Source: an uncultured Granulosicoccaceae bacterium (GTDB lineage: Bacteria > Pseudomonadota > Gammaproteobacteria > Granulosicoccales > Granulosicoccaceae). Taken from it: DNA of 59,864 bases. This document shows positions 1-59,864 of the stretch, in pieces. The notes below the pieces were generated by a model. It was not told where the DNA came from. It saw nothing but the letters and a program-made list of their open reading frames with translations, and did not search any database. The number at the start of each line of letters is the position of its first letter. Positions within the stretch are counted from its first letter, which is position 1. A program made the position numbers and the translations under genes. The stretch is from the NCBI GenBank assembly GCA_938003855.1, contig CALKXD010000162.1, positions 1-59,864 on the forward strand. The letters are read 5' to 3'.

Positions 1-126
1 AGGTGGTCAATGACACATGCCCCTGACAAACCGTATAAACTTCATATATATCTGTTGGTTATGTAGTTAAGTCGTGTTAGCAAGAAGATTAGCACAATTG
101 GTTTTGCCAATACACGTGACGGTTAT

Positions 127-156
127 TTGATAGGGAAAACCAATAAATAGGATAAG
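127..156 (+). promoter_or_regulatory. Candidate promoter of asd
   Basis: A TTGATA hexamer at 127-132 lies 18 bases before GATAAG at 151-156, a moderate sigma70-like match about 100 bases ahead of the asd start. A short inverted repeat (CCGGC at 172-176, GCCGG at 183-187) lies in the presumed leader. Bases 1-126 show no convincing gene. The call rests on hexamer similarity only. Confidence 0.3.
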
Positions 157-258
157 TATATTGAATGATTCCCGGCAAGCTCGCCGGTGTCAAACAGCGA
201 TTTTTCCGATACCCGTTATTGGAATAGCGCAAAACCACTACAAAAAACAGGAATATTA

Positions 259-1368
259 ATGAAAGTTGGTATCGTAGGCTGGCGCGGTATGGTCGGTTCT
301 GTCCTCTTGCAACGCATGCAGGCAGAAGGAGATTTTGATCACATTTCACCGGTCTTTTTTACAACCTCGCAGACGGGAATGCCCGGCCCGGAGATTGGCG
401 GCAGTCAGCCACTGCAGGATGCCCACGATCTCACCGCCCTGGCCAGCCTGGATGCAATTATTACCTGCCAGGGCGGCGATTACACCCGTGACGTGCATCC
501 GGCCCTTAGAGCAAGTGGCTGGAATGGTTACTGGATTGATGCCGCATCTGCATTGCGTATGGAAGACAGTAGTCGGATCATTCTAGACCCAGTCAATAGC
601 GAGGTAATTGATACTGCGCTGGATGATGGTGTGCGTGACTTCATTGGTGGCAATTGCACGGTAAGTCTGATGATGATGGCGCTTGGCGGTCTGTTACGTA
701 CCGATCTCATCGAGTGGGTCAGTGCAATGACCTATCAGGCGGCGTCCGGTGGCGGCGCGCGAAGTATGCGGGAATTGATCTCGCAGATGGGCGTTCTGCA
801 CAGCTCGGTTGAGAAGAGTCTGGTCGAGGCAGACAGTGCCATCCTCGACATCGATTCAGACATCACTACCGCACTCCGATCATCGGGCTTACCAACCACC
901 GAATGCGGCGCGGCGCTGGCGGGTAGTCTTATTCCTTGGATTGATGCGGATCTGGAAAACGGTCAGAGCAGGGAAGAATGGAAGGCACAGGCTGAAACCA
1001 ACAAAATCCTTGGCAAAGGTGCCGCCGATATCATACCGGTTGACGGTATCTGCGTGCGTGTCGGAGCGATGCGCTGCCACTCGCAGGCGTTGACGATAAA
1101 ACTGCGAGAGGATCTTCCTCTGGCGGAGATTGAGCAGATACTTGACTCCGACAACGAGTGGGTCGATGTCGTCGCCAATACCAAAACGGCGTCGATTGCG
1201 CAGCTATCTCCAGCTGCGGTCAGTGGCACGTTGTCGGTGCCTGTTGGGCGGTTGCGAAAACTCAACCTGGGTCCGGGCTATTTGTCGGCGTTTACCGTTG
1301 GTGATCAGCTTCTGTGGGGGGCTGCCGAGCCGTTAAGAAGAATGATCCGGATATTGCTTGAGCGCTAG
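259..1368 (+). CDS. asd: Aspartate-semialdehyde dehydrogenase
   Basis: Reduces aspartyl-4-phosphate to aspartate semialdehyde with NADPH, the branch point to lysine, threonine and methionine. The protein has 369 residues, the usual length for the Gram-negative enzyme. It opens with the nucleotide-binding stretch [13 protein letters not shown]. The catalytic cysteine (about C133) sits in [15 protein letters not shown], followed by [15 protein letters not shown] at 187 would add 24 residues, but the ATG at 259 is preferred because an AGGA lies 6 bases upstream and family members begin at this methionine. hom, dapD, dapC and metZ of the same amino acid family occur later in the window. Placement ahead of fimV matches Pseudomonas. 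Confidence 0.96.
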
Positions 1369-1631
1369 TGTGCAATATTCTGCTGACAGCCCGCGGGCCG
1401 TCGCAGATCCCTCTTTTTAGGCGCCGTTGTGTCCACAATGGTGAGTGCTCGCTGATTGCAGGCTGTTCAGGCTGTAGCCAACCCCGATATGTAACTTATT
1501 GAAACGTATTTCAGGGTTGCTGCCTGTCAGCGTGTCTTAGTCTTTACTACTGGTAATAATGCGACACGCGCGCGTCTGAACGGTTGCGGGTTCACGTAAC
1601 TGGCGCGCTGTGTTCTGTAGAAGGGCCGGTC

Positions 1632-1661
1632 AGCCGGTTTTTCTCAGTTTGCCGGCTTTTT
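1632..1661 (+). terminator. Candidate intrinsic terminator downstream of asd
   Basis: AGCCGG at 1632-1637 pairs with CCGGCT at 1652-1657 across a 14-base T-rich loop and runs into five T residues (1657-1661). The stem is short and the loop long, so strength is doubtful. It lies about 260 bases after the asd stop. Confidence 0.4.
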
Positions 1662-1797
1662 AAAATTGCTAAGAAATGTGCAGTGCTGTTGCCTAATCGG
1701 GTAGGTCGTACTATACCAAGTGGGGACAAAGTTTTAACAGTCGCCGGGGTGAGTCCTTAATGGGGGGCCGGTGACCGTTGATCTAAAAATAAGAAGC

Positions 1798-1820
1798 TAT
1801 AATACCGACAGTTGTGTCGG
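1798..1820 (+). promoter_or_regulatory. Candidate fimV promoter -10 and 5' leader hairpin
   Basis: A perfect TATAAT at 1798-1803 is followed by a 6-bp hairpin (CCGACA 1805-1810, loop GTTG, TGTCGG 1815-1820) where transcription would begin. No good -35 hexamer is seen at 16-18 bases. A 5'-terminal hairpin can protect an mRNA from decay; that role is inferred here. Confidence 0.4.
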
Positions 1821-1950
1821 GTGTATCAGAAGTTGGCGGGCAGTTACCTTTTCCATCGTTGCCGCGACGAGGGAGAGCAAACACGATTGACCACTCAGGT
1901 ACATTCCGATCTGACAAAAGCTTTGAGCATAAACAAGAGATCGAATAATT

Positions 1951-4900
1951 GTGCGTAAACTAGCAATTGCAGCCGCTGTAAGCATTGGCCTAGGAACATA
2001 TTCCGCGAGTAGTATCGCATTGGGTCTGGGTGAGATTGAGATGTACTCAACGCTCAATCAGACGCTTGATGCAGAAATAGGTATTCTTTCCGCTTTGCCA
2101 GCGGAAATTGACGGACTGGCCGTCAGGCTTGCGCCGCTGGAGTCATTCTCGCGTGCGGGTCTGGACCGTCTGCCGATACTGTCGGCGATGCAATTTCGTG
2201 TCGAACGCCGTCCCGATGGACAGCCAGTCGTTAAAATAACCAGCGACGTCCCCGTTGTTGAGCCGTTTTTAAACTTTCTATTGACCGTAGATTCACCGCT
2301 TGGCCAGCGTCTGGTGCGTGAGTATACCGTGCTGCTCGATCCGCCGGTGTTTACGGCGCAGCGCTCGACTGCCGGTATAGCCAATATCCCTGAATCAACT
2401 GCTATCGATATAGAGAAAGAAATCGGCGCTTCAACGCCTATTGAACGCGTGCTTAACAACCCGGGCCCCGCAGTAACGGCTAACTCGGTAAACAGTAGTG
2501 GTGGGGTCGCAGTTGATCTGTCTAACGAACTAATACCAACCCCGGGCATAAATAACGCGGTCGATTTCTCGGCCGGTGAGGAAGTAGTTCTCAATCTTGA
2601 CGACATAGCCGGTATCTCTACCGGAGAGCCGGATATCGTTGAAACAGCGCCGGTTGCGGATCCGGTGTTAACCGATGCGCCCCAGGGTGAGGTCGTTATT
2701 CTGGACAGGGAATTGATTGTCTCCGATAACGGCGGCGTCGGTGCCCAGCTCCTTCCTCAGCCATCGGTCGATAGCGGCACAATACCTTCTGACGCTATTT
2801 TTACCGGTGAAATCAATGTAAGCGGCGATCAGCCGGTCGCATTTGACGAGGAAGCCGGGCAACTGATAGCGCTCGAACAGGAACTGGCCAACGACGGTAT
2901 TGTCGCGTCGGATCAGGGTGAACTGGGTGGCGTGAGCGTCTCGCTGGATACTATCAGCGATGGTGGCGGTGCCATTTTCGCGGATGATGGTGCTCCTGTT
3001 GCAACCTCGGCGGTGGATGCCCTGGCTGGTGAGATCGGCGAAGATACCCTCACCACGGTTACCGGTGGTTTGGAAGTCGACTTGAGCGAGTTACTGCCAC
3101 GCCAGCAGCCCGTTGGTCAGGATTTGGTCCCGGTCGCTGTGGCGGTAGATGATGCTGACGAAGGCACGGTAGTTGATTTTTCCAGCGTTGCGGTAGCACA
3201 AGAGGGTGCGGTAACCGTCGATATTCAATCGCTGGGTTTTGGTGATGAGATTGATTTGAGTGGTTCACTGGCAAGCGAGGCGGCAATTTCCAGCACAGCA
3301 TCTGCCGGTGGAGCCGGGTCCTATACCGTACAGCCGAGTGATACGCTTTGGAGCATTGCCCGTCGCAACAAACCTGCAGGCTACACAACACAACAAATGA
3401 TGGTGGCGTTGCTGCAAGCCAACAGTGGTGCTTTTATCGACGGCGACATGAATCGCCTTCGCAATGGCGCATCACTGGCAATGCCGGACGACAGTGATCT
3501 GTCCAGTACCAGCAACGTAGAAGCGGTTGCGGCCGTGCGCGAACAAACCAGCGCACAGACAGTGGCAGCGCCGACCGACAATATTGTCCGCTCTGAACCA
3601 AGTCCGGAGGAGACTGACACCGGCAACACCGAGATGGCAGTGGTAGAAGAAAAGCCACTCTCTATAGTTGGTGTTGATGAAACGGTCAGTGATACAGCAA
3701 CTCCCGCGACTGACCAGTCCAGTTCAGGAACAGATGTCGCTCGCAATCTGGAGGAAGTGAATCGCAGAATGCAGCTTGCTCAGGAAGAACTGGCCTCTGA
3801 ATCCATGCAGCGCGATGAGCTGCGTGGTCGGGTTAACGAACTCGAAGACAGTATGACCAGGATGAAGCGTTTGATCACTCTGCGTGAGAGTGAACTTAGT
3901 GAGCTTCAAACCGAGCTGACAACGGCCAAGTCAGATACCGATCAGGCAGCGGCGGATGCAGAAGAAAAATCCCGCATGCTGGCTGAAGCGGAAATTGAAA
4001 AGAGTGATATGCAAAAACGCCTGCAGGCCTTGCAGGAAAAAATTGCAGCCAATGCGACTATTGCTCAGGACCGGGTTGATGAGCAAGCCGATGCCGATAA
4101 AAATCTGGCCTCTGCAGAAGCGCAGGCTCAAAGCGTAAGGCTGGCAACTGAAGAGGATACCATTCGCGCTCAGCTGGCCGCTTTGCAGGAAGAAAAAGAA
4201 GTGTTGATTCGTTCTGCCCAGAACGACAAGGTTGAGCTGGTTCGTCAGGCTGAGGCTGAAAAATCAGAGCTGCTGGCACAGGCCAAAGCTGAGCGTGAGC
4301 GTATAATGGCGGAGCTTGAAAGTGAAAAGCAACGCATCACCGATCAGGCTATTGCAGATCGCGAGCGCATCGCCAGTGAAGCGCAGGCTGAAAAAGAACA
4401 GTTGATTGCAGAGGCTACCGCTGAGCGTGAAAAACTGGCGGCAGAAAGTGAGGCGATGCGTCTCAAGCTTGTTGATCTAGAGGAAGAAAAAGCTCGCTTG
4501 ATGGCCGAAGCCGAGCTCGACAAAACACAGCTTCAACAAGCCGCTGAAAAAGCACAGCAGTTAGCCGCAGATCAGCAGCGTTTGCAAGCAGAAGCTGAAG
4601 CGGAAAAACTGCGCGTAGAAGAAGAATCAGTGCAGGTGAAAGATCGCCTGGCGCAGTTGCAGGCTGACGCGTCAGCCAACCTCGCGTCCAGCGGAGAGGC
4701 AGTCGAGGCGGTTGTTGACGATACCGTTACTGAGGTCAACGCTGTCGATGTAAAAGCACCTGACGTAGCAGTCCCGAGTCAGGTAGCTGATACGGCGGCT
4801 GATCTGGCAGCAAAAGGCGCGGCAGGAGCGGCGGCCGTCGGTGGCTTAATGGCTGTGGAACCCCTGCAGAAAGAGATCGGTAACCGCAAGACAGTACTTG

Positions 4901-6267
4901 CAGCGGGCGGCGGTATTGCGCTGCTGGGTTTGCTGGGTGCGTGGTTCACCCGGCGCCGCAAGCCTGAGGTGCGAGAAGACATCGATCTGGATCGTGGCAC
5001 AAGCGTGCCGAGATCATCGTTTAACAATCGTCCTGCAAACTACGAGGCAGTTGATGAGGCTCCGCGAAACAGTATGGGAAGTGCAGCGGTGGCGGCCAGT
5101 GCCGCGGCGGCTGCGGCGGGAAGTGCTGCGGCGGCATCTCGCAGCGCGGCACAGAACCGAACCGAAGATCAAGAGCAGCCAGTTGATGCTGCCGACAAAG
5201 ACGAGCGGTTAGAGTCAGCGGCAGTAGAAACAGCACCAGTGTTACCCGCCGTGGTCCCGGAAGCGGCGGCCAATGATGATTCCGGCAGTCGCCTAAGCGA
5301 CTCTGAGCCAGTGGAAGACGCCGCGTCGCTGGACGATACCATTACTGAAGCCGAGGTTTATCTGCGCTACGGTTTGCATGGCCAGGCCGAAGACCTGCTG
5401 CAAACGGCAATCGAACGTTCACCGGACAACGAGGAATATCATTTCAAGTTGCTGGAGAACTATCACGACCAGAAAAACGAAAGTGGATTTAACACAGCAG
5501 CCACCGAGTTCCAGAGTCGCTTCGGCAACTCTGCACGGTGGGAGCGCGTGGCCGAGATGGGGCGGGATCTGGAACCGGGCAACACCTTGTTTTCACGAGT
5601 GACGGCGATGGGCTCCAGCCCGGGCCTGGTCGCTGGTGGTGCCGCGGCAGCGGGTGGTGTTGTCTCTGCGATCGGCAGTCCTGAAGGCGGCGCTGATACC
5701 GTTGATGGTACAGACGTTGATGCGACGATCGATGCCAATGCTGAATTCAACATGTCTGATCTGGATGCGACCGGCCAGTTTGATACCGGGTCGGCAGGAC
5801 AGTTTAGTGTTGGCAGACAATTCGGCGACGGAGCGGAGTTAACGGATCTCGGGGATGTAACGCTTGACGAAGTTGATCTCGCAGCCCTTGATGATGACGG
5901 TACTCTTAACCTTGAGGAGCTGGCTGGAGATCAAATGTCCGGCCTTGACCTGGGCTCACTGGACTTAACCAATACCGATGGTGACTCGACGCTGGACAAC
6001 CTGACTCTTGATGATGCCGACCTCAACTCGCTCGGCGACGTTACCTCGAATCTGCGTAGCGGGCTTGAAACCGACGTCGCTGCAGATGATCTCGATGCGG
6101 GTCTGTCGGCAAATTCCGACGAGATGGAGACCATGCTGGATCTGGCCAAGGCCTACATCGATATGGGCGACAACGACAGTGCGGCGAGCGCGTTGCAGGA
6201 TATCGCGGCCAACGGCAACGCCACGCAGAAGCTTGAAGCAAATGAGCTTTTGAAAAGCCTGGGGTAA
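1951..6267 (+). CDS. fimV: FimV-type polar hub protein, LysM and TPR
   Basis: FimV proteins are inner-membrane polar landmark proteins that bind peptidoglycan and support type IV pilus function and cAMP signalling in Pseudomonas. This one has 1438 residues. In order: a signal peptide (about 1-23), the conserved FimV N-terminal domain starting LGLGEIEMYSTLNQTLDAEI, a long acidic Val/Ala/Asp-rich region, a LysM motif (about 455-510, SYTVQPSDTLWSIARRN), a Glu/Ala/Lys coiled coil (about 600-920), one membrane segment (about 980-1000, then RRRK), a low-complexity Ala/Asp cytoplasmic region with a TPR-like part near 1130, and the FimV C-terminal domain (LDLAKAYIDMGDNDSAASAL). Start is GTG with a weak ribosome site. 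Position between asd and truA is the classical one. A strong terminator follows. Confidence 0.93.
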   Translation: MRKLAIAAAVSIGLGTYSASSIALGLGEIEMYSTLNQTLDAEIGILSALPAEIDGLAVRLAPLESFSRAGLDRLPILSAMQFRVERRPDGQPVVKITSDVPVVEPFLNFLLTVDSPLGQRLVREYTVLLDPPVFTAQRSTAGIANIPESTAIDIEKEIGASTPIERVLNNPGPAVTANSVNSSGGVAVDLSNELIPTPGINNAVDFSAGEEVVLNLDDIAGISTGEPDIVETAPVADPVLTDAPQGEVVILDRELIVSDNGGVGAQLLPQPSVDSGTIPSDAIFTGEINVSGDQPVAFDEEAGQLIALEQELANDGIVASDQGELGGVSVSLDTISDGGGAIFADDGAPVATSAVDALAGEIGEDTLTTVTGGLEVDLSELLPRQQPVGQDLVPVAVAVDDADEGTVVDFSSVAVAQEGAVTVDIQSLGFGDEIDLSGSLASEAAISSTASAGGAGSYTVQPSDTLWSIARRNKPAGYTTQQMMVALLQANSGAFIDGDMNRLRNGASLAMPDDSDLSSTSNVEAVAAVREQTSAQTVAAPTDNIVRSEPSPEETDTGNTEMAVVEEKPLSIVGVDETVSDTATPATDQSSSGTDVARNLEEVNRRMQLAQEELASESMQRDELRGRVNELEDSMTRMKRLITLRESELSELQTELTTAKSDTDQAAADAEEKSRMLAEAEIEKSDMQKRLQALQEKIAANATIAQDRVDEQADADKNLASAEAQAQSVRLATEEDTIRAQLAALQEEKEVLIRSAQNDKVELVRQAEAEKSELLAQAKAERERIMAELESEKQRITDQAIADRERIASEAQAEKEQLIAEATAEREKLAAESEAMRLKLVDLEEEKARLMAEAELDKTQLQQAAEKAQQLAADQQRLQAEAEAEKLRVEEESVQVKDRLAQLQADASANLASSGEAVEAVVDDTVTEVNAVDVKAPDVAVPSQVADTAADLAAKGAAGAAAVGGLMAVEPLQKEIGNRKTVLAAGGGIALLGLLGAWFTRRRKPEVREDIDLDRGTSVPRSSFNNRPANYEAVDEAPRNSMGSAAVAASAAAAAAGSAAAASRSAAQNRTEDQEQPVDAADKDERLESAAVETAPVLPAVVPEAAANDDSGSRLSDSEPVEDAASLDDTITEAEVYLRYGLHGQAEDLLQTAIERSPDNEEYHFKLLENYHDQKNESGFNTAATEFQSRFGNSARWERVAEMGRDLEPGNTLFSRVTAMGSSPGLVAGGAAAAGGVVSAIGSPEGGADTVDGTDVDATIDANAEFNMSDLDATGQFDTGSAGQFSVGRQFGDGAELTDLGDVTLDEVDLAALDDDGTLNLEELAGDQMSGLDLGSLDLTNTDGDSTLDNLTLDDADLNSLGDVTSNLRSGLETDVAADDLDAGLSANSDEMETMLDLAKAYIDMGDNDSAASALQDIAANGNATQKLEANELLKSLG

Positions 6268-6288
6268 TTTAACCTGCAGGAAACCTGT

Positions 6289-6319
6289 AAAAAAAGCGTC
6301 CGCAGGGGCGCTTTTTTTT
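6289..6319 (+). terminator. Intrinsic terminator after fimV
   Basis: A-run plus GCGTCC (6296-6301) pairs with GGGGCGC (6305-6311) and the following eight T residues, with a small loop. The A-tract/T-tract arrangement makes this a strong rho-independent terminator starting 22 bases after the fimV stop. It separates fimV from truA. Confidence 0.88.
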
Positions 6320-6419
6320 GTCTGTTGCTTTTTTCAGTGGGCCGACGGTGCAGCCGACAATGCACCCGATTTGAGTATAAAAAAGGTATGCTTCGATCCA
6401 GCCCGGCCGTTGATACCTG

Positions 6420-7208
6420 ATGAATAAATTTGCCCTTGCGATAGAATACGATGGCACTGCCTACAGCGGATGGCAGCGCCAGCATCACAGCACGACAATT
6501 CAGCAGCAACTGGAAATTGCGCTGAGCAAAGTGGCTGACGATGATGTTGTGCTGGTGGCCTCCGGGCGCACCGATGCCGGTGTCCATGCATGGCAGCAAT
6601 GTGCCCATTTTGAAACCTCTGCCAGACGTGACTTGAAAGCGTGGGTGCTGGGTGTCAATGCACAGTTACCGGCAGATATCTCAGTGCGAAGCGCGACGCC
6701 GGTGTCTGAAGACTTTCATGCACGTTACAGTACGCTCGATAGAACTTATCGTTATCTGCTATTGAATCAAAATTCCCGTTCCGCGCTGCTGCATAGACGC
6801 GTTGCAGTGGTGTACCAGCCGCTGGATGCGGAGCGAATGCAACGTGCTGCACAGTGCCTGGTTGGGGAGCACGATTTCACCAGTTTCCGGGCAGCCGGTT
6901 GCCAGGCAAAGCATCCCCGTCGTGAAATTTTTTCGGTGACCGTGACAAGGCGAAATCTGCAGGTTGACGTGCAAATAACCGGCAATGCCTTTTTGCATAA
7001 TATGATTCGGATTATCATTGGCAGTCTGGTGCGTGTTGGTACCGGAGCCGAGCGGGTTGAATGGCTGAGTGAGGTTCTGCACGCCCGTGACCGCACACTG
7101 GCTGGCGCGACCTCGGTGGCGGCGGGCCTCTATTTTATGGGCCCTCGATATGCACCGGAACATAACATTCCGCTGTGGAGTGACAGTCTGCCTGTCGGGC
7201 TTGGGTAA
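6420..7208 (+). CDS. truA: tRNA pseudouridine(38-40) synthase TruA
   Basis: Converts uridines 38, 39 and 40 in the anticodon arm of many tRNAs to pseudouridine. The protein has 262 residues, normal for the family. The opening FALAIEYDGTAYSGWQRQ and the active-site block GRTDAGVHA, with catalytic aspartate D52, are unmistakable. The later motif FTSFRAAGCQAKHP and the C-terminal FLHNMIRIIIGSLVRVG also fit. The ATG lacks a strong Shine-Dalgarno sequence. It lies just after the fimV terminator and ahead of trpF, as in Pseudomonas and Xanthomonas. Confidence 0.95.
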   Translation: MNKFALAIEYDGTAYSGWQRQHHSTTIQQQLEIALSKVADDDVVLVASGRTDAGVHAWQQCAHFETSARRDLKAWVLGVNAQLPADISVRSATPVSEDFHARYSTLDRTYRYLLLNQNSRSALLHRRVAVVYQPLDAERMQRAAQCLVGEHDFTSFRAAGCQAKHPRREIFSVTVTRRNLQVDVQITGNAFLHNMIRIIIGSLVRVGTGAERVEWLSEVLHARDRTLAGATSVAAGLYFMGPRYAPEHNIPLWSDSLPVGLG

Positions 7209-7304
7209 ATCGATCAGGCGCGTCGGAGACAAGCGTGCTCAAAGCGCTGGTGTTTCTGATTTGCCGTTGAATAAAGTCCCCGGCTGATGTGGTATCGTCT
7301 TGCT

Positions 7305-7955
7305 ATGAATGAATCAGCCGTGCGAACTCAGGTAAAAATATGTGGATTCACCCGACCTGCCGATGCGGTTGCTGCGGTAGCGGCGGGTGCGGATTCACTC
7401 GGTCTGGTGTTCTACCCGCCAAGTCCGCGCCATGTCAGTATTGATCAGGCCCGGGCAATTGTTGCTGAAGTGGCACCATTCACCTGCCTGACCGCGTTGT
7501 TTCTCAACGCAGACAAAGACACCGTTGATGAAGTGCTGGGGGAGTTGCCGATTTCGATGCTGCAGTTTCACGGCATCGAAACCGCGTCGTACTGTGAGTC
7601 ATTCAAGCGACCCTATATGAAATCTGTGTCAATGAAGTCGACTGCGGATATAGCTGCCTACTGCCGTGAGTATGGTCGTGCCAGAGCGTTCCTGCTCGAC
7701 AGCAATGTGGCAGGCGCGGCCGGCGGCAGTGGTGAAACCTTTGACTGGGCACTGGTACCCCGTGAATTTCCCGCATCGCTGGTACTGGCGGGTGGTCTCG
7801 ATACCGATAACGTAGCCGAGGCGATCAGCTGCGTGCGACCCGCCGCGGTGGATGTGAGCAGTGGCGTTGAGTCGGCCAAAGGGATAAAAGATCCTTTAAT
7901 GGTCCGCAAGTTTATAGCGCAAGTGCGATCCGCCGACGCCGCTGTGGCCGGTTAA
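7305..7955 (+). CDS. trpF: Phosphoribosylanthranilate isomerase TrpF
   Basis: Third step of tryptophan synthesis: isomerises N-(5-phosphoribosyl)anthranilate to CdRP. A 216-residue single-domain TIM barrel. The catalytic cysteine is in VKICGFTR, the catalytic aspartate in FLLDSNVAG, and phosphate-binding loops are GGSGETFDW, LAGGLDTDNV and DVSSGVE. The ATG at 7305 is preferred over the ATG at 7287 because family proteins begin only a few residues before KICG; neither has a clear ribosome site. In many gammaproteobacteria trpB and trpA follow trpF before accD. Here accD follows directly after 211 bases, so the tryptophan synthase genes must be elsewhere. Confidence 0.94.
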   Translation: MNESAVRTQVKICGFTRPADAVAAVAAGADSLGLVFYPPSPRHVSIDQARAIVAEVAPFTCLTALFLNADKDTVDEVLGELPISMLQFHGIETASYCESFKRPYMKSVSMKSTADIAAYCREYGRARAFLLDSNVAGAAGGSGETFDWALVPREFPASLVLAGGLDTDNVAEAISCVRPAAVDVSSGVESAKGIKDPLMVRKFIAQVRSADAAVAG

Positions 7956-8089
7956 CTCTGCCAATGCAACTCTACGCGGTCACCCGGCATACAAGCGCTG
8001 GAGGGCTGTTCGAATGGGGTTTTACAGCGCTTTTGCACGCGTTGGTGCTGCGCTCGGGTGATTGCCGGCTTATGTGTCAAGATGAATAA

Positions 8090-8103
8090 CCGCCGTATGG
8101 CGG
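8090..8103. repeat. Short perfect inverted repeat upstream of accD
   Basis: CCGCC at 8090-8094 and GGCGG at 8099-8103 flank GTAT, about 65 bases ahead of the accD ATG. It could be a leader hairpin or a protein-binding site. Nothing else in the 211-base trpF-accD gap stands out. Confidence 0.25.
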
Positions 8104-8166
8104 CAGCAGCACTGGAACTGTCGCGGTACAATTCTCAGGCAATACAGTACAGTGCGAGTATAAGCA

Positions 8167-9081
8167 ATGAGCTGGTTTGATAAGTTAATGCCCTCGAGGG
8201 TTCGCAGCGATAGCCGCAATCGGGGGTCGGTGCCGGAAGGCCTGTGGGTTAAGTGCGACAGCTGTACCAATGTGTTGTACGGCGCAGACCTGGAGCGTAA
8301 CAATAACGTCTGTCCGCGGTGCGGATATCATCGCCGAATTCGAGCGAGGGAAAGACTTGAAATGTTGCTCGATGTCGACCCGCGTATAGAAATCGGCGCT
8401 GGCCTGGAACCGGTTGATCAGCTGAAATTTCGCGATACCAAAAAATACCGGGATCGTCTTGCTCAGGCAGCCAAAAACAGCGACGAGAAAGACGCGCTGG
8501 TAGCCATTCACGGGGCAGTAAAGGGCATGCCTGTTGTTGCGGCGGCGTTTGAGTATGAGTTCATGGCGGGGTCGATGGGCTCCGTAGTGGGCGAGAAGTT
8601 TGTTCGAGCAGCGGAGACCTCTCTGCAGCATAACGCCACGCTTATCTGCTTTTCGGCGTCTGGTGGTGCACGGATGCAGGAGGCATTGCTGTCGCTGTTT
8701 CAGATGGCTAAAACCAGCTCTGCGCTGGCGCAACTGGCACGGCGAGGAGTGCCTTATATTTCGGTACTGACCGACCCGACGATGGGGGGTGTGTCGGCAA
8801 GTTTTGCGATGCTGGGTGATATCGTTATGGCGGAGCCGCGTGCTCTGATCGGCTTTGCCGGGCCCCGTGTGATTGAGCAAACCGTGCGGGAAACCTTGCC
8901 CGATGGCTTTCAGCGGTCGGAGTTTTTACTTGAGCACGGGGCGATAGACATGATCGTGGATCGCCGGGAAATGCGGGACAACATTGCGCAGATCATCGCG
9001 CAGCTAACCGGACAGCCGTCACCACCGGATCATTCTGTACCGCCGGCCAGTGCTTCAATGGAACAAACCATCAGTGGATAA
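8167..9081 (+). CDS. accD: Acetyl-CoA carboxylase carboxyltransferase subunit beta
   Basis: Beta half of the carboxyltransferase that moves CO2 from carboxybiotin to acetyl-CoA, giving malonyl-CoA for fatty acid synthesis; it works as an alpha2beta2 complex with AccA. The protein has 304 residues. The N-terminal zinc ribbon is intact (C30, C33, C49, C52). The crotonase-like core shows [21 protein letters not shown] and [19 protein letters not shown] short Pro/Ser-rich tail follows. accA is not in the window. folC begins inside the 3' end of accD, suggesting translational coupling. Confidence 0.96.
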
Positions 9082-10339
9082 GCAGTTACAGGCGTGGTTG
9101 CGAAAACTGGAAGCAATGCAGCCAGACCGAATTGAGCTTGGCCTGGATCGAATAAAAACCGTAGCCAGGGCGGCGGGTCTTGATCGGCCGGGGTTCCGCA
9201 TAGTGACGGTAGCGGGGACGAATGGCAAAGGCTCGACGGTTGCCTATATTGACAGCGTACTCAGGCGGTCGGGCTTTGTTACCGGCGTCTATACTTCACC
9301 GCACTTTATCGATTTTACCGAACGAGTCGTTGTCGATACCCGACAGGCGTCAGCGTCGCATCTTTGCGAGGCTTTTGATTTTATCGAGTTGTCCCGTGAA
9401 CAGATCGATCTGACCTACTTTGAATTTACCACGCTGGCGGCGATCTACTGTTTTGCCAAAGCGGGTATTGATGTTGCCATTCTTGAAGTGGGTCTTGGTG
9501 GTCGGCTTGATGCGGTAAATGCCTGGGATAGCGAGGTTGCCTGTATTTCTTCTATTGGTATTGACCACACCGACTGGCTTGGTGACGATCGCGAGTCCAT
9601 TGGTCGGGAAAAAGCCGGTGTCGCTCGCAGCGGCTGTAGTCTCGTCTGTGGGGAAAGAAATCTGCCGGCCAGCGTGACAGCGGTAGCCACCGAGGCAGGC
9701 GCTGAGTTAGTTTTGGTTGACGAGCATTTTTCTGTCACTTCAGCGGATAATAATCGCTGGCATTACCAGGGGCCTTACGGTGAACTGTTTTTACAGCCGG
9801 CCCGAATGGCAGGGCGATGGGTACCCGACAACGCAGCTGTTGCCGTTTGCGCGAGTAGCCTTTTTCTTGGCAGGCAGCCATCGGCTGAGGCTGTCCAGGG
9901 GGCACTCGACGAAGTCGTTCTGGCCGGGCGCATGCAGCAGTTCCGCTACCGCGGTATTGACGTGTTGCTCGATGTTGCTCACAACCCCGCCGCTGCGGCG
10001 ATGCTTGCCAGCTATCTTGACATAGAGGCGCACAACCGGGTAGTGGCAGTATTCGGGTGTATGCAGGATAAAGACGCAGCAGCAGTTCTGGCTGAACTGA
10101 AATCGGTGTTCGATAATTGGTATATCACCGAAATTGATTACCCCCGAGCGATGCCCGGTGCCCGACTGGCGGAGATCGCCGGCGCAGATGACAGTGCTAT
10201 TTTCGGCTCGGTAATTTCAGCCTTCGAGGCGGCTGTTGCACAATCGCGGGCGGGAGACCTCGTTGTGGTGTTAGGTTCGTTTCATGTTGTCGGGCCGGTA
10301 CTGCAACATCTGCGTGAGGTAAATGAGTCAGGCCAGTGA
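9074..10339 (+). CDS. folC: Bifunctional folylpolyglutamate/dihydrofolate synthase
   Basis: Mur-ligase family enzyme that adds glutamate to dihydropteroate and tetrahydrofolates using ATP. The protein has about 421 residues. The P-loop is [15 protein letters not shown], with the substrate loop [13 protein letters not shown] and the Mur-ligase block [23 protein letters not shown]-type motif DVAHNPAAA precedes the C-terminal domain. I prefer the GTG at 9074 (overlapping the accD stop by 8 bases), because the distance to [11 protein letters not shown] matches known FolC N-termini. A GTG at 9050 is the alternative; neither has a clear ribosome site. It continues the accD-folC-dedD-cvpA-purF order. 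Confidence 0.93.
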
Positions 10340-10422
10340 CCTGATGGTTGGGGAGTTGGGTTACCCCGTTAATAGATGAGCAAGGCTGATATGGGTAATT
10401 CAAATTGAGCGGGACTGTGATT

Positions 10423-11031
10423 ATGGCTCAGGGTCGAAAAGAGTATAAAGACGAGCAACTGCTGGCGCGCTTGATCGGGGCGGCGGTATTGTTGGCCATT
10501 GCGGTTATCGTGTTGCCGTTTGTACTGGACGGCGCCGGGTCCAAACATGAATACGACTACGCTGAAACTATCCCGGTGCAACCTAAGCGGCCGGTGGTAG
10601 AACAGTCCTATTCATCCCGGCAGCCTCTGCCGAAAGCGCCGACGGTGGACGAGGTTGATGCGTTGTTGCCGGCATCTATGAGCGAGGAGCCCATAGCAGC
10701 CGTCGCGCCCGCCGCGACCGAGCCGGTTACCGCCGGTGCAATAGATTCAACACCAGCGGCGGCGGACGTATTGGCCGGTGGCTCACGGGACATAGCGATT
10801 GGCTGGAACATCCAGGTGGCCAGCTTTATTAAGCCACAGAATGCCGATCAATTGCTGACGCGGCTGCAGGCTGAGGGGCTGGCCAGTTATATTAATCGGG
10901 TGGACGGCCGGCAGCGACCCATTTATCGCGTGTTTGTCGGGCCGCTCGACAACCAGATCGATGCGCTGGCGCTGAAAAACCAGGTCGACCGGAATTACCG
11001 CGTCGAGAGCATTATGGTGACGCGAAATTAG
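10423..11031 (+). CDS. dedD: SPOR-domain cell division protein, DedD-like
   Basis: DedD proteins are single-pass inner-membrane proteins whose SPOR domain binds denuded glycan at the septum. This one has 202 residues: a short basic cytoplasmic N-terminus, one membrane segment (about 18-38, LIGAAVLLAIAVIVLPFVL), a Pro/Ala-rich periplasmic linker, and a C-terminal SPOR domain (about 128-200) starting WNIQVASF and ending YRVFVGPL...VESIMV. ATG at 10423 is chosen; an in-frame TTG at 10405 would add six residues. The folC-dedD-cvpA neighbourhood is conserved from E. coli to Pseudomonas and supports the name. Confidence 0.88.
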   Translation: MAQGRKEYKDEQLLARLIGAAVLLAIAVIVLPFVLDGAGSKHEYDYAETIPVQPKRPVVEQSYSSRQPLPKAPTVDEVDALLPASMSEEPIAAVAPAATEPVTAGAIDSTPAAADVLAGGSRDIAIGWNIQVASFIKPQNADQLLTRLQAEGLASYINRVDGRQRPIYRVFVGPLDNQIDALALKNQVDRNYRVESIMVTRN

Positions 11032-11136
11032 CGCCTGATCTGACGCTCGACGTCCGTAGCACGGCTGCTGCCTGGTCGGGAGCCCGTCGCTTGTCGTATG
11101 CCGGCTGGACCCGAACTGTTTGTGGATGGGAGCTAA

Positions 11137-11165
11137 TTAGCGGGTTGTCTTAGCACTGCTACAAT
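11137..11165 (+). promoter_or_regulatory. Candidate promoter of cvpA
   Basis: TTAGCG (11137-11142) and TACAAT (11160-11165) are separated by 17 bases in the 159-base gap before cvpA. The -10 is good and the -35 poor. An internal operon promoter is plausible. Confidence 0.33.
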
Positions 11166-11190
11166 AGAGGCATACTTCAGAGAATTTGTA

Positions 11191-11688
11191 ATGACTTTTA
11201 CGACACTGGATTTGCTAATCATCGCGGTAATTGCACTGTCAGCGCTGCTCAGTTTGTTTCGTGGGTTTGCCAGTGAAGCGCTGTCTTTGCTGAGCTGGGC
11301 AATTGCGCTCTGGCTTCCGTTTAACTACACCGAGCAATTCAGTACTTTTCTACCTGAGTCGGTGCAAAGCCCGTCGGCAAGATGGTTTATCAGCGCTGGC
11401 GTGTTGTTTTTTGGCGCGCTGATATTTTGCTCTGCCATCAGCTTTATGATCCGCAAACTGGTCGGTGCCACTAACCTGGGTTTTATGGACCGGCTTCTCG
11501 GCGTTTGCCTCGGGGCGGTCAGGGGCGTGCTGATCGTTGCCATCGTAGCGCTTCTGGCAACATCCAACCCGTCGATACCGCAGGAGACATGGTGGAATGA
11601 ATCAAAGCTAATGCCATTGACGCTGAATATCTCCAGAGTGATCCACAAGCAGTTGCCTGCCAGCATAGCCGGGTGGTTCAAGATTTAA
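11191..11688 (+). CDS. cvpA: CvpA family inner-membrane protein
   Basis: CvpA is a small polytopic membrane protein, named for its requirement in colicin V production and co-transcribed with purF in E. coli. Its molecular activity is not settled. The protein has 165 residues with four predicted membrane helices (about 5-22, 28-44, 65-88, 103-123). It carries the family signatures LIIAVIALSALLSLFRGF near the N-terminus and DRLLGVCLGAVRGVLIV before the last helix. A perfect 14-base palindrome lies just downstream (11703-11716), without a T-tract. purF follows after 193 bases. Confidence 0.92.
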   Translation: MTFTTLDLLIIAVIALSALLSLFRGFASEALSLLSWAIALWLPFNYTEQFSTFLPESVQSPSARWFISAGVLFFGALIFCSAISFMIRKLVGATNLGFMDRLLGVCLGAVRGVLIVAIVALLATSNPSIPQETWWNESKLMPLTLNISRVIHKQLPASIAGWFKI

Positions 11689-11832
11689 ATCGATCCGGGT
11701 CAACTGCCGCGGCAGTAACAGGCCTGCGCCTCGAGCTACACCGGCTGAAGAGTTCTGTACCGAAATAGACGGACTCTCAACTGCAAGTAACTATTAACCG
11801 CCATTCCTGGCTATTGTTTGAGTATCTGTGTA

Positions 11833-11845
11833 GTAAACCGTTTAC
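11833..11845. promoter_or_regulatory. Palindrome upstream of purF, possible operator
   Basis: GTAAACCGTTTAC is a 13-base inverted repeat with a single central base, 37 bases before the purF ATG. It overlaps a weak -10 candidate (TTTACA, 17 bases after TTGAGT at 11818-11823). It resembles but does not match the PurR consensus, which has even spacing. The placement suggests an operator for purine control; this is an inference. Confidence 0.3.
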
Positions 11846-11881
11846 AATCCACGCTGGCATTAGCAGCAGGATTACAGGTAC

Positions 11882-13390
11882 ATGTGCGGGATAATCGGCA
11901 TCGTCGGCCGCGAACCGGTAAATCATCGACTTTACGACGGCTTGTCGCTGCTGCAGCATCGGGGGCAGGATGCAGCCGGCATCGCTACCTGCGAAGACAG
12001 AAAGTTGTTTGTTCGAAAAGCGCCCGGTCTGGTCACCGAGGTGTTTCGCACCGCTCACATGCTGCGGTTGCGCGGCAATATGGGCATCGGGCATCTGCGC
12101 TATCCCACAGCGGGCAGCTCCAAAGTTTCTGCCGAGGCGCAGCCGTTTTACGTCAACTCGCCGTTTGGTATTGTGATGACTCACAACGGCAATCTGACCA
12201 ACGCTGAGGATCTGCAAAGCGAACTCTACCGAACTGATCGCCGTCACATCAACACCAGCTCTGACAGTGAAGTTCTGCTCAACGTGTTTGCGCACGAACT
12301 GCAGCGTGCAGCGCAGTCCGACAAGTTTCATCCGGATATGTTGTTTAAAGCGGTGTCAGCGGTGCACCAGCGCTGCAAAGGCAGCTACGCTGTCATTGCG
12401 ATGCTGGTCGGCAGAGGTGTGCTGGCGTTTCGTGATAAACATGGAATCCGTCCGGCCATTCTGGGCAAGCGTGAGTCGGCTGACGGCACCGAGTACATTG
12501 TTGCCTCTGAGAGTGTTGCGCTCACCGGGCTTGGCTTTGAACCGGTTCGGGATCTGTTGCCCGGTGAAGCAATCTACATCAGCCGCGATGGCACGCTGTA
12601 TCAACAGCAGTGTGCGGTACAGTCGAGTCTGACGCCTTGTATCTTTGAATACGTGTATTTTGCCAGACCCGATTCCGTCATTGACAATGTCTCTGTTTAC
12701 TCGGCACGCTTGAAAATGGGGCGCAAACTGGCCAGTAAAATACGCAATGAGTGGCCGGATCACGATATCGATGTGGTGATTCCGATTCCCGACACAGCGC
12801 GAACCTCGGCGCTGGAGCTGGCGATGGATCTGGGTATTACTTATCGCGAAGGCTTTGTTAAAAACCGCTACATTGGCCGCACGTTTATAATGCCGGGGCA
12901 AACCAAACGCCGCAAGTCGGTGCGACAAAAGCTGAACCCAATCGAGTCAGAGTTTCGCGGCTTGAATGTATTGCTGGTTGACGATTCCATTGTTCGCGGT
13001 ACAACCTCTGAGCAGATCATTCAGATGGCGCGGGAAGTGGGGGCAAACAAGGTCTATATGGCGTCTGCAGCACCACCGGTTGCCTACCCGAACGTTTACG
13101 GCATTGATATGCCGGCCGCCAACGAGTTAATTGCGTTTGAACGCAGCGTCGACGAAATTTGTGCGGAAATCGGTGCCGACGGGCTGATTTATCAGGATCT
13201 CAACGATCTCATCGATGCGGTGCGGGAGATAAACCCGCAGCTGGATGAATTTGAGACCAGTTGCTTCAACGGGCACTACGTCACCGGTGATGTCGACGGA
13301 AAATACCTGAGCTGGCTGGCGGCACGACGCGCTGATGCCAGTCAAACGAGCGTTGCTGACGAGGAGTTTGTCGACGTCGGCGTCGAGTAG
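11882..13390 (+). CDS. purF: Amidophosphoribosyltransferase PurF
   Basis: First committed step of purine synthesis: PRPP plus glutamine gives 5-phosphoribosylamine. The protein has 502 residues, typical. The sequence starts MCGIIGIVG, so removal of Met exposes the N-terminal nucleophile cysteine of the class II glutamine amidotransferase domain. HRGQDAAGI and MTHNGNLTN line that active site. The C-terminal phosphoribosyltransferase domain has the PRPP loop [18 protein letters not shown]. The ribosome site AGG lies close to the ATG. The 3' end overlaps the next gene by one base (TAGTG), a sign of translational coupling. Confidence 0.97.
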
Positions 13391-13923
13391 TGAACACACT
13401 GCAATCGCTTTGGGCAGAGCACGGCAATAATGCATTGGCACCGCTGGTGCTGCTTGTTGAGATTGCCACCCAGCAGATGCGCTGTTTTACTTCGCAACGG
13501 GAGTTTGCCCGGTACCCGGTTTCAACCTCGAAACGAGGCGCGGGCTGTCGCGAAGGATCGTCGTGCACGCCCCTGGGGTGGCACACTGTTGCGCAGAAGA
13601 TCGGCGACAACGCGCCAGCGGGAACAATATTCAGTGGCAGGGTTGCCGGTGAAATTGCCGCGTCGCTGAGTTCTGATAGCGACGACGATCTCATCACCAG
13701 TCGAATACTCTGGCTCGATGGTTTACGGCCCGGCTACAATCGCGGAGGCCAGGTTGATAGTAAATCCCGATATATCTATATCCACGGTACGGCACAGGAG
13801 CACTTGATAGGGTCTGCGGTATCGCACGGGTGTATTCGCATGCGCAATAACGACGTCATTCAGCTGTGTCAGCAGGTCGACGTCGGTGCCGCAGTCTATA
13901 TTAGCCAGACTGCATTGCGCTGA
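13390..13923 (+). CDS. L,D-transpeptidase (YkuD domain) without signal peptide
   Basis: YkuD-fold enzymes crosslink peptidoglycan stems or attach lipoproteins using a cysteine nucleophile. The 177-residue protein has the complete signature: histidine (about H132) in YIHGT and the SHGCIRM block with catalytic C148. The N-terminus shows no hydrophobic export signal, unlike ErfK-type enzymes. Its GTG start overlaps the purF TAG by one base, so translation is probably coupled to purF. Related leaderless YkuD proteins exist in other proteobacteria, but where they act is unclear. It could be exported by another route, or the true start could differ. Catalytic function is likely; substrate unknown. 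Confidence 0.83.
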   Translation: MNTLQSLWAEHGNNALAPLVLLVEIATQQMRCFTSQREFARYPVSTSKRGAGCREGSSCTPLGWHTVAQKIGDNAPAGTIFSGRVAGEIAASLSSDSDDDLITSRILWLDGLRPGYNRGGQVDSKSRYIYIHGTAQEHLIGSAVSHGCIRMRNNDVIQLCQQVDVGAAVYISQTALR

Positions 13924-14197
13924 GAGAATACCGGCTCAGCTGGAGCGGTGTCAGTGGCAAACCCGGCCTGTAACTGGCGATAAGGATCGACGTTGTGTGT
14001 ACCGTTGATCACCTGTCTCAATCGATAAAAATGCTCAGCGATCCTGCGACCTTAAAGACCTTCTGCGCGCCAGTAGTCCGGGGCATGTGCATGGTGCATC
14101 GGGTTTCACAGATGAGGAAAGCCGATAAGGTAATGGCGGTGGCGTTACAGCTTTCAGAGGCGGGCAGCTTTAGTGACCGGTGTTGCTCTGTTGGCTC

Positions 14198-14225
14198 TTG
14201 ACTCTCTATCAACTTGATGCATAAT
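14198..14225 (+). promoter_or_regulatory. Promoter of the metZ leader
   Basis: TTGACT (14198-14203, five of six consensus bases) and CATAAT (14220-14225, five of six) are 16 bases apart, the best promoter match in this part of the window. The start would fall near 14231-14233, exactly where the SAM-II-like aptamer begins. The upstream part of the gap (13924-14197) shows no gene or clear structure. Confidence 0.7.
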
Positions 14226-14230
14226 TCAGT

Positions 14231-14283
14231 CTGCGCCGATTTGATTCAGCTTGCGGGCGCTTGAAAAATACAGCTAAAGCGAG
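14231..14283 (+). promoter_or_regulatory. SAM-II (SAM_alpha) riboswitch aptamer
   Basis: Seen: P1 pairs GCGCC (14233-14237) with GGCGC (14256-14260). The P1 loop starts GATTT (14238-14242). The pseudoknot pairs GCTTGC (14249-14254) with GC-AA-GC in 14273-14280, with one U and one A unpaired. The linker holds TTGAAAAAT (14261-14269), followed by AGCTAAA (14272-14278). Known: SAM-II is an H-type pseudoknot whose conserved blocks are GAUUU, UUGC, GCGC, UGAUAAAU and AGCUAAA, in this order and spacing, and it controls methionine genes such as metZ, metA and metX. Pairing positions differ in sequence from the metX aptamer but stay complementary. Inferred: S-adenosylmethionine binding represses metZ. 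Confidence 0.87.
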
Positions 14284-14329
14284 CTTTAGGCCCGCTGAAC
14301 ACTGTCGGCTATGCCATGGCATACGACAG
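14253..14329 (+). promoter_or_regulatory. Alternative helices of the metZ leader (putative expression platform)
   Basis: Bases 14283-14295 complement two aptamer parts: GCTTTAG (14283-14289) pairs with CTAAAGC (14274-14280), and GCCCGC (14290-14295) pairs with GCGGGC (14253-14258). These would break P1 and the pseudoknot, so the two folds exclude each other. A second strong hairpin follows: CTGTCG (14302-14307) with CGACAG (14324-14329), and TATGC (14310-14314) with GCATA (14319-14323). No T-tract follows either, so simple intrinsic termination is not supported. The metZ ATG lies 100 bases further. Confidence 0.6.
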
Positions 14330-14431
14330 AGGTACTGAGCAATGAGGGATGCCTTATTGCAAATGTAAAGCTGGCTTATCAGCCCTGCAAGCCGTACTCC
14401 CCCGTTATTTTACCTGCAGGTCTCAGCACAG

Positions 14432-15622
14432 ATGAATACCCTCGATTGGTCCGATCACGATTTTGCCACTGCTGCCGTTCGCGCCGGTCATCAACGCAGC
14501 AATGAAGGCGAAAACGCCGAAGCTATTTTTACCACCTCAAGCTTTGTCTTTGACAGCGCAGCTGAGGCTGCAGCGCGCTTTCAGAACAACGCGCCGGGTA
14601 ATGTGTACTCGCGATTCACTAATCCAACCGTGCGTGCGTTTGAGCAACGGCTTGCCGCGCTGGAGGGAGGGGAGTCCTGCATTGCTACCGCCTCTGGTAT
14701 GGCTGCGATCATGTCTACCTGTGTGGCTTTGCTTGCACCGGGCGAGCATGTGGTTGCGTCCAGCGGTTTGTTTGGTTCGACCTCGCAGTTCTTTAAAAAG
14801 TATCTGACCCGCATCGGCAATCCGGTGAGCTTTGCGCAGATTGATAGTATCGATGACTGGGCTGCCAGAATTACCCCGCAAACCCGCATGCTGTTTGTGG
14901 AGACACCTTCCAATCCCCTGACTCAGCTTGCTGATATTACCGCACTGGCAGCGCTGGCCAATGAGAGTAACGCGCTGTTGGTGGTAGACAATTGTTTCTG
15001 CTCGCCGGTCTTGCAGCGACCGCTGGAGCTGGGTGCGCACCTTGTGATTCATTCGGCTACCAAGTTTATTGACGGGCAGGGACGCTGTGTTGGTGGAGCT
15101 GTGGTGGGTGACAAAAAGCGCGTAGGTGAAGATATTCTGGGTTTTCTGCGCACGGCAGGGCCGACCATGAGTCCGTTTAATGCCTGGGTGTTTCTAAAAG
15201 GACTGGAGACGCTAGAGCTTCGAATGCAGCGTCATTGTGAAAGTGCTCTGGAGCTTGCCCGATGGCTGGATCAGCACGATGCAGTGTCGAAGGTGTATTA
15301 CCCGGGGCTGCAAAGCCATCCGCAGCATGCGCTGTGCAGGGAGCAGCAAAGTGGCTTTGGCGGAATCGTCTCTTTCGAGGTAGCGGGTGGCACCCGTGAG
15401 CGCGCCTGGCAGATAATAGACAATACTAAAATGCTCTCAGTGACCGCCAATCTGGGTGATGCTAAGTCGACAATCACTCACCCTGCGACAACGACGCATG
15501 GGCGTCTGACGGATCAGGATCGAGCGGATGCGGGGATAGGGCAAGGGCTGTTGCGGATCGGGGTCGGGCTGGAGTCTGTCGCCGATATCAAGGCTGATCT
15601 TGATCGCGGTTTTAGCGTCTAG
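14432..15622 (+). CDS. metZ: O-succinylhomoserine sulfhydrylase MetZ
   Basis: PLP enzyme that makes homocysteine directly from O-succinylhomoserine and sulfide, the direct-sulfhydrylation route to methionine. The protein has 396 residues. The PLP lysine is K211 in HSATKFIDGQGR. Other Cys/Met-metabolism signatures are YSRFTNPTVRAFEQRLAALEGGE, ETPSNPLTQLADI and the C-terminal ITHPATTTHGRL. Substrate assignment follows from similarity to Pseudomonas MetZ and the purF-metZ order; an O-acetylhomoserine enzyme is the alternative. The ATG has only a weak AGG about 11 bases upstream. A SAM-II riboswitch precedes it, so it should be turned down when SAM is plentiful. Confidence 0.93.
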   Translation: MNTLDWSDHDFATAAVRAGHQRSNEGENAEAIFTTSSFVFDSAAEAAARFQNNAPGNVYSRFTNPTVRAFEQRLAALEGGESCIATASGMAAIMSTCVALLAPGEHVVASSGLFGSTSQFFKKYLTRIGNPVSFAQIDSIDDWAARITPQTRMLFVETPSNPLTQLADITALAALANESNALLVVDNCFCSPVLQRPLELGAHLVIHSATKFIDGQGRCVGGAVVGDKKRVGEDILGFLRTAGPTMSPFNAWVFLKGLETLELRMQRHCESALELARWLDQHDAVSKVYYPGLQSHPQHALCREQQSGFGGIVSFEVAGGTRERAWQIIDNTKMLSVTANLGDAKSTITHPATTTHGRLTDQDRADAGIGQGLLRIGVGLESVADIKADLDRGFSV

Positions 15623-15655
15623 GAAACTTTGGAATCGCCTCGCTTCGGATGCGAA

Positions 15656-15687
15656 ACAGGCCAGGTAGCACTTGCTGCCCGGCCTGT
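15656..15687. terminator. Bidirectional hairpin between metZ and ppiC
   Basis: ACAGGCC (15656-15662) pairs with GGCCTGT (15681-15687), and inside it GGTAGCA (15664-15670) pairs with TGCTGCC (15673-15679), with one mismatch between the two helices. It lies between two convergent genes. T-tracts are short on both sides, so it may act as a weak terminator or an mRNA end barrier. Confidence 0.6.
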
Positions 15688-15709
15688 CTGAGCAAACAGA
15701 ATTTTTTGC

Positions 15710-16510
15710 CTATTGCATTTCGATAGTAGCTTCGTCGTGCAGGCTTCTGACAAACTGCTCTACTTCGGTGCGCATTTTCATAGTGCGGATCTGCTCCTTT
15801 ACCGATTCAAATGGCTGAGCTTCCTTGGAGCGACTGTCAACCAGCTTGATGATATGCCAGCCAAAGTCGGTTTTGACAGGTGTCGCACTGTATTTGCCGG
15901 TATCAAGTTCTGCCACAGCTTGCGAAAACTCGGGCACCATAGTGCCTGCGTCAAACCAGCCCAGGTCGCCGCCATTCGGTCCTGACGGGCCGGTGGAATA
16001 TTTTTTTGCCGCTTCGGCAAAGTCGGCGCCGTCATTGAGTTCAACAATAATCTCTTTGGCACGCGCTTCATCTTCCAGCAATATGTGGCTTGCCTGATAT
16101 TCTTTGACATCGGCCATGGCGATTTGCTTGTCATATTCGGCACGTAGCGATTCATCACTCATGTCGACACTTGCAGTGTGTTCTGTCAGCAGGGCATTGG
16201 CAAGCACGCGCGCCTGCATTATTTTCATCTCAGCATCCATTTGCGGTGTTTTATCGAGTCCGCGTTTAATGGCTTCCTGACGCATTAATTCCAGGCTTAT
16301 CAGTTCTTCGACGATCTGCTCATCGCTTGCTTGTTGTCCGCGTGCAACAAATTGCTGAGCCTGGGTATCGCGATCAACGGCGGTAATTGTCTCGCCGTTG
16401 ACAATGACCAGTGCCTTGTTTGCTGCGTCATCATCTTTACCGTCGGCGAAAACAACAGCGCAGGACAGTGACGTGGCTGTAGCAGCCGCAAGTAATAATT
16501 TTTTATTCAT
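15710..16510 (-). CDS. Periplasmic parvulin-type peptidyl-prolyl isomerase
   Basis: Foldase of the PpiC/PrsA type acting on exported proteins. The 266-residue product has a signal peptide (about 1-22, MNKKLLLAAATATSLSCAVVF), an SurA-like N-terminal helical region, and one parvulin domain (about 138-230). The domain motifs are YQASHILLEDEARAKEII, FAEAAKKYSTGPSGPNGGDL and FGWHIIKLVDSR. A GAGG lies some 13 bases before the ATG. The gene is convergent with metZ and probably follows yciB in the same direction, 57 bases away. A single parvulin domain separates it from SurA. Confidence 0.88.
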   Translation of the reverse strand: MNKKLLLAAATATSLSCAVVFADGKDDDAANKALVIVNGETITAVDRDTQAQQFVARGQQASDEQIVEELISLELMRQEAIKRGLDKTPQMDAEMKIMQARVLANALLTEHTASVDMSDESLRAEYDKQIAMADVKEYQASHILLEDEARAKEIIVELNDGADFAEAAKKYSTGPSGPNGGDLGWFDAGTMVPEFSQAVAELDTGKYSATPVKTDFGWHIIKLVDSRSKEAQPFESVKEQIRTMKMRTEVEQFVRSLHDEATIEMQ

Positions 16511-16567
16511 AGTTCAGTGGGCCTCGGAATATCCCGGTAAGTGGTGAGATGTGATAGGGAGTTTAGA

Positions 16568-17287
16568 TTAACTGGCGCCTGTCGTGTTGCCGGACTTGTC
16601 CGGGCGATCACTAACGGGATCGTCGTGTTCGTTGTCTTCGACCTCGATGTGGCGCATCAAATAGATGCTCTGGCCGATCACGAAAATCACTGTCAAGCCC
16701 ATCAGGCCGAATACTTTGATGCTGACCCAGGTTTTTTCACGCGCGCTTGCCGTTTCACACAAGGGTCGCTGGGTGCTGTCAAAGCCGGTCGTGCAGTCGA
16801 GGTCGGCCAGTTGTGCAGACGAAATTTCCGGTACAGCAGCGGTCAGTTGGTTTTGCGCACTGAGGTAGCGCTGCGCAAAGTGCAGGTTGACTAGTCCCGA
16901 CACCACAAAAAAAATGACCCAGGCCTGGTTGAGCGCTCGCCACACTGGTTTTGCGATTGAAATCTGGCCATCGAGCAGGCGTTGAATCAGTGTTTTTTCG
17001 GTCAGCAATGCCGTGCCGGCAAAGCCCGCTGCAAACAGCCAGTTGACGATGGTTGGCTTCCACATGATAAATCGCTTATCGCGAAGGTAGAGAGTCATAC
17101 CACCGAGTACCAGGATCAACGCCAATGAGATAAGGTGCATTTTTTCGAAACGGCGATGGATGATCCAGTAGGTGCACACCTGAACCGCACAGGCTGCAAT
17201 AATCACCACAGTTGCTGTGTAGATATCGCTTGTTTTGTACGCAATCAAAAATAGCGCAAGAGGGAAAAAATCAAACAGGAATTTCAT
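16568..17287 (-). CDS. yciB: YciB/IspZ-type inner-membrane septation protein, enlarged
   Basis: YciB is a polytopic inner-membrane protein linked to cell-envelope synthesis and septation. The start MKFLFDFFPLALFLIAYK and the motifs KPTIVNWLFA and WVSIKVFG are family hallmarks. Length is 239 residues against about 180 usually. The extra length comes from about 45 residues inserted between the last two membrane helices (about 139-185, with cysteines C165 and C177) and a polar, acidic C-terminal tail (about 213-239). The reading frame is intact through the insert, so it is not a frameshift. ppiC follows on the same strand. Function beyond the family is not known. Confidence 0.88.
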   Translation of the reverse strand: MKFLFDFFPLALFLIAYKTSDIYTATVVIIAACAVQVCTYWIIHRRFEKMHLISLALILVLGGMTLYLRDKRFIMWKPTIVNWLFAAGFAGTALLTEKTLIQRLLDGQISIAKPVWRALNQAWVIFFVVSGLVNLHFAQRYLSAQNQLTAAVPEISSAQLADLDCTTGFDSTQRPLCETASAREKTWVSIKVFGLMGLTVIFVIGQSIYLMRHIEVEDNEHDDPVSDRPDKSGNTTGAS

Positions 17288-17621
17288 CGCATAGTCCGTT
17301 GCAAATACAGGTATGGTAGGGCCTCGGCGACGGTGCTGAGGAAAACAGCGAACTCACCGCCGGGGGAACTCCGCCTGAGCGATTAATGTTGCAACGCCCT
17401 TTTTTCGAAATTGTAGCTTTTTGGGTCAATTTCGAGAACTTACTGATGATTTTAGTAGATTGATCAGAGAAATGACCGTCGCTGGCATGCATGCTTCGGG
17501 GGACCAAGCAGCCGGACGCGTCTTAACCAGAATGTTATCCCGATAATGAATCAGTAGCCCGGCGACAAATACCGGGTTAGCTGTGATCAACCTGCCTGTC
17601 AGAGGCAAACCAGAATGCCTT
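17288..17621. other. Divergent intergenic region yciB / yciO
   Basis: This 334-base gap between divergent genes should carry promoters in both directions. I see no clear hexamer pair. It holds a perfect 9-bp inverted repeat (17405-17435, listed separately) and a 5-bp repeat CCCGG/CCGGG near 17558-17575. No convincing reading frame. Confidence 0.4.
17405..17435. repeat. 9-bp perfect inverted repeat
   Basis: TCGAAATTG (17405-17413) and CAATTTCGA (17427-17435) are exact reverse complements separated by 13 bases. A T-run precedes it on the plus strand. The spacing fits a dimeric regulator site or a leader hairpin. It is not a terminator on the minus strand because A residues follow there. Confidence 0.45.
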
Positions 17622-18242
17622 ATGAGCCAGTATTTCGAAATTCATCCTGATAATCCGCAACCCAGACTAATTGCGCAAGCGGCGAAGCTATTACAGCAAG
17701 GCGGCGTGATCGTATACCCGACTGACTCGTGCTATGCGCTTGGCTGTCTGCTCGATAACAAGCAGGGCGTTGAGAGGATCTATCGATTACGGCAACTGGC
17801 CAAAGGCCACCACATGACACTCATGTGTGCTGATTTGTCAGCCATATCCGTGTACGCAAAGGTGGATAACCGGGATTATCGATTGCTGAAAGCCCTGACG
17901 CCGGGGGCGTATACCTTTATCCTGCGCAGTACCAATGAGGTTCCGCGGCGCTTTCTGCACCCCAAGCGCAAATCGATCGGTATCCGGGTTCCTGATAACC
18001 GGATTGCTCAGGCATTACTGGCAGAATTACGAGAACCGATGATGAGTACTACCATGCTGTTGCCCGGTGACACCTTTCCGTTAAACGACGCCTATGAGAT
18101 CAGCGAAACTCTGAATGACCGTGTGGACCTTGTGATTGACGGTGGTGCCTGTGGTCTGGAGGAAACATCGGTAATATCGATGGAGGGACAAGAGGTGGAA
18201 GTTATACGAGAAGGAAAGGGTGAGGTAAGTTTACTGCAGTAG
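17622..18242 (+). CDS. yciO: YciO, Sua5/YrdC-fold protein
   Basis: Belongs to the Sua5/YciO/YrdC family that includes threonylcarbamoyl-AMP synthases of tRNA t6A biosynthesis. YciO itself has been reported as a weak or alternative enzyme; the main TsaC would be elsewhere. The 206-residue protein closely follows E. coli YciO: FEIHPDNPQPRLIAQA, GGVIVYPTDSCYALGC, GHHMTLMCADLS and RKSIGIRVPDN. The ATG at 17622 matches the family start; an ATG 39 bases upstream adds unlikely residues. It precedes scpA by 43 bases, an arrangement also seen in Pseudomonas. Confidence 0.9.
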   Translation: MSQYFEIHPDNPQPRLIAQAAKLLQQGGVIVYPTDSCYALGCLLDNKQGVERIYRLRQLAKGHHMTLMCADLSAISVYAKVDNRDYRLLKALTPGAYTFILRSTNEVPRRFLHPKRKSIGIRVPDNRIAQALLAELREPMMSTTMLLPGDTFPLNDAYEISETLNDRVDLVIDGGACGLEETSVISMEGQEVEVIREGKGEVSLLQ

Positions 18243-18285
18243 CGCCTCACAGCAAATACACTAACGTTTTCAAGGTAATAAGTTA

Positions 18286-19203
18286 ATGGGCGAAAACGAG
18301 CCGGACGTTGCTAACCAGCAATTGGATATGCAAATGCCGGTAGCGGTCGTGCTTGGCGAGCCTTATGCCGACACCCCCAAAGACCTGTACATCCCGCCGG
18401 ATGCGCTGGAGGTTTTTCTTGAAACCTTCGAGGGTCCGCTCGACCTACTGCTGTACCTGATTAAACGCGAAAACCTCGATATCCTCGATATTCCCGTCGC
18501 TGCTGTCACCGAGCAATACATGCAGTACATTGCGGTGATGGAACTGATGCGTGTGGAGCTTGCCGCGGAGTATCTGGTGATGGCGGCCATGCTGGCGGAG
18601 ATAAAATCGCGCCTGCTGCTGCCGCGCCCGGAAGAATGTGAAGACGAAGACGACCCGCGGGCAGAGCTTATTCGCCGCTTGCAGGCCTACGAGCAATTCA
18701 AGAAAGCCGCAGAAGACCTGGACGAATTACCGCGTATGGAGCGCGATATTTTTGATGCCTGTGCCGGTTTGCCCGAGCTTGAAAACCGCCAGCCGCTGCC
18801 CGACATCACGCTGGAAGAGATGCTTGGTGCTTTTCGCAGTGTGGTGATGCGTGCCAAGTTGCATCAGCACCATAATATTCAAAAAGAATTCCTGTCTGTT
18901 CGTGAACGCATGTCTAACTTGCTGGCCATGTTACAGGAGCACGGCGAGCTCGAGTTTGTGTCGCTGTTTACCGTCGAAGAAGGCCGTGCCGGTTGCGTGG
19001 TCACTTTCCTCGCGATGTTGGAATTATGTAAAGAATCGCTGCTCGAGATCGTTCAGGAGAAACCGCTTGCGCGAATTTTCATTCGACCGGTGACCGAAGC
19101 CGTGGCAAACGAGCGTACCCGCAAGCAAGCCGAATTCGAAGACCAGCTAAATCTGGCTGGCAACGACGATTCCGCCGGTAATCCGGACTCGAGCTACAAG
19201 TAG
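18286..19203 (+). CDS. scpA: Segregation and condensation protein ScpA
   Basis: Kleisin subunit that joins the heads of an SMC dimer and binds ScpB in chromosome condensation. The 305-residue protein has a variable N-terminus (1-40) and then the kleisin start EVFLETFEGPLDLLLYLIKRENLDILDIPVA. The helix MAAMLAEIKSRLLLPRP follows, and a C-terminal winged-helix portion ends near PVTEAV. An AAGG lies about 9 bases before the ATG. scpB follows 51 bases later. The smc gene is not in the window, and rluB, often next in Pseudomonas, is absent. Confidence 0.94.
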   Translation: MGENEPDVANQQLDMQMPVAVVLGEPYADTPKDLYIPPDALEVFLETFEGPLDLLLYLIKRENLDILDIPVAAVTEQYMQYIAVMELMRVELAAEYLVMAAMLAEIKSRLLLPRPEECEDEDDPRAELIRRLQAYEQFKKAAEDLDELPRMERDIFDACAGLPELENRQPLPDITLEEMLGAFRSVVMRAKLHQHHNIQKEFLSVRERMSNLLAMLQEHGELEFVSLFTVEEGRAGCVVTFLAMLELCKESLLEIVQEKPLARIFIRPVTEAVANERTRKQAEFEDQLNLAGNDDSAGNPDSSYK

Positions 19204-19254
19204 TTCGGCCGCCGGTGCACGAGATTTTTACAGAATAATTAAAAGGTTATTCCC

Positions 19255-19944
19255 GTGGAAAAATTGCAAATCAAAAAAATTCTGGAAGCCGCATTGATGG
19301 CAGTGGATAGACCGCTGACTCTCGTGCAGCTGCACCGGTTGTTTTCCCGTGAAGAAGAAACGGTAACTCGCGAGGAAGTCAGTCATGCGCTGGTCGATCT
19401 GCAGGAAGAATATGCCACACGCGGTGTCAGTATTGTAGAGGTCTCGAGTGGATTTCGGGTCCAGATTGATCAGGAAGTATCGCCGTGGATTTCGCGCCTG
19501 TTTGATGAAAAGCCGCCGCGCTACACCCGGGCATTACTTGAGACCCTGGCCTTGGTGGCCTATAGACAGCCGATAACCCGCAGTGAAATTGAAGATGTTC
19601 GCGGCGTGTCGGTGAGCACCAACATCATCAAGACTCTGCTTGAAAGAGAGTGGGTGCGTGTCGTTGGCCATAAGGAAGTTCCGGGGCGACCGGCGATGTA
19701 TGCGACAACCAAAGAATTTCTTGATTACTTCAATTTGCGTCGAATAGACGAACTACCGCCGTTGAGTGAATTGACCGACCTCGACAGTATTGCCACGCAG
19801 CTTGAGATGCCGATTGCGGCGGGCACCGGTGAAGAACAGCAGGAATCAGATGGCGACGGCGACAATGACGTTGACAACAATCTGATCAGCGCCGAGATCA
19901 GTGAAGATAGCGAGCAGTTAGCCGGTAATATCACTCTCCACTAG
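19255..19944 (+). CDS. scpB: Segregation and condensation protein ScpB
   Basis: Kite-type partner of ScpA: two winged-helix domains form a dimer that binds the kleisin and tunes the SMC ATPase. The product has 229 residues with an acidic, Asn/Asp-rich tail from about 195 onward. Conserved blocks are ILEAALMAVDRPLTL, the second winged helix PPRYTRALLETLALVAYRQP, and GRPAMYATTKEFLDYF. The GTG start has AAAAGG about 8 bases upstream. The stop overlaps the convergent smrB stop by four bases. Confidence 0.94.
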   Translation: MEKLQIKKILEAALMAVDRPLTLVQLHRLFSREEETVTREEVSHALVDLQEEYATRGVSIVEVSSGFRVQIDQEVSPWISRLFDEKPPRYTRALLETLALVAYRQPITRSEIEDVRGVSVSTNIIKTLLEREWVRVVGHKEVPGRPAMYATTKEFLDYFNLRRIDELPPLSELTDLDSIATQLEMPIAAGTGEEQQESDGDGDNDVDNNLISAEISEDSEQLAGNITLH

Positions 19945-20519
19945 GGCTCATACTGATCATTGTCACGTGATCTGAGCAACACATACACCGCGCCAGTACC
20001 CCCGTGCGCTGGTTTCGCCGACGTATAAGCGAGCACGTCTTTGCGCTGCCTGAGCCAGGACGCCGTGAATGGCTTCAGGACGGGCGCATCGGTCATTGTT
20101 TTCCGACCCTTGCCGTGAATTATCCGCACGCAGCAGCTGCCATGACTGCGTGTTGCCGAGGTGACAAACAGCTGCATAGTCTCCCGTGCTTCGTTAACCG
20201 TCAGGCCGTGTAAATCAAGGGTCTCCTGAACAGAGTAGTAGCCGTTTCTGAGTTTGCGCATGACCCGGCGCTGTACGCCTGAGCGCGCCCAGTACAAATG
20301 CTCGCCGCTGTCTATGTCTTCCGGATCACGTGGGTCAGTCATGGCGTCGTGCATGACTTGTTGCTCGTCGAGCTCGAACTGACGGGGTCTTGGTGGTGGT
20401 GGTTTGCGTTTATCGGCAACGCGATCATTGTCGACGGGCTTTACGTCCCCGACGGCCTGGCGAAACAGGTCGGCAGCGCTGAGTTTATCCGTGTCATCGT
20501 CCGGCGGGTTACTTGTCAT
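19941..20519 (-). CDS. smrB: Smr-domain endonuclease, SmrB-like
   Basis: SmrB cuts mRNA between collided ribosomes to start ribosome rescue. The 192-residue protein has a charged N-terminal region and a C-terminal Smr domain (about 95-185) with LDLHGLTVNEAR and the loop IIHGKGR. The ending ...HGGTGAVYVLLRS follows E. coli SmrB. A longer frame begins at 20708, but the ATG at 20519 (MTSNPPDDDTDKL) gives the family length. The upstream extension is Arg/His/Pro-rich and unlike a protein start. No strong ribosome site is visible, so the start is uncertain. It could also be a generic Smr protein. Confidence 0.85.
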   Translation of the reverse strand: MTSNPPDDDTDKLSAADLFRQAVGDVKPVDNDRVADKRKPPPPRPRQFELDEQQVMHDAMTDPRDPEDIDSGEHLYWARSGVQRRVMRKLRNGYYSVQETLDLHGLTVNEARETMQLFVTSATRSHGSCCVRIIHGKGRKTMTDAPVLKPFTASWLRQRKDVLAYTSAKPAHGGTGAVYVLLRSRDNDQYEP

Positions 20520-20850
20520 ATCGGGCGCAGCGCGACTGGAAAATAAAGGCAGCATCTGACAGTTGAACCGTCTGTGGTGGCAGCTCCCGTGTGGTGTCCG
20601 GAAAATAGAGAGGTGTACGGGTTGTGCACGCTGCAATCGCCTATAAATAATCGGGGCTGATGAAATACTGACCGATACAGTGTAGCGTTTCAGGGAATTC
20701 ACCGACAAGTCTTGTCAAAGTCGCAATCGCTTTTTCGTCGTGGCGCTTCAGGTGTCAGCGCCTGAAAATGCGACCCCGGGGCCGTCCTGCGGTGCACGGT
20801 ATTTCGCAATGCAGTATTGTCGATAATTGAACCACGAGCAGGAGTGACAG

Positions 20851-21252
20851 ATGACCAAACCAGACGACAAAGAGCTGCGTGAGCGACTCTCCGAAATCCA
20901 GTATCAAGTGACTCAGGGCCATGGCACGGAACGGCCATTCACTGGTGAGCTCAATGACAACAAGCGCAGCGGCAGGTACTTGTGCGTGGTGTGTGGAGCG
21001 TACCTGTTTGATTCTGACACCAAGTACGACTCTCGCAGCGGCTGGCCCAGCTTTTGGGACGTTGCTGAAAAAGACAACATCGCTGAAACAACGGATTCTT
21101 CACTCGGTATGCAGCGCACAGAGGTGCATTGCAGTAAGTGCAACGCACATCAGGGCCATGTGTTTCCTGACGGTCCTGACCCGACCGGGCTGAGATACTG
21201 CATCAACTCGGCATCATTGAGCTTTGTGGCGTCCGAAGAAGAAAGCGAATGA
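20851..21252 (+). CDS. msrB: Peptide-methionine (R)-S-oxide reductase MsrB
   Basis: Reduces the R epimer of methionine sulfoxide in proteins with electrons from thioredoxin (trxB lies later in the window). The 133-residue enzyme has both zinc-binding CxxC pairs (C45/C48 and C94/C97), the substrate block SGWPSF, and catalytic C117 in LRYCINSASL. AGGAG sits 8 bases before the ATG, one of the best ribosome sites in the window. A small membrane protein gene follows after 34 bases, probably co-transcribed. Confidence 0.96.
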   Translation: MTKPDDKELRERLSEIQYQVTQGHGTERPFTGELNDNKRSGRYLCVVCGAYLFDSDTKYDSRSGWPSFWDVAEKDNIAETTDSSLGMQRTEVHCSKCNAHQGHVFPDGPDPTGLRYCINSASLSFVASEEESE

Positions 21253-21286
21253 TTTGCGATACGGGTAAGGGCGCAGTCAGGACACT

Positions 21287-21511
21287 GTGGTGAGGTACGG
21301 GGTCGAAGAAACCACCGGATTACCCTACACCCAGACCTCTCCGGGGTTGCTGGCTTTTACTGTCGGAATCGCGTTGCTTGTAGGGATTCTGTTATTGGCG
21401 CTCGGTAAGTTTGGCAAGCAGATGTGGTTGATCGTCTGGAGCGTCGGTCTGATCTTTTGCAGTGTGATCTATTTGATCTGGCACTTTGTCACTTACGGAC
21501 TGGGAGGTTAG
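21287..21511 (+). CDS. Small two-helix membrane protein, unknown function
   Basis: I do not recognise this 74-residue product. It has two hydrophobic helices (about 21-40 and 46-66) joined by GKFGKQMW, with a short polar N-terminus and almost no tail, typical of a small inner-membrane hairpin protein. Two GTG codons in tandem (21287 and 21290) could start it. It lies 34 bases after msrB on the same strand and is followed after about 50 bases by a perfect 11-bp terminator, so it is the likely last gene of an msrB transcript. Confidence 0.62.
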   Translation: MVRYGVEETTGLPYTQTSPGLLAFTVGIALLVGILLLALGKFGKQMWLIVWSVGLIFCSVIYLIWHFVTYGLGG

Positions 21512-21562
21512 CAGTCGGCGGCTGTGCGGTTATAGCGCAGAGAGGCTTGCGCGAATAAACCG

Positions 21563-21592
21563 GGCGGAGCGCGCAGCCGCGCTCCGCCTTTT
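21563..21592 (+). terminator. Intrinsic terminator after the msrB unit
   Basis: A perfect 11-bp stem (GGCGGAGCGCG 21563-21573, CGCGCTCCGCC 21578-21588) with loop CAGC is followed by TTTT. It lies between the small membrane protein gene and the convergent acs gene. Confidence 0.85.
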
Positions 21593-21602
21593 GGGAAGCC
21601 TG

Positions 21603-23546
21603 TCAGGCTTGTTTAGCAGCGCGGTTTTCAACCAGATCGTCGACCACAGCCGGGTCCGCCAGGGTAGAGGTATCGCCCAGGCTGTCGATTTCATTTTCCG
21701 CGATCTTGCGGAGAATACGGCGCATGATTTTACCGGAACGCGTTTTCGGTAGACCCGGTGCCCACTGGATAATATCGGGACTGGCAATCGGGCCGATCTC
21801 TTTGCGGACGTGCTGCACGAGAGCCGCGCGTAGTTCCTCAGTGGGTTCGGTGCCGATCATCAACGTGACATAGGCGTAGATGCCCTGGCCTTTGATATCG
21901 TGTGGATAGCCGACGACGGCGGCCTCGGCAACTGCTTCGTGTAGTACCAGTGCGCTCTCGACTTCTGCCGTGCCCATGCGGTGGCCTGAGACATTGAGCA
22001 CATCGTCAACGCGCCCGGTGATCCACCAGTAGCCGTCTTCGTCCAGACGGGCGCCATCACCGGTAAAGTAATAACCGGGATACATTTGAAAATAGGTTTC
22101 GTAGAAGCGTTTGTGATCGCCGTAGACGGAACGCATTTGGCCCGGCCACGAGGAGGTGATCACTAGATTGCCTGATCCGGGCCCCTCGATCATGACGCCT
22201 TGATCGTCGAGCAGAGCCGGTACAACACCGAAAAACGGTTTAGTCGCCGAGCCGGGTTTCAGTGCAGTGGCACCGGGCAGGGGGGTGATTAGAATGCCTC
22301 CGGTTTCAGTCTGCCACCAGGTATCGACAATCGGGCAGCGTTCATCACCGACTACTTTGTGGTACCACTCCCAGGCTTCGGGGTTGATCGGTTCGCCCAC
22401 CGAGCCAAGCAGTCGCAGGCTATCGCGCGAGTGTTTCTTGACGAGTTCGTCGCCCTGCGCCATCAGCGCACGCAGTGCAGTTGGTGCGGTGTAGAACGTG
22501 TTCACCTGGTGCTTGTCGATGATCTCCCAGAATCGACCGGCATCCGGGTAGGTGGGGACGCCTTCAAACATCAGTGTGGTCGCGCCATTAGCCAACGGGC
22601 CGTACACAATATATGAGTGCCCGGTAACCCAGCCGACATCAGCGGTGCACCAGTAAATATCACCGTCATGGTAGTCAAAGACGTATTTGTGCGTCATCGC
22701 GGCATAGAGGATATAGCCACCTGTTGTGTGCAGAACCCCTTTGGGTTTACCGGTAGAGCCGGAGGTGTAGAGGATAAACAGCGGATCCTCTGCGTTCATT
22801 TCTTCGGCGGCACAACTGACTGAGCCCGCTTCGACTAATTCGTGATACCAGACGTCTCGGCCGTCATTCCAGCCGGTGGGCTCACCGCCGCGCTTGACGA
22901 CAACCATTTTTCGTACACTCGGGGTGTCTTCGCAGGCCTTGTCAGCATTGGTTTTCAACGGAACTTTTTTGCCGCCGCGCAGTCCCTGATCAGCGGTGAT
23001 GACCACAGAGCACTCGGAGTCGTTGATGCGATCGCGCAGCGCGTCGGGTGAGAAACCGCCAAACACGACAGAGTGCACAGCACCGATGCGCGTGCAGGCC
23101 AGCATGGCTACAGCGGCTTCCGGAATCATCGGCATATAGATGCAGATTCGATCCCCTTTTTTGACGCCCAGTCCCTTGAGGGCACTGGCAAACTGGCACA
23201 CTTCGGCATGCAGTTCGCGGTAGGTAATCCTGCGTTGTTCGTTGGGGTCGTCGCCTTCCCAGATGATCGCTACCTGGTCGCCACGAGTCTCGAGATGCCG
23301 GTCGAGACAGTTGTGGGCAACATTAACCCGTGCGCCTTCAAACCATTTGATGTCTGCGGTGTTGTAGTCAACCTGCTGGACTTTATCCCAGGGGGTATAC
23401 CAGTCAATAAATTCATTGGCTTGCTCGGCCCAGAATTCATCCGGCTGCTCCACAGAGCGGGTGTACATTTCCCGGTACTTTTCGTCGTTGATCCATGCGT
23501 TGCCGGAAACATCTGCGTTTACCGGATAGGTTTTGGATTCTGACAT
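21603..23546 (-). CDS. acs: Acetyl-CoA synthetase
   Basis: AMP-forming synthetase that activates acetate to acetyl-CoA via acetyl-AMP, used for growth on or scavenging of acetate. The 647-residue length is standard. The ANL-superfamily P-loop is [16 protein letters not shown], the A5 motif is [10 protein letters not shown], and the A8/A10 region ends in [13 protein letters not shown], whose lysine is the acetylation control site in this family. The ATG at 23546 has GGTGGAG about 7 bases upstream; an in-frame codon at 23621 is rejected. It is convergent with the msrB unit. No Pat acetyltransferase or CobB is visible nearby. Confidence 0.96.
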
Positions 23547-23617
23547 CAGCGCTCCACCGTAAGTTGTTGCTGGGTTGTTGTTGAATTTGTGAAAGATATG
23601 GCGACAGGCCCGCCGGG

Positions 23618-24520
23618 TCAACTATTACTGCTCGATTCGGCGACTGAGATCGGTTGTAAGGTCGCGGGAATGCGGTCGCGTCGCCAATTAGGCACCGCAA
23701 ATTGTAGAAATTCAGCGACACTGCCAAGGTCTGCGTCAGGTTGCTGCTGGCCGAGAAACTTCCACGCAAACTGCAGATTACACAATGCATCGCTGTTGTT
23801 GATCGGTTTCGCTCCCGTTTGCTTGCTCAGTTTTCGGCCGTCGGCCTGAACCGCCAGAGGAATGTGTAAATACGCCGGGGTGGGGTAACCCAGTGCGCGC
23901 TGCAGAATGACTTGCCGGGCAGTGTTATCGAGGAGGTCTGCCCCTCTCACAACGTGTGTAATGCCCTGTAAGGCATCATCAACCACAACGGCTAGCTGGT
24001 AGGCAAACAGAGGGCCACGTCGCCTGATGATGAAATCTCCGACGGTGTGCTGCACATTTTCCTCGATGGGGCCAGCCAGGGCATCGACGATGCTGACCTG
24101 GCCGGAATCGATGCGCAGGCGCAAAGCAGAATCGCCTTCCGGCAGATCCAGGTCACGGCAGGTTCCGGGGTAACTGTGCGTGTGTCGGGTTTCGGCGATA
24201 GCGCGCAGTTGCTTGCGTGTACAGCAACAGGCATAGAGCTTATTCTGCTCTCGCAGCTGCTGCAAAGCCTGTTCGTAGAACGGTGACCTTTGGCTTTGAA
24301 ACTGGATTGTGTCGTCCCACTCAAGCTGATGAGCACGCAGGCTGTTTATGATCGATTCACTGGCGCCAGCGACTTCGCGGGGAGGGTCGATGTCTTCAAT
24401 TCTCAGCAGCCAGCGGCCGTTGTGGTGTCTGGCGTCGAGCCAGGTAGCCAGCGCTGTAATCAGCGAGCCAGCGTGCAAATGGCCAGTGGGCGAGGGGGCA
24501 AAGCGGCCGATGTAGGGCAC
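23618..24520 (-). CDS. gluQRS: Glutamyl-Q tRNA(Asp) synthetase
   Basis: Paralogue of the GluRS catalytic core that attaches glutamate to the queuosine base at position 34 of tRNA(Asp). The 300-residue protein lacks the anticodon-binding domain, as expected. It carries the HIGH-type [13 protein letters not shown], the KMSKS-type RKLSKQTG, and zinc-site cysteines in [10 protein letters not shown] with a later PGTCRD. The start is GTG. It follows dksA, an arrangement conserved in gammaproteobacteria; a hairpin lies between them. The acs gene begins 71 bases after its stop. Confidence 0.93.
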
Positions 24521-24542
24521 AGCGTAGATGTGTCGGTATCAA

Positions 24543-24570
24543 CAGCGGAGGCCGTAACCGGCCTCCGCTG
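24543..24570 (-). terminator. Perfect hairpin between dksA and gluQRS
   Basis: CAGCGGAGGCCG (24543-24554) and CGGCCTCCGCTG (24559-24570) form an exact 12-bp stem with a 4-base loop, 14 bases after the dksA stop. The T-tract on the minus strand is short. A terminator between dksA and gluQRS that limits gluQRS expression is known in Enterobacteriaceae; this looks equivalent. Confidence 0.7.
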
Positions 24571-24583
24571 CTATCTGCACGGT

Positions 24584-25276
24584 TTAGGCGATTTGCTTTT
24601 CGCGAATCTCTTCGAGTGTCTTGCACTCAATGCACATGTTGGCGGTCGGTCGGGCTTCCAGACGGCGGATGCCGATCTCGACGCCGCAGCCATCGCAAAA
24701 GCCGTATTCGTCGTCGTCCAGTTTGGTAATTGATTCGTCGATTTTTTTGATCAGCTTGCGCTCGCGATCGCGGGTGCGGAGTTCGAGGCTGAATTCCTCT
24801 TCCTGGGTGGCGCGGTCGTTTGGATCCGGGAAGTTGGTGGCGTCGCTTTTCATGTGGCCAACGGTTCTGTCAACTTCCTGCATCAACGATACTTTCCAGT
24901 CGAGCAGTATGGCGCGAAAGTGCTCCATTTGCTCATCGCTCATGTACTCTTCGCCCTTGGCGACTTTGTAGGGCTCGAAGGTCTTGAACTGTCCAGTGCC
25001 CCCGGTCGCGGCGGAGGCCGCTTTTTTTGCCGTCGCTTTCTTTGCGACCGACTTTTTCTTTGCTACCGCCTTGGTGGCAACTTTTGGTGTTTCTTCAATC
25101 GTTGTATTCGCAACTGTCACTTGTTTCGTTACCTTTTTCTTCGTGGCAGGCTTTTTGGCCAAAGCCTGTTTCGCAGTCGGTTTCTTTACTGCTGTTTTCA
25201 CAGCAGTGGCATCGGTCGATCCGGATTTTGCAATTGTCTTTGTCGCTTTGCCAGCAGTTTTCTTTTTGGCAGCCAT
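24584..25276 (-). CDS. dksA: RNA polymerase-binding transcription factor DksA with basic N-terminal extension
   Basis: DksA enters the RNA polymerase secondary channel and, with ppGpp, adjusts rRNA and biosynthetic promoters. The core (about 100-230) is complete: the coiled-coil tip DPNDRA carries the DxxDxA motif, and the zinc finger is CDGC followed by MCIECK. The first 95 or so residues are Lys/Ala/Thr-rich (KKKTAGKATKTIAK, KKATAKKAAS), like a histone H1 tail, giving 230 residues against about 150 usually. ATG at 25276 is chosen with GGTGGGG upstream; a TTG at 25294 adds six residues. The GC-rich discriminator of its promoter suggests stringent feedback. Confidence 0.94.
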   Translation of the reverse strand: MAAKKKTAGKATKTIAKSGSTDATAVKTAVKKPTAKQALAKKPATKKKVTKQVTVANTTIEETPKVATKAVAKKKSVAKKATAKKAASAATGGTGQFKTFEPYKVAKGEEYMSDEQMEHFRAILLDWKVSLMQEVDRTVGHMKSDATNFPDPNDRATQEEEFSLELRTRDRERKLIKKIDESITKLDDDEYGFCDGCGVEIGIRRLEARPTANMCIECKTLEEIREKQIA

Positions 25277-25309
25277 CTTCCCCACCTTGTCCAAAATCGA
25301 AGCCGCACG

Positions 25310-25338
25310 GTTCTACCAGAAAAGTGGAGCGAACGCAA
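25310..25338 (-). promoter_or_regulatory. Candidate dksA promoter
   Basis: On the minus strand TTGCGT (25338-25333) is 17 bases from TAGAAC (25315-25310), followed by a GC-rich discriminator. Transcription would start about 25 bases before the dksA ATG. A GC-rich discriminator is typical of promoters sensitive to DksA/ppGpp, which would allow autoregulation (inference). Confidence 0.42.
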
Positions 25339-25401
25339 ATAAAGCGCATCGCTTTTGTGACGGGTAAAACAGCTGTAAGCTATTATGTGGACTGCGTTTT
25401 T

Positions 25402-25427
25402 CTTAAAATGGAGGTGAAAAATCACCT
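25402..25427 (-). terminator. Candidate terminator of xseA
   Basis: On the minus strand AGGTGA (25427-25422) pairs with TCACCT (25417-25412) across TTTT, then CC-ATTTT follows. The 5' arm contains the xseA stop codon. The stem has only 6 bp, so termination may be partial and xseA may read into dksA. Confidence 0.45.
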
Positions 25428-26759
25428 AACTGTGGCGGCAATCTGACCGGTAGAAACCCGGATATCGAGCGTATCGCCGCTGTTGACCTGATCAGTATCG
25501 GTGACCACTGAGCCCTGTGTCGTCTGCACAATTGCGTACCCGCGACCGAGGGTGTTGAGCGGGCTGATAGCCTGTAATGCGCGGTTGCTGCCGTCGAGCC
25601 GCAGCCGGGTATTTTGCAAAGCCGATCTGGTGCTGTTTTCCAGCCGCAGACGCAGACTGGATAGCTGTTGCTGCCGCCGGCTGAACTGAAGCTCGGGCGA
25701 CAAATTGCGTAATCGCGTCTGTAGCTGGGACAATCGGGCCCGCGATCTCTCGTGCGCATTCAACACTGCTCTTTGCAGACGCAATTCGAGTTCGTCGCAA
25801 CGCTGCGCGCGCTGGCGCAAGCGGTTGTCCGGATGGTGATTGGCGAGTCGACGCTGCAAATGCGACAGCTTGCTCGTCAGGTGCTGGCCGTAGCTTTGCT
25901 GTTGACGAACCAGGCGCTGCTGCATACTTTGAATAAGTTGGCTGAGCTCGCCGCTGTCGGGGCTGCAGAGCTCTGCGGCCGCGGTCGGTGTTGCCGCTCG
26001 CAAATCTGCAACCAGATCTGCAATAGAATAGTCAACCTCGTGACCCACGCCGGCTATCACTGGCAGCCGAGACGCAAATACCGCCCGTGCCACCACCTCT
26101 TCGTTAAACGCCCACAAATCCTCCAGCGAGCCGCCGCCGCGTATCAGCAGCAGAACATCACATTCATTTCTTTGATTGGCCAGTTTCAGCATGGCGGCGA
26201 TTGAAGGCGCCGCGGTGGCACCTTGAACCGTTGCCGGGTAGATGATCACCTGTGCGTGACCGGAGCGACGCCGCAGAACCGTCAGCGCGTCCTGTACGGC
26301 GGCCCCAGTCGGTGAGGTAATCACGCCAATGGTGTTGGGAAACGGCGGTAGCGGCTTTTTATGTTTTTCGTCGAACAACCCTTCTTCGTGCAGTCGACGT
26401 TTGTTTTCCTCGAATTTGCGTTGCAGGTCACCGGCGCCAACCTCGAGCATTCGATCGACCACCATTTGATAGTCGCCGCGCGCCTCGTATATTCCCAGTC
26501 GGCCACGAACCAATACCTTCTGGCCATCTTTAGGTGAAAAATCAACGCGTCGGTTGTCGTTTCGGAACATCGCACAACGCAGTTGCGAGCGACTGTCTTT
26601 AACTGAAAAATACATGTGTCCGGTGCGCGCGCGCATGGTGTTTGAAAGTTCACCTTCAACCCACACGGTCCCGAATTGAGTGTCGAGCAGCCATTTGACT
26701 TCGCTGTTGAGTTCACTAACGGTAAAGACGTGATCTTTTGACAGCGGCGTTTGCTGCAT
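25422..26759 (-). CDS. xseA: Exodeoxyribonuclease VII large subunit
   Basis: Catalytic subunit of ExoVII, which degrades single-stranded DNA from both ends as a complex with several XseB copies. The 445-residue protein has an N-terminal OB fold (about 8-105, WVEGELSNTMRARTGHMYFS), a catalytic domain with IGVITSPTGAAVQDAL, LLIRGGGSLEDLWAFN and VIAGVGHEVDYSIAD, then a long coiled coil and a C-terminal segment GRGYAIV. xseB is not nearby. It is divergent from guaB with a 131-base shared promoter region, as in many gammaproteobacteria. Confidence 0.95.
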   Translation of the reverse strand: MQQTPLSKDHVFTVSELNSEVKWLLDTQFGTVWVEGELSNTMRARTGHMYFSVKDSRSQLRCAMFRNDNRRVDFSPKDGQKVLVRGRLGIYEARGDYQMVVDRMLEVGAGDLQRKFEENKRRLHEEGLFDEKHKKPLPPFPNTIGVITSPTGAAVQDALTVLRRRSGHAQVIIYPATVQGATAAPSIAAMLKLANQRNECDVLLLIRGGGSLEDLWAFNEEVVARAVFASRLPVIAGVGHEVDYSIADLVADLRAATPTAAAELCSPDSGELSQLIQSMQQRLVRQQQSYGQHLTSKLSHLQRRLANHHPDNRLRQRAQRCDELELRLQRAVLNAHERSRARLSQLQTRLRNLSPELQFSRRQQQLSSLRLRLENSTRSALQNTRLRLDGSNRALQAISPLNTLGRGYAIVQTTQGSVVTDTDQVNSGDTLDIRVSTGQIAATVR

Positions 26760-26815
26760 AGTGAAAATTTCCAGGCTAATTCGGGTAGAAAATTAAAATT
26801 GCTGCAGTTAATCAA

Positions 26816-26868
26816 TTTACCTGCTGGCGGTCAAACCGTATAATGGGGTGCACATAGGGATTTCCCTA
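26816..26868 (+). promoter_or_regulatory. guaBA promoter with GC-rich discriminator and inverted repeat
   Basis: TTTACC (26816-26821), a 17-base spacer and a perfect TATAAT (26839-26844) form a near-consensus promoter. GGGGTGC follows the -10, a GC-rich discriminator like those of growth-rate-controlled guaBA promoters. Just past the start site lies the inverted repeat TAGGGA-TT-TCCCTA (26855-26868), which could be an operator or a leader hairpin. Confidence 0.7.
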
Positions 26869-26869
26869 A

Positions 26870-28351
<1,482 letters not shown>

Positions 28352-28402
28352 CAGGCTATTTCCTTCGACGCATCCTGCAGCGTCAATTAAACACAGTACC
28401 CC

Positions 28403-29977
28403 ATGCCTGATATTTATACAGATAAAATTCTGATCCTGGATTTTGGATCGCAATTCACTCAATTGATTGCCAGGCGCGTGCGCGAGGCCGGGGTCTATTG
28501 TGAGATATACGGTTGCGATGCCGATCCCGATAGAATCCGTTCATTTGCGCCGAAGGGAATTATTCTGTCTGGTGGTCCCGAGTCTGTATCGGCCAGCGCA
28601 CCGTCCGACATTCCAGACGTGGTGTTCGATCTGGCTGTGCCGGTATTCGGCGTCTGCTATGGAATGCAGGCGATGGCAGCCTATTTTGGTGCTGATGTTG
28701 GCGCTGCTGATCATGCAGAGTTCGGCTACGCCACGGTGCGTGCCAGAGGGCACTCGGCCCTGCTTCGAGACATTCAGGATGACGTGAACGAGCAAGGGCA
28801 CGGGTTGCTGGATGTCTGGATGAGTCACGGTGACCGGGTTGAGTCACTGCCGAACGGGTTCAAGCTGATCGCCAGTACCGACAGCGCTCCGGTCGCAGGA
28901 ATCGCCGATGAAAGCCGCGGTTACTATGGACTGCAGTTTCACTGCGAAGTGACCCACACCAAGCAAGGCGCGCGAATCATTCAGCGTTTTCTCACCGATA
29001 TTTGCGGGTGCGAAGCGCAATGGCAGCCCGCTGGAATCGTCGACAGCAGTATCGAGTCAGTGCGTGCGCAGGTGGGTTCTGACAATGTTCTGCTGGGTTT
29101 ATCGGGAGGTGTTGATTCATCTGTCGTAGCTGCGTTGTTGCATCAGGCGATTGGTGCGCAATTAACCTGCGTGTTTGTCGATACCGGTTTGCTTCGCCAT
29201 GCTGAAGGTGATCAGGTTATGGATACCTTTGCCAACTCCCTGGGGGTGAAGGTTATCCGGGTGAATGCCGAGGATCAGTTCTTACAGGCATTGGCCGGGG
29301 TGTCCGACCCGGAACAAAAACGCAAAGTGATCGGCGGATTGTTTGTGGAGATTTTTGAAGCAGAAGCCAATAAAATTACCGATGTAAAGTGGCTCGCGCA
29401 AGGCACAATCTACCCGGACGTCATCGAGTCTGCGGGGAGTGCGACCGGCAAGGCGCACGTGATCAAGTCGCACCATAATGTTGGCGGGTTGCCTGCACAC
29501 ATGAAACTACAGTTGCTGGAGCCTCTGCGGGAACTGTTCAAAGATGAAGTCAGGCGCGTGGGTCATCAATTGGGGCTGCCGGCAGCAATGATTGATCGCC
29601 ATCCATTCCCCGGGCCGGGGCTTGGAGTTCGTATCCTCGGGGAGGTCACCAAACCGTTCGCTGATACCCTGCGAAAAGCCGATCATATATTTATTGAAGA
29701 GCTGCGCAATCATGATCTCTACGATAAAGTCTCTCAGGCATTTGCTGTGTTTTTACCGGTAAAGTCTGTTGGCGTGACCGGCGATGGCAGGCGCTATGCG
29801 CATGTGATTAGTTTGCGTGCAGTTGAAACCACTGATTTCATGACAGCCGTATGGGCGCGACTGCCTTATGACTTCCTGGACCTGATGTCACGTCGAATCA
29901 TTAACGAGATAGAAGGAGTCTCCCGGGTGGTCTACGACATCTCCGGCAAGCCGCCAGCGACAATCGAATGGGAATGA
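28403..29977 (+). CDS. guaA: GMP synthase (glutamine-hydrolysing)
   Basis: Converts XMP to GMP with ATP and glutamine. The 524-residue protein has an N-terminal class I amidotransferase domain with nucleophile C85 in [10 protein letters not shown] and histidine/glutamate in [10 protein letters not shown]. The ATP-pyrophosphatase domain carries the P-loop [17 protein letters not shown]. The C-terminal dimerisation domain ends KPPATIEWE, the typical terminus. It is the second gene of guaBA. No terminator is obvious directly downstream. Confidence 0.97.
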
Positions 29978-30398
29978 TTCTCTGCTGCGGCGCGCCCGCG
30001 CCAGCCAGGATGCAAAGTCAAGATATCCCGGGTGGCGGTTGACTCTAGATTGAGTCCTGCATTGTGGCAATACTGTCACATTTATTTTCAAGTACTGATC
30101 CGACAGCGCCGGCAACCGGCTGTCTAGCTGCAAGTGCCGTGAAGTCCCGTCCTTTCTGGCTGGCCTTAAGCTTCTTAAGATTCTGTGATTTCCTTCTGTG
30201 TGCGCCACAGCTTGTGCCACTACTCAAGATTTAACCTTTCAATTTCACTTTCTCTTCAATTTTCTAATTGTTGGACTATAAAACTGTGGGTACATAAAAA
30301 AAAGTACGCGTCGTCTCTAAAGAAGCGCTAACAGCTTCCCAACCGTCACAGGGTGACCATTGGGCGAAGAGCAAACAATTTAATGGGAATTCTCAACA
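29978..30398. other. Intergenic stretch guaA to OmpA-like gene
   Basis: No convincing gene in these 421 bases. Two hairpins are seen: GACTC/GAGTC (30041-30056) and a longer one at 30102-30124 (GACAG and GCCGG arms), neither with a T-tract. The second half is A/T-rich; TTGTTG (30268-30273) and TACATA (30291-30296), 17 bases apart, could be the promoter of the downstream gene, leaving a leader of about 95 bases. Confidence 0.4.
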
Positions 30399-31493
30399 AT
30401 GAAATGTAAACAATCCCTCGTCGCCACACTTGTCAGTGCATGTTTGTGTGTTCCGGCGATTGCCGATGAGGACCATGGTGGCTTCCATAAAAAGTTATAC
30501 CTTGGCGTAGGGGGAGGCGCTTCACAGCTGTCTCCAGAAGTTGATGCCGGGGTAAATCTGACGGTAGAAGATAAAGAAAGCACCGGCCAGAAGGTCTACA
30601 TTGGTTGGGATTTCCGTCCGCATCTAGCGGTCGAGATCGGCGTTGCTGATTTGGGGGAAGCTCAAATCGGTCCGGACAATCTGGGAAGCCTGGAGTATTC
30701 AGTAGCTGATGCCAGTGTGCTGTACCACTTCTATAATCTTGGTGGCTATGATCGTCTGGCAGCGCGCCGTGGTTTAGGAGCGTTTTGGAAGCTGGGCGTC
30801 GGCATGATGGACAACGCCACACAGAAAACCGATCCCGCTAACACATTTGATTTCAGACGTGACAACGACTGGCATGTGATGGGTGGCCTGGGTGTTGAAT
30901 ACGGCACCAAAATGGGGCTGGCACTGCGCGGCGAGATTGAAGCGTTTGATGAAGACGCCGTGCTTGCATCCGTTGGTGTACTTTGGCGACTGGGCGGCAG
31001 TGGCGACAAAAAACCCTCCTTGTTTCAGAAGGTCGATGCCAAAGGCATGATGGGTCTGGACGATGATGACGCCGATGGTATCTCCAACAATCTTGATGAC
31101 TGCCCGGACACACTAGCAGGCGATCCGGTATCGGCGACAGGCTGTGCGATGTTCGGCGGCGTTCTGGAAGGGGTTCTGTTCGAGAGTGGCGCCGACAGGC
31201 TGACTGATGATTCGCAGGTGGTGCTAAACGATGCTGCAGATGTGTTGCTTAAGTATCCTAATGTGAGCATCGAGGTTCAGGCGCACACCGATAGCCAGGG
31301 TGCTGCAGATTACAATCTTGAGTTATCCAAGAAACGCGCACTGGCGACTGTTCGCTACCTGATGTTGCGCGGTGTTCCATCGGAGCAACTCCAGGCGCGA
31401 GCTTTTGGTGAATCCAAGCCACTGGAAAGCAACGATACAGCTGAAGGTCGGCAGGCGAATCGCCGGGTGGAGTTCCACGTTACCGGTAAGTAG
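30399..31493 (+). CDS. OmpA-family outer-membrane protein
   Basis: Links the outer membrane to peptidoglycan. The 364-residue protein has a signal peptide (about 1-22), an eight-strand-type beta-barrel (about 32-205, starting KLYLGVGGGAS and ending GVLWRLGG), a short acidic thrombospondin type 3-like linker (DDDDADGISNNLDDCPDT), and a C-terminal OmpA domain (about 255-364). That domain has GVLFESGADRLTDDSQ and AHTDSQGAADYNLELSKKRA, the usual diaminopimelate-binding segment, and ends NRRVEFHV. GGGA lies upstream of the ATG. A long 13-bp terminator follows. The type is close to OprF-like porins, but substrate is unknown. Confidence 0.92.
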   Translation: MKCKQSLVATLVSACLCVPAIADEDHGGFHKKLYLGVGGGASQLSPEVDAGVNLTVEDKESTGQKVYIGWDFRPHLAVEIGVADLGEAQIGPDNLGSLEYSVADASVLYHFYNLGGYDRLAARRGLGAFWKLGVGMMDNATQKTDPANTFDFRRDNDWHVMGGLGVEYGTKMGLALRGEIEAFDEDAVLASVGVLWRLGGSGDKKPSLFQKVDAKGMMGLDDDDADGISNNLDDCPDTLAGDPVSATGCAMFGGVLEGVLFESGADRLTDDSQVVLNDAADVLLKYPNVSIEVQAHTDSQGAADYNLELSKKRALATVRYLMLRGVPSEQLQARAFGESKPLESNDTAEGRQANRRVEFHVTGK

Positions 31494-31538
31494 TCCCCGC
31501 CTCACGACTTACAACTGCCGCGCGCAGTTGGTACACTG

Positions 31539-31574
31539 AGCCGCGATCCGGATTTTCCGGGTCGCGGCTTTTTT
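31539..31574 (+). terminator. Intrinsic terminator after the OmpA-like gene
   Basis: AGCCGCGA (31539-31546) pairs with TCGCGGCT (31562-31569); CCGG pairs with CCGG inside, and the loop is ATTTT. Six T residues follow. A second perfect 7-bp hairpin lies just upstream (31512-31530). Confidence 0.9.
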
Positions 31575-31594
31575 ATTTGTGAGATGGGAATACG

Positions 31595-32116
31595 GTGAAC
31601 AATACATTAGGCCTTACATATCCCACCCGATCCGGCGCCAAAGCAAAACTTTGGGTGGCAGGGATGCTGTCGATAGCGCTCCTGAACGGTTGCGCGGTAA
31701 ACAGTCGTGTTACCGAGCCGGACCTCGTGGCAGAAAAGCTCGATTCCTACGTCGTCGCTGACGGCGATATTCGCCATGAAGTAATCAATGAAGACGTAGC
31801 CCGGCTGTGGCAGGAGTCAGAAATTTTACAGCGCAGCGGTGATATTGAAACCGCCAAAAGCCGTTTGGAGCAGGCGATTCAGATCACACCGAGAGATGCG
31901 GTGTTGTGGAGTCGCGCAGCGGAACTCGAACTCGATCAGAACTCTCACCTGCGGGCGGAAAACTATGCTGCTAAATCGAACTTTCTGGCCACTGTCGACA
32001 ACACTGGTTTACGCTATCGCAACTGGCTGATTATTCAGCTATCACGCAAAGGGCGTGGGGATCTGCTGGGGGCACGTGAAGCCGAACTTGAGACAACCAA
32101 GCTCATCAAGCCATAG
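31595..32116 (+). CDS. TPR-like lipoprotein
   Basis: A 173-residue lipoprotein: the N-terminal segment ends in the lipobox LLNGC (cysteine about 33), followed by a helical region with a TPR-type unit (about 67-135, SEILQRSGDIETAKSRLEQAIQITPRDAVLWSRAAELEL). Such proteins usually act as scaffolds in the periplasm; the partner is unknown. The start is GTG, with GGGA upstream. It lies between the OmpA-like gene terminator and yoaA. I do not recognise a named family. Confidence 0.82.
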   Translation: MNNTLGLTYPTRSGAKAKLWVAGMLSIALLNGCAVNSRVTEPDLVAEKLDSYVVADGDIRHEVINEDVARLWQESEILQRSGDIETAKSRLEQAIQITPRDAVLWSRAAELELDQNSHLRAENYAAKSNFLATVDNTGLRYRNWLIIQLSRKGRGDLLGAREAELETTKLIKP

Positions 32117-32242
32117 GTCCCGCCACCGCAGATCTGACAACTCCGTCGCGGACCTCGATGCCGGACGCCGGGTTGCGGTCAGCGCATCCGTTGGAGCATC
32201 GATGACAGTCGACCGGTATTGCAACAACGGTTCGGACATACC

Positions 32243-34219
32243 ATGAGCGACGAGCCAACTGTCAGCGAAGTTAATGTCGCGGCACTCGATGATCCCGAGT
32301 CTATGGCCTATGTGCTGGGCGACTATGGTCCGTTTGCCGATAGCAAGCCCGGCTTTCGCGCCCGCACAGAGCAGCAGCAGCTGGCTACAGCCATTGATCA
32401 GTGCATTGCTGAAAGCAACATTTTGATCGGCGAGGCGGGCACCGGTGTTGGTAAAACGTTCGCGTATCTGGTGCCGGCGCTCACCTGTGGCAAGCGGGTT
32501 ATTCTGTCGACCGGCACGCGCCATTTGCAGGATCAGCTGTACCACACCGATCTGCCCGTTGTGCGCCGGACACTCGGACGCCACCCGAAGGTGGCCCTGC
32601 TGAAAGGACGAGCCAACTACATTTGCAAAAGCCGTGTCGAACGTGCAATGCGTAACCCGGCACTGCGTGATCCTGCGCTGTCCGCACAGTTGGCGCAGAT
32701 CCGCAACTGGTCAGACCAGACCGAAACCGGAGATATCTCTGAGGTCCTTGATGTGCCGGAGGCATCACCGGTTTGGGCTTACGTGACATCCAACGATGAT
32801 TTTTGCTCTGATCACAACCCTGAAGACATGGGTGGGTGCTTTGTCCTGAAAGCACGAAAGCGTGCAATGGATGCCAAAATCGTGGTGGTCAACCATCATT
32901 TGTTTTGTGCTGATCTGGCGCTGAAGGAGGGGTCGTTTGGTGAGATCCTGCCCGAGGCCGATGTCGTAATTATCGATGAAGCACATCAGTTACCCGACAC
33001 CGCAGCGATTTTTTTCGGCAAGCGTCTGAGCAGTCGGCAATTGTTTGATCTGGTGCGGGACAGTCAGGCCGAATTTCTGTCTGAGGCACCCGATGTCACT
33101 GAAATCAGAGATCGTTCCGAAGCGCTGGAGAAAGCCACGCGCGACTTTCGCTTGTCGCTTGGGGTAAATCAGCGTCGTGATGCCTGGGCAGCTGTTGACT
33201 CGAAAACAGAAGTTTCTTCAGCACTGGAACATTTGCGCGATACGCTGGAGTTGCTGTTTGAGCCCCTGGATATTGCTTCCGTGCGTGGCAAGGGTCTTGA
33301 AAGCTGCCGACGACGTTGTCTGGCCCATATGGAAGTGCTGGAATCCTATACCGATCAGCGCGACGAGGAGTACATTCACTGGTTTGAGACTTACCGTACA
33401 GGTTTCAGTCTGAACCTCACGCCGCAGAATGTCGCCAAGCCATTCTCCAGCGCACTGGCTCAATTGAGCTGCTCGTGGGTATTCACCTCCGCTACACTGG
33501 CAGTCAATGGCAGCTTTGAGCATTTTCAATCGCAACTCGGCATCGAAGACGCGAACGAGATCCAGGTGGACAGCCCGTTTAACTATAAAAAAAATGCGCT
33601 GCTGTATTTACCCGCCGGCATGCCATTGCCGCAGCAGCCGGAGTTCGACAATGCGGTGTTGCGTATAGCGTCCGAAGTCGTTGAAGCCAGTGAAGGACGA
33701 TGCTTTATTTTGTTCACCAGTCATCGTGCGCTCGAATATGCTGCTGCAGAAATGCGACGAACCTGCACCTACCCGGTGCTGGTTCAAGGGCAAATGCCCA
33801 AGCGGGAACTCGTAGACGCATTTCAGTCGATGGGTAATGCGGTATTGCTGGGAACCAGCAGTTTCTGGGAAGGAGTTGATGTTCGGGGGGAGGCGCTGTC
33901 GAGTGTTATTATAGACCGGCTGCCGTTTGCCTCACCCGGTGATCCGGTACTGCAGGCGCGGATTAACGGCCTTAAAAAAAATGGCATCAATGCCTTTACC
34001 GAGTATCAGTTGCCTAAGGCGGTGTTAACTCTCAAGCAAGGTGTAGGACGGCTCATTCGTGATGTCAACGATCGCGGTGTTATGGTGATTTGTGATCCAC
34101 GGTTGCAAACCAAAGATTACGGCAATACGTTTTTAAACAGTTTGCCAAGCATGCGTACTGTGCAGAAACCGCATAGCGTCAATCAGTTTTTTCAACAAGA
34201 CCGGGAATCCGAAGCCTGA
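32243..34219 (+). CDS. yoaA: ATP-dependent DNA helicase YoaA (DinG/XPD family)
   Basis: YoaA is an XPD-like 5'-3' helicase that helps repair replication forks, in E. coli together with HolC. The 658-residue protein has Walker A GEAGTGVGKTFAYLVPAL, Walker B VVIIDEAHQLPD, and C-terminal motifs FTSATLA, LLGTSSFWEGVDVRGE and QGVGRLIR. Cysteines at about C128, C188 and C199 match three iron-sulfur ligands. The fourth canonical cysteine, between C188 and C199, is missing; SDHNPED stands there, with H191 a possible substitute. The ATG at 32243 is preferred over a TTG at 32219. tsaB follows, as in other gammaproteobacteria. Confidence 0.92.
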   Translation: MSDEPTVSEVNVAALDDPESMAYVLGDYGPFADSKPGFRARTEQQQLATAIDQCIAESNILIGEAGTGVGKTFAYLVPALTCGKRVILSTGTRHLQDQLYHTDLPVVRRTLGRHPKVALLKGRANYICKSRVERAMRNPALRDPALSAQLAQIRNWSDQTETGDISEVLDVPEASPVWAYVTSNDDFCSDHNPEDMGGCFVLKARKRAMDAKIVVVNHHLFCADLALKEGSFGEILPEADVVIIDEAHQLPDTAAIFFGKRLSSRQLFDLVRDSQAEFLSEAPDVTEIRDRSEALEKATRDFRLSLGVNQRRDAWAAVDSKTEVSSALEHLRDTLELLFEPLDIASVRGKGLESCRRRCLAHMEVLESYTDQRDEEYIHWFETYRTGFSLNLTPQNVAKPFSSALAQLSCSWVFTSATLAVNGSFEHFQSQLGIEDANEIQVDSPFNYKKNALLYLPAGMPLPQQPEFDNAVLRIASEVVEASEGRCFILFTSHRALEYAAAEMRRTCTYPVLVQGQMPKRELVDAFQSMGNAVLLGTSSFWEGVDVRGEALSSVIIDRLPFASPGDPVLQARINGLKKNGINAFTEYQLPKAVLTLKQGVGRLIRDVNDRGVMVICDPRLQTKDYGNTFLNSLPSMRTVQKPHSVNQFFQQDRESEA

Positions 34220-34250
34220 CAACCATGCACCATCTGAGCGTTGTACGTCA

Positions 34251-34946
34251 TTGAATATTGTCGCATTGGATACCTCAACCGAGGCTTGCTCGGTGGCCCT
34301 GCTGAGTAACGGTAAAACCGCCAGTGGTTATACCGTTGAGCCCAGAATGCATGCGCGAAAGTTGCTGCCGATGCTCGATGAGCTACTGGCGGAAGCTGGA
34401 CTGCTGCCGACGCAGATCGACGGGGTTGCTTTTGCGCGGGGGCCCGGTGCGTTTACCGGTGTGCGGATTGCCACTGCCGCCGCACAGGCCATTGCACTGG
34501 CTGCTGATATTCCTGTAATGCCGGTCTCCACTCTGGCGGCCATTGCTGCACGTGCGATGCGTGAAGGCGGGCATGAAAAAGTAGCCGTAGCAATTGATGC
34601 GCGCATGAATGAGGTTTACTGGGGAGCGTATCAGCAGAGCGCGGAGGGTATTCAGCTGCTCGGAGAGGAGCGGGTCTGCCCGGCAGAGCAGGTTGCAACA
34701 CTCGATAGTAGCTGGGTTGCGGCGGGAACCGGCTGGGCTACTTATGGCGAGCAACTGCAGGCCGTTAGTGGCGCGCAACTGGTTGAATTAACCGATCCCT
34801 TTCCTCATGCACTGGATGTACTGGCCATAGGCACGCTGATGTACGCCAACGGTAACGGCGTTTCGGCCGAACATGCGGCCCCGGTTTATCTGCGCAACAA
34901 TGTGGCAAAAACGGAGGCTGAGCGTGGAGTGGCCCGGGCCAGGTGA
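34251..34946 (+). CDS. tsaB: tRNA threonylcarbamoyladenosine biosynthesis protein TsaB
   Basis: Partner of TsaD and TsaE in making t6A at position 37 of ANN-decoding tRNAs. The 231-residue protein opens NIVALDTSTEACSVAL and has GVAFARGPGAFTGVRIATAAAQAIA, the ASKHA-fold signatures. A C-terminal AAPVYLRNNVAKT matches the family tail. The start is TTG, placed so that LALDTST-type N-terminus is preserved; the ribosome site is weak. It lies 31 bases after yoaA and ends 4 bases before the convergent AlkD-like gene. Confidence 0.95.
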   Translation: MNIVALDTSTEACSVALLSNGKTASGYTVEPRMHARKLLPMLDELLAEAGLLPTQIDGVAFARGPGAFTGVRIATAAAQAIALAADIPVMPVSTLAAIAARAMREGGHEKVAVAIDARMNEVYWGAYQQSAEGIQLLGEERVCPAEQVATLDSSWVAAGTGWATYGEQLQAVSGAQLVELTDPFPHALDVLAIGTLMYANGNGVSAEHAAPVYLRNNVAKTEAERGVARAR

Positions 34947-34950
34947 GTCG

Positions 34951-35658
34951 TTACTTGCTGTGTAACATATAGTGTTTACGTCTGTCCTGAGGCAGCTTTT
35001 CTATTGCATAGCGCAACATCGTCCGCGGCATTTGCTGCAAGTGCTGATCGAGAAACCGGTACAGTCGGACGGGATCGCGCTTGCCCGCCTCGCGCAGCAT
35101 CCAGCCGGAAGCCTTATGCATTAAGTCTTCTTTGTCGTTTAGCAGAGCGGCAGCATACTTGAAGGTGTCGTCGAGATCGTTGTGACGGATATAGTGCAGC
35201 GTGGCTATCATCGCTATGCGTCGGTCCCAAAGGCGGCGCGCGTTGATTAATTTATCGAGCCGGCTGCGATTTTTATCGAAGTACCAGGCTCCGGCGATAA
35301 AATAGGCCGAGGAATCAACCAGATCCCAGTTGTTGATGAACTTCTTCTGAGAAAAATACGCAGAGACGATTTTTTTCTTGTCTGGTTGATCTGCGCGGTT
35401 GAAGAGATCGACCATCGCGAACAAAGCAAACAGTCGAATTTCATGCCATTCGTTTTGCAATAGAGTGATGGCGTCCGCCAATGTGAGGGTGCCGCCGGAT
35501 TGCTTAACCATCGACCGCAGCACCGGTACGGTAATGCCTAGAAATTTGTCGTCGGCGGCATAGTCGCCCGGGCCGGTTTTGAAGAACCGGGCCGACTTCA
35601 GAGCCCGGGATTTATCCGCCTGACGGGTCAGTGTCTGGATGATTTGCCGGCTTGTCAT
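34951..35658 (-). CDS. AlkD-like DNA alkylation repair protein
   Basis: HEAT-repeat-like DNA glycosylase family that excises bulky or cationic alkylated bases without base flipping. The 235-residue protein has LGITVPVLRSMVK near the N-terminus, the block FINNWDLVDSSAYFI containing the Trp and Asp of the active cleft, and SGWMLREAGKRDP with the later tryptophan. The family is well recognised by those blocks. It is convergent with tsaB. The exact lesion range cannot be told from sequence. Confidence 0.9.
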   Translation of the reverse strand: MTSRQIIQTLTRQADKSRALKSARFFKTGPGDYAADDKFLGITVPVLRSMVKQSGGTLTLADAITLLQNEWHEIRLFALFAMVDLFNRADQPDKKKIVSAYFSQKKFINNWDLVDSSAYFIAGAWYFDKNRSRLDKLINARRLWDRRIAMIATLHYIRHNDLDDTFKYAAALLNDKEDLMHKASGWMLREAGKRDPVRLYRFLDQHLQQMPRTMLRYAIEKLPQDRRKHYMLHSK

Positions 35659-35695
35659 AAGGTTGATGTCTCATTAACAGTTGCAGGCGATCGGT

Positions 35696-36043
35696 TTATT
35701 TCAGTAGGGCGCCGTAGCTGTCTTCAGAAAAACCCACCAGCGTCTCTTTGCCATGTACCAGTATCGGGCGCTTGATCATTGCGGGGTGCTCGCAGAGAAG
35801 ATCAGCAGCGTTGTTGCCGGTAGTGTTGCTTTTGACCGACTCGTCTAGTTTGCGCCAGGTGGTACCGCGTTTGTTCAGCACGGTTTCCCATCCGTGCTGC
35901 TTAATCCACTGCTGGATGATTTTTTTATCAACGCCGTCAACTCGGTAGTCGTGAAACGTATACTCGGCACCCAGAGCATCGAGGTGACGGCGTGCTTTTT
36001 TGATCGTGTCGCAGTTCTTAATGCCGTAGAGCGTGGTCTTCAT
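35696..36043 (-). CDS. ArsC/Spx/YffB-like thioredoxin-fold protein
   Basis: A 115-residue ArsC-family protein with a single N-terminal cysteine (C11 in [14 protein letters not shown]) and the block [15 protein letters not shown]. Classical arsenate reductases have more around this cysteine, and the protein is closer to YffB, whose role is not established. The ATG overlaps the dapD stop by one base (TGATG), so it is translated with dapD. In E. coli YffB is beside dapE and in Pseudomonas this protein sits beside dapD, linking it loosely to lysine synthesis. Confidence 0.88.
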
Positions 36044-36873
36044 CAGTCAACGACGCGCAGCAATTCGTTAATACCCACTTTACTGCGGGTTTTTTCATCG
36101 ACCCGTTTTACAATCACTGCGCAATACAAACTGTACTTGCCGTCTGCGGAAGGCAGATTGCCAGACACAACGACTGATCCTGCGGGTACGCGGCCATAGA
36201 TGATTTCGTCGTTTTCGCGGTCGTAGATTCGGGTGCTCTGTCCAATGTATACGCCCATGGAAATCACCGAGCCTTCTTCGACGATCACCCCTTCAACAAC
36301 TTCTGAGCGCGCGCCGACAAAGCAATTGTCTTCAATAATGGTAGGGCTTGCCTGCAAAGGCTCCAGAACACCGCCAATACCCACGCCACCGGACAGGTGA
36401 ACATTCTTGCCGATTTGCGCGCAGGAGCCGACAGTGGCCCAGGTATCGACCATGGTGCCGCTGTCAACGTAGGCGCCGATATTGACATAGGACGGCATCA
36501 GGACCGTGTTCGGCGCGACGTATGACCCCTTGCGGGCGACGGCAGGCGGAACCACGCGAACACCGGAAGCGGCAAACTGCTCCGCGCTGTAGTCGGTGAA
36601 TTTTGAGTCGACCTTGTCGTAAAACTGGGTATAGCCGCCGGCACTCATGGGTTCGTTGTCGCGAATACGGAACGACAGCAGAACGGCTTTTTTCAGCCAC
36701 TCATTGACTACCCAGTCACCCACGCCACGGCGCTCGGCCACCCGGGCCTCGCCGCTGTCGATGAGCAGGATGGCTGAATCGATTGCATTTTTGGTCTCTG
36801 CATCGACGCTTGCCGGGGTGATTTCTGCACGGCGTTCAAATGCCGCGTTAATGATGGGTTCCAGATCTGCCAT
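36043..36873 (-). CDS. dapD: Tetrahydrodipicolinate N-succinyltransferase DapD
   Basis: Acylates tetrahydrodipicolinate with succinyl-CoA in the succinylase branch of lysine and diaminopimelate synthesis. The 276-residue protein has a short N-terminal helical domain and a left-handed beta-helix of hexapeptide repeats (about 100-235, for example [20 protein letters not shown]). It ends [17 protein letters not shown] lies 6 bases before the ATG, a strong ribosome site. It follows dapC on the same strand after about 160 bases and overlaps the ArsC-like gene. Confidence 0.97.
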
Positions 36874-37034
36874 GGAGGCTCCTGTTGGTTGTTCGTTTCA
36901 GTGTGGGGGTATAGTAACTTTTCAGCTAAAAAATTAAAGCTATTTATCCCTGTTGTGCCAACCCGCAGAGAAGCGGATATTCGGTATTCGTCGGTCCCTG
37001 ATGTGGTGTTGGGCACAGCCCTGTTGCTGTTGAG

Positions 37035-38240
37035 CTAGCGGTGTTGTTCGAGGCATTCGATGATTCGGGCCGACGCCTGCAGGCATTGTTCGAGTGGTGC
37101 TACCAGTGCCAGTCTGACGTGGTTGGCGCCCGGGTTACGGTTTTGCTGAGAGGGCCGCGATAAATAGCTGCCGGGCAGCACTCGAATGTTCTGTTCAGTA
37201 TAAAGCCAGCGGGTAAAATCGATTTCATCGATGGGCAGTTGTGGCCAAAGAAAAAATCCACCATCGGGTTGCTGCAGTGAAAGGGGAGTGGCAAGCAGAT
37301 CGAGTACCTGCCGAAATTTCTCGCGATACAGGGCTCGGTTTTCTACGACGTGCTGCTCATCGCTCCACGCGGCGGTGCTGGCCGCATCGGTATAGGCTGG
37401 CATGGCACAGCCATGATACGTTCTATAAAGCAGAAATTTTTTAATGATATTGCTGTCGCCGGCGGTAAACCCCGAGCGAAGACCGGGAAGATTAGAGCGT
37501 TTGGACAGACTGTTAAAAACAATGCATCGTTTGAAATCTGTGTTGCCCATGTTTGCCGCCGCCTGCAGCAGTCCACATGGCCTGTTGCTCTCATCCGGGT
37601 ATATTTCAGAGTAACACTCATCTGACACCACATAAAAATTGTACTGTTCAGCCTTTAACAGTACCTGTTGTAGAGTTGCTTCAGGGATTACGGCACCGGC
37701 AGGGTTGCCCGGCGTACACAAATACAGTATCTGGCATTGCTGCCAGACTGGTTCTGGAATGGACTCGAAGTCGGGTTGGTAGTCGAGTCTTGCCGGAGTG
37801 TCGTATAACCAGGGTTCCGCTCCGGCTAACAGTGCTGCACCTTCGTAAATTTGATAGAACGGATTGGGTATCAATATGTGTTTTTTTGCTAAAGAGGTGT
37901 CATACAGGCATTGAGCGATGGCGAACAACGCTTCACGCGTGCCATTGACAGGCAACACGTTGTGTTGCGCATCGACACTCGTGGCCGGCAGCGTGAAGCG
38001 GTGTATCAGCCATGTCGCAATTGCCTCCCTGATGCCGGTGCTACCGCGGGTGGGCGGGTAATTCGCTACACCGTGTAACGCGCGGGTCAGGGCATCGAGT
38101 ACGAATTGCGGTGGTTGATGTTTGGGTTCGCCGATCGATAGATTGATCGCGGGTGCTTTGTCGGGTGTTTGCAGGTTCCGGTACAGCGCAGATAACTTCT
38201 CGAACGGATAGGGGTGCAGCTTGCTTAAAGATGGGTTCAT
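37035..38240 (-). CDS. dapC: Succinyldiaminopimelate transaminase DapC
   Basis: Class I PLP aminotransferase that converts N-succinyl-2-amino-6-ketopimelate to N-succinyl-diaminopimelate, the step after DapD. The 401-residue protein has SIGEPKHQPPQFVLDAL, CTPGNPAGAV, SDECYSEIY and the PLP lysine K247 in FNSLSKRSNLPGLRSG, all typical of the proteobacterial DapC type. Vicinity to dapD supports the role over a generic aspartate aminotransferase. The ATG has no ribosome site, but an upstream small frame stops one base before it (TGACATG), which would allow translational coupling. glnD, often upstream in Pseudomonas, is absent. Confidence 0.92.
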   Translation of the reverse strand: MNPSLSKLHPYPFEKLSALYRNLQTPDKAPAINLSIGEPKHQPPQFVLDALTRALHGVANYPPTRGSTGIREAIATWLIHRFTLPATSVDAQHNVLPVNGTREALFAIAQCLYDTSLAKKHILIPNPFYQIYEGAALLAGAEPWLYDTPARLDYQPDFESIPEPVWQQCQILYLCTPGNPAGAVIPEATLQQVLLKAEQYNFYVVSDECYSEIYPDESNRPCGLLQAAANMGNTDFKRCIVFNSLSKRSNLPGLRSGFTAGDSNIIKKFLLYRTYHGCAMPAYTDAASTAAWSDEQHVVENRALYREKFRQVLDLLATPLSLQQPDGGFFLWPQLPIDEIDFTRWLYTEQNIRVLPGSYLSRPSQQNRNPGANHVRLALVAPLEQCLQASARIIECLEQHR

Positions 38241-38241
38241 G

Positions 38242-38499
38242 TCAGATGTCGCAGTAAGACGAGTAAGCGAACGGCGTTAGCCTCAGCGGCCAGTGACCGG
38301 ATTGCCGGGTGTGTTGGTCCCGACCGTGCCTGAGGGTCGGATCGCAGCACTGAATGTCGCCGACGCTGATCTGTCGTGCGGTGTTAGCGGCTTTGGCGCC
38401 GCCAGCCTGTGAGCCGCTCCCGGCGAACAGCTCAGCAACCACAAAAGCTGCCGGCTTGCTGTGGCTGGTACTGGGTCTCTGTGCAAATAAACCGGCCAT
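38242..38499 (-). CDS. Uncertain small ORF upstream of dapC
   Basis: An 85-residue frame rich in Ser, Ala, Arg and His, without recognisable domain. In favour: a perfect TATAAT on the minus strand (38534-38529) lies about 30 bases before its ATG, AGG sits about 9 bases before that ATG, and its stop is one base from the dapC start, which itself lacks a ribosome site. Against: the amino acid composition looks like non-coding sequence, and other frames here are also open. It may be a coupling leader for dapC or merely untranslated leader. Without it the 457 bases 38241-38697 hold no gene. Confidence 0.3.
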   Translation of the reverse strand: MAGLFAQRPSTSHSKPAAFVVAELFAGSGSQAGGAKAANTARQISVGDIQCCDPTLRHGRDQHTRQSGHWPLRLTPFAYSSYCDI

Positions 38500-38528
38500 G
38501 ATATCGCCTGTAGCTGTGGTCGGCGGGT

Positions 38529-38534
38529 ATTATA
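38529..38534 (-). promoter_or_regulatory. Candidate -10 of the dapC-dapD unit
   Basis: TATAAT on the minus strand, about 290 bases upstream of dapC and 30 bases before the small ORF. No good -35 element is seen at 16-18 bases. It is the only strong promoter element in the divergent region between dapC and the hydrolase gene. Confidence 0.4.
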
Positions 38535-38697
38535 AGCGCAAAGCCGCAGGTTGAATTCGGTTTCCGAAAACAAAATCGGGTCTTTCGGCGATAGACCTGC
38601 AATGCCGCGGATTGTCTGCGGATGAAACGGCATCCGACCCTGCAGGCCAGTCGATCAATCTCGTGTAAACCGGGTATAAACTTGTGAAAGGTAATCT

Positions 38698-40173
38698 ATG
38701 AATCGTCTGAACACCGCGCTGGTATCTGTTGTGTTATGGCTGAGTGGCGGTCAGTTGATTGGTGTGGCGCAAGCACAGCAAACTGATATTTTCAGTACCG
38801 ATGATCTATTGCAGTCGATCGGTACGGCGCTGGGCTGCGAGCTCAGTAGTACGCTGATGGCCGATATGACCGTCAACCCACTGTACAGCGCCGCGGGATT
38901 GCAGTGCTTGCCGTCTAACCCCGGTGCCTCGGGCGCTTTTTTCACGGATGAGGCCTGCCGTAATGAGATAGCGTTTGCGGCCACCAGCCAGCAGCAATTT
39001 TGTGCAGAGGCCATTGACCGGACTAATCTGGGTAATGGGGCGACGGTGGTTGAGGGCCGGTGGACACTGTCGCCAGGTACCCGTTATGACGTTGGCGCAG
39101 CATCGCTCACGGGACTCAAGCAGCCTTATCGCACGAGTCAGATCTACCGCCGTGTAAACCGCGGTACCGGTGATTGCCTGCTGGAGATGCGCATCTATAA
39201 AAACATGCCTGGCGCCACAGGCCAGCGTCCATTGATTGCTTTGCATGGTGGTAGCTGGAGCAGCCGCGGCTTTGGTGCGTTTGGGATCGAGGCGACTGTG
39301 GCGCATTACACCGACCAGGGTTTTACCGTGTTCGCACCGTTCTATCGGTTACTCGGTGATTCAGCCGCTGGCCCGCAGTGCAATGATGCAACTCTGCCGC
39401 AGATTGTTGACGATATCGAAGCCGCTCTCGATTGGGTCGAAGTACAGGCGCCGCAATACGGTGCCAGCGGCAAGCCGATAGTATTCGGGCAGTCTGCCGG
39501 TGCCCATCTGGCATTGTCGCTGGCCGTTAATCAGTCGCCGAGGGTGGCAGGAGCGGTGCTGCTTTATCCGCCAACGGACTTTGAGCATTTTGTCCTGCAA
39601 GCTCGAAGCGGGGAGTACACAAACCAGCAAGGCCTGAATATTTTATCGAAGGTCCTCGGTGAAGAGGCTGGCGATGCTGACATCAGCCAATCGCCTATTC
39701 CTGAAAACACGTTTCCCGCGATTGTAGCGCCGCGGCCCGATGGTTTCCCGCCGATGTTTATCGTGCATGGAATGGCCGATGAATTAGTGTTGCCGGATCA
39801 GTCGCTGCGGTTGTGTAACGCACTGGCAGGAACAGCGTTAGATCAACCGGTGCCGGACACTGCCGGTTTATCGCTGGTCGTGGACTGTGGCGTCCATAGT
39901 GAATTGCACCTGTTTAGCGAAGGTAAACACGCGCTTGATATTTGCTTGTCGACAAACGCACTGCTGGGTGAGAGTTGCCTGTCTGGAAGCGCGCAAAGCA
40001 AAGCGCTGATCGCGGCGACGCTCAAAGACGCCAGCCGTTGGTCGGCTGAGATTGCTGCGCGTGCCCCCGCCAGTCCAGTGGGTGGCGGAGGCGTGGCGGC
40101 GTTCTGGGTACCGGTCCTGCTTGTTGGCCGCCACCGGAGAATGGTAGCGGCTGATAAAGGTCAGTACAGGTAA
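38698..40173 (+). CDS. Secreted alpha/beta hydrolase with glycine-rich C-terminal anchor
   Basis: A 491-residue exported carboxylesterase-like protein. A signal peptide covers about 1-26 (ending VAQAQ). The hydrolase core has the oxyanion block LHGGSW (about 182-187), nucleophile S266 in GQSAGAH, an aspartate region in VHGMADE and a C-terminal histidine near VHSELHLFSEGKHA. Several cysteines suggest disulfides. The last 34 residues are a Gly tract (462-465), a hydrophobic stretch and an RHRR cluster, like GlyGly-CTERM signals processed by rhombosortase. AAGG lies 8 bases before the ATG. The stop abuts the convergent L,D-transpeptidase stop with no spacer. Substrate unknown. Confidence 0.85.
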   Translation: MNRLNTALVSVVLWLSGGQLIGVAQAQQTDIFSTDDLLQSIGTALGCELSSTLMADMTVNPLYSAAGLQCLPSNPGASGAFFTDEACRNEIAFAATSQQQFCAEAIDRTNLGNGATVVEGRWTLSPGTRYDVGAASLTGLKQPYRTSQIYRRVNRGTGDCLLEMRIYKNMPGATGQRPLIALHGGSWSSRGFGAFGIEATVAHYTDQGFTVFAPFYRLLGDSAAGPQCNDATLPQIVDDIEAALDWVEVQAPQYGASGKPIVFGQSAGAHLALSLAVNQSPRVAGAVLLYPPTDFEHFVLQARSGEYTNQQGLNILSKVLGEEAGDADISQSPIPENTFPAIVAPRPDGFPPMFIVHGMADELVLPDQSLRLCNALAGTALDQPVPDTAGLSLVVDCGVHSELHLFSEGKHALDICLSTNALLGESCLSGSAQSKALIAATLKDASRWSAEIAARAPASPVGGGGVAAFWVPVLLVGRHRRMVAADKGQYR

Positions 40174-41880
40174 CTATCCGCTGGAGACCACAATATTTTC
40201 TGCGCTGTCAATCGCGTAATTCTCAGCATCGGCGTATAACATCTTGTCTTTGTCCTGTGCCTCTCGCGCCCTTTTGTCGTGACCATAGATGTCCGCTCTG
40301 AACTGGGTCTTGCCGTTCTCGTCGAGCCACGCTGTCTGGTAGGTCAGATGAACGGGCAGTTTGCGATCCAGCACAATGGTGGTTGTTGATTTTCGACCCA
40401 GACGTGCGTCTATTTCTACATCGCTGCGCCCGTCGTTCTGCAAGAGTAGTTTTGCCAGCGCAAAAGGTTTCTCCAAGCGTATACAACCGTGACTATAGGC
40501 ACGCTGCGTTTTTGCAAACAGTTTTTTTGCGTTAGTGTCGTGCAGATAAATACTGTAGTCATTGGGAAACATAAATTTTATGTCGCCCAGTGCGTTGGTT
40601 TTACCGGGAAGCTGCCTTAAGCGGTAGCTGGAAAGGAAATTTCTAGGGTGCTTGTCATAGAAATCGAGACTGCTTATCGGAACCGACTTTTCCGTGTCCA
40701 GCGAAATTGCCTCGAATCGCCGGTTGGCTAAATAACCCGGGTTGGCGAGTTCCTTGGGCAATAGCTCTCGGGTAATACTGCTCGGAACATACCAGGACGG
40801 GTTCACCACCAGGTGCTCCATTTCATCGGAGAACAACGGTGTCCGGTTTTTAGGTTTCCCGACCACCACCTTCATGTTCATTGCCACTTGGTTGTTGAGA
40901 GTGACATCGAGATCGAAGCCCGGAACGTTCACAATGATGTTGGAGTCTGTGTCCGATCGGGTAAGCCAGCGCCAGCGATCCAGATTCATATGCAGCTGTG
41001 CTATCCGCTTGTGCAGAGGGATGTTCAGTTCAGAGGTTGTCACCGGGCCGAGTACACCGTCCGGATCAAGTCCGTGGCGACTCTGGAAATCGGTCAGACC
41101 ACCGAATACGGCCAGATTAAATATGTCGCCGTCGTCCACCGAACTCTCCAGCAGATCACCTGATTCAATTAACCGCCGTTTTAACAGCGGTATGCGGCTG
41201 TCTGTTTCACCGAATTCCAGTGCGGGGCCTTTGGGTATTTCTGTCCAGCCGCCATTAGCGGCCATAACGTAGTGGGCATGCAGGCTATCCAGTAAGCCTT
41301 TGTAACGTCTATGATGCGGTTCCAGTTCATCGATGGTTTGACGGAAAGAATGGTTTCCGGAGAAAAACTCACTGGCGATAGAGTGGACATCGATATTGCC
41401 TTCCTTGAGATCCCATCCGGAGCTTGCGTGATCCTGCCGTAGATTGCCGTGGGCGATATCATCGAAGTAGGTATAGAGCGCGTCAGTCATAATGATTTCA
41501 AAATGAACGCGGTGCTCCGGCTTTTTCCCTTTTGCCAGTTGGTTCAGCAAGCGGCTGTAGTATTTAGACGCATCAAGCCCTATCAATTGTGCGGAAGCGA
41601 GTTTTTTCAGTACCGCCTTGCTGGTCGAGGTAGGCCTGTTGTTTTCGATCCAGAGCGGCACAAATCCACGTTGCTGGTAGATCCAGGTCAGTTCGGTCTT
41701 ATAGCGCAGCTTGACACTACCGATGCTGTTTCGGCCTGAAGTAGTAAAAAATTGCTTTAGAAAATCATTGCTGGCTGTTTCACGTGCAAAAGCAGGTGCA
41801 GTCAATGACAATGGCAGCACGGTGGCGGCGGCAAGCGCCGCGGTAGATTTGAGTACATCCCGTCTTGTGGTTGATTTCAT
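40174..41880 (-). CDS. L,D-transpeptidase, YcbB/LdtD type, Tat-like signal
   Basis: Forms 3-3 crosslinks in peptidoglycan. The 568-residue protein has an N-terminal export signal with TTRRDVLKS followed by an Ala/Leu hydrophobic stretch ending APAFA, a twin-arginine type pattern. A scaffold domain follows, then a peptidoglycan-binding segment (about 225-290, DFQSRHGLDPDGVLGPVTTSEL), and the YkuD catalytic domain (about 310-500) with HDT and SHGCIRLEKPF, nucleophile C466. The size and order fit YcbB. Upstream bases are A-rich without a ribosome site. A second, leaderless YkuD enzyme lies at 13390. Confidence 0.9.
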   Translation of the reverse strand: MKSTTRRDVLKSTAALAAATVLPLSLTAPAFARETASNDFLKQFFTTSGRNSIGSVKLRYKTELTWIYQQRGFVPLWIENNRPTSTSKAVLKKLASAQLIGLDASKYYSRLLNQLAKGKKPEHRVHFEIIMTDALYTYFDDIAHGNLRQDHASSGWDLKEGNIDVHSIASEFFSGNHSFRQTIDELEPHHRRYKGLLDSLHAHYVMAANGGWTEIPKGPALEFGETDSRIPLLKRRLIESGDLLESSVDDGDIFNLAVFGGLTDFQSRHGLDPDGVLGPVTTSELNIPLHKRIAQLHMNLDRWRWLTRSDTDSNIIVNVPGFDLDVTLNNQVAMNMKVVVGKPKNRTPLFSDEMEHLVVNPSWYVPSSITRELLPKELANPGYLANRRFEAISLDTEKSVPISSLDFYDKHPRNFLSSYRLRQLPGKTNALGDIKFMFPNDYSIYLHDTNAKKLFAKTQRAYSHGCIRLEKPFALAKLLLQNDGRSDVEIDARLGRKSTTTIVLDRKLPVHLTYQTAWLDENGKTQFRADIYGHDKRAREAQDKDKMLYADAENYAIDSAENIVVSSG

Positions 41881-42098
41881 TTTATTTTTATTATTCTTTT
41901 TATGACGCCACAGCCTGGACTCAACATACGAGTGCGTCGTGAAGGCAGGGGGGTTATCGGCGTGACTTGCTGTCCTTTAAGGGGCAGTTACTTTCTGCAT
42001 GTCACCGAGAGTCTGAGGGATGCTGTGGAACAGCTTGTTTTGCAAGTAATAGTGCGTTTAAAAAAGAGGGGCAAAGTGGCGGGAAATACTGATAAATA

Positions 42099-43070
42099 AT
42101 GGGGGATTTGACGCGAATTGATCAAAAATGGTGCAGCAGGGCTGATGTTGATGTGCAAATTCTGCATACCGAGCGGCATACCTGTCAGGCCATAGGCAAT
42201 AAGCAATACAAGCTTGCTGGCAACCTAGCGGAGTGGCGTCGCCGTGGTGTCGAGAAAGTGCTGACTTTCGGGGGAGCCTGGTCCAATCACCTGCACGCAT
42301 TTGCACTAATGGGGAAATTGACCGGCTTGCAAACTGTCGGTGTTGTGAGGGGGGAAGAACAGGTTGAAAACAGCCTGCTGCAATCAGCACGCATGGCCGG
42401 CATGCAGTTGCATTTCGTTAGTCGCGGCGAGTATCGACGTCGCAATGAAACCGGTTATTGTCAGGAGTTGTGCGGACAACTCGAATGTGACACCTGGCTT
42501 CCCGAAGGCGGTTCCAACACAACGGCAGTAAACGGATGCAAGGAAATCACCGCGTTGCTGCAACACGATGCTTGTCAGAACTCTGTCTCGGTCTTTGCTT
42601 TGCCGGTTGGAACCGGGGCGACATTGGCAGGGGTGGCTTGCGGGTTGCGCGATAACCAGCGCGCCATCGGTTTTCCGGTCGTCAAGGATGCGTCCGTGAC
42701 GGACCGGGTAGCGCGCTGGGTGGCGATGAACTCCAGCGACACGCATACCTGTCGATGGTCAATGTGGCGTGAGTCGGTTATGCCGTCCTACGGTAAAGTG
42801 AATCGCCAACTGCTCGACTTCATACTGGCATTTTTCGACGATACCGGTGTAGTGCTCGATCCCGTCTATACCGCCAAGGTGATGCGAGTGGTGTTGAGTG
42901 AACAGTTTCTGCAAACTCTGCCGGCCAACAGCAGAGTTATATTTGTTCACACGGGCGGGTTGATTGGTGCCTACGGCTACAAAAGACAGTTTGAACAGTG
43001 TACCGATAGGCAGTTAGTCACCCGCTACTTATCCACGGTGCAGCAACTGACCGGTCTGGAGATCAGTTAG
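42099..43070 (+). CDS. PLP-dependent ACC deaminase / D-cysteine desulfhydrase family protein
   Basis: Fold-type II PLP enzyme of the family that includes 1-aminocyclopropane-1-carboxylate deaminase and D-cysteine desulfhydrase. The 323-residue protein keeps the PLP lysine region GNKQYKLAGNL and the loop GGAWSNHLHAFA, plus the C-terminal FVHTGGLIGAYGY. It differs from well-studied members, which have GNKxRKLEF and GGxQSNHxR, so substrate cannot be assigned. A 65-residue frame upstream ends at its start (TAATG), possibly chance. It is divergent from the L,D-transpeptidase gene, 218 bases away. Confidence 0.85.
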   Translation: MGDLTRIDQKWCSRADVDVQILHTERHTCQAIGNKQYKLAGNLAEWRRRGVEKVLTFGGAWSNHLHAFALMGKLTGLQTVGVVRGEEQVENSLLQSARMAGMQLHFVSRGEYRRRNETGYCQELCGQLECDTWLPEGGSNTTAVNGCKEITALLQHDACQNSVSVFALPVGTGATLAGVACGLRDNQRAIGFPVVKDASVTDRVARWVAMNSSDTHTCRWSMWRESVMPSYGKVNRQLLDFILAFFDDTGVVLDPVYTAKVMRVVLSEQFLQTLPANSRVIFVHTGGLIGAYGYKRQFEQCTDRQLVTRYLSTVQQLTGLEIS

Positions 43071-43201
43071 TGTTGCGGTGGCCGATGCGGTGCAAGCGGC
43101 TGGCGGCCGCAAAGCAGTACTCTAGAACCAGCAGCCTTGCAGCGAAGACACCGCGTTACGCTCAATAGTGCTCTTTATGTTATCCAGGGTAACTGCAGGC
43201 G

Positions 43202-43513
43202 CTATTTCCCAGGCAGGACCGTTGTCTGTTGGGCGCGCACGTGTTGCATGTAGTGATCCCGGTGCAGTTTGTATTGACGGTAATCAGCCAGGTAGGAGCG
43301 ATTGCACTGTTCATAGCCCGAGTGCAAATCCTGCTGGTTTTGGCATTCCGCGGTTCTGATAACATCGTAGGCGATTTTATACAGGGTCTGGCGGTGGGGA
43401 ATTTGGGCGGACATAGTGCAACCGCAAACACTTGCAAGACACCCGGTGAGGACAAGGTATCGAGAAATTTTTGCGTTGACCACAGAATATCCGCAAACCT
43501 TTATTTTTATCAT
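43202..43513 (-). CDS. Small probable lipoprotein, unknown function
   Basis: A 103-residue frame with a hydrophobic stretch (about 17-31) ending in cysteines (LTGCLASVCGC) that offer a lipobox-like site. The mature part is polar and Tyr/His-rich (TLYKIAYDVIRTAECQNQQDL, CNRSYLADYRQYK) with two cysteines that could pair. Codon choice agrees with neighbouring genes, while the opposite-strand frame looks like a mirror of it. I do not recognise the family. A later start (GTG at residue 11) is possible. It lies alone in the 669-base gap 43071-43739; the flanks hold only short inverted repeats (43591-43610). Confidence 0.6.
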   Translation of the reverse strand: MIKIKVCGYSVVNAKISRYLVLTGCLASVCGCTMSAQIPHRQTLYKIAYDVIRTAECQNQQDLHSGYEQCNRSYLADYRQYKLHRDHYMQHVRAQQTTVLPGK

Positions 43514-43739
43514 TGGTAGTTTGCGTGAAATCGGTAGTGGGGAAGATAGCGAATTCCGGCGAACGGTTTAATTACCAAATATTATGGTCGTCGTCTGATT
43601 CGCTAGACGATGGCTTGATGCAGTAGAATGGGCCAGCGGGTTACGCAATTCTGGTCTTATCGAGTGAGCTTTTGCTGCACGCCGCGAGAATACCAGCGAC
43701 ATTCGGGTTGCTGACGTTAAACTACTGCAGGAATACTTA

Positions 43740-44396
43740 ATGACTGTCCGACACGCCAGACTAGCTCGACTGCTGATTCTACCGCTTGCCTGTTTCACCG
43801 CGTCCTGTGCCTCGACTTACTATAACGCCTGGGAGAAAGCGGGTTACCATAAACGCGATATTCTTGTCAGCAGAGTAGAAAATACAAGAGATGCTCAGCA
43901 GGAAGCACAGGTTGAGTTCAAAGATGCGTTGGAGCAATTCGGTTCGATTATCGCAATTGAGAACACCGATCTCAAAACCGCATACGATAAATTATCCGCC
44001 GAATACGACGACAGTCTGGAGGCGGCGGAAACCGTGACTGATCGAATCGACAGTGTCGAAGCAGTGGCCGAAGCGCTGTTCAAAGAATGGGAAAAAGAGA
44101 TCGAGCAGTTTAGCAATCCTGACTACAAACGAAGCAGCACCAGCCAGTTGCGCGATACCCGCAGCCGCTACAGTGAAATGCTGGGGTCTATGCGACGTTC
44201 CGAAGCGAGCATGCAGCCGGTATTGCAAACCTTCAATGACAACGTGTTGTTTCTCAAGCACAACCTCAATGCACAGGCTATTGGCTCGCTGAAAGGGGAG
44301 TTCGCGTCGCTGCAGGATGACATCAGTGTGCTAATCAGGGAAATGAATCGGTCGATTGCCGAGTCTGACAAATTTATCGCTGAACTCCGCGGCTGA
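43740..44396 (+). CDS. DUF2959 family lipoprotein
   Basis: A 218-residue exported protein with a signal ending FTASC, a lipobox with cysteine about 23. The mature part begins YYNAWEKAGYHKRDILVSRVE, a signature of the DUF2959 family found in gammaproteobacteria. It is helical throughout with strong coiled-coil character (KTAYDKLSAEYDDSLEAAETV). Function is not known; an outer-membrane or periplasmic structural role is possible. AGGAA lies 8 bases before the ATG. Confidence 0.88.
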   Translation: MTVRHARLARLLILPLACFTASCASTYYNAWEKAGYHKRDILVSRVENTRDAQQEAQVEFKDALEQFGSIIAIENTDLKTAYDKLSAEYDDSLEAAETVTDRIDSVEAVAEALFKEWEKEIEQFSNPDYKRSSTSQLRDTRSRYSEMLGSMRRSEASMQPVLQTFNDNVLFLKHNLNAQAIGSLKGEFASLQDDISVLIREMNRSIAESDKFIAELRG

Positions 44397-44601
44397 TTGC
44401 CTGCCGGGCCACGCTGTGCGGTGGTTTGATCCCTGTTGTGTGTACGGTAAGCCCGTGCGCTCTGGCTTGTGAATGAGGTGCACAGCGTTAATGAAACACC
44501 CCAGAATTAACAAACGCTCATTCGATGATTGCGTCATCTGGCACAACAATGGAATTAGCGACTGTACCCTACCAGCATCATCCGTCGAGAATCGATACAC
44601 C

Positions 44602-45408
44602 ATGGCTGAAATCACTAATTACTCCGACAGTTTTCGCCGCGTTTGTGCGCGATTAACCACAGTCGGGTTTGCAACCGCGCTGGCTGCTACCACCATGACA
44701 CCGGTATCGGCGGATACAATCTTCGGGCTTTATGCCGGCGCCAATCTGTGGCAACCGGAATTCAATGGCACCATTGGTCAGTCTGAAAACAATTTCGACT
44801 TCTCCAGTGAGTTCAGTCAGGGAGACGCCGATAGTACGTCCCTGTATGTCGCCGTTGAGCACTTCCTGCCGTTACTGCCCAATGCGATGGTTCGCAGCAC
44901 TCCGGTCAACTGGACAGGTAACTCGGACGCGGCTAGTGGAACGCTTGGCGGGCTAGTTACGCTGAATGGTAATGTCGATGCCGTTGTCGATATCGACATG
45001 ACTGATTTCACGCTGTACTACGAAATTCTCGATAACTGGGTAAGCCTGGATGTGGGATTGACTGTCCGCAACATGGACGGCCAGGTAAGTGCCACTGAAA
45101 CGTCGACCAATTTGACCGATGCAGTCGACCTGGGCACCACGATACCCATGTTGTACGGGCATGCGCGTTTTGATTTGCCGTTCAGCGGATTGGCGCTTGG
45201 TGTGCGCGGTAATGCGATTGGCTACCAGGAAAGCAATTTGCTTGATGTGGAAGCCTATCTGCACCTTGAGGTTGATCTTCTGCCGGCAATCGATTTGGGC
45301 ATTCAAGGCGGGATTCGGCGTCTCAGTCTGGATATTGACGATCTCGATAACTGGAACTCTGATGCCACCTTCGATGGCGCCTACGTTGGCCTGACTTTGC
45401 ATTTCTAG
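44602..45408 (+). CDS. TIGR04219 family outer-membrane beta-barrel protein
   Basis: A 268-residue exported protein predicted to form a small beta-barrel. The signal peptide covers about 1-38 and ends PVSADT. The mature start IFGLYAGANLWQPEFNGTIG and the block NAMVRSTPVNWTGN fit the TIGR04219 family. Alternating hydrophobic strands follow, and it ends in aromatic GAYVGLTLHF, the terminal Phe being the outer-membrane assembly signal. ATG at 44602 is preferred; an in-frame ATG at 44473 adds 43 non-signal residues. Function unknown. Confidence 0.87.
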   Translation: MAEITNYSDSFRRVCARLTTVGFATALAATTMTPVSADTIFGLYAGANLWQPEFNGTIGQSENNFDFSSEFSQGDADSTSLYVAVEHFLPLLPNAMVRSTPVNWTGNSDAASGTLGGLVTLNGNVDAVVDIDMTDFTLYYEILDNWVSLDVGLTVRNMDGQVSATETSTNLTDAVDLGTTIPMLYGHARFDLPFSGLALGVRGNAIGYQESNLLDVEAYLHLEVDLLPAIDLGIQGGIRRLSLDIDDLDNWNSDATFDGAYVGLTLHF

Positions 45409-45568
45409 GACCGGCAGATTGGTCGGAACGGTGTCGGCCGTTGTTAACAACGTCAGGTGATAATTGACTAATCGACAAAACTGGCTAGCTTCTTTCTTGT
45501 AAATGCTCCCTGTGCTGGTGCGTTCGGTAATCCGTCGCCGCCAGACCGTGCAACACCAGGAGTGTACT

Positions 45569-46183
45569 TTGGCCTTAGCAGAACAAATACTGAGTAAAAC
45601 CGAGATTGACCGGCGCTTCGGTGAGCGACGTGTCTCTGAGCGGATTCCGGCCGACTTGTCGTTCAGGGTATCGGTGCTGAAGCCCAGCCAGCACGATCTC
45701 TACCTGAAAACCTTTGACGATTTGCGGCAGCGTTTTCTGATGTCCGTTGAGTATAACCGCCTGACACTTCTGGGCCGCAAAGCGTTGAACGATGCGCGGA
45801 TGCCTCAAGGGGAATTGGCCGTGTTTGCCGAGAGTATCGAGTTGCGTGTCGAAATGCTCGCTGGCCTGTCAGGGTTGGCGACCCACTCCGTCGGGATTCA
45901 GGAGCGCCAGCAGGTGCTTATCAGCGAGAGTGGAATCAAGTTTGACCATCCGCAGAACATTGAACCTAACAGCTTGATCTGCCTGCGCATGGCCAGCTAC
46001 CGCTCACCGATGCTGGCGTTGATTGCGCTCGCCAATGTTATGCATTGCAGTGTGGAGCGCGATGACAAAACCGGGGCTCATGTGGGTGTCGCCGCCCGCT
46101 TTGACAAAATCCACAGCGACGATCAGCAACAGCTGAAAACGTTTGTTGCTCTGCGTGAATCGCAGCTCAGACTGGCGGCCTGA
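45569..46183 (+). CDS. PilZ-like protein, atypical
   Basis: A 204-residue cytoplasmic protein. GERRVSERIPADLSF near the N-terminus gives the RxxxR part of a PilZ motif. A second block QVLISESGIKFDHPQNI matches the xxSxxG loop except that leucine replaces the usual Asp/Asn. The C-terminal VGVAARFDKIHSDDQQQLKTFV is typical of PilZ proteins that extend to one more helix. Cyclic di-GMP binding is possible but unproven. The TTG at 45569 is preferred because AGGAG lies 6 bases upstream; an ATG at 45503 has no ribosome site. A perfect 9-bp hairpin follows the stop. Confidence 0.68.
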   Translation: MALAEQILSKTEIDRRFGERRVSERIPADLSFRVSVLKPSQHDLYLKTFDDLRQRFLMSVEYNRLTLLGRKALNDARMPQGELAVFAESIELRVEMLAGLSGLATHSVGIQERQQVLISESGIKFDHPQNIEPNSLICLRMASYRSPMLALIALANVMHCSVERDDKTGAHVGVAARFDKIHSDDQQQLKTFVALRESQLRLAA

Positions 46184-46210
46184 TCATTTGGTTGATTAGT
46201 CCCAAATGAT
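46183..46210. repeat. 9-bp hairpin after the PilZ-like gene
   Basis: ATCATTTGG (46183-46191) and CCAAATGAT (46202-46210) are perfect reverse complements with a 10-base loop. The last stop-codon base is inside the first arm. There is no T-tract, so it may protect the mRNA end or be a weak terminator. Confidence 0.5.
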
Positions 46211-46354
46211 AGTTCTGCCGACCGCGTAAGCGTTAAAAAATAAAGACTTGACCTGTCAAACCGATAGGTCGCTGTAGAGACACAGACTCCTCAGTGGCAA
46301 CGATCCGTATGCACGTTTCAACCGGTGTACGAGACTAATCGCAGGACAAGATCA

Positions 46355-48703
46355 ATGGTTTATCGCAATAGCATCGGGTATGCAGAGAGTGCATTGCCTG
46401 CACTGGAGACACAGCCCGGGCAGCGCAACCGCATGAAACCGCTGTATCTGGCAATCGCTTTAACCTTGCTGCCGATGGATGATGCGATTGCTGATCTGGC
46501 AAAGTTGTGTCATGCAACAAGGCTGGTTGCGAATGGCAGCATGGACAGTTCTGTGCTGGTCAATGCCGTGCCCAACGGTACCGGACCGGATCAGTGGAGC
46601 ATCGTAAATTCGCCGGATCGGGTGGATGTCGGTGTGACCTACGAGGCGGCTTATGTGGCTAATCCGTTTTCATTGACGGCGTCGCCTGATGGTGGAACCT
46701 GGACCCGCCTGGTCGATAACAATAACAACTACCAGGAACAAATCTATCAGCAGATTTCCGGCCTTCGACCCGGCACCCGATTTTATGTCCGGTATTATCA
46801 GGCGCGTGTCGCCACCAGTTATTCGACGGCGAATGGTGGATTCAGGGTGCAGTTGGGTGATATCACTATCGATGGTCCGGATGCCGACAGCCCGACAGCG
46901 CAGCCACAGCAGGGCGGTTGGTCAGAGCAGATCACCGGTCCGTATCTGGCCAGCTTCGAAACCGAAAAACTGGCCTTTACCGCGCGCTCAAATACGGCTG
47001 ACAACTTTGTCGATCTGTTTCTCGATGGCGTGAGTATTTGCACCATTGACGCTGATGACGACGGCTTGCTCGATGTGCTTGAAGATGTCAATCGCGATGG
47101 CGTTGTCAGCAATGATGATTCCGATGGCGACGGTGTGCCCAACTATCTGGACGCTGACTCCGATAACGATGGGTTGAGCGACGGTGAGGAGACGTTCACC
47201 AAAACGACAAACAACCCGATCGCTGATCAGGACAATGACGGCATTCCCGACAGTGTCGATGTCTCTCAGACGGGAGGTACTGACAGCAATGGTGATGGGG
47301 TTGATGATGCGGCCATTGATCGCCATGATTTTGATAGCGACGGTTTAGCTGACTACATCGACCCGGACAGTGACGGTGACGGCGTCCCTGATAAGCTGGA
47401 AGGCAAAGGTGACAATGACGGCGATGGCCTGCCGAACTACCGTGATACCGACAGCGATAACGACGGGTTAAGCGACACGCTGGAAAGTGGTGCCTTACAG
47501 ATCGACAGTGACAATGACGGTATTGATGACGCTTTCGATGCAGACTCACCGAACACCCGCTCGACCCTGCGTGACAGCGAGGAAGACGGTGTGCCTGATA
47601 TGTTCGATGTTGACTCAGATAACGATGCCTTGCCGGACAGCCTTGAAAGTGCCTCTGATGCCGATGGCGATGGATACCCTAATTATCGCGACCTGGATAG
47701 CGACAATGACGGCCTGGCCGATTTTTTTGAAGCGACTCCATCGGGATCGTCCAGTCTGGATACTGATAACGACGGAATAGTCGATCTGTTTGATGTCGAC
47801 AGCACCGGCGGCGGTGATGCCAACAACGATGGGATAGACGATGATTTTGCGTTTGTCTCATCCGATGACGACAATCGGCCGGACCCCTACGATCCAGACA
47901 GTGATGGTGATGGTGTGCCAGACAGTTATGAAGGTGCCGCCGATCTGGATGGTGATGGCATCGGTAACTATCGCGACGATGACAGTGATGGCGATGGCGT
48001 GTCCGATGCCATCGAAGGTGGTGCTCTGGGGATCGACAGTGACGGAGATGGTATAGACGATTATTACGACGTCAACCAGACCGGCGGCGTTGACGATAAT
48101 GGCGATGGCATTGACGACACCGTACTGCCACCCGACGCCAACAACGATGGGCGGATCGATAGCATGGACGTCTTCGACAGCGATGGTGACGGCTTGCCGA
48201 ATTCACTGGAGCGCACCACTGACAGTGACGGAGATGGCCTTAACGATAATGTCGATACCGATAGCGACAATGACACCATAGCCGATGGTGTCGAAGCCGG
48301 ATTGGCCGGTATAGACTCAGATAATGATGGTATAGATAACCTGATGGATGTGGATCAAACCGGTGGTGATGATCTGAATGGCGATGGTATCGATGATGCC
48401 TTTACGCTTGCCGACTATGACAATGATGGTCTGCCAAATCATCTCGATACAGACTCCGATAATGATGGTATCGCCGACGTTGACGAGACCGGGGATCGCG
48501 ACTTTGACGGGATCGCCGACTATCTTGACGATGATGCCAACTCGCTCGTTACCGGCACTCGTGGCAGTGGTTGCAGCTTGTCACCGGGGGCAGCGCCAGC
48601 AGATCCGCTGTTCGGGTTGCTGGTTGCCGGTGCCATGGTCGGCATGATTCGCCGCGGCAGGCGGCCAACAGAAATTGTGCGCAGTCACCGGAATCCAGAG
48701 TAG
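46355..48703 (+). CDS. Secreted calcium-repeat (TSP type 3-like) protein with C-terminal sorting signal
   Basis: A 782-residue exported acidic protein. A signal peptide lies at about 27-45 (YLAIALTLLPMDDAIA). An N-terminal jelly-roll-like domain (about 50-235, ISGLRPGTRFYVRYYQAR, FVDLFLDGVSIC) resembles carbohydrate-binding modules. From about 236 to 745 there are many repeats such as DSDGDGVPNYLDADSDNDG, each a likely calcium site. The end (RGSGCSLSPGAAPADPLF, hydrophobic stretch, RRGRR) resembles Cys-containing CTERM sorting signals. The ATG at 46355 has AGGA 8 bases upstream; ATG 46433 would give a compact signal. A terminator follows. Function is probably surface adhesion or matrix; this is inference. 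Confidence 0.85.
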   Translation: MVYRNSIGYAESALPALETQPGQRNRMKPLYLAIALTLLPMDDAIADLAKLCHATRLVANGSMDSSVLVNAVPNGTGPDQWSIVNSPDRVDVGVTYEAAYVANPFSLTASPDGGTWTRLVDNNNNYQEQIYQQISGLRPGTRFYVRYYQARVATSYSTANGGFRVQLGDITIDGPDADSPTAQPQQGGWSEQITGPYLASFETEKLAFTARSNTADNFVDLFLDGVSICTIDADDDGLLDVLEDVNRDGVVSNDDSDGDGVPNYLDADSDNDGLSDGEETFTKTTNNPIADQDNDGIPDSVDVSQTGGTDSNGDGVDDAAIDRHDFDSDGLADYIDPDSDGDGVPDKLEGKGDNDGDGLPNYRDTDSDNDGLSDTLESGALQIDSDNDGIDDAFDADSPNTRSTLRDSEEDGVPDMFDVDSDNDALPDSLESASDADGDGYPNYRDLDSDNDGLADFFEATPSGSSSLDTDNDGIVDLFDVDSTGGGDANNDGIDDDFAFVSSDDDNRPDPYDPDSDGDGVPDSYEGAADLDGDGIGNYRDDDSDGDGVSDAIEGGALGIDSDGDGIDDYYDVNQTGGVDDNGDGIDDTVLPPDANNDGRIDSMDVFDSDGDGLPNSLERTTDSDGDGLNDNVDTDSDNDTIADGVEAGLAGIDSDNDGIDNLMDVDQTGGDDLNGDGIDDAFTLADYDNDGLPNHLDTDSDNDGIADVDETGDRDFDGIADYLDDDANSLVTGTRGSGCSLSPGAAPADPLFGLLVAGAMVGMIRRGRRPTEIVRSHRNPE

Positions 48704-48708
48704 AAGGT

Positions 48709-48752
48709 GTAGGGCACGCGGGTTGATCGGGCCTGCGTGTCTACTTCTTTTT
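48709..48752 (+). terminator. Intrinsic terminator after the calcium-repeat protein gene
   Basis: A 13-bp imperfect stem spans 48709-48744: GTAG pairs with CTAC and CACGC with GCGTG, with one bulged G and G-T wobbles. Then TTCTTTTT follows. The 3' arm covers the stop codon of the convergent permease gene. Confidence 0.8.
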
Positions 48753-50435
48753 GCTCACGCTCTGGGAATGGTCCAGCGTCTTACTCAATAGTATTACCGG
48801 TATCAAGCCGGTCAGTACGATGAGCAACGCAGCCAGTGCGCTTTCTTCTATCAATTCGTCAGAGGCGAATTGATAGACATGGGTAGCGAGGGTGTCGAAA
48901 TTAAAAGGCCGTAGTACCAGTGTCGCCGGCAGCTCTTTCATACAGTCGACGAATACCACCAGCAGGGCGGTGATAATTCCGCTTCGCATCAGTGGCAGAT
49001 GAACGCGCCACAGCATTTTGCCGGATGACTGGCCCAGTGATCGGGCAGCCAGATCCATGCTCGGGGTGATTTTCTCGAGGCTTGATTCTACAGCGCCGAA
49101 TGCCACGGCAAGAAAGCGTACGACGTAGGCAAGAATCAGTGCGATCACGGTGCCGCTCAGTATCAAGCCGGTAGAGATATCAAAGTTACTGCGCATAAAG
49201 GCATCAACCGTATTATCAAATGCCGCCAGTGGAATCAGTATGCCAATGGCCAGTACCGCGCCGGGCAGTGCATAGCCGGTACTGGCAACCCGTGTGCAAA
49301 GTCGCAGGATGCCGCTTCGATTGATACGGGCGGAGTAGGCTAGGAATATACCCAGTAGTACAGCGATGGTGGCCGCAGTCGCCGATAGCAGCAGGCTGTT
49401 TAATGCGGTTTGTCGAAAGTCCGGTGTCCATGACACGGAAAAATTCTTGATGGAATAATTCAGCAGGACAATAGCCGGTAGCAGAAAACCCAGTATCACA
49501 GGCATCGCGCAAGCCGTGCTCAGCAGCAGGTTTCTCCAGCCAGACACCTGGCGGCGGGTTCTTTTAGAAAAGCGACTGCTGGACGGCTGGAACTGCTTCT
49601 GGTGGGCGCGGCTGATTCGCTCCAGTCCAAATAACGTAAAAACAAAAATCAGCAGCAGGCTGGCGATCTGCGCACCACCGCCAAGATTGTCCATGTTCAG
49701 CCAGACGTCGTAGAGGCCGGACGTCAGGGTGCGGACAGCGAAGTAGTCAACGGTGCCGAAGTCGTTCAGCGTCTCCATCAATGCCATCGCGATACCCACG
49801 GCAATAGCCGGCCTTGCCAGCGGCAGGGAAATGCTTAGAAAGCCTTTTCTGCGTGGTTGCCCCAGCACGCGCGCGGCTTCCAGTAATGAGGCCGATTGCT
49901 CGATAAAAGCGGCGCGTGCCAGCAAGTACACATAGGGGTAAAGCACCAGTACCATCATGCAGATGGCGCCGGGCAGTGAGCGGATGGTCGGGAAGCGATA
50001 GTCTGCCGCCGACTGCCAGTTAAACATATGGCGTAGCAGAGATTGCACCGGCCCGGAGTATTCGAGCAGGTCGGTGTAGATAAAAGCAATGACGTAGGCT
50101 GGCACCGCAAACGGCAGTAACAGCGCCCAGACCAGGATGTTGCGACCGGAGAATTCGTAGTGGGTGACAACCCAGGCGGTGGAGACGCCGATCAGGAAAG
50201 TGCCTGTGGCCACGCCGGCCATCAGCAGGAACGTATTGAGCAGATAGGTGGGCAGTACCGTAGCGTAGAGGTGAGGCCAGATATTCTCGCTGGGAAATAC
50301 GGCCAGATACACGACCGAGATGATCGGCAGGCAGATTAGCAGCGCCATGATAATAGCGATCACAGTTCCCGGCGTGACAGGCTTTGACTGACGGGGGATT
50401 GCGGATTGCAGGTTACCGGGCGAAGTGAGGTTCAC
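48741..50435 (-). CDS. Iron(III) ABC transporter permease, fused two-half type
   Basis: FbpB/SfuB-type inner-membrane permease moving ferric iron delivered by a periplasmic binding protein. The 564-residue protein is a duplication with about 12 membrane helices. Each half has an EAA loop: LLEAARVLGQPRRKGFLSISLP near 185-205 and MDLAARSLGQSSGKMLWRVHLP near 450-475. The start is GTG at 50435 without clear ribosome site. A good Fur box lies about 65 bases upstream on this strand, indicating repression by iron. Neither the binding protein nor the ATPase is in the window, so it works with components encoded elsewhere. Confidence 0.9.
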   Translation of the reverse strand: MNLTSPGNLQSAIPRQSKPVTPGTVIAIIMALLICLPIISVVYLAVFPSENIWPHLYATVLPTYLLNTFLLMAGVATGTFLIGVSTAWVVTHYEFSGRNILVWALLLPFAVPAYVIAFIYTDLLEYSGPVQSLLRHMFNWQSAADYRFPTIRSLPGAICMMVLVLYPYVYLLARAAFIEQSASLLEAARVLGQPRRKGFLSISLPLARPAIAVGIAMALMETLNDFGTVDYFAVRTLTSGLYDVWLNMDNLGGGAQIASLLLIFVFTLFGLERISRAHQKQFQPSSSRFSKRTRRQVSGWRNLLLSTACAMPVILGFLLPAIVLLNYSIKNFSVSWTPDFRQTALNSLLLSATAATIAVLLGIFLAYSARINRSGILRLCTRVASTGYALPGAVLAIGILIPLAAFDNTVDAFMRSNFDISTGLILSGTVIALILAYVVRFLAVAFGAVESSLEKITPSMDLAARSLGQSSGKMLWRVHLPLMRSGIITALLVVFVDCMKELPATLVLRPFNFDTLATHVYQFASDELIEESALAALLIVLTGLIPVILLSKTLDHSQSVSKKK

Positions 50436-50500
50436 AATCGTCGCGGCGCCGGGGTTTGATGCATTGGGGCTGCAGTAGGTTAATTTGGAATGCAGAGACT

Positions 50501-50519
50501 AATGCGAATTATTCTCATT
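50501..50519 (-). promoter_or_regulatory. Fur box upstream of the iron permease
   Basis: On the minus strand the site reads AATGAGAATAATTCGCATT. The 7-1-7 core TGAGAAT-A-ATTCGCA is an inverted repeat close to the Fur consensus TGATAAT-N-ATTATCA. It lies 65 bases before the permease start and is consistent with iron repression. It is beyond the 3' end of the Mth938-like gene, also on the minus strand. Confidence 0.8.
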
Positions 50520-50542
50520 TGCAATAAGTATCTTGCCCGAGA

Positions 50543-50914
50543 TCAGATCACCATCACAGCAGCGCCCACATCGCGCCCTTCAGAGACCAGCAAGTTGTAT
50601 GTTCGGCAGGCGGCGGCGGAATCCATTATTTCAATTGGCAGAGGGATGCTGAGCAGTTCACGGCGCAGACTGGTCTCAGGGAATTGCTGTCTGGCACCGG
50701 TTCCGAGGATCACAACATCCGGCTTTCGCTCGCGGAAAATGTCGAAATGCCCAATCTGCAAGTCTGCAACGTTCTGAACTGGCCAGTCAGGTACAATCCG
50801 ATCCGGAAATATCAGCACGCTGCTGTGGTGCCGGTTATCGTTGATGGTAAGAAAACCATCGCCGTAGTTGCTGAATACGTTGTTGCCTTGCGGGCTTTCC
50901 AGTGTAAATTTCAT
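50543..50914 (-). CDS. Mth938-like (DUF498) domain protein
   Basis: A 123-residue protein of the Mth938/NDUFAF3 fold. Signature blocks are YGDGFLTINDNRHHSSVLIFP, DVVILGTGARQQFP and the C-terminal RTYNLLVSEGRDVGAAVMVI. In eukaryotes NDUFAF3 helps assemble complex I, but the bacterial role is unknown. The ATG has no visible ribosome site. It is divergent from hom with a 127-base gap. Confidence 0.88.
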   Translation of the reverse strand: MKFTLESPQGNNVFSNYGDGFLTINDNRHHSSVLIFPDRIVPDWPVQNVADLQIGHFDIFRERKPDVVILGTGARQQFPETSLRRELLSIPLPIEIMDSAAACRTYNLLVSEGRDVGAAVMVI

Positions 50915-50943
50915 GTTTTCGATTTAAAAGCGGCGCCGGTCGG

Positions 50944-50949
50944 TATAAT
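50944..50949 (+). promoter_or_regulatory. Candidate -10 of hom
   Basis: A perfect TATAAT about 93 bases before the hom TTG start, in the divergent gap to the Mth938-like gene. No good -35 is seen. The leader contains the palindrome CCTGCAGG and a 19-codon frame (50973-51032) without the Thr/Ile run of a classic attenuator. Confidence 0.42.
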
Positions 50950-51041
50950 AGCCTGCAGGAAGCGTTACGCCCATGGTAATTAAAGTCTGTAAGCCTGCAG
51001 TTGCATTGCCACACACATCTAAGCTGGAGTGAGTCACTACA

Positions 51042-52352
51042 TTGAAACCGGTAAAAATTGGTTTTTTAGGGTTCGGAACTGTCGGTCAGGGTGCCGCCAT
51101 TGTACTAGCCAGAAACGCGCTGGAGATCAGCCGGCGTGCCGGTCGTGAGATCAGCGTCAAATCGGCGGTTGTGCGTGACATCAATCGCACTCGCGAAGCG
51201 GGACTTGAAGGTGTCATCCTCACAACCGACCCGCTCGATGTAGTCAATGACCCGGATATCGATGTGGTTGTTGAAGTTGTCGGTGGCGACGAGCCGGCGA
51301 AAACCCTGCTGCTGCAGGCGATAGCCAATGGCAAGCACGTAGTCACTGCAAATAAAGCGTTAATCGCACGCTTTGGCAACGAACTATTCGAAGCCGCCAG
51401 AGAGCACAATGTCTCGGTGGCATTTGAGGCAGCCGTCGCTGGTGGTATTCCGGTGATCAAATCGATCCGGGAAGGACTGGCAGGCAACAAAATTCAATGG
51501 CTGGCCGGCATTATCAACGGCACTAGTAATTACATTCTTACCGAGATGCGTGACAAAGGGCGCGACTTCGCCGACGTTCTGCAGGAAGCTCAGGATCTGG
51601 GTTACGCCGAGGCAGATCCAACCTTCGATGTGGAAGGCATCGACGCCGCCCATAAACTGACGATACTGGCATCTATTGCGTTTGGTGTGCCGTTGAAATT
51701 TGATGCTGTCTATATTGAAGGCATCAGTCACATCACTCGTGAAGACACCGCTTATGCCGAGGAACTTGGCTATCGCATCAAGCATCTTGGCCTGGCGGTT
51801 GATACCGGTGACGGCCTGGAGCTGCGGGTGCACCCGACCCTGATACCGGAGCGCCGGCTTATTGCCAACGTCGACGGAGTCATGAATGCTGTTCTGGTGC
51901 AGGCTGATGCAGTCGGCCCGACGCTTTACTACGGGGCCGGAGCCGGAGCCGAACCGACCGGGTCAAGTATAGTGGCCGATATCATGGACGCCGCGCGCGT
52001 TGCATCGGCAGCCGTTGACAATCGCGTCCCGCATCTGGCTTTTCAGCATGATGCGCTGAATGACGTCAGGGTGCTGTCGAGCAGCGAGTTCAGTACCTCG
52101 TACTATCTGCGGATTCTGGTCGATGACAAGCCGGGCGTTATGGCAGATATCAGCCGGATACTGGGGGATGAAGATATCAGCATTGAGGCGATTATCCAGA
52201 AAGAACCAACGGCTGACTCAGCCCGGGTACCGATTATCCTGCTGACTCGAAAGATGGTTGAAGGTGCTATGGAGTCTGCAATTGCAAAGATTGAAGCGCT
52301 GGGCAGTGTCGAAGGAACAGTAACGCGTATTCGCGTAGAGTCACTGGGGTAG
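51042..52352 (+). CDS. hom: Homoserine dehydrogenase
   Basis: Reduces aspartate semialdehyde (from Asd, first gene of the window) to homoserine for threonine and methionine. The 436-residue monofunctional enzyme has the Rossmann start IGFLGFGTVGQGAA, VTANKALIA, the substrate block GIINGTSNYILTEM and GYAEADPTFDVEGIDAAHKL with the catalytic lysine. A C-terminal ACT domain (about 350-430, SYYLRILVDDKPGVMADIS) should sense threonine. The start is TTG with GGAG about 12 bases upstream. thrC, which usually follows, is absent; a terminator comes directly after. Confidence 0.96.
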   Translation: MKPVKIGFLGFGTVGQGAAIVLARNALEISRRAGREISVKSAVVRDINRTREAGLEGVILTTDPLDVVNDPDIDVVVEVVGGDEPAKTLLLQAIANGKHVVTANKALIARFGNELFEAAREHNVSVAFEAAVAGGIPVIKSIREGLAGNKIQWLAGIINGTSNYILTEMRDKGRDFADVLQEAQDLGYAEADPTFDVEGIDAAHKLTILASIAFGVPLKFDAVYIEGISHITREDTAYAEELGYRIKHLGLAVDTGDGLELRVHPTLIPERRLIANVDGVMNAVLVQADAVGPTLYYGAGAGAEPTGSSIVADIMDAARVASAAVDNRVPHLAFQHDALNDVRVLSSSEFSTSYYLRILVDDKPGVMADISRILGDEDISIEAIIQKEPTADSARVPIILLTRKMVEGAMESAIAKIEALGSVEGTVTRIRVESLG

Positions 52353-52398
52353 TTGCCTGCAGATCCGCTAGCGGGGGACTAATCAGCGCCCATCCAGA

Positions 52399-52431
52399 AT
52401 AACCACCGCGATAACGCAGTGGTTATCATTT
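52399..52431 (+). terminator. Intrinsic terminator after hom
   Basis: ATAACCAC (52399-52406) pairs with GTGGTTAT (52419-52426). GCG/CGC inside extends the stem past one mismatch, with loop ATAA. CATTTT follows. It isolates hom from the convergent HAD gene. Confidence 0.75.
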
Positions 52432-52445
52432 TGAGTAGTGGCGTG

Positions 52446-52835
52446 TTACGACTGTTGTGAAGGCGGAGTCCAGTTGGCGTTTTTTACTAGTTCGCCGGAG
52501 TTTGGAATTACCTGCACACACCGGTCGTCCCACAGTTGCAGCATTTTATAATCTTTTTGATTAGTGACTCGTAGGCCTTCCAGGCCATTGTCAGCAAGCC
52601 ATTTTTCGACCGGTGGAATGTGGTCTGCCACAGACGCTCTGGCGGTAAATACTCGAACTTCTATATCCATCTTCAGCCAGCGTTTTACGCGCTCCAGCAT
52701 GGCGGGAATAGGTGGACCGATATGCTGGTGTCCTTTCCAGCCGTCCCACTGGGCGAGGGTGCCATCGAGATCCACACCAATCCATCGGTTGCCGATTCTG
52801 CTCTCGGAGCGATCGTTTGATTTTTTTGAAGCCAT
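52446..52835 (-). CDS. HAD-superfamily hydrolase, small
   Basis: A 129-residue HAD-fold protein without cap. Motif I is GVDLDGTLAQ (nucleophile D22, acid D24), motif II is VFTARAS, and motif III/IV lies in NQKDYKMLQLWDDRCVQV. The block KGHQHIGPPIPAMLERVKRWL is shared by a small bacterial and phage family of unknown substrate, probably a phosphatase. AGGGA lies about 10 bases before the ATG. It is between hom and aat but shares no evident pathway. Confidence 0.83.
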   Translation of the reverse strand: MASKKSNDRSESRIGNRWIGVDLDGTLAQWDGWKGHQHIGPPIPAMLERVKRWLKMDIEVRVFTARASVADHIPPVEKWLADNGLEGLRVTNQKDYKMLQLWDDRCVQVIPNSGELVKNANWTPPSQQS

Positions 52836-52954
52836 GGTGTTTTATTCCCTGCACAGGCCTGAACGGTCACTGGTGCGTTAGATGGTGTGTATTCTAAGGT
52901 TATGTCGGGACCTTATAATGTGCAAGTGCATCCACCGCTTTGTGAGACCGGGGT

Positions 52955-53617
52955 TTAGCGCGATAGAGTTTTCAGTGCGCTCAGGTAGTCATTCCGGCTG
53001 ATGCAGACCGCGCCCATGCTCATCAGGTGCTCGGTAGGCAGCTGGCAATCTATGAGTTCGAAACGTCCACAGGTAGCCAGCATCACCAGGGCGATTTTCG
53101 AAGCATCCGGTTGTTGACTGAACATTGATTCGCCAATGAAAACACGTCCGACGACCACGCCGTATAACCCGCCGACGAGTTCGTCATCTGCCCAGACTTC
53201 GATTGATTCGGCGGCGCCCCGGTGTGCGAGTTCGCAGTAGGACGCTGCCATATCATTGGTAATCCAGGTGCCTTCTGAGCCAGGCCTCGGCTTACCGCAA
53301 TTGTCGATAACCTGGTCAAACGCCTGGTTGTAGCTGACGGTGAATTTTTGCTTTTTTATGGTTTTCTGCAGACTGCGACGAATCTTTATCTGCGCGGGCC
53401 AGATTACACAGCGCGGGTCCGGAGACCACCAGAGGATCGGTTCGCCGTCAGAATACCACGGGAAAATTCCCTGCTGATACGCTTGAATAAGTCGCTCGGG
53501 TTTTAGGTTGCCCCCGGCCATCAGCAAGCCGTTCGGTTCTTGCATTGCTGTATCTGCGGGTGGAAACGGTGTCAGATCGTCATCCGCATCAAGAAATGGA
53601 ATGGGAATTTCGTTCAT
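52955..53617 (-). CDS. aat: Leucyl/phenylalanyl-tRNA-protein transferase
   Basis: Transfers Leu or Phe from tRNA to N-terminal Arg/Lys of proteins, making them substrates for ClpS/ClpAP (bacterial N-end rule). The 220-residue protein has FPPADTAMQEPNGLLMAGGNL, YQQGIFPWYSDGEPILWWSPDPR, and GRVFIGESMFSQQPDASKIAL, all diagnostic. The ATG at 53617 matches the family start; a TTG at 53641 is less likely. It lies downstream of the FemAB-like gene on the same strand. The arginyl transferase bpt, often beside aat, is absent. Confidence 0.95.
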   Translation of the reverse strand: MNEIPIPFLDADDDLTPFPPADTAMQEPNGLLMAGGNLKPERLIQAYQQGIFPWYSDGEPILWWSPDPRCVIWPAQIKIRRSLQKTIKKQKFTVSYNQAFDQVIDNCGKPRPGSEGTWITNDMAASYCELAHRGAAESIEVWADDELVGGLYGVVVGRVFIGESMFSQQPDASKIALVMLATCGRFELIDCQLPTEHLMSMGAVCISRNDYLSALKTLSR

Positions 53618-53711
53618 ACAAAAAAGGGTAGGGTGTAACAAGCATTGGTAGTAATGCGTCGGGCCACAGGGTGTGTGTCAGTGCCCGGGGGGAATGTACG
53701 CGCAGGGTAAC

Positions 53712-54860
53712 TCAATTGACCGCATCGCTGGACTTAAACGGCAACAGCGCATGCAATTGCTCACAGTGTTGTTCCATCAGTGGACGCTCCTGATTCAGGA
53801 ACCGTTGCACCGCCTGGCTGAAATCTTGATTCCTTAGGTAGTGTGCCGACCAGGTTGGGGTAGGGACAAACCCGCGCCCGATTTTGTGTTCCCCCTGAGC
53901 GCCCGGTTCGAAACGCGTCAGGTTGTTAGCGATGCAGTAATCGATACCCTGATAATAACAAGCTTCAAAGTGCAGGCTGTGGAATTCATCGCTGCATCCC
54001 CAGTAGCGTCCGAACAGCGTATCGGTACCTTTGAACATTACCGAGCAGGCGACCCGCTTATCATTGTGGGTGGCAAAGACAATGATCACATCGTCGCCCA
54101 TGGTTTTGCCGACTTCAGCGAAGAATGAGTGATTAAGTGTTGGCGTACCCCATTTTCGGTTAAATGTGTCCAGATAAAAACTGGTGACATCATGCCAGTC
54201 AGCGTCTTTTAAATCGCGCCCGTGAAAAACACTGAGCGACACCCCCTGCTCGGCGACCCGGGTGCGCTCACGGCGCAGGTTCTTGCGTTTTTTTGAGGTA
54301 CATCGGGACAAAAAATCTTCAAAGTCTGTGTAGTTATCGTTGGCCCAGATGTACTGACACCCCATCCGCTCCATGTAGCCCCCGGTAACCAGTCGCTTCG
54401 ATTCGTCATCCGGTGGAAACAGCCAGTGTACGCCGGACAACTCTTGCTGATCGACGATGGCAATGGCCGCTGAAAACAGCGCGGATGAACATTGCTGGTA
54501 GTTTTCACCGGCTTTGACCAACAGGCGAGGGCCGGTTGCCGGCGTGAATGGCACGGCGCAGACCAGTTTGGGGTAGTAGGATTCGCCGCTGCGTTGATAG
54601 GCTTCAGCCCACGCAAAGTCAAAAACAAACTCGCCGTAGGAGTTTGTTTTTAAGTAGCTTGGTGCAGCACCGATTAAATCGCCGTCGTCGTTTTTCAATA
54701 ACAGGTGATAAGGGTGCCAGCCATGCTCTGCTGACACGCACTTGTTGGTTTCCAGTGCGCTTAAAAACTCGTAGCGCACAAAAGGATTACTGCCATCGCT
54801 AAGCGCGTTCCAGTCATCAGCGGGGATGTCTGCCAATGAGTCAGAAATTTCTATTTGCAT
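53712..54860 (-). CDS. FemAB-like GNAT acetyltransferase (DUF482)
   Basis: A 382-residue protein of the DUF482 (PF04339) group of GNAT-fold proteins related to FemAB aminoacyl transferases. The motifs NPFVRYEFLSALE, HPYHLLLKND, VHWLFPPDDE, SKKRKNLRRER and the ending RFEPGAQGEHKIGRGFVPT are characteristic. FemAB enzymes act on peptidoglycan precursors, but the DUF482 substrate is not known. No ribosome site is visible at the ATG. It is followed by aat and preceded by trxB on the same strand, 31 bases away. Confidence 0.9.
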   Translation of the reverse strand: MQIEISDSLADIPADDWNALSDGSNPFVRYEFLSALETNKCVSAEHGWHPYHLLLKNDDGDLIGAAPSYLKTNSYGEFVFDFAWAEAYQRSGESYYPKLVCAVPFTPATGPRLLVKAGENYQQCSSALFSAAIAIVDQQELSGVHWLFPPDDESKRLVTGGYMERMGCQYIWANDNYTDFEDFLSRCTSKKRKNLRRERTRVAEQGVSLSVFHGRDLKDADWHDVTSFYLDTFNRKWGTPTLNHSFFAEVGKTMGDDVIIVFATHNDKRVACSVMFKGTDTLFGRYWGCSDEFHSLHFEACYYQGIDYCIANNLTRFEPGAQGEHKIGRGFVPTPTWSAHYLRNQDFSQAVQRFLNQERPLMEQHCEQLHALLPFKSSDAVN

Positions 54861-54891
54861 TGACTAATTCAATCAGCCGCTCTGGTTGCCA

Positions 54892-55863
<972 letters not shown>

Positions 55864-56077
55864 TTACAGTCGTCCGAATTTATGGGGTCTCAATACATGA
55901 CAATCTAAACACGCCGCTGTTGCAGCAGGAGTTAAAGTCATAAGATTGCAGGTCAGTTTGCTAAGTGTACTACGCCCCTGCCGGTACTTTAAGGTGAGTG
56001 GGGCAGGCCGACGTGAATAGACGGGTAGCGACAAACGCTTATCTTATCCGACACAACAATTCCAATACCGGATTATT

Positions 56078-58777
56078 TTGACTACCAAAGCCGCTCAAGG
56101 CGGAGCAGCGCGAACCAGGCGCGCTGCATCCAAGGCCAGCAAAACCACAAAACGCAGCGCGGCTGCCAAGCCCGCCGCCAGGAAAGCTGCGGCCAAAAAA
56201 CCAGTGGCCAAGCCGGCAGCACCGCTCAGCGGTTTAAAAAAACCGCGCCATAACGGTCGCACCATCAGAACACCGATGGAAGCGGAGCTGTCTGCCCGCG
56301 CGGTCGCTTTGCTGCACCGGGGACTCCGCGAAGTACTGGCCATTCTGGTGGCGGTCGTGGCGATCCTGATGCTGGTTGCCCTGATGACCTTCCACGTCGC
56401 TGATCCAAGCTGGTCGCATACCGGTGGCTATGGGCAGATTCGCAATGCCTGTGGCATCTTCGGCGCCTGGTTTGCCGATATTGCCATGTTCCTGTTCGGC
56501 TACATTGCCTACCTGTTGCCAGTGGCACTGGCGGTGATAGGCTGGAATGCGTTTCGCGATAGTCGCGAGTTCACTGCGCCGCTGCTGGTGTTTGCACGTG
56601 TCGCCGGCCTGGTGTTATTGCTGGTCACAGCCTGTGGACTGGGCGATTTGCACTTCTTTGTTCATCGCGGCGATTTACCCATAGGCACCGGCGGTGGTGG
56701 TGTGCTGGGTGCCTGGGTGGCTGGAAACATGGTCGGCGTAATCAACACGCTGGGCACCACACTGATTTTATCCGCGTTGTTTCTGGGGTCGATAACATTT
56801 ATCACCGGTGCTTCGTGGTTTCTGATCGTTGAGGAGACCGGACGCTTCACCCTGAAAGCCGTCCGGGTCGGCCACCAGTATCTGCTCGAGAGCTGGGATC
56901 GGTTCCAGGAATATCTGACCTACCGCGAGGCCAAGCGACTGCGCCATCGCCAGAAGTTTGAAGCCGAACAAGCCTTGCATCAGAGCGGTCAACAGGACCC
57001 GGAGATCAAAGAGCCGCTGACCAGAACCTCGAAGCGCAAAGCGGTGCAGGTGTCGACTGAAATCAAAGACAACAGCGCTGATGCCCCTGCCGCAGCGACC
57101 CCGGTAGCCACACCGGAACCCGTACCAACCGTGGCAGCACCGGGTACTGCCACAGAGGGTCAGGAACCGCGCAAGATCAGCATCTCGCAGCGTCCGGCGA
57201 CACCAGCACCGGTGGCGCCGGCGGCTGAGGCTGAAAAGCAGTTCCAGTTGTTCGAAAAACCCAAAACAGAGGGTAAGCGCAACCCCGGAGAGATCCCACC
57301 GGTGAACCTGCTCGATAAGGTCGAAACGGTGCAGAGCGGTTACTCGGAAGAAAACCTCGAGCACTTGTCCCGCTTGCTGGAATCGAAACTGGCCGAGTTC
57401 AATGTGGTGATCGAAGTGGTGGCCGTGCACCCCGGCCCCGTCATTACCCGATTCGAAGCATTGCCCGCACCCGGTGTAAAGGTCAGCAAGATCACCGGTC
57501 TGTCCAAGGATATCGCGCGTTCGTTGTCGGTAATGAGTGTGCGTGTTGTCGAAGTAATACCGGGTAAGCCGACCATCGGTCTCGAAATCCCCAACGAGGA
57601 TCGCGAGATGGTTCAGCTGACAGAGATTCTGCAATCAAAGTTGTACCAGCAAACTAAATCACCGTTAGCCATTGCGCTTGGCAAGGACATCAGTGGCCTG
57701 CCGGTGGTGACTGATCTTGCCAAAATGCCGCATTTGCTGGTTGCCGGAACCACCGGCTCAGGAAAGTCGGTGGCCGTCAACTCGATGTTGATCAGCCTGC
57801 TATACAAAGCCACAGCTGATCAGGTGCGGCTGATACTAATTGACCCGAAAATGCTGGAGCTCAATGTTTATGAAGGCATACCGCACCTGCTGGCACCGGT
57901 GGTAACTGATATGAAAGAAGCTGCCAACGCGTTGCGCTGGTGTGTGGGTGAGATGGAGCGACGCTATCGCTTAATGGCCTCACTGGGTGTGCGCAATATC
58001 ACTGGTTTCAACAAAAAAGTGAATGATGCCATCGCCGCTGGAGAGCCGATCAAAGACCCGCTGTATAAGCCGGAAGAGGCGTTTGACCCGTCGCTGCCTG
58101 CCCCCGATCTGGAGACCCTGCCGTTTATTGTTGTGGTGGTCGATGAATTTGCTGACATGATGATGGTGGTTGGCAAAAAAGTGGAAGAGCTGATCGCTCG
58201 AATCGCACAGAAAGCTCGCGCGGCGGGTATCCATTTGGTGCTGGCCACACAGCGACCGTCGGTCGATGTCATTACCGGGTTGATCAAGGCCAATATCCCG
58301 ACACGCATGGCGTTTCAGGTGTCTTCTCGAATAGATTCACGGACCATTATTGACCAGGGCGGGGCTGAGGCCTTGCTGGGGCATGGCGATATGTTGTTCC
58401 TGCCTCCGGGGACGGCTCTGCCGGAACGCGTGCACGGTGCATTTGTTGACGACCATGAGGTTCATAGTGTTGTGGATTGGTTGAAAGAATCCGGCACTGC
58501 GGTGTACGTTGACGAGATCCTGCAGGAGTCGACAGTGCCGTTACCGGGTCTTGCCAGTGAAGGTGGCGATGCTGACGGTGAGCGCGACGCGCTGTACGAT
58601 CAGGCGGTCGCAATTGTTACCGAGAGCCGCAAGGCATCGATATCGTATGTGCAACGTCGCTTGAAAATCGGTTACAACCGTGCGGCCAGAATCGTCGAAG
58701 ACATGGAAGCGGCAGGTGTTGTCAGTGCGGTACAGCACAATGGATCGCGCGAAGTTATCGCACCGCCACCGGTTTAA
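56078..58777 (+). CDS. ftsK: DNA translocase FtsK
   Basis: Septal DNA pump that moves chromosome ends and activates XerCD at dif. The 899-residue protein starts with a Lys/Ala/Arg-rich segment (1-60; [19 protein letters not shown]), then four membrane helices (about 83-250), a linker with a Pro/Ala-rich part (about 330-390), and the RecA-type motor. Walker A is GTTGSGKS (557-564), Walker B is [12 protein letters not shown]. The gamma domain (about 830-895, [20 protein letters not shown]) reads KOPS sites. The TTG start has a weak ribosome site. lolA follows after 67 bases, a conserved pair. Confidence 0.95.
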
Positions 58778-58844
58778 TGCTAACTCAGTTTTACCGTGCT
58801 CTCGCCAGCGAGGCCGGTGAATCGCAACAATGACTATATAACTT

Positions 58845-59864
58845 ATGAGACTAAACAGACTGCTGTTGCTGGTCGTGTTCAGCGTGTCAGCCCAGGTCAC
58901 TCACGCCGCCAGTGTGTCGAACGCGCTGCTCGATTTCAGCGCGACCATGGAATCATTCACGGCTGACTTCACTCAAACCGTCTACGACAGCGACTCTGCG
59001 GTGCTGCAGGAGTCCAGTGGCACTGTGGAGCTGGAGCGTCCCGGTAAATTTCGCTGGACCTATGTTGAGCCGGTCAATCAAACCATCATCGCCGACGGTC
59101 GCACGCTGTGGGTGTATGACGAAGATATCAAGCAGGTTACCGTACAGTCGCAACAATCAACACTGGGCAGCGCACCGATCGGGCTGCTCAGTGGTGAGCG
59201 GGAAATACAGAGTGAATTCACAATTACAGAGCTCGGTGTCAGTGACGGTCTGCGCTGGTTTCAGCTTGAGCCATTGGTAAAGGATACCGACTTCAACTCA
59301 GTGTTTATTGCACTGGATGACAGTGGTCTGCGGGCCATGGAATTGCGTGATAATTTTGATCAGGCTACACAGATTCGCTTCAACAACTTCAACAAAAATG
59401 TCACGATCCAGGCTGACGTTTTTGCCTTTGAAGTGCCGGACAATGTTGATGTCATCGGTGAAGTGGTGGTAGCAGAGCCCGTGGCAAGCGAAAGCACCGC
59501 GAGCACCGAAACTTCTGACAGCACTGACAGCACTGACAGCACTGACAGCACTGACAGCACTGATCAGGGCGATCCGCCGCCGGCGCCCACAGAACAAGCG
59601 CCGCTGGCCGACCCGGTCGCCCCGGAGAGCCCTGTGTCGCTGCCGATGATTACTGAAACGCCGGCGGATCAGCCCGTGGAGACTGCTGGTGTGCCGGCCG
59701 CTCCCGGCACCCCGGAGCAACCTGCAACGGTGCCAGCTGCGACCACAATCACTGATACCGTGCTCGAGCAATCCGACGTGCCGTTGACCGAAACCCCGGA
59801 TGATGTCGGTCCGGACATCCCGATTGCTGCCCCACTTCCGGTGGATCCTCTGCTCGAAGGCGAT
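58845..59864 (+). CDS. lolA: Outer-membrane lipoprotein carrier protein LolA, partial, with long C-terminal tail
   Basis: Periplasmic chaperone that ferries lipoproteins from LolCDE to LolB. The frame starts at ATG 58845 and runs to the window end without a stop, giving at least 340 residues against about 205 usually. A signal peptide covers 1-21 (MRLNRLLLLVVFSVSAQVTHA). The LolA core (about 22-205) has FTADFTQTVYD, GTVELERPGKFRWTYVEP and FNNFNKNVTIQADVFAFEVP. After residue 206 an acidic, Pro/Thr/Ala-rich tail begins, with five Asp-Ser-Thr repeats (225-239). The tail stays in frame, so either it is real or a downstream domain follows beyond the window. Confidence 0.9.
   Translation, partial: MRLNRLLLLVVFSVSAQVTHAASVSNALLDFSATMESFTADFTQTVYDSDSAVLQESSGTVELERPGKFRWTYVEPVNQTIIADGRTLWVYDEDIKQVTVQSQQSTLGSAPIGLLSGEREIQSEFTITELGVSDGLRWFQLEPLVKDTDFNSVFIALDDSGLRAMELRDNFDQATQIRFNNFNKNVTIQADVFAFEVPDNVDVIGEVVVAEPVASESTASTETSDSTDSTDSTDSTDSTDQGDPPPAPTEQAPLADPVAPESPVSLPMITETPADQPVETAGVPAAPGTPEQPATVPAATTITDTVLEQSDVPLTETPDDVGPDIPIAAPLPVDPLLEGD
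59517..59561 (+). repeat. Five tandem 9-base repeats in lolA
   Basis: GACAGCACT is repeated five times exactly, encoding Asp-Ser-Thr units in the lolA tail. The unit is a multiple of three, so copy-number change would alter the tail length without shifting the frame. Confidence 0.95.

Follow-up and report, generated by a model that had tools for sequence, protein, structure and literature searches.

The locus considered here lies upstream of metZ in an uncultured Granulosicoccaceae bacterium, on a contig of 59,864 nucleotides (referred to below as the window, i.e., the whole stretch of DNA analysed). It raises the question of whether a gammaproteobacterium controls this methionine gene with a SAM-II riboswitch and, if so, through which output. 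Such a riboswitch had been proposed by a sequence-only reading of the DNA, and the proposal is upheld by the metZ assignment, by conservation in all 14 genus members sampled, by covariation in P1 and P2b, and by the position of the promoter. The stretch 14233-14283 on the plus strand is confirmed as a SAM-II aptamer preceding metZ, with the following parts:

14233-14283, plus strand: SAM-II aptamer, comprising P1, L1 and the pseudoknot P2a/P2b (RF00521, model R1, conservation in relatives)
14233-14237, plus strand: P1 5' strand GCGCC, pairing with 14256-14260 (covariation)
14238-14242, plus strand: GATTT, block of L1 (invariant in alignment A1)
14245-14247, plus strand: P2b 5' strand TTC (best-supported register)
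14251-14254, plus strand: P2a 5' strand TTGC (invariant in A1)
14256-14260, plus strand: P1 3' strand GGCGC (covariation)
14273-14276, plus strand: P2a 3' strand GCTA (invariant in A1)
14281-14283, plus strand: P2b 3' strand GAG (best-supported register)
14274-14289, plus strand: perfect inverted repeat CTAAAGC-GA-GCTTTAG, which would hide the 3' pseudoknot strand (sequence)

The SAM-II blocks had been said to occur in the right order, and all of them are indeed located on the plus strand between 14233 and 14278, with GCGCC, GATTT, TTGC and GGCGC followed by TGAAAAAT (14262-14269) and AGCTAAA (14272-14278). An A-rich joint connects the 3' strand of P1 with A-GCTA-AAGC-GAG (14272-14283). A search for GATTTG-N-TTGC-N-GCTAAA gives one occurrence in the window, where shuffles would lead one to expect 0.01. 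A permissive search with the Rfam model RF00521 (SAM_alpha) over a 291-nt scan aligns end to end with 14223-14298 at 31.8 bits (E 1.2e-5), and this aptamer is the sole significant match in the 6.8 Mb genome (E 6.6e-5), where the runner-up scores 17.3 bits; neither the window nor the genome holds a further SAM-II copy. The score is below the RF00521 cut-off of 36 bits, which is a curation limit, and Rfam at the gathering threshold gives no match over the whole window. A sub-threshold score had been named, together with unconserved pairing, as evidence against a SAM-II element; the score is indeed sub-threshold, yet conservation at the paired positions is strong, and the SAM-II reading is, therefore, not refuted. 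The folding energy of the aptamer stretch taken alone is no better than that of shuffles (z +0.38), a value that is uninformative because the RNA is short and pseudoknotted. The long-loop SAM-II family (RF01726) has GATTTGA, TTGC and GCTAAA blocks like those of the window but was rejected as a match, since its score of 19.5 bits is far too weak for a cut-off of 44.

The aptamer is embedded in the following arrangement of promoter, leader and gene:

14198-14203 and 14220-14225, plus strand: metZ promoter, with -35 TTGACT, a 16-nt spacer and -10 CATAAT (10/12 consensus)
14302-14329, plus strand: stable hairpin CTGTCG..ATGCC/GGCAT..CGACAG without a U-tract (sequence and fold)
14369-14373 and 14379-14392, plus strand: predicted distal anti-aptamer, complementary to aptamer positions 14249-14275 (minimum-energy pairs)
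14384-14388, plus strand: CCTGC, with alternative predicted partners in the aptamer (14253-14257) or in GCAGG (14416-14420)
14416-14420, plus strand: presumed Shine-Dalgarno sequence GCAGG of metZ, 11 nt before the ATG at 14432
14432-15622, plus strand: metZ, O-succinylhomoserine sulfhydrylase, 396 aa (NCBIfam)

The metZ product is recognised by NF006003 (655 bits, cut-off 522) and TIGR01325 (540 bits, cut-off 510), and the gene is preceded by purF and by a YkuD-domain L,D-transpeptidase/carboxypeptidase-like gene. The predicted transcription start is at about 14232-14233, near the first base of P1. As regards the promoter originally described, the hexamers hold and every one of the 14 genus members keeps TTGAC...CATAAT (GATAAT in one) equally far from P1, but P1 starts at 14233 and not at 14231. 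The leader between the end of the aptamer and the metZ start codon measures about 148-149 nt. It also contains a nine-codon open reading frame, MRDALLQM-stop (14342-14368, plus strand), with AGAGG ahead of it, which is in the metZ frame but closed by TAA; a leader-peptide reading of it was set aside, as conservation was not seen among the listed genus leaders.

RF00521 detects the element directly before metZ in each of the 14 genus members, as well as in three further members of the family and in three other families, and five of these relatives exceed the cut-off. A covariance model with P1 only, R1, was built from 20 aptamers in metZ leaders of the genus, the family and the other families; it gives the window aptamer 79.8 bits, the window sequence being part of its seed. 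In a sample of 369 genomes drawn evenly across the GTDB class Gammaproteobacteria, which includes the betaproteobacteria, R1 matches 196 genomes (146 of 272 genera, E mostly below 1e-12), whereas the RF00521 cut-off is passed in 30. R1 also recovers 17 of 18 alphaproteobacterial SAM-II loci at RF00521 sites, with E down to 7e-11. As the two models match reciprocally, the window-type element is homologous to SAM-II in both directions. The aptamer can be lost, since all eight metZ leaders (L275-L282) of a sister genus in the same family lack a recognisable copy. One genome (G014, locus L274) has a partial match only, covering model positions 3-32 and far upstream of metZ. The exact 28-base gamma/beta core also turns up at L112, L113 and L132, under the record titles Chitinophaga pinensis (Bacteroidota) and Myxococcota/Myxococcales; these are either mis-binned MAG contigs or cases of horizontal transfer. 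Tandem SAM-II pairs, 93-120 nt apart, are found in genome G270 (L207, L208; nine R1 matches in all) and at L190, L206, L210 and L244, some of them before genes without a Pfam match; tandem pairs are already known from 44 examples (PMC9481103).

Comparison of these aptamers bears out the claim that helix bases vary yet stay paired, for P1 as well as P2b. P1 consists of five base pairs, lies directly before GATTT and is closed after TTGC, and a further pair at 14232/14261 would be U-U. Across a set of 186 distinct gamma/beta sequences, its five pairs each form in 98-100% of cases despite sequence change, the variants including GCGCC/GGCGC, CCGCC/GGCGG, TCGCC/GGCGA, GCGCT/AGCGC and ACGTGT/ACACG, while the alphaproteobacterial P1 (CGTGGT/CCACG) differs throughout. 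From the published SAM-II fold, we take P2a to be TTGC opposite GCTA, with one U-U; as both strands are invariant, P2a falls outside the covariation test. The pseudoknot was tested by comparing all registers with shuffled partners. The best P2b register has three pairs, ends 3 nt before TTGC and begins 4 nt after GCTA, and is identical in alphaproteobacteria (z 3.4) and in the gamma/beta set (z 6.9; combined z 8.9). In the window, these pairs are U14245-G14283, U14246-A14282 and C14247-G14281, so that P2b includes one G-U and is weaker than its alphaproteobacterial equivalent. Overall, the window resembles RF00521 (found before metA, metZ and metX in alphaproteobacteria) in having P1 and an H-type pseudoknot, the GATTT, TTGC and GCTAAA blocks, a promoter immediately 5' of P1 and a methionine gene downstream; it differs in P1 (GCGCC instead of CGTGG), in the length of L1 (17 nt, mostly 20 in RF00521) and in its shorter P2b.

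Gamma/beta elements precede metZ in 138 cases and otherwise metX, metK, metF, metE, metH or metN, as assigned with NCBIfam on representatives. SAM is the likely ligand because these downstream genes belong to the methionine/SAM pathway and all fit SAM feedback. Beside these, SAM-II copies stand before an AAA-ATPase gene in L113 (87-4980, minus strand), L132 (2320-5580, plus strand), L054 and L202, in tandem in the last two. In L113, the AAA-ATPase gene is followed in the same run by a VWA/DUF2201-like gene and by a divergent S-adenosylmethionine synthetase, matched by Pfam S-AdoMet_synt N and C; the arrangement may be regarded as an unusual SAM-linked operon.

Three other explanations of the conserved element can be weighed against these data. 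Close variants of riboswitch classes can switch ligand, and SAM-class variants binding spermidine have been described (PMC10853860), so a SAM-II fold with another ligand, such as SAH or another adenosyl compound, could be envisaged; the invariance of GATTT, TTGC and GCTAAA and a set of downstream genes that includes metK, the pattern expected of SAM feedback, make this highly improbable. Still less probable is a minus-strand protein-coding or antisense feature. Its basis is RF02424 (Bp2_287), a Burkholderia sRNA family located before metZ/metX (PMC3521395), whose minus-strand match at 14207-14336 scores 36.3 bits, higher than SAM_alpha but under its own cut-off of 70. The RF02424 consensus, however, reads as a SAM-II core in reverse complement, and of its 43 listed class-wide matches, at least 39 fall on the strand facing an R1 site. 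The promoter, the terminators and the gene order all fit the plus strand, and it is in the plus-strand fold that P2b covaries. Bp2_287, thus, occupies the same place upstream of metZ/metX as SAM-II but was modelled as an sRNA gene on what appears to be the opposite strand. As for mere chance similarity, the score under the curated cut-off would allow it, but the rarity of the pattern, the covariation of P1 and P2b, and the presence of the element before metZ throughout the genus and in many other families refute it, leaving it a negligible probability. We are, accordingly, very confident that the metZ mRNA begins with a SAM-II riboswitch, which would repress metZ by feedback; SAM binding and the direction of regulation are what we infer. 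When SAM is plentiful, P1 and the pseudoknot would form around it and metZ expression would fall, closing a methionine/SAM feedback loop.

How the aptamer acts on metZ is a separate matter, as the leaders of this genus depart from those of its relatives. Among gamma/beta aptamers, 121 of 165 have an intrinsic terminator behind them, compared with 19 of 162 equally long upstream controls; among alphaproteobacterial aptamers, it is 16 of 19, compared with 3 of 19 controls. Most gamma- and betaproteobacteria would exert the SAM-II output through an intrinsic terminator directly 3' of the aptamer. In such terminator-type relatives, the terminator's 5' arm CCTGCTTTAG is a potential partner of the 3' pseudoknot strand GCTAAAGCGAGG, a pairing that would constitute a simple antiterminator, and the inverted repeat at 14274-14289 looks like the counterpart of this antiterminator-like hairpin. 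The window leader has no U-tract terminator, and none of the 14 genus leaders has one within 100 nt; the genus of the window has lost the intrinsic terminator typical of gamma/beta copies. It differs from the alphaproteobacterial RF00521 elements in the same respect, and also in carrying a predicted distal anti-aptamer.

In the genus, leaders exceed the matched aptamer window by 53-193 nt. The 90 nt immediately 5' of the start codon show excess complementarity to the aptamer in 14 of 14 cases (mean z -2.4 against shuffles and -2.5 against shuffled aptamers), while the upstream and two coding control windows give z values of -0.2, -0.25 and +0.2 and a third coding window a mean z of -1.2. By partition-function folding, the ribosome site becomes less accessible with the aptamer occupied in 12 of the 14 leaders, with no drop or a rise in the other two, and the mean drop is 0.135 versus 0.022 in shuffled leaders. 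The strand covering the ribosome site and the strand pairing with the aptamer have nucleotides in common in 11 of 14 folds. These 14 tests are not independent, since the genus members are related. For the window alone, neither the distal pairing (p 0.084) nor the drop in accessibility (p 0.06) is significant. GCAGG at 14416-14420 is predicted to be unpaired at 0.55 with the aptamer free and 0.35 with it occupied, and part of the ribosome site is paired with the aptamer in the free minimum-energy fold. In L001, L014, L018, L024, L025 and other genus leaders, the distal part looks like a degenerate reverse-complement copy of a large portion of the aptamer, the duplexes having 30-38 bases paired, as though an inverted duplication had produced it. 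A proximal anti-aptamer, GCCCGCTGAA (14290-14299, pairing with 14246-14258), exists in the window and in part of the genus; it was not taken as a conserved switch because the second half of the genus lacks it.

Two outputs are compatible with such a leader. Control could be exerted on transcription, either Rho-dependently or by a terminator without a U-tract; most gamma/beta and alphaproteobacterial SAM-II copies are followed by an intrinsic terminator, termination of transcription is the output of the metZ riboswitch in S. meliloti (PMC9373788), and the stable hairpin at 14302-14329 lies 3' of the aptamer. No genus leader has a U-tract terminator in the 100 nt examined, however, and the conserved complementarity sits just before the start codon, so that attenuation seems rather unlikely. 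Translational repression is favoured over it because of the distal complementarity, the drop in accessibility and the shared strand, and we put translational control of metZ at a distance in this genus, as modelled by folding, at an even chance. Without SAM, the aptamer would be engaged by the distal anti-aptamer (14369-14392), so that CCUGC (14384-14388) would not be free to bind the ribosome site; once SAM is present and the aptamer folds on itself, CCUGC would cover GCAGG. Distant translational control has likewise been proposed for the S. meliloti metA SAM-II riboswitch (PMC9373788), over 74 nt there as compared with about 150 nt here; the Shine-Dalgarno sequence is within the riboswitch region in S. 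meliloti metA, whereas here it adjoins metZ and would be reached via the distal anti-aptamer.

The occurrence of SAM-II outside the alphaproteobacteria, which the sequence-only reading had found of interest, is real in this genome but had been reported between 2005 and 2009. Corbino 2005 described SAM-II in Coxiella and Bordetella, with a promoter before P1 (PMC1273637), Barrick and Breaker 2007 gave gammaproteobacterial examples and considered horizontal transfer (PMC2258182), and Meyer 2009 listed Alpha-, Beta- and Gammaproteobacteria (PMC2704228). The window element, thus, adds one case to an already described riboswitch class, and its further interest comes from the breadth, the mislabelled relatives and the probable change of output. 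Leyn 2014, which used Rfam models, places SAM_alpha in Rhizobiales and Rhodobacterales only and describes a betaproteobacterial metXZ element before metX/metZ, with no ligand assigned, in which a pseudoknot of regions 1-4 and 2-6 is followed by terminators (PMC4239095). Betaproteobacterial SAM-II copies upstream of metX, mostly with terminators, were found here at L091, L097, L099, L114, L118 and L122, and betaproteobacterial metZ leaders carry SAM-II as well; these copies share place and pseudoknot/terminator layout with the metXZ element, the two being compared by description. By this analogy, the metXZ element is very probably SAM-II. In the literature consulted, no link was found among the names SAM-II, metXZ and Bp2_287.

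Somewhat more tentatively, and a little short of an even chance, all this may be joined into one history, in which the riboswitch of this genus gave up the ancestral terminator for a long-range platform, with a distal anti-aptamer mirroring much of the aptamer and competing with the metZ ribosome site, so that a 51-nt aptamer acts on translation over about 150 nt, and in which metXZ and Bp2_287 are of one SAM-II lineage that serves gamma- and betaproteobacteria as their main methionine riboswitch. Since the standard library detects 30 of 369 genomes where R1 detects 196, annotations and earlier surveys (e.g., PMC4239095) undercount SAM-II. Bp2_287, as an Rfam family, would have its strand corrected, and the metXZ element gains a ligand, if it is the same as SAM-II. 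The genus of the window offers a probable example of an aptamer fold that was kept while its output changed from termination to translation, and SAM-II appears as a major methionine/SAM regulator of gamma- and betaproteobacteria that the standard library has mostly missed.

Follow-up and report, generated by a model that had tools for sequence, protein, structure and literature searches.

The window, the 59,864-nucleotide contig CALKXD010000162.1 of an uncultured Granulosicoccaceae bacterium, carries an aptamer of the SAM-II type upstream of the methionine-synthesis gene metZ, which both NCBIfam models recognize above their cut-offs (Table 1). Promoter-like boxes lie just before the aptamer, and most of the sister leaders compared carry TTGAC(A/T) and ATAAT boxes in a similar position. 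A gene of the YkuD L,D-transpeptidase fold is found between purF and metZ (13390-13923; NCBIfam ElsL-like, 146 bits for a cut-off of 270), and a 64-aa ORF at 14311-14505 had no match in Pfam.

The Rfam model SAM_alpha (RF00521) matches 14223-14298 with 31.8 bits (E 2.4e-5), without reaching its gathering score of 36. The alignment spans model positions 1-79 of 79, and the conserved stretches GATTTGA, TTGC and GCTAAAG are present together with P1, one pair of which is marked as non-standard. Two other members of the genus exceed the gathering score (L002, 40.1 bits; L003, 37.6 bits; leaders are designated here by L numbers and genomes by G numbers). Given the model match, metZ downstream and the promoter-like pair just upstream, we regard the element as an aptamer of the SAM-II type that lies almost at the 5' terminus of the transcript, with SAM as its presumed ligand.

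Table 1. Features of the metZ leader, in positions of the window
Feature	Position	Strand	Basis
Sigma-70-like promoter TTGACT-16-CATAAT	14198..14225	+	Consensus scan 10/12; ends a few bases before P1
SAM-II-type aptamer	14233..14280	+	RF00521 match below gathering score; P1/P2 strands assigned by sequence reading
P1	14233-14237/14256-14260	+	Assigned by sequence reading
Pseudoknot P2 (putative)	14249-14254/14273-14280	+	Complementary strands by reading; almost invariant across genus
Local anti-aptamer strand GCTTTAG + GCCCGC	14283..14295	+	Exact complements, kept in L005
Extended local anti-aptamer arm (GCCCGC, GCTGAA, CA, GTCGGC)	14290..14309	+	Predicted pairing with aptamer 5' half
Distal anti-aptamer strand GCCCTGCAAGC	14382..14392	+	Predicted pairing with 14249-14260 in ligand-free leader
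Anti-SD CCTGCA (predicted)	14384-14389	+	Part of distal strand
Shine-Dalgarno (SD) region TGCAGG	14415..14420	+	Role inferred from position ahead of ATG
metZ, O-succinylhomoserine sulfhydrylase	14432..15622	+	NCBIfam NF006003 655 bits (cut-off 522), TIGR01325 540 bits (cut-off 510)

The aptamer is present in all 14 genomes of the genus, 13 being found through the model and G002 by reading its metZ leader (L135), a leader that also occurs in record JAHDHK010000109.1 (L077). The model matches 15 of the 48 genomes of the family, and the reading of metZ leaders adds, besides G002, two genomes from other genera (G014 and G018); the order contains that single family and its genome set is identical. 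Among the genus leaders compared the aptamer is nearly invariant. SAM-II had earlier been noted in a few gammaproteobacteria, as mentioned in an excerpt of Barrick and Breaker (2007; PMC2258182). Five genomes with metZ homologues (G017, G019, G043, G026 and G020; L137, L139-L142) gave no SAM_alpha match, and an aptamer-like string was read near the gene in L137 only, about 550 bases before it; the switch seems to be lost or replaced there. On the minus strand, 14207-14336 is matched with 36.3 bits (cut-off 70) by the Rfam family RF02424, the predicted Burkholderia sRNA Bp2_287, which likewise matches the antisense strand of the SAM-II leaders L003 and L002. The model of this family may have been built on the complement of a leader of the SAM-II type, although none of the 16 other SAM-II-type loci searched reached its cut-off, which speaks against such an origin.

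The local strand and the nascent leader

A preliminary description of this DNA had proposed that the segment directly after the aptamer, 14283-14295, could dismantle the pseudoknot and form one extended hairpin in the ligand-free state. The complements on which this proposal was built are exact, GCTTTAG (14283-14289) facing CTAAAGC (14274-14280) and GCCCGC (14290-14295) facing GCGGGC (14253-14258). Within 14281-14300, 17 of the 20 bases belong to exact aptamer complements of at least 6 nt, a richness matched by 5 of 5000 dinucleotide shuffles of this segment, and 5 of 2000 leader shuffles contain any 20-base window equally rich. When duplex energy replaces exact matching as the measure, the result is only borderline, with 27 of 500 shuffles doing as well.

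Conservation was compared between the window and L005, a leader of the same genus, the metZ genes of the two being 76% identical in DNA. In the local stretch 14281-14297 the two agree at 16 of 17 columns, in the distal block 14380-14395 at 16 of 16 and immediately ahead of that block at 11 of 13, whereas the stretch between the two strands agrees in 28 of 71 columns, the bases after the distal block in 5 of 17 and the SD region in 4 of 10. Judged from this alignment, both strands look to be under selection. The L005 version of GCTTTAG is without one A, and the GTCGGC part of the extended arm is absent from L005 by reading. Across the genus, the loss of complementarity that had been named as refuting the proposal is partial: eight of the 14 members (L001-L006, L013 and L135) retain GCCCGC, six (L007-L012) have lost it, and GCTTTAG is found in the window only.

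Every fold reported here is a prediction for nested structures at equilibrium, with SAM and the pseudoknot represented only by blocking the aptamer. The segment 14233-14320 folds at -27.6 kcal/mol when free and at -11.0 kcal/mol with the aptamer blocked. When the nascent ligand-free transcript was folded at successive 3' ends in 5-base steps, the GCCCGC helix replaced P1 at most ends from 14295 to 14385 (probability 0.61-0.98), and the GCTTTAG helix was minor, averaging about 0.13-0.19 over the same range. At 3' end 14305 both local helices dip, GCCCGC falling to 0.10 and P1 returning to 0.87. An alternative ligand-free fold using the P1/P2 strand GCGGGC is predicted, as had been proposed, and the part of the proposal that joined both helices into one extended hairpin is not the best fold. 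As the main fold this double hairpin was rejected at -16.9 vs. -18.0 kcal/mol (3' end 14296) and -26.3 vs. -27.6 kcal/mol (14320), a narrow 1.1-1.3 kcal/mol; by itself it reaches -14.4 kcal/mol, and -16.9 in the most favorable context. Since it loses by a small margin at 14296, it is therefore a near alternative.

The layout is as unusual as the preliminary description held, being in the window leader neither of the terminator type nor of the type with the aptamer beside the ribosome-binding site (RBS). No terminator-like site occurs on either strand at 13900-14500, none was flagged in the window leader (L001), and the metZ ATG lies 136 bases past 14295. The local hairpin was considered as an intrinsic terminator and ruled out, as no T-tract follows it. 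A loose scan flagged terminators in L005, L008 and L012, which were discounted for weak stems or few T after them.

The same observations bear on another account of the local strand, in which 14283-14309 would be the actual switch, acting on transcription: with SAM, the downstream RNA would be exposed or paused and transcription would end through Rho or a hairpin lacking a U-tract, and without SAM the aptamer would be held open. The complementarity beyond chance, its retention in L005 and the dominance of the local strand in the majority of the nascent folds sampled as far as 14385 all agree with it, as does the frequency of termination with this aptamer type elsewhere. Indeed, a pattern scan of public genomes, with a pattern fixing the P1 and P2 strands, gave at least 119 stretches, and many among the matches listed carry an intrinsic terminator directly past the aptamer; under a strict T-tract filter, 56 terminator leaders remain among the matches listed, and 16 of their hairpins contain an exact complement of at least 7 nt to their own aptamer, where 5.4 were expected. 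On the contrary, the region 13900-14500 holds no terminator-like site, six of the 14 genus members lack GCCCGC, and the link to the ribosome site described below would stay unexplained. We consider a transcriptional switch unlikely.

The distal strand and the ribosome site

The anti-aptamer role given to 14283-14295 would hold early in transcription; in the full leader the aptamer is predicted to be won by a distal strand at 14382-14392 that the preliminary description had overlooked. This strand, GCCCTGCAAGC, is predicted to pair with 14249-14260 (14258 bulged) with a probability of 0.98-1.00 in the full ligand-free leader. Its capture of the aptamer begins at 3' end 14390 (0.73) and stands at 0.98-1.00 from 14395 on. 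In the full ligand-free leader the local strand has an expected 0.01 pairs with AGCTTGCGGGCGCT, the aptamer strand, and about 3 with the remaining aptamer. By itself, the pairing energy of the distal strand does not stand out in the window, where 411 of 500 shuffles do at least as well, but we think the measure uninformative since shuffles of a long stretch also yield long wobble-rich duplexes. The distal strand was assessed instead by constrained folding and by counts of shared bases.

With the aptamer free, the predicted partner of CCTGCA (14384-14389) is 14252-14257; with the aptamer blocked, it is 14415-14420, with a probability of 0.74-0.87. In the window, opening the RBS is predicted to cost 5.3 kcal/mol with the aptamer free and 8.4 kcal/mol with it blocked. 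This rise of 3.1 kcal/mol is modest, with 7 of 200 leader shuffles and 14 of 100 aptamer shuffles as high. The window by itself is insufficient for a claim of RBS control, which is carried by the genus set of 13 leaders, with starts chosen by hand. These leaders are related, so the tests across them are not independent. Blocking makes the RBS costlier to open in every one of the 13; in 10 of them no more than 8 of 200 leader shuffles are as high, in 6 none is, and z averages 2.7 and exceeds 2 in 9. When the aptamer only was shuffled, at most 5 of 100 were as high in 9 of the 13. Taken singly, L005 (45/200 shuffles as high), L008 (72/200) and L011 (24/200) are not significant. Three leaders were tested after the hypothesis had been formed, two going weakly in the right direction (L135, 32/200; L136, 18/200) and one giving nothing (L138, 91/200).

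Control leaders, with automatic starts of which some are possibly wrong, show no such average: in 28 of the 32 eligible terminator-type leaders among the matches listed, the mean z was 0.05 and two had z above 2. For 35 other leaders without strong terminator, also among the matches listed, the mean z was 0.65 and four exceeded 2. In these four (L020, L071, L089 and L114; z 2.1-4.2) the block raises the RBS-opening cost, so control at a distance may have evolved on more than one occasion; the record titles among the first three name Bradyrhizobium iriomotense, an Oceanicaulis sp. and a Gammaproteobacteria MAG.

Over 15 leaders, the bases with both roles, pairing with the free aptamer and, once it is blocked, with the RBS, total 74.3, vs. 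24.9 in shuffles. The window shares 6.1 bases between the two sets, those of CCTGCA (2 of 60 shuffles as high), and the counts are unremarkable in L002, L008, L135 and L136 (matched by 9, 27, 15 and 15 of 60 shuffles). In L004 the count is 0.0, the strand holding the SD differing from the one taking the aptamer.

The switching strand itself varies among the genus leaders. In the window and L005 it is predicted to be the GCCCTGCAAGC block, in L011 it would lie inside ATCGTCGCGC, and in L009 a single strand, CCCCGCTAAGCTC, is predicted to take either the aptamer or the SD. The SD of L004, AGCGGGC, is predicted to pair with the local GCCCGCT and a different strand to take the aptamer. From the folds of L004 and L013, the local strand is thus the predicted anti-SD there, and in the window it would be an early competitor. 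A partial copy of the aptamer strand, GCGG[AG], occurs at most 20 nt from the start in 9 of 13 genus leaders and, among 32 other ORFs of the window (a small sample picked from the ORF list), ahead of 1; the comparison with 4 of 70 other leaders among the matches listed is biased, these 70 having been chosen for an SD of the AGG type. On this reading, most leaders of the genus have an SD region that mimics the aptamer strand.

The missing terminator, the aptamer score under the Rfam cut-off and the great variation of the genus leaders in length and sequence would also suit a degenerate leader, which has lost its terminator and retains the anti-aptamer strands as remnants, SAM control of metZ being gone or exerted through mRNA stability only. 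Such decay fits poorly with an aptamer that is nearly unchanged across the genus leaders compared, with local and distal strands that stand out as conserved blocks where the rest of the leader has diverged, and with an RBS effect present in the genus and on average absent from terminator-type leaders; we hold it to be improbable. It is very improbable that a protein regulator controls the gene and that the SD pairing arises incidentally from sequence that is G+C-rich and resembles the aptamer, because the shuffles preserved dinucleotide content and the control leaders show no average effect, even though several leaders are individually not significant and 14 of 100 shuffled aptamers match the window.

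A possible two-strand relay and known SAM-II systems

The reading that we favor, and regard as moderately probable, is that the metZ leader is a SAM-II riboswitch that works at long range as an OFF switch for translation, with the local strand as an early competitor and the distal strand as both anti-aptamer and anti-SD. Without SAM, the aptamer strand 14249-14260 would first be captured by 14290-14295 during transcription, and later by 14382-14392, leaving the SD freer. With SAM, the aptamer would retain its strand, so that 14384-14389 would fold onto the SD and translation would drop. The complementarities and their retention in L005 are read from the sequence and the two folds are predicted, whereas we infer that SAM is the ligand, which way it controls the gene and what the local strand does kinetically. 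The leader sequences suggest that the sensor controls a distant RBS by swapping strands, replacing the usual transcription terminator. The earlier proposal was accordingly accurate in its observation and half right in its interpretation, the local strand being predicted to act early only and the distal strand and the SD link being added here.

A wider reading is tentative, and we would sooner doubt than assert it: SAM-II in this genus may have been rewired from intrinsic termination to an RBS some 70-210 bases off, the strand having differed in both place and sequence from species to species and the double complementarity having been kept, with a relay of two strands in the window, the first keeping the aptamer open until the polymerase has made the second. 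If true, a tiny aptamer, among the smallest known, would switch its mode of control between lineages by relocation of a strand, itself unchanged. The 14 related natural leaders form a series for testing strand exchange, and the case bears on long-range control of ribosome binding where aptamer and start codon are far apart.

Among the open-licence PMC papers listed, as covered by titles and the beginnings of abstracts, no SAM-II platform of the window type is described, the nearest being that of Scheuer et al., and no open-licence PMC paper combined SAM-II, riboswitch and anti-Shine-Dalgarno. Excerpts of three papers describe a link to termination: SAM-II is mostly associated with terminators in alpha- and betaproteobacteria (Barrick and Breaker, PMC2258182), SAM-dependent termination is predicted for metZ of S. 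meliloti (Scheuer et al., 2022; PMC9373788), and GC-rich regions of the betaproteobacterial metXZ element were speculated to pair with the terminator stem as an antiterminator (Leyn et al., 2014; PMC4239095). Together with the aptamer complements in terminator hairpins, these excerpts indicate that a switch between aptamer and terminator has precedents. Five metXZ-like leaders of the terminator type (L056, L060, L117, L091 and L017) reach the SAM_alpha cut-off, out of 16 loci searched in Rfam, so the metXZ element of Leyn et al. is probably SAM-II itself.

As far as the excerpts go, terminator-type SAM-II riboswitches such as that of Sinorhizobium meliloti metZ (PMC9373788; Corbino, 2005, PMC1273637) have in common with the window the kind of aptamer, metZ, a near promoter and an expected OFF switch. 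They carry an intrinsic terminator after the aptamer, whereas none was found in the window, where the start lies well past the local strand. Similarly, the metXZ element is placed upstream of metX or metZ with a pseudoknot and an alternative fold in the portion of the text considered (PMC4239095), and a terminator follows it, unlike in the window leader. In translational SAM-II riboswitches, namely the compact one of a Sargasso Sea metagenome and that of S. meliloti metA (PMC9373788, in excerpt), SAM would lower the access of the ribosome, as in the window, and the translation start of metA is also far, 74 nt from the SD of the riboswitch. According to the same excerpt, the SD is there sequestered in the pseudoknot, whereas that of the window lies about 135 bases past the aptamer, near the start, and would be reached through the relay strand.
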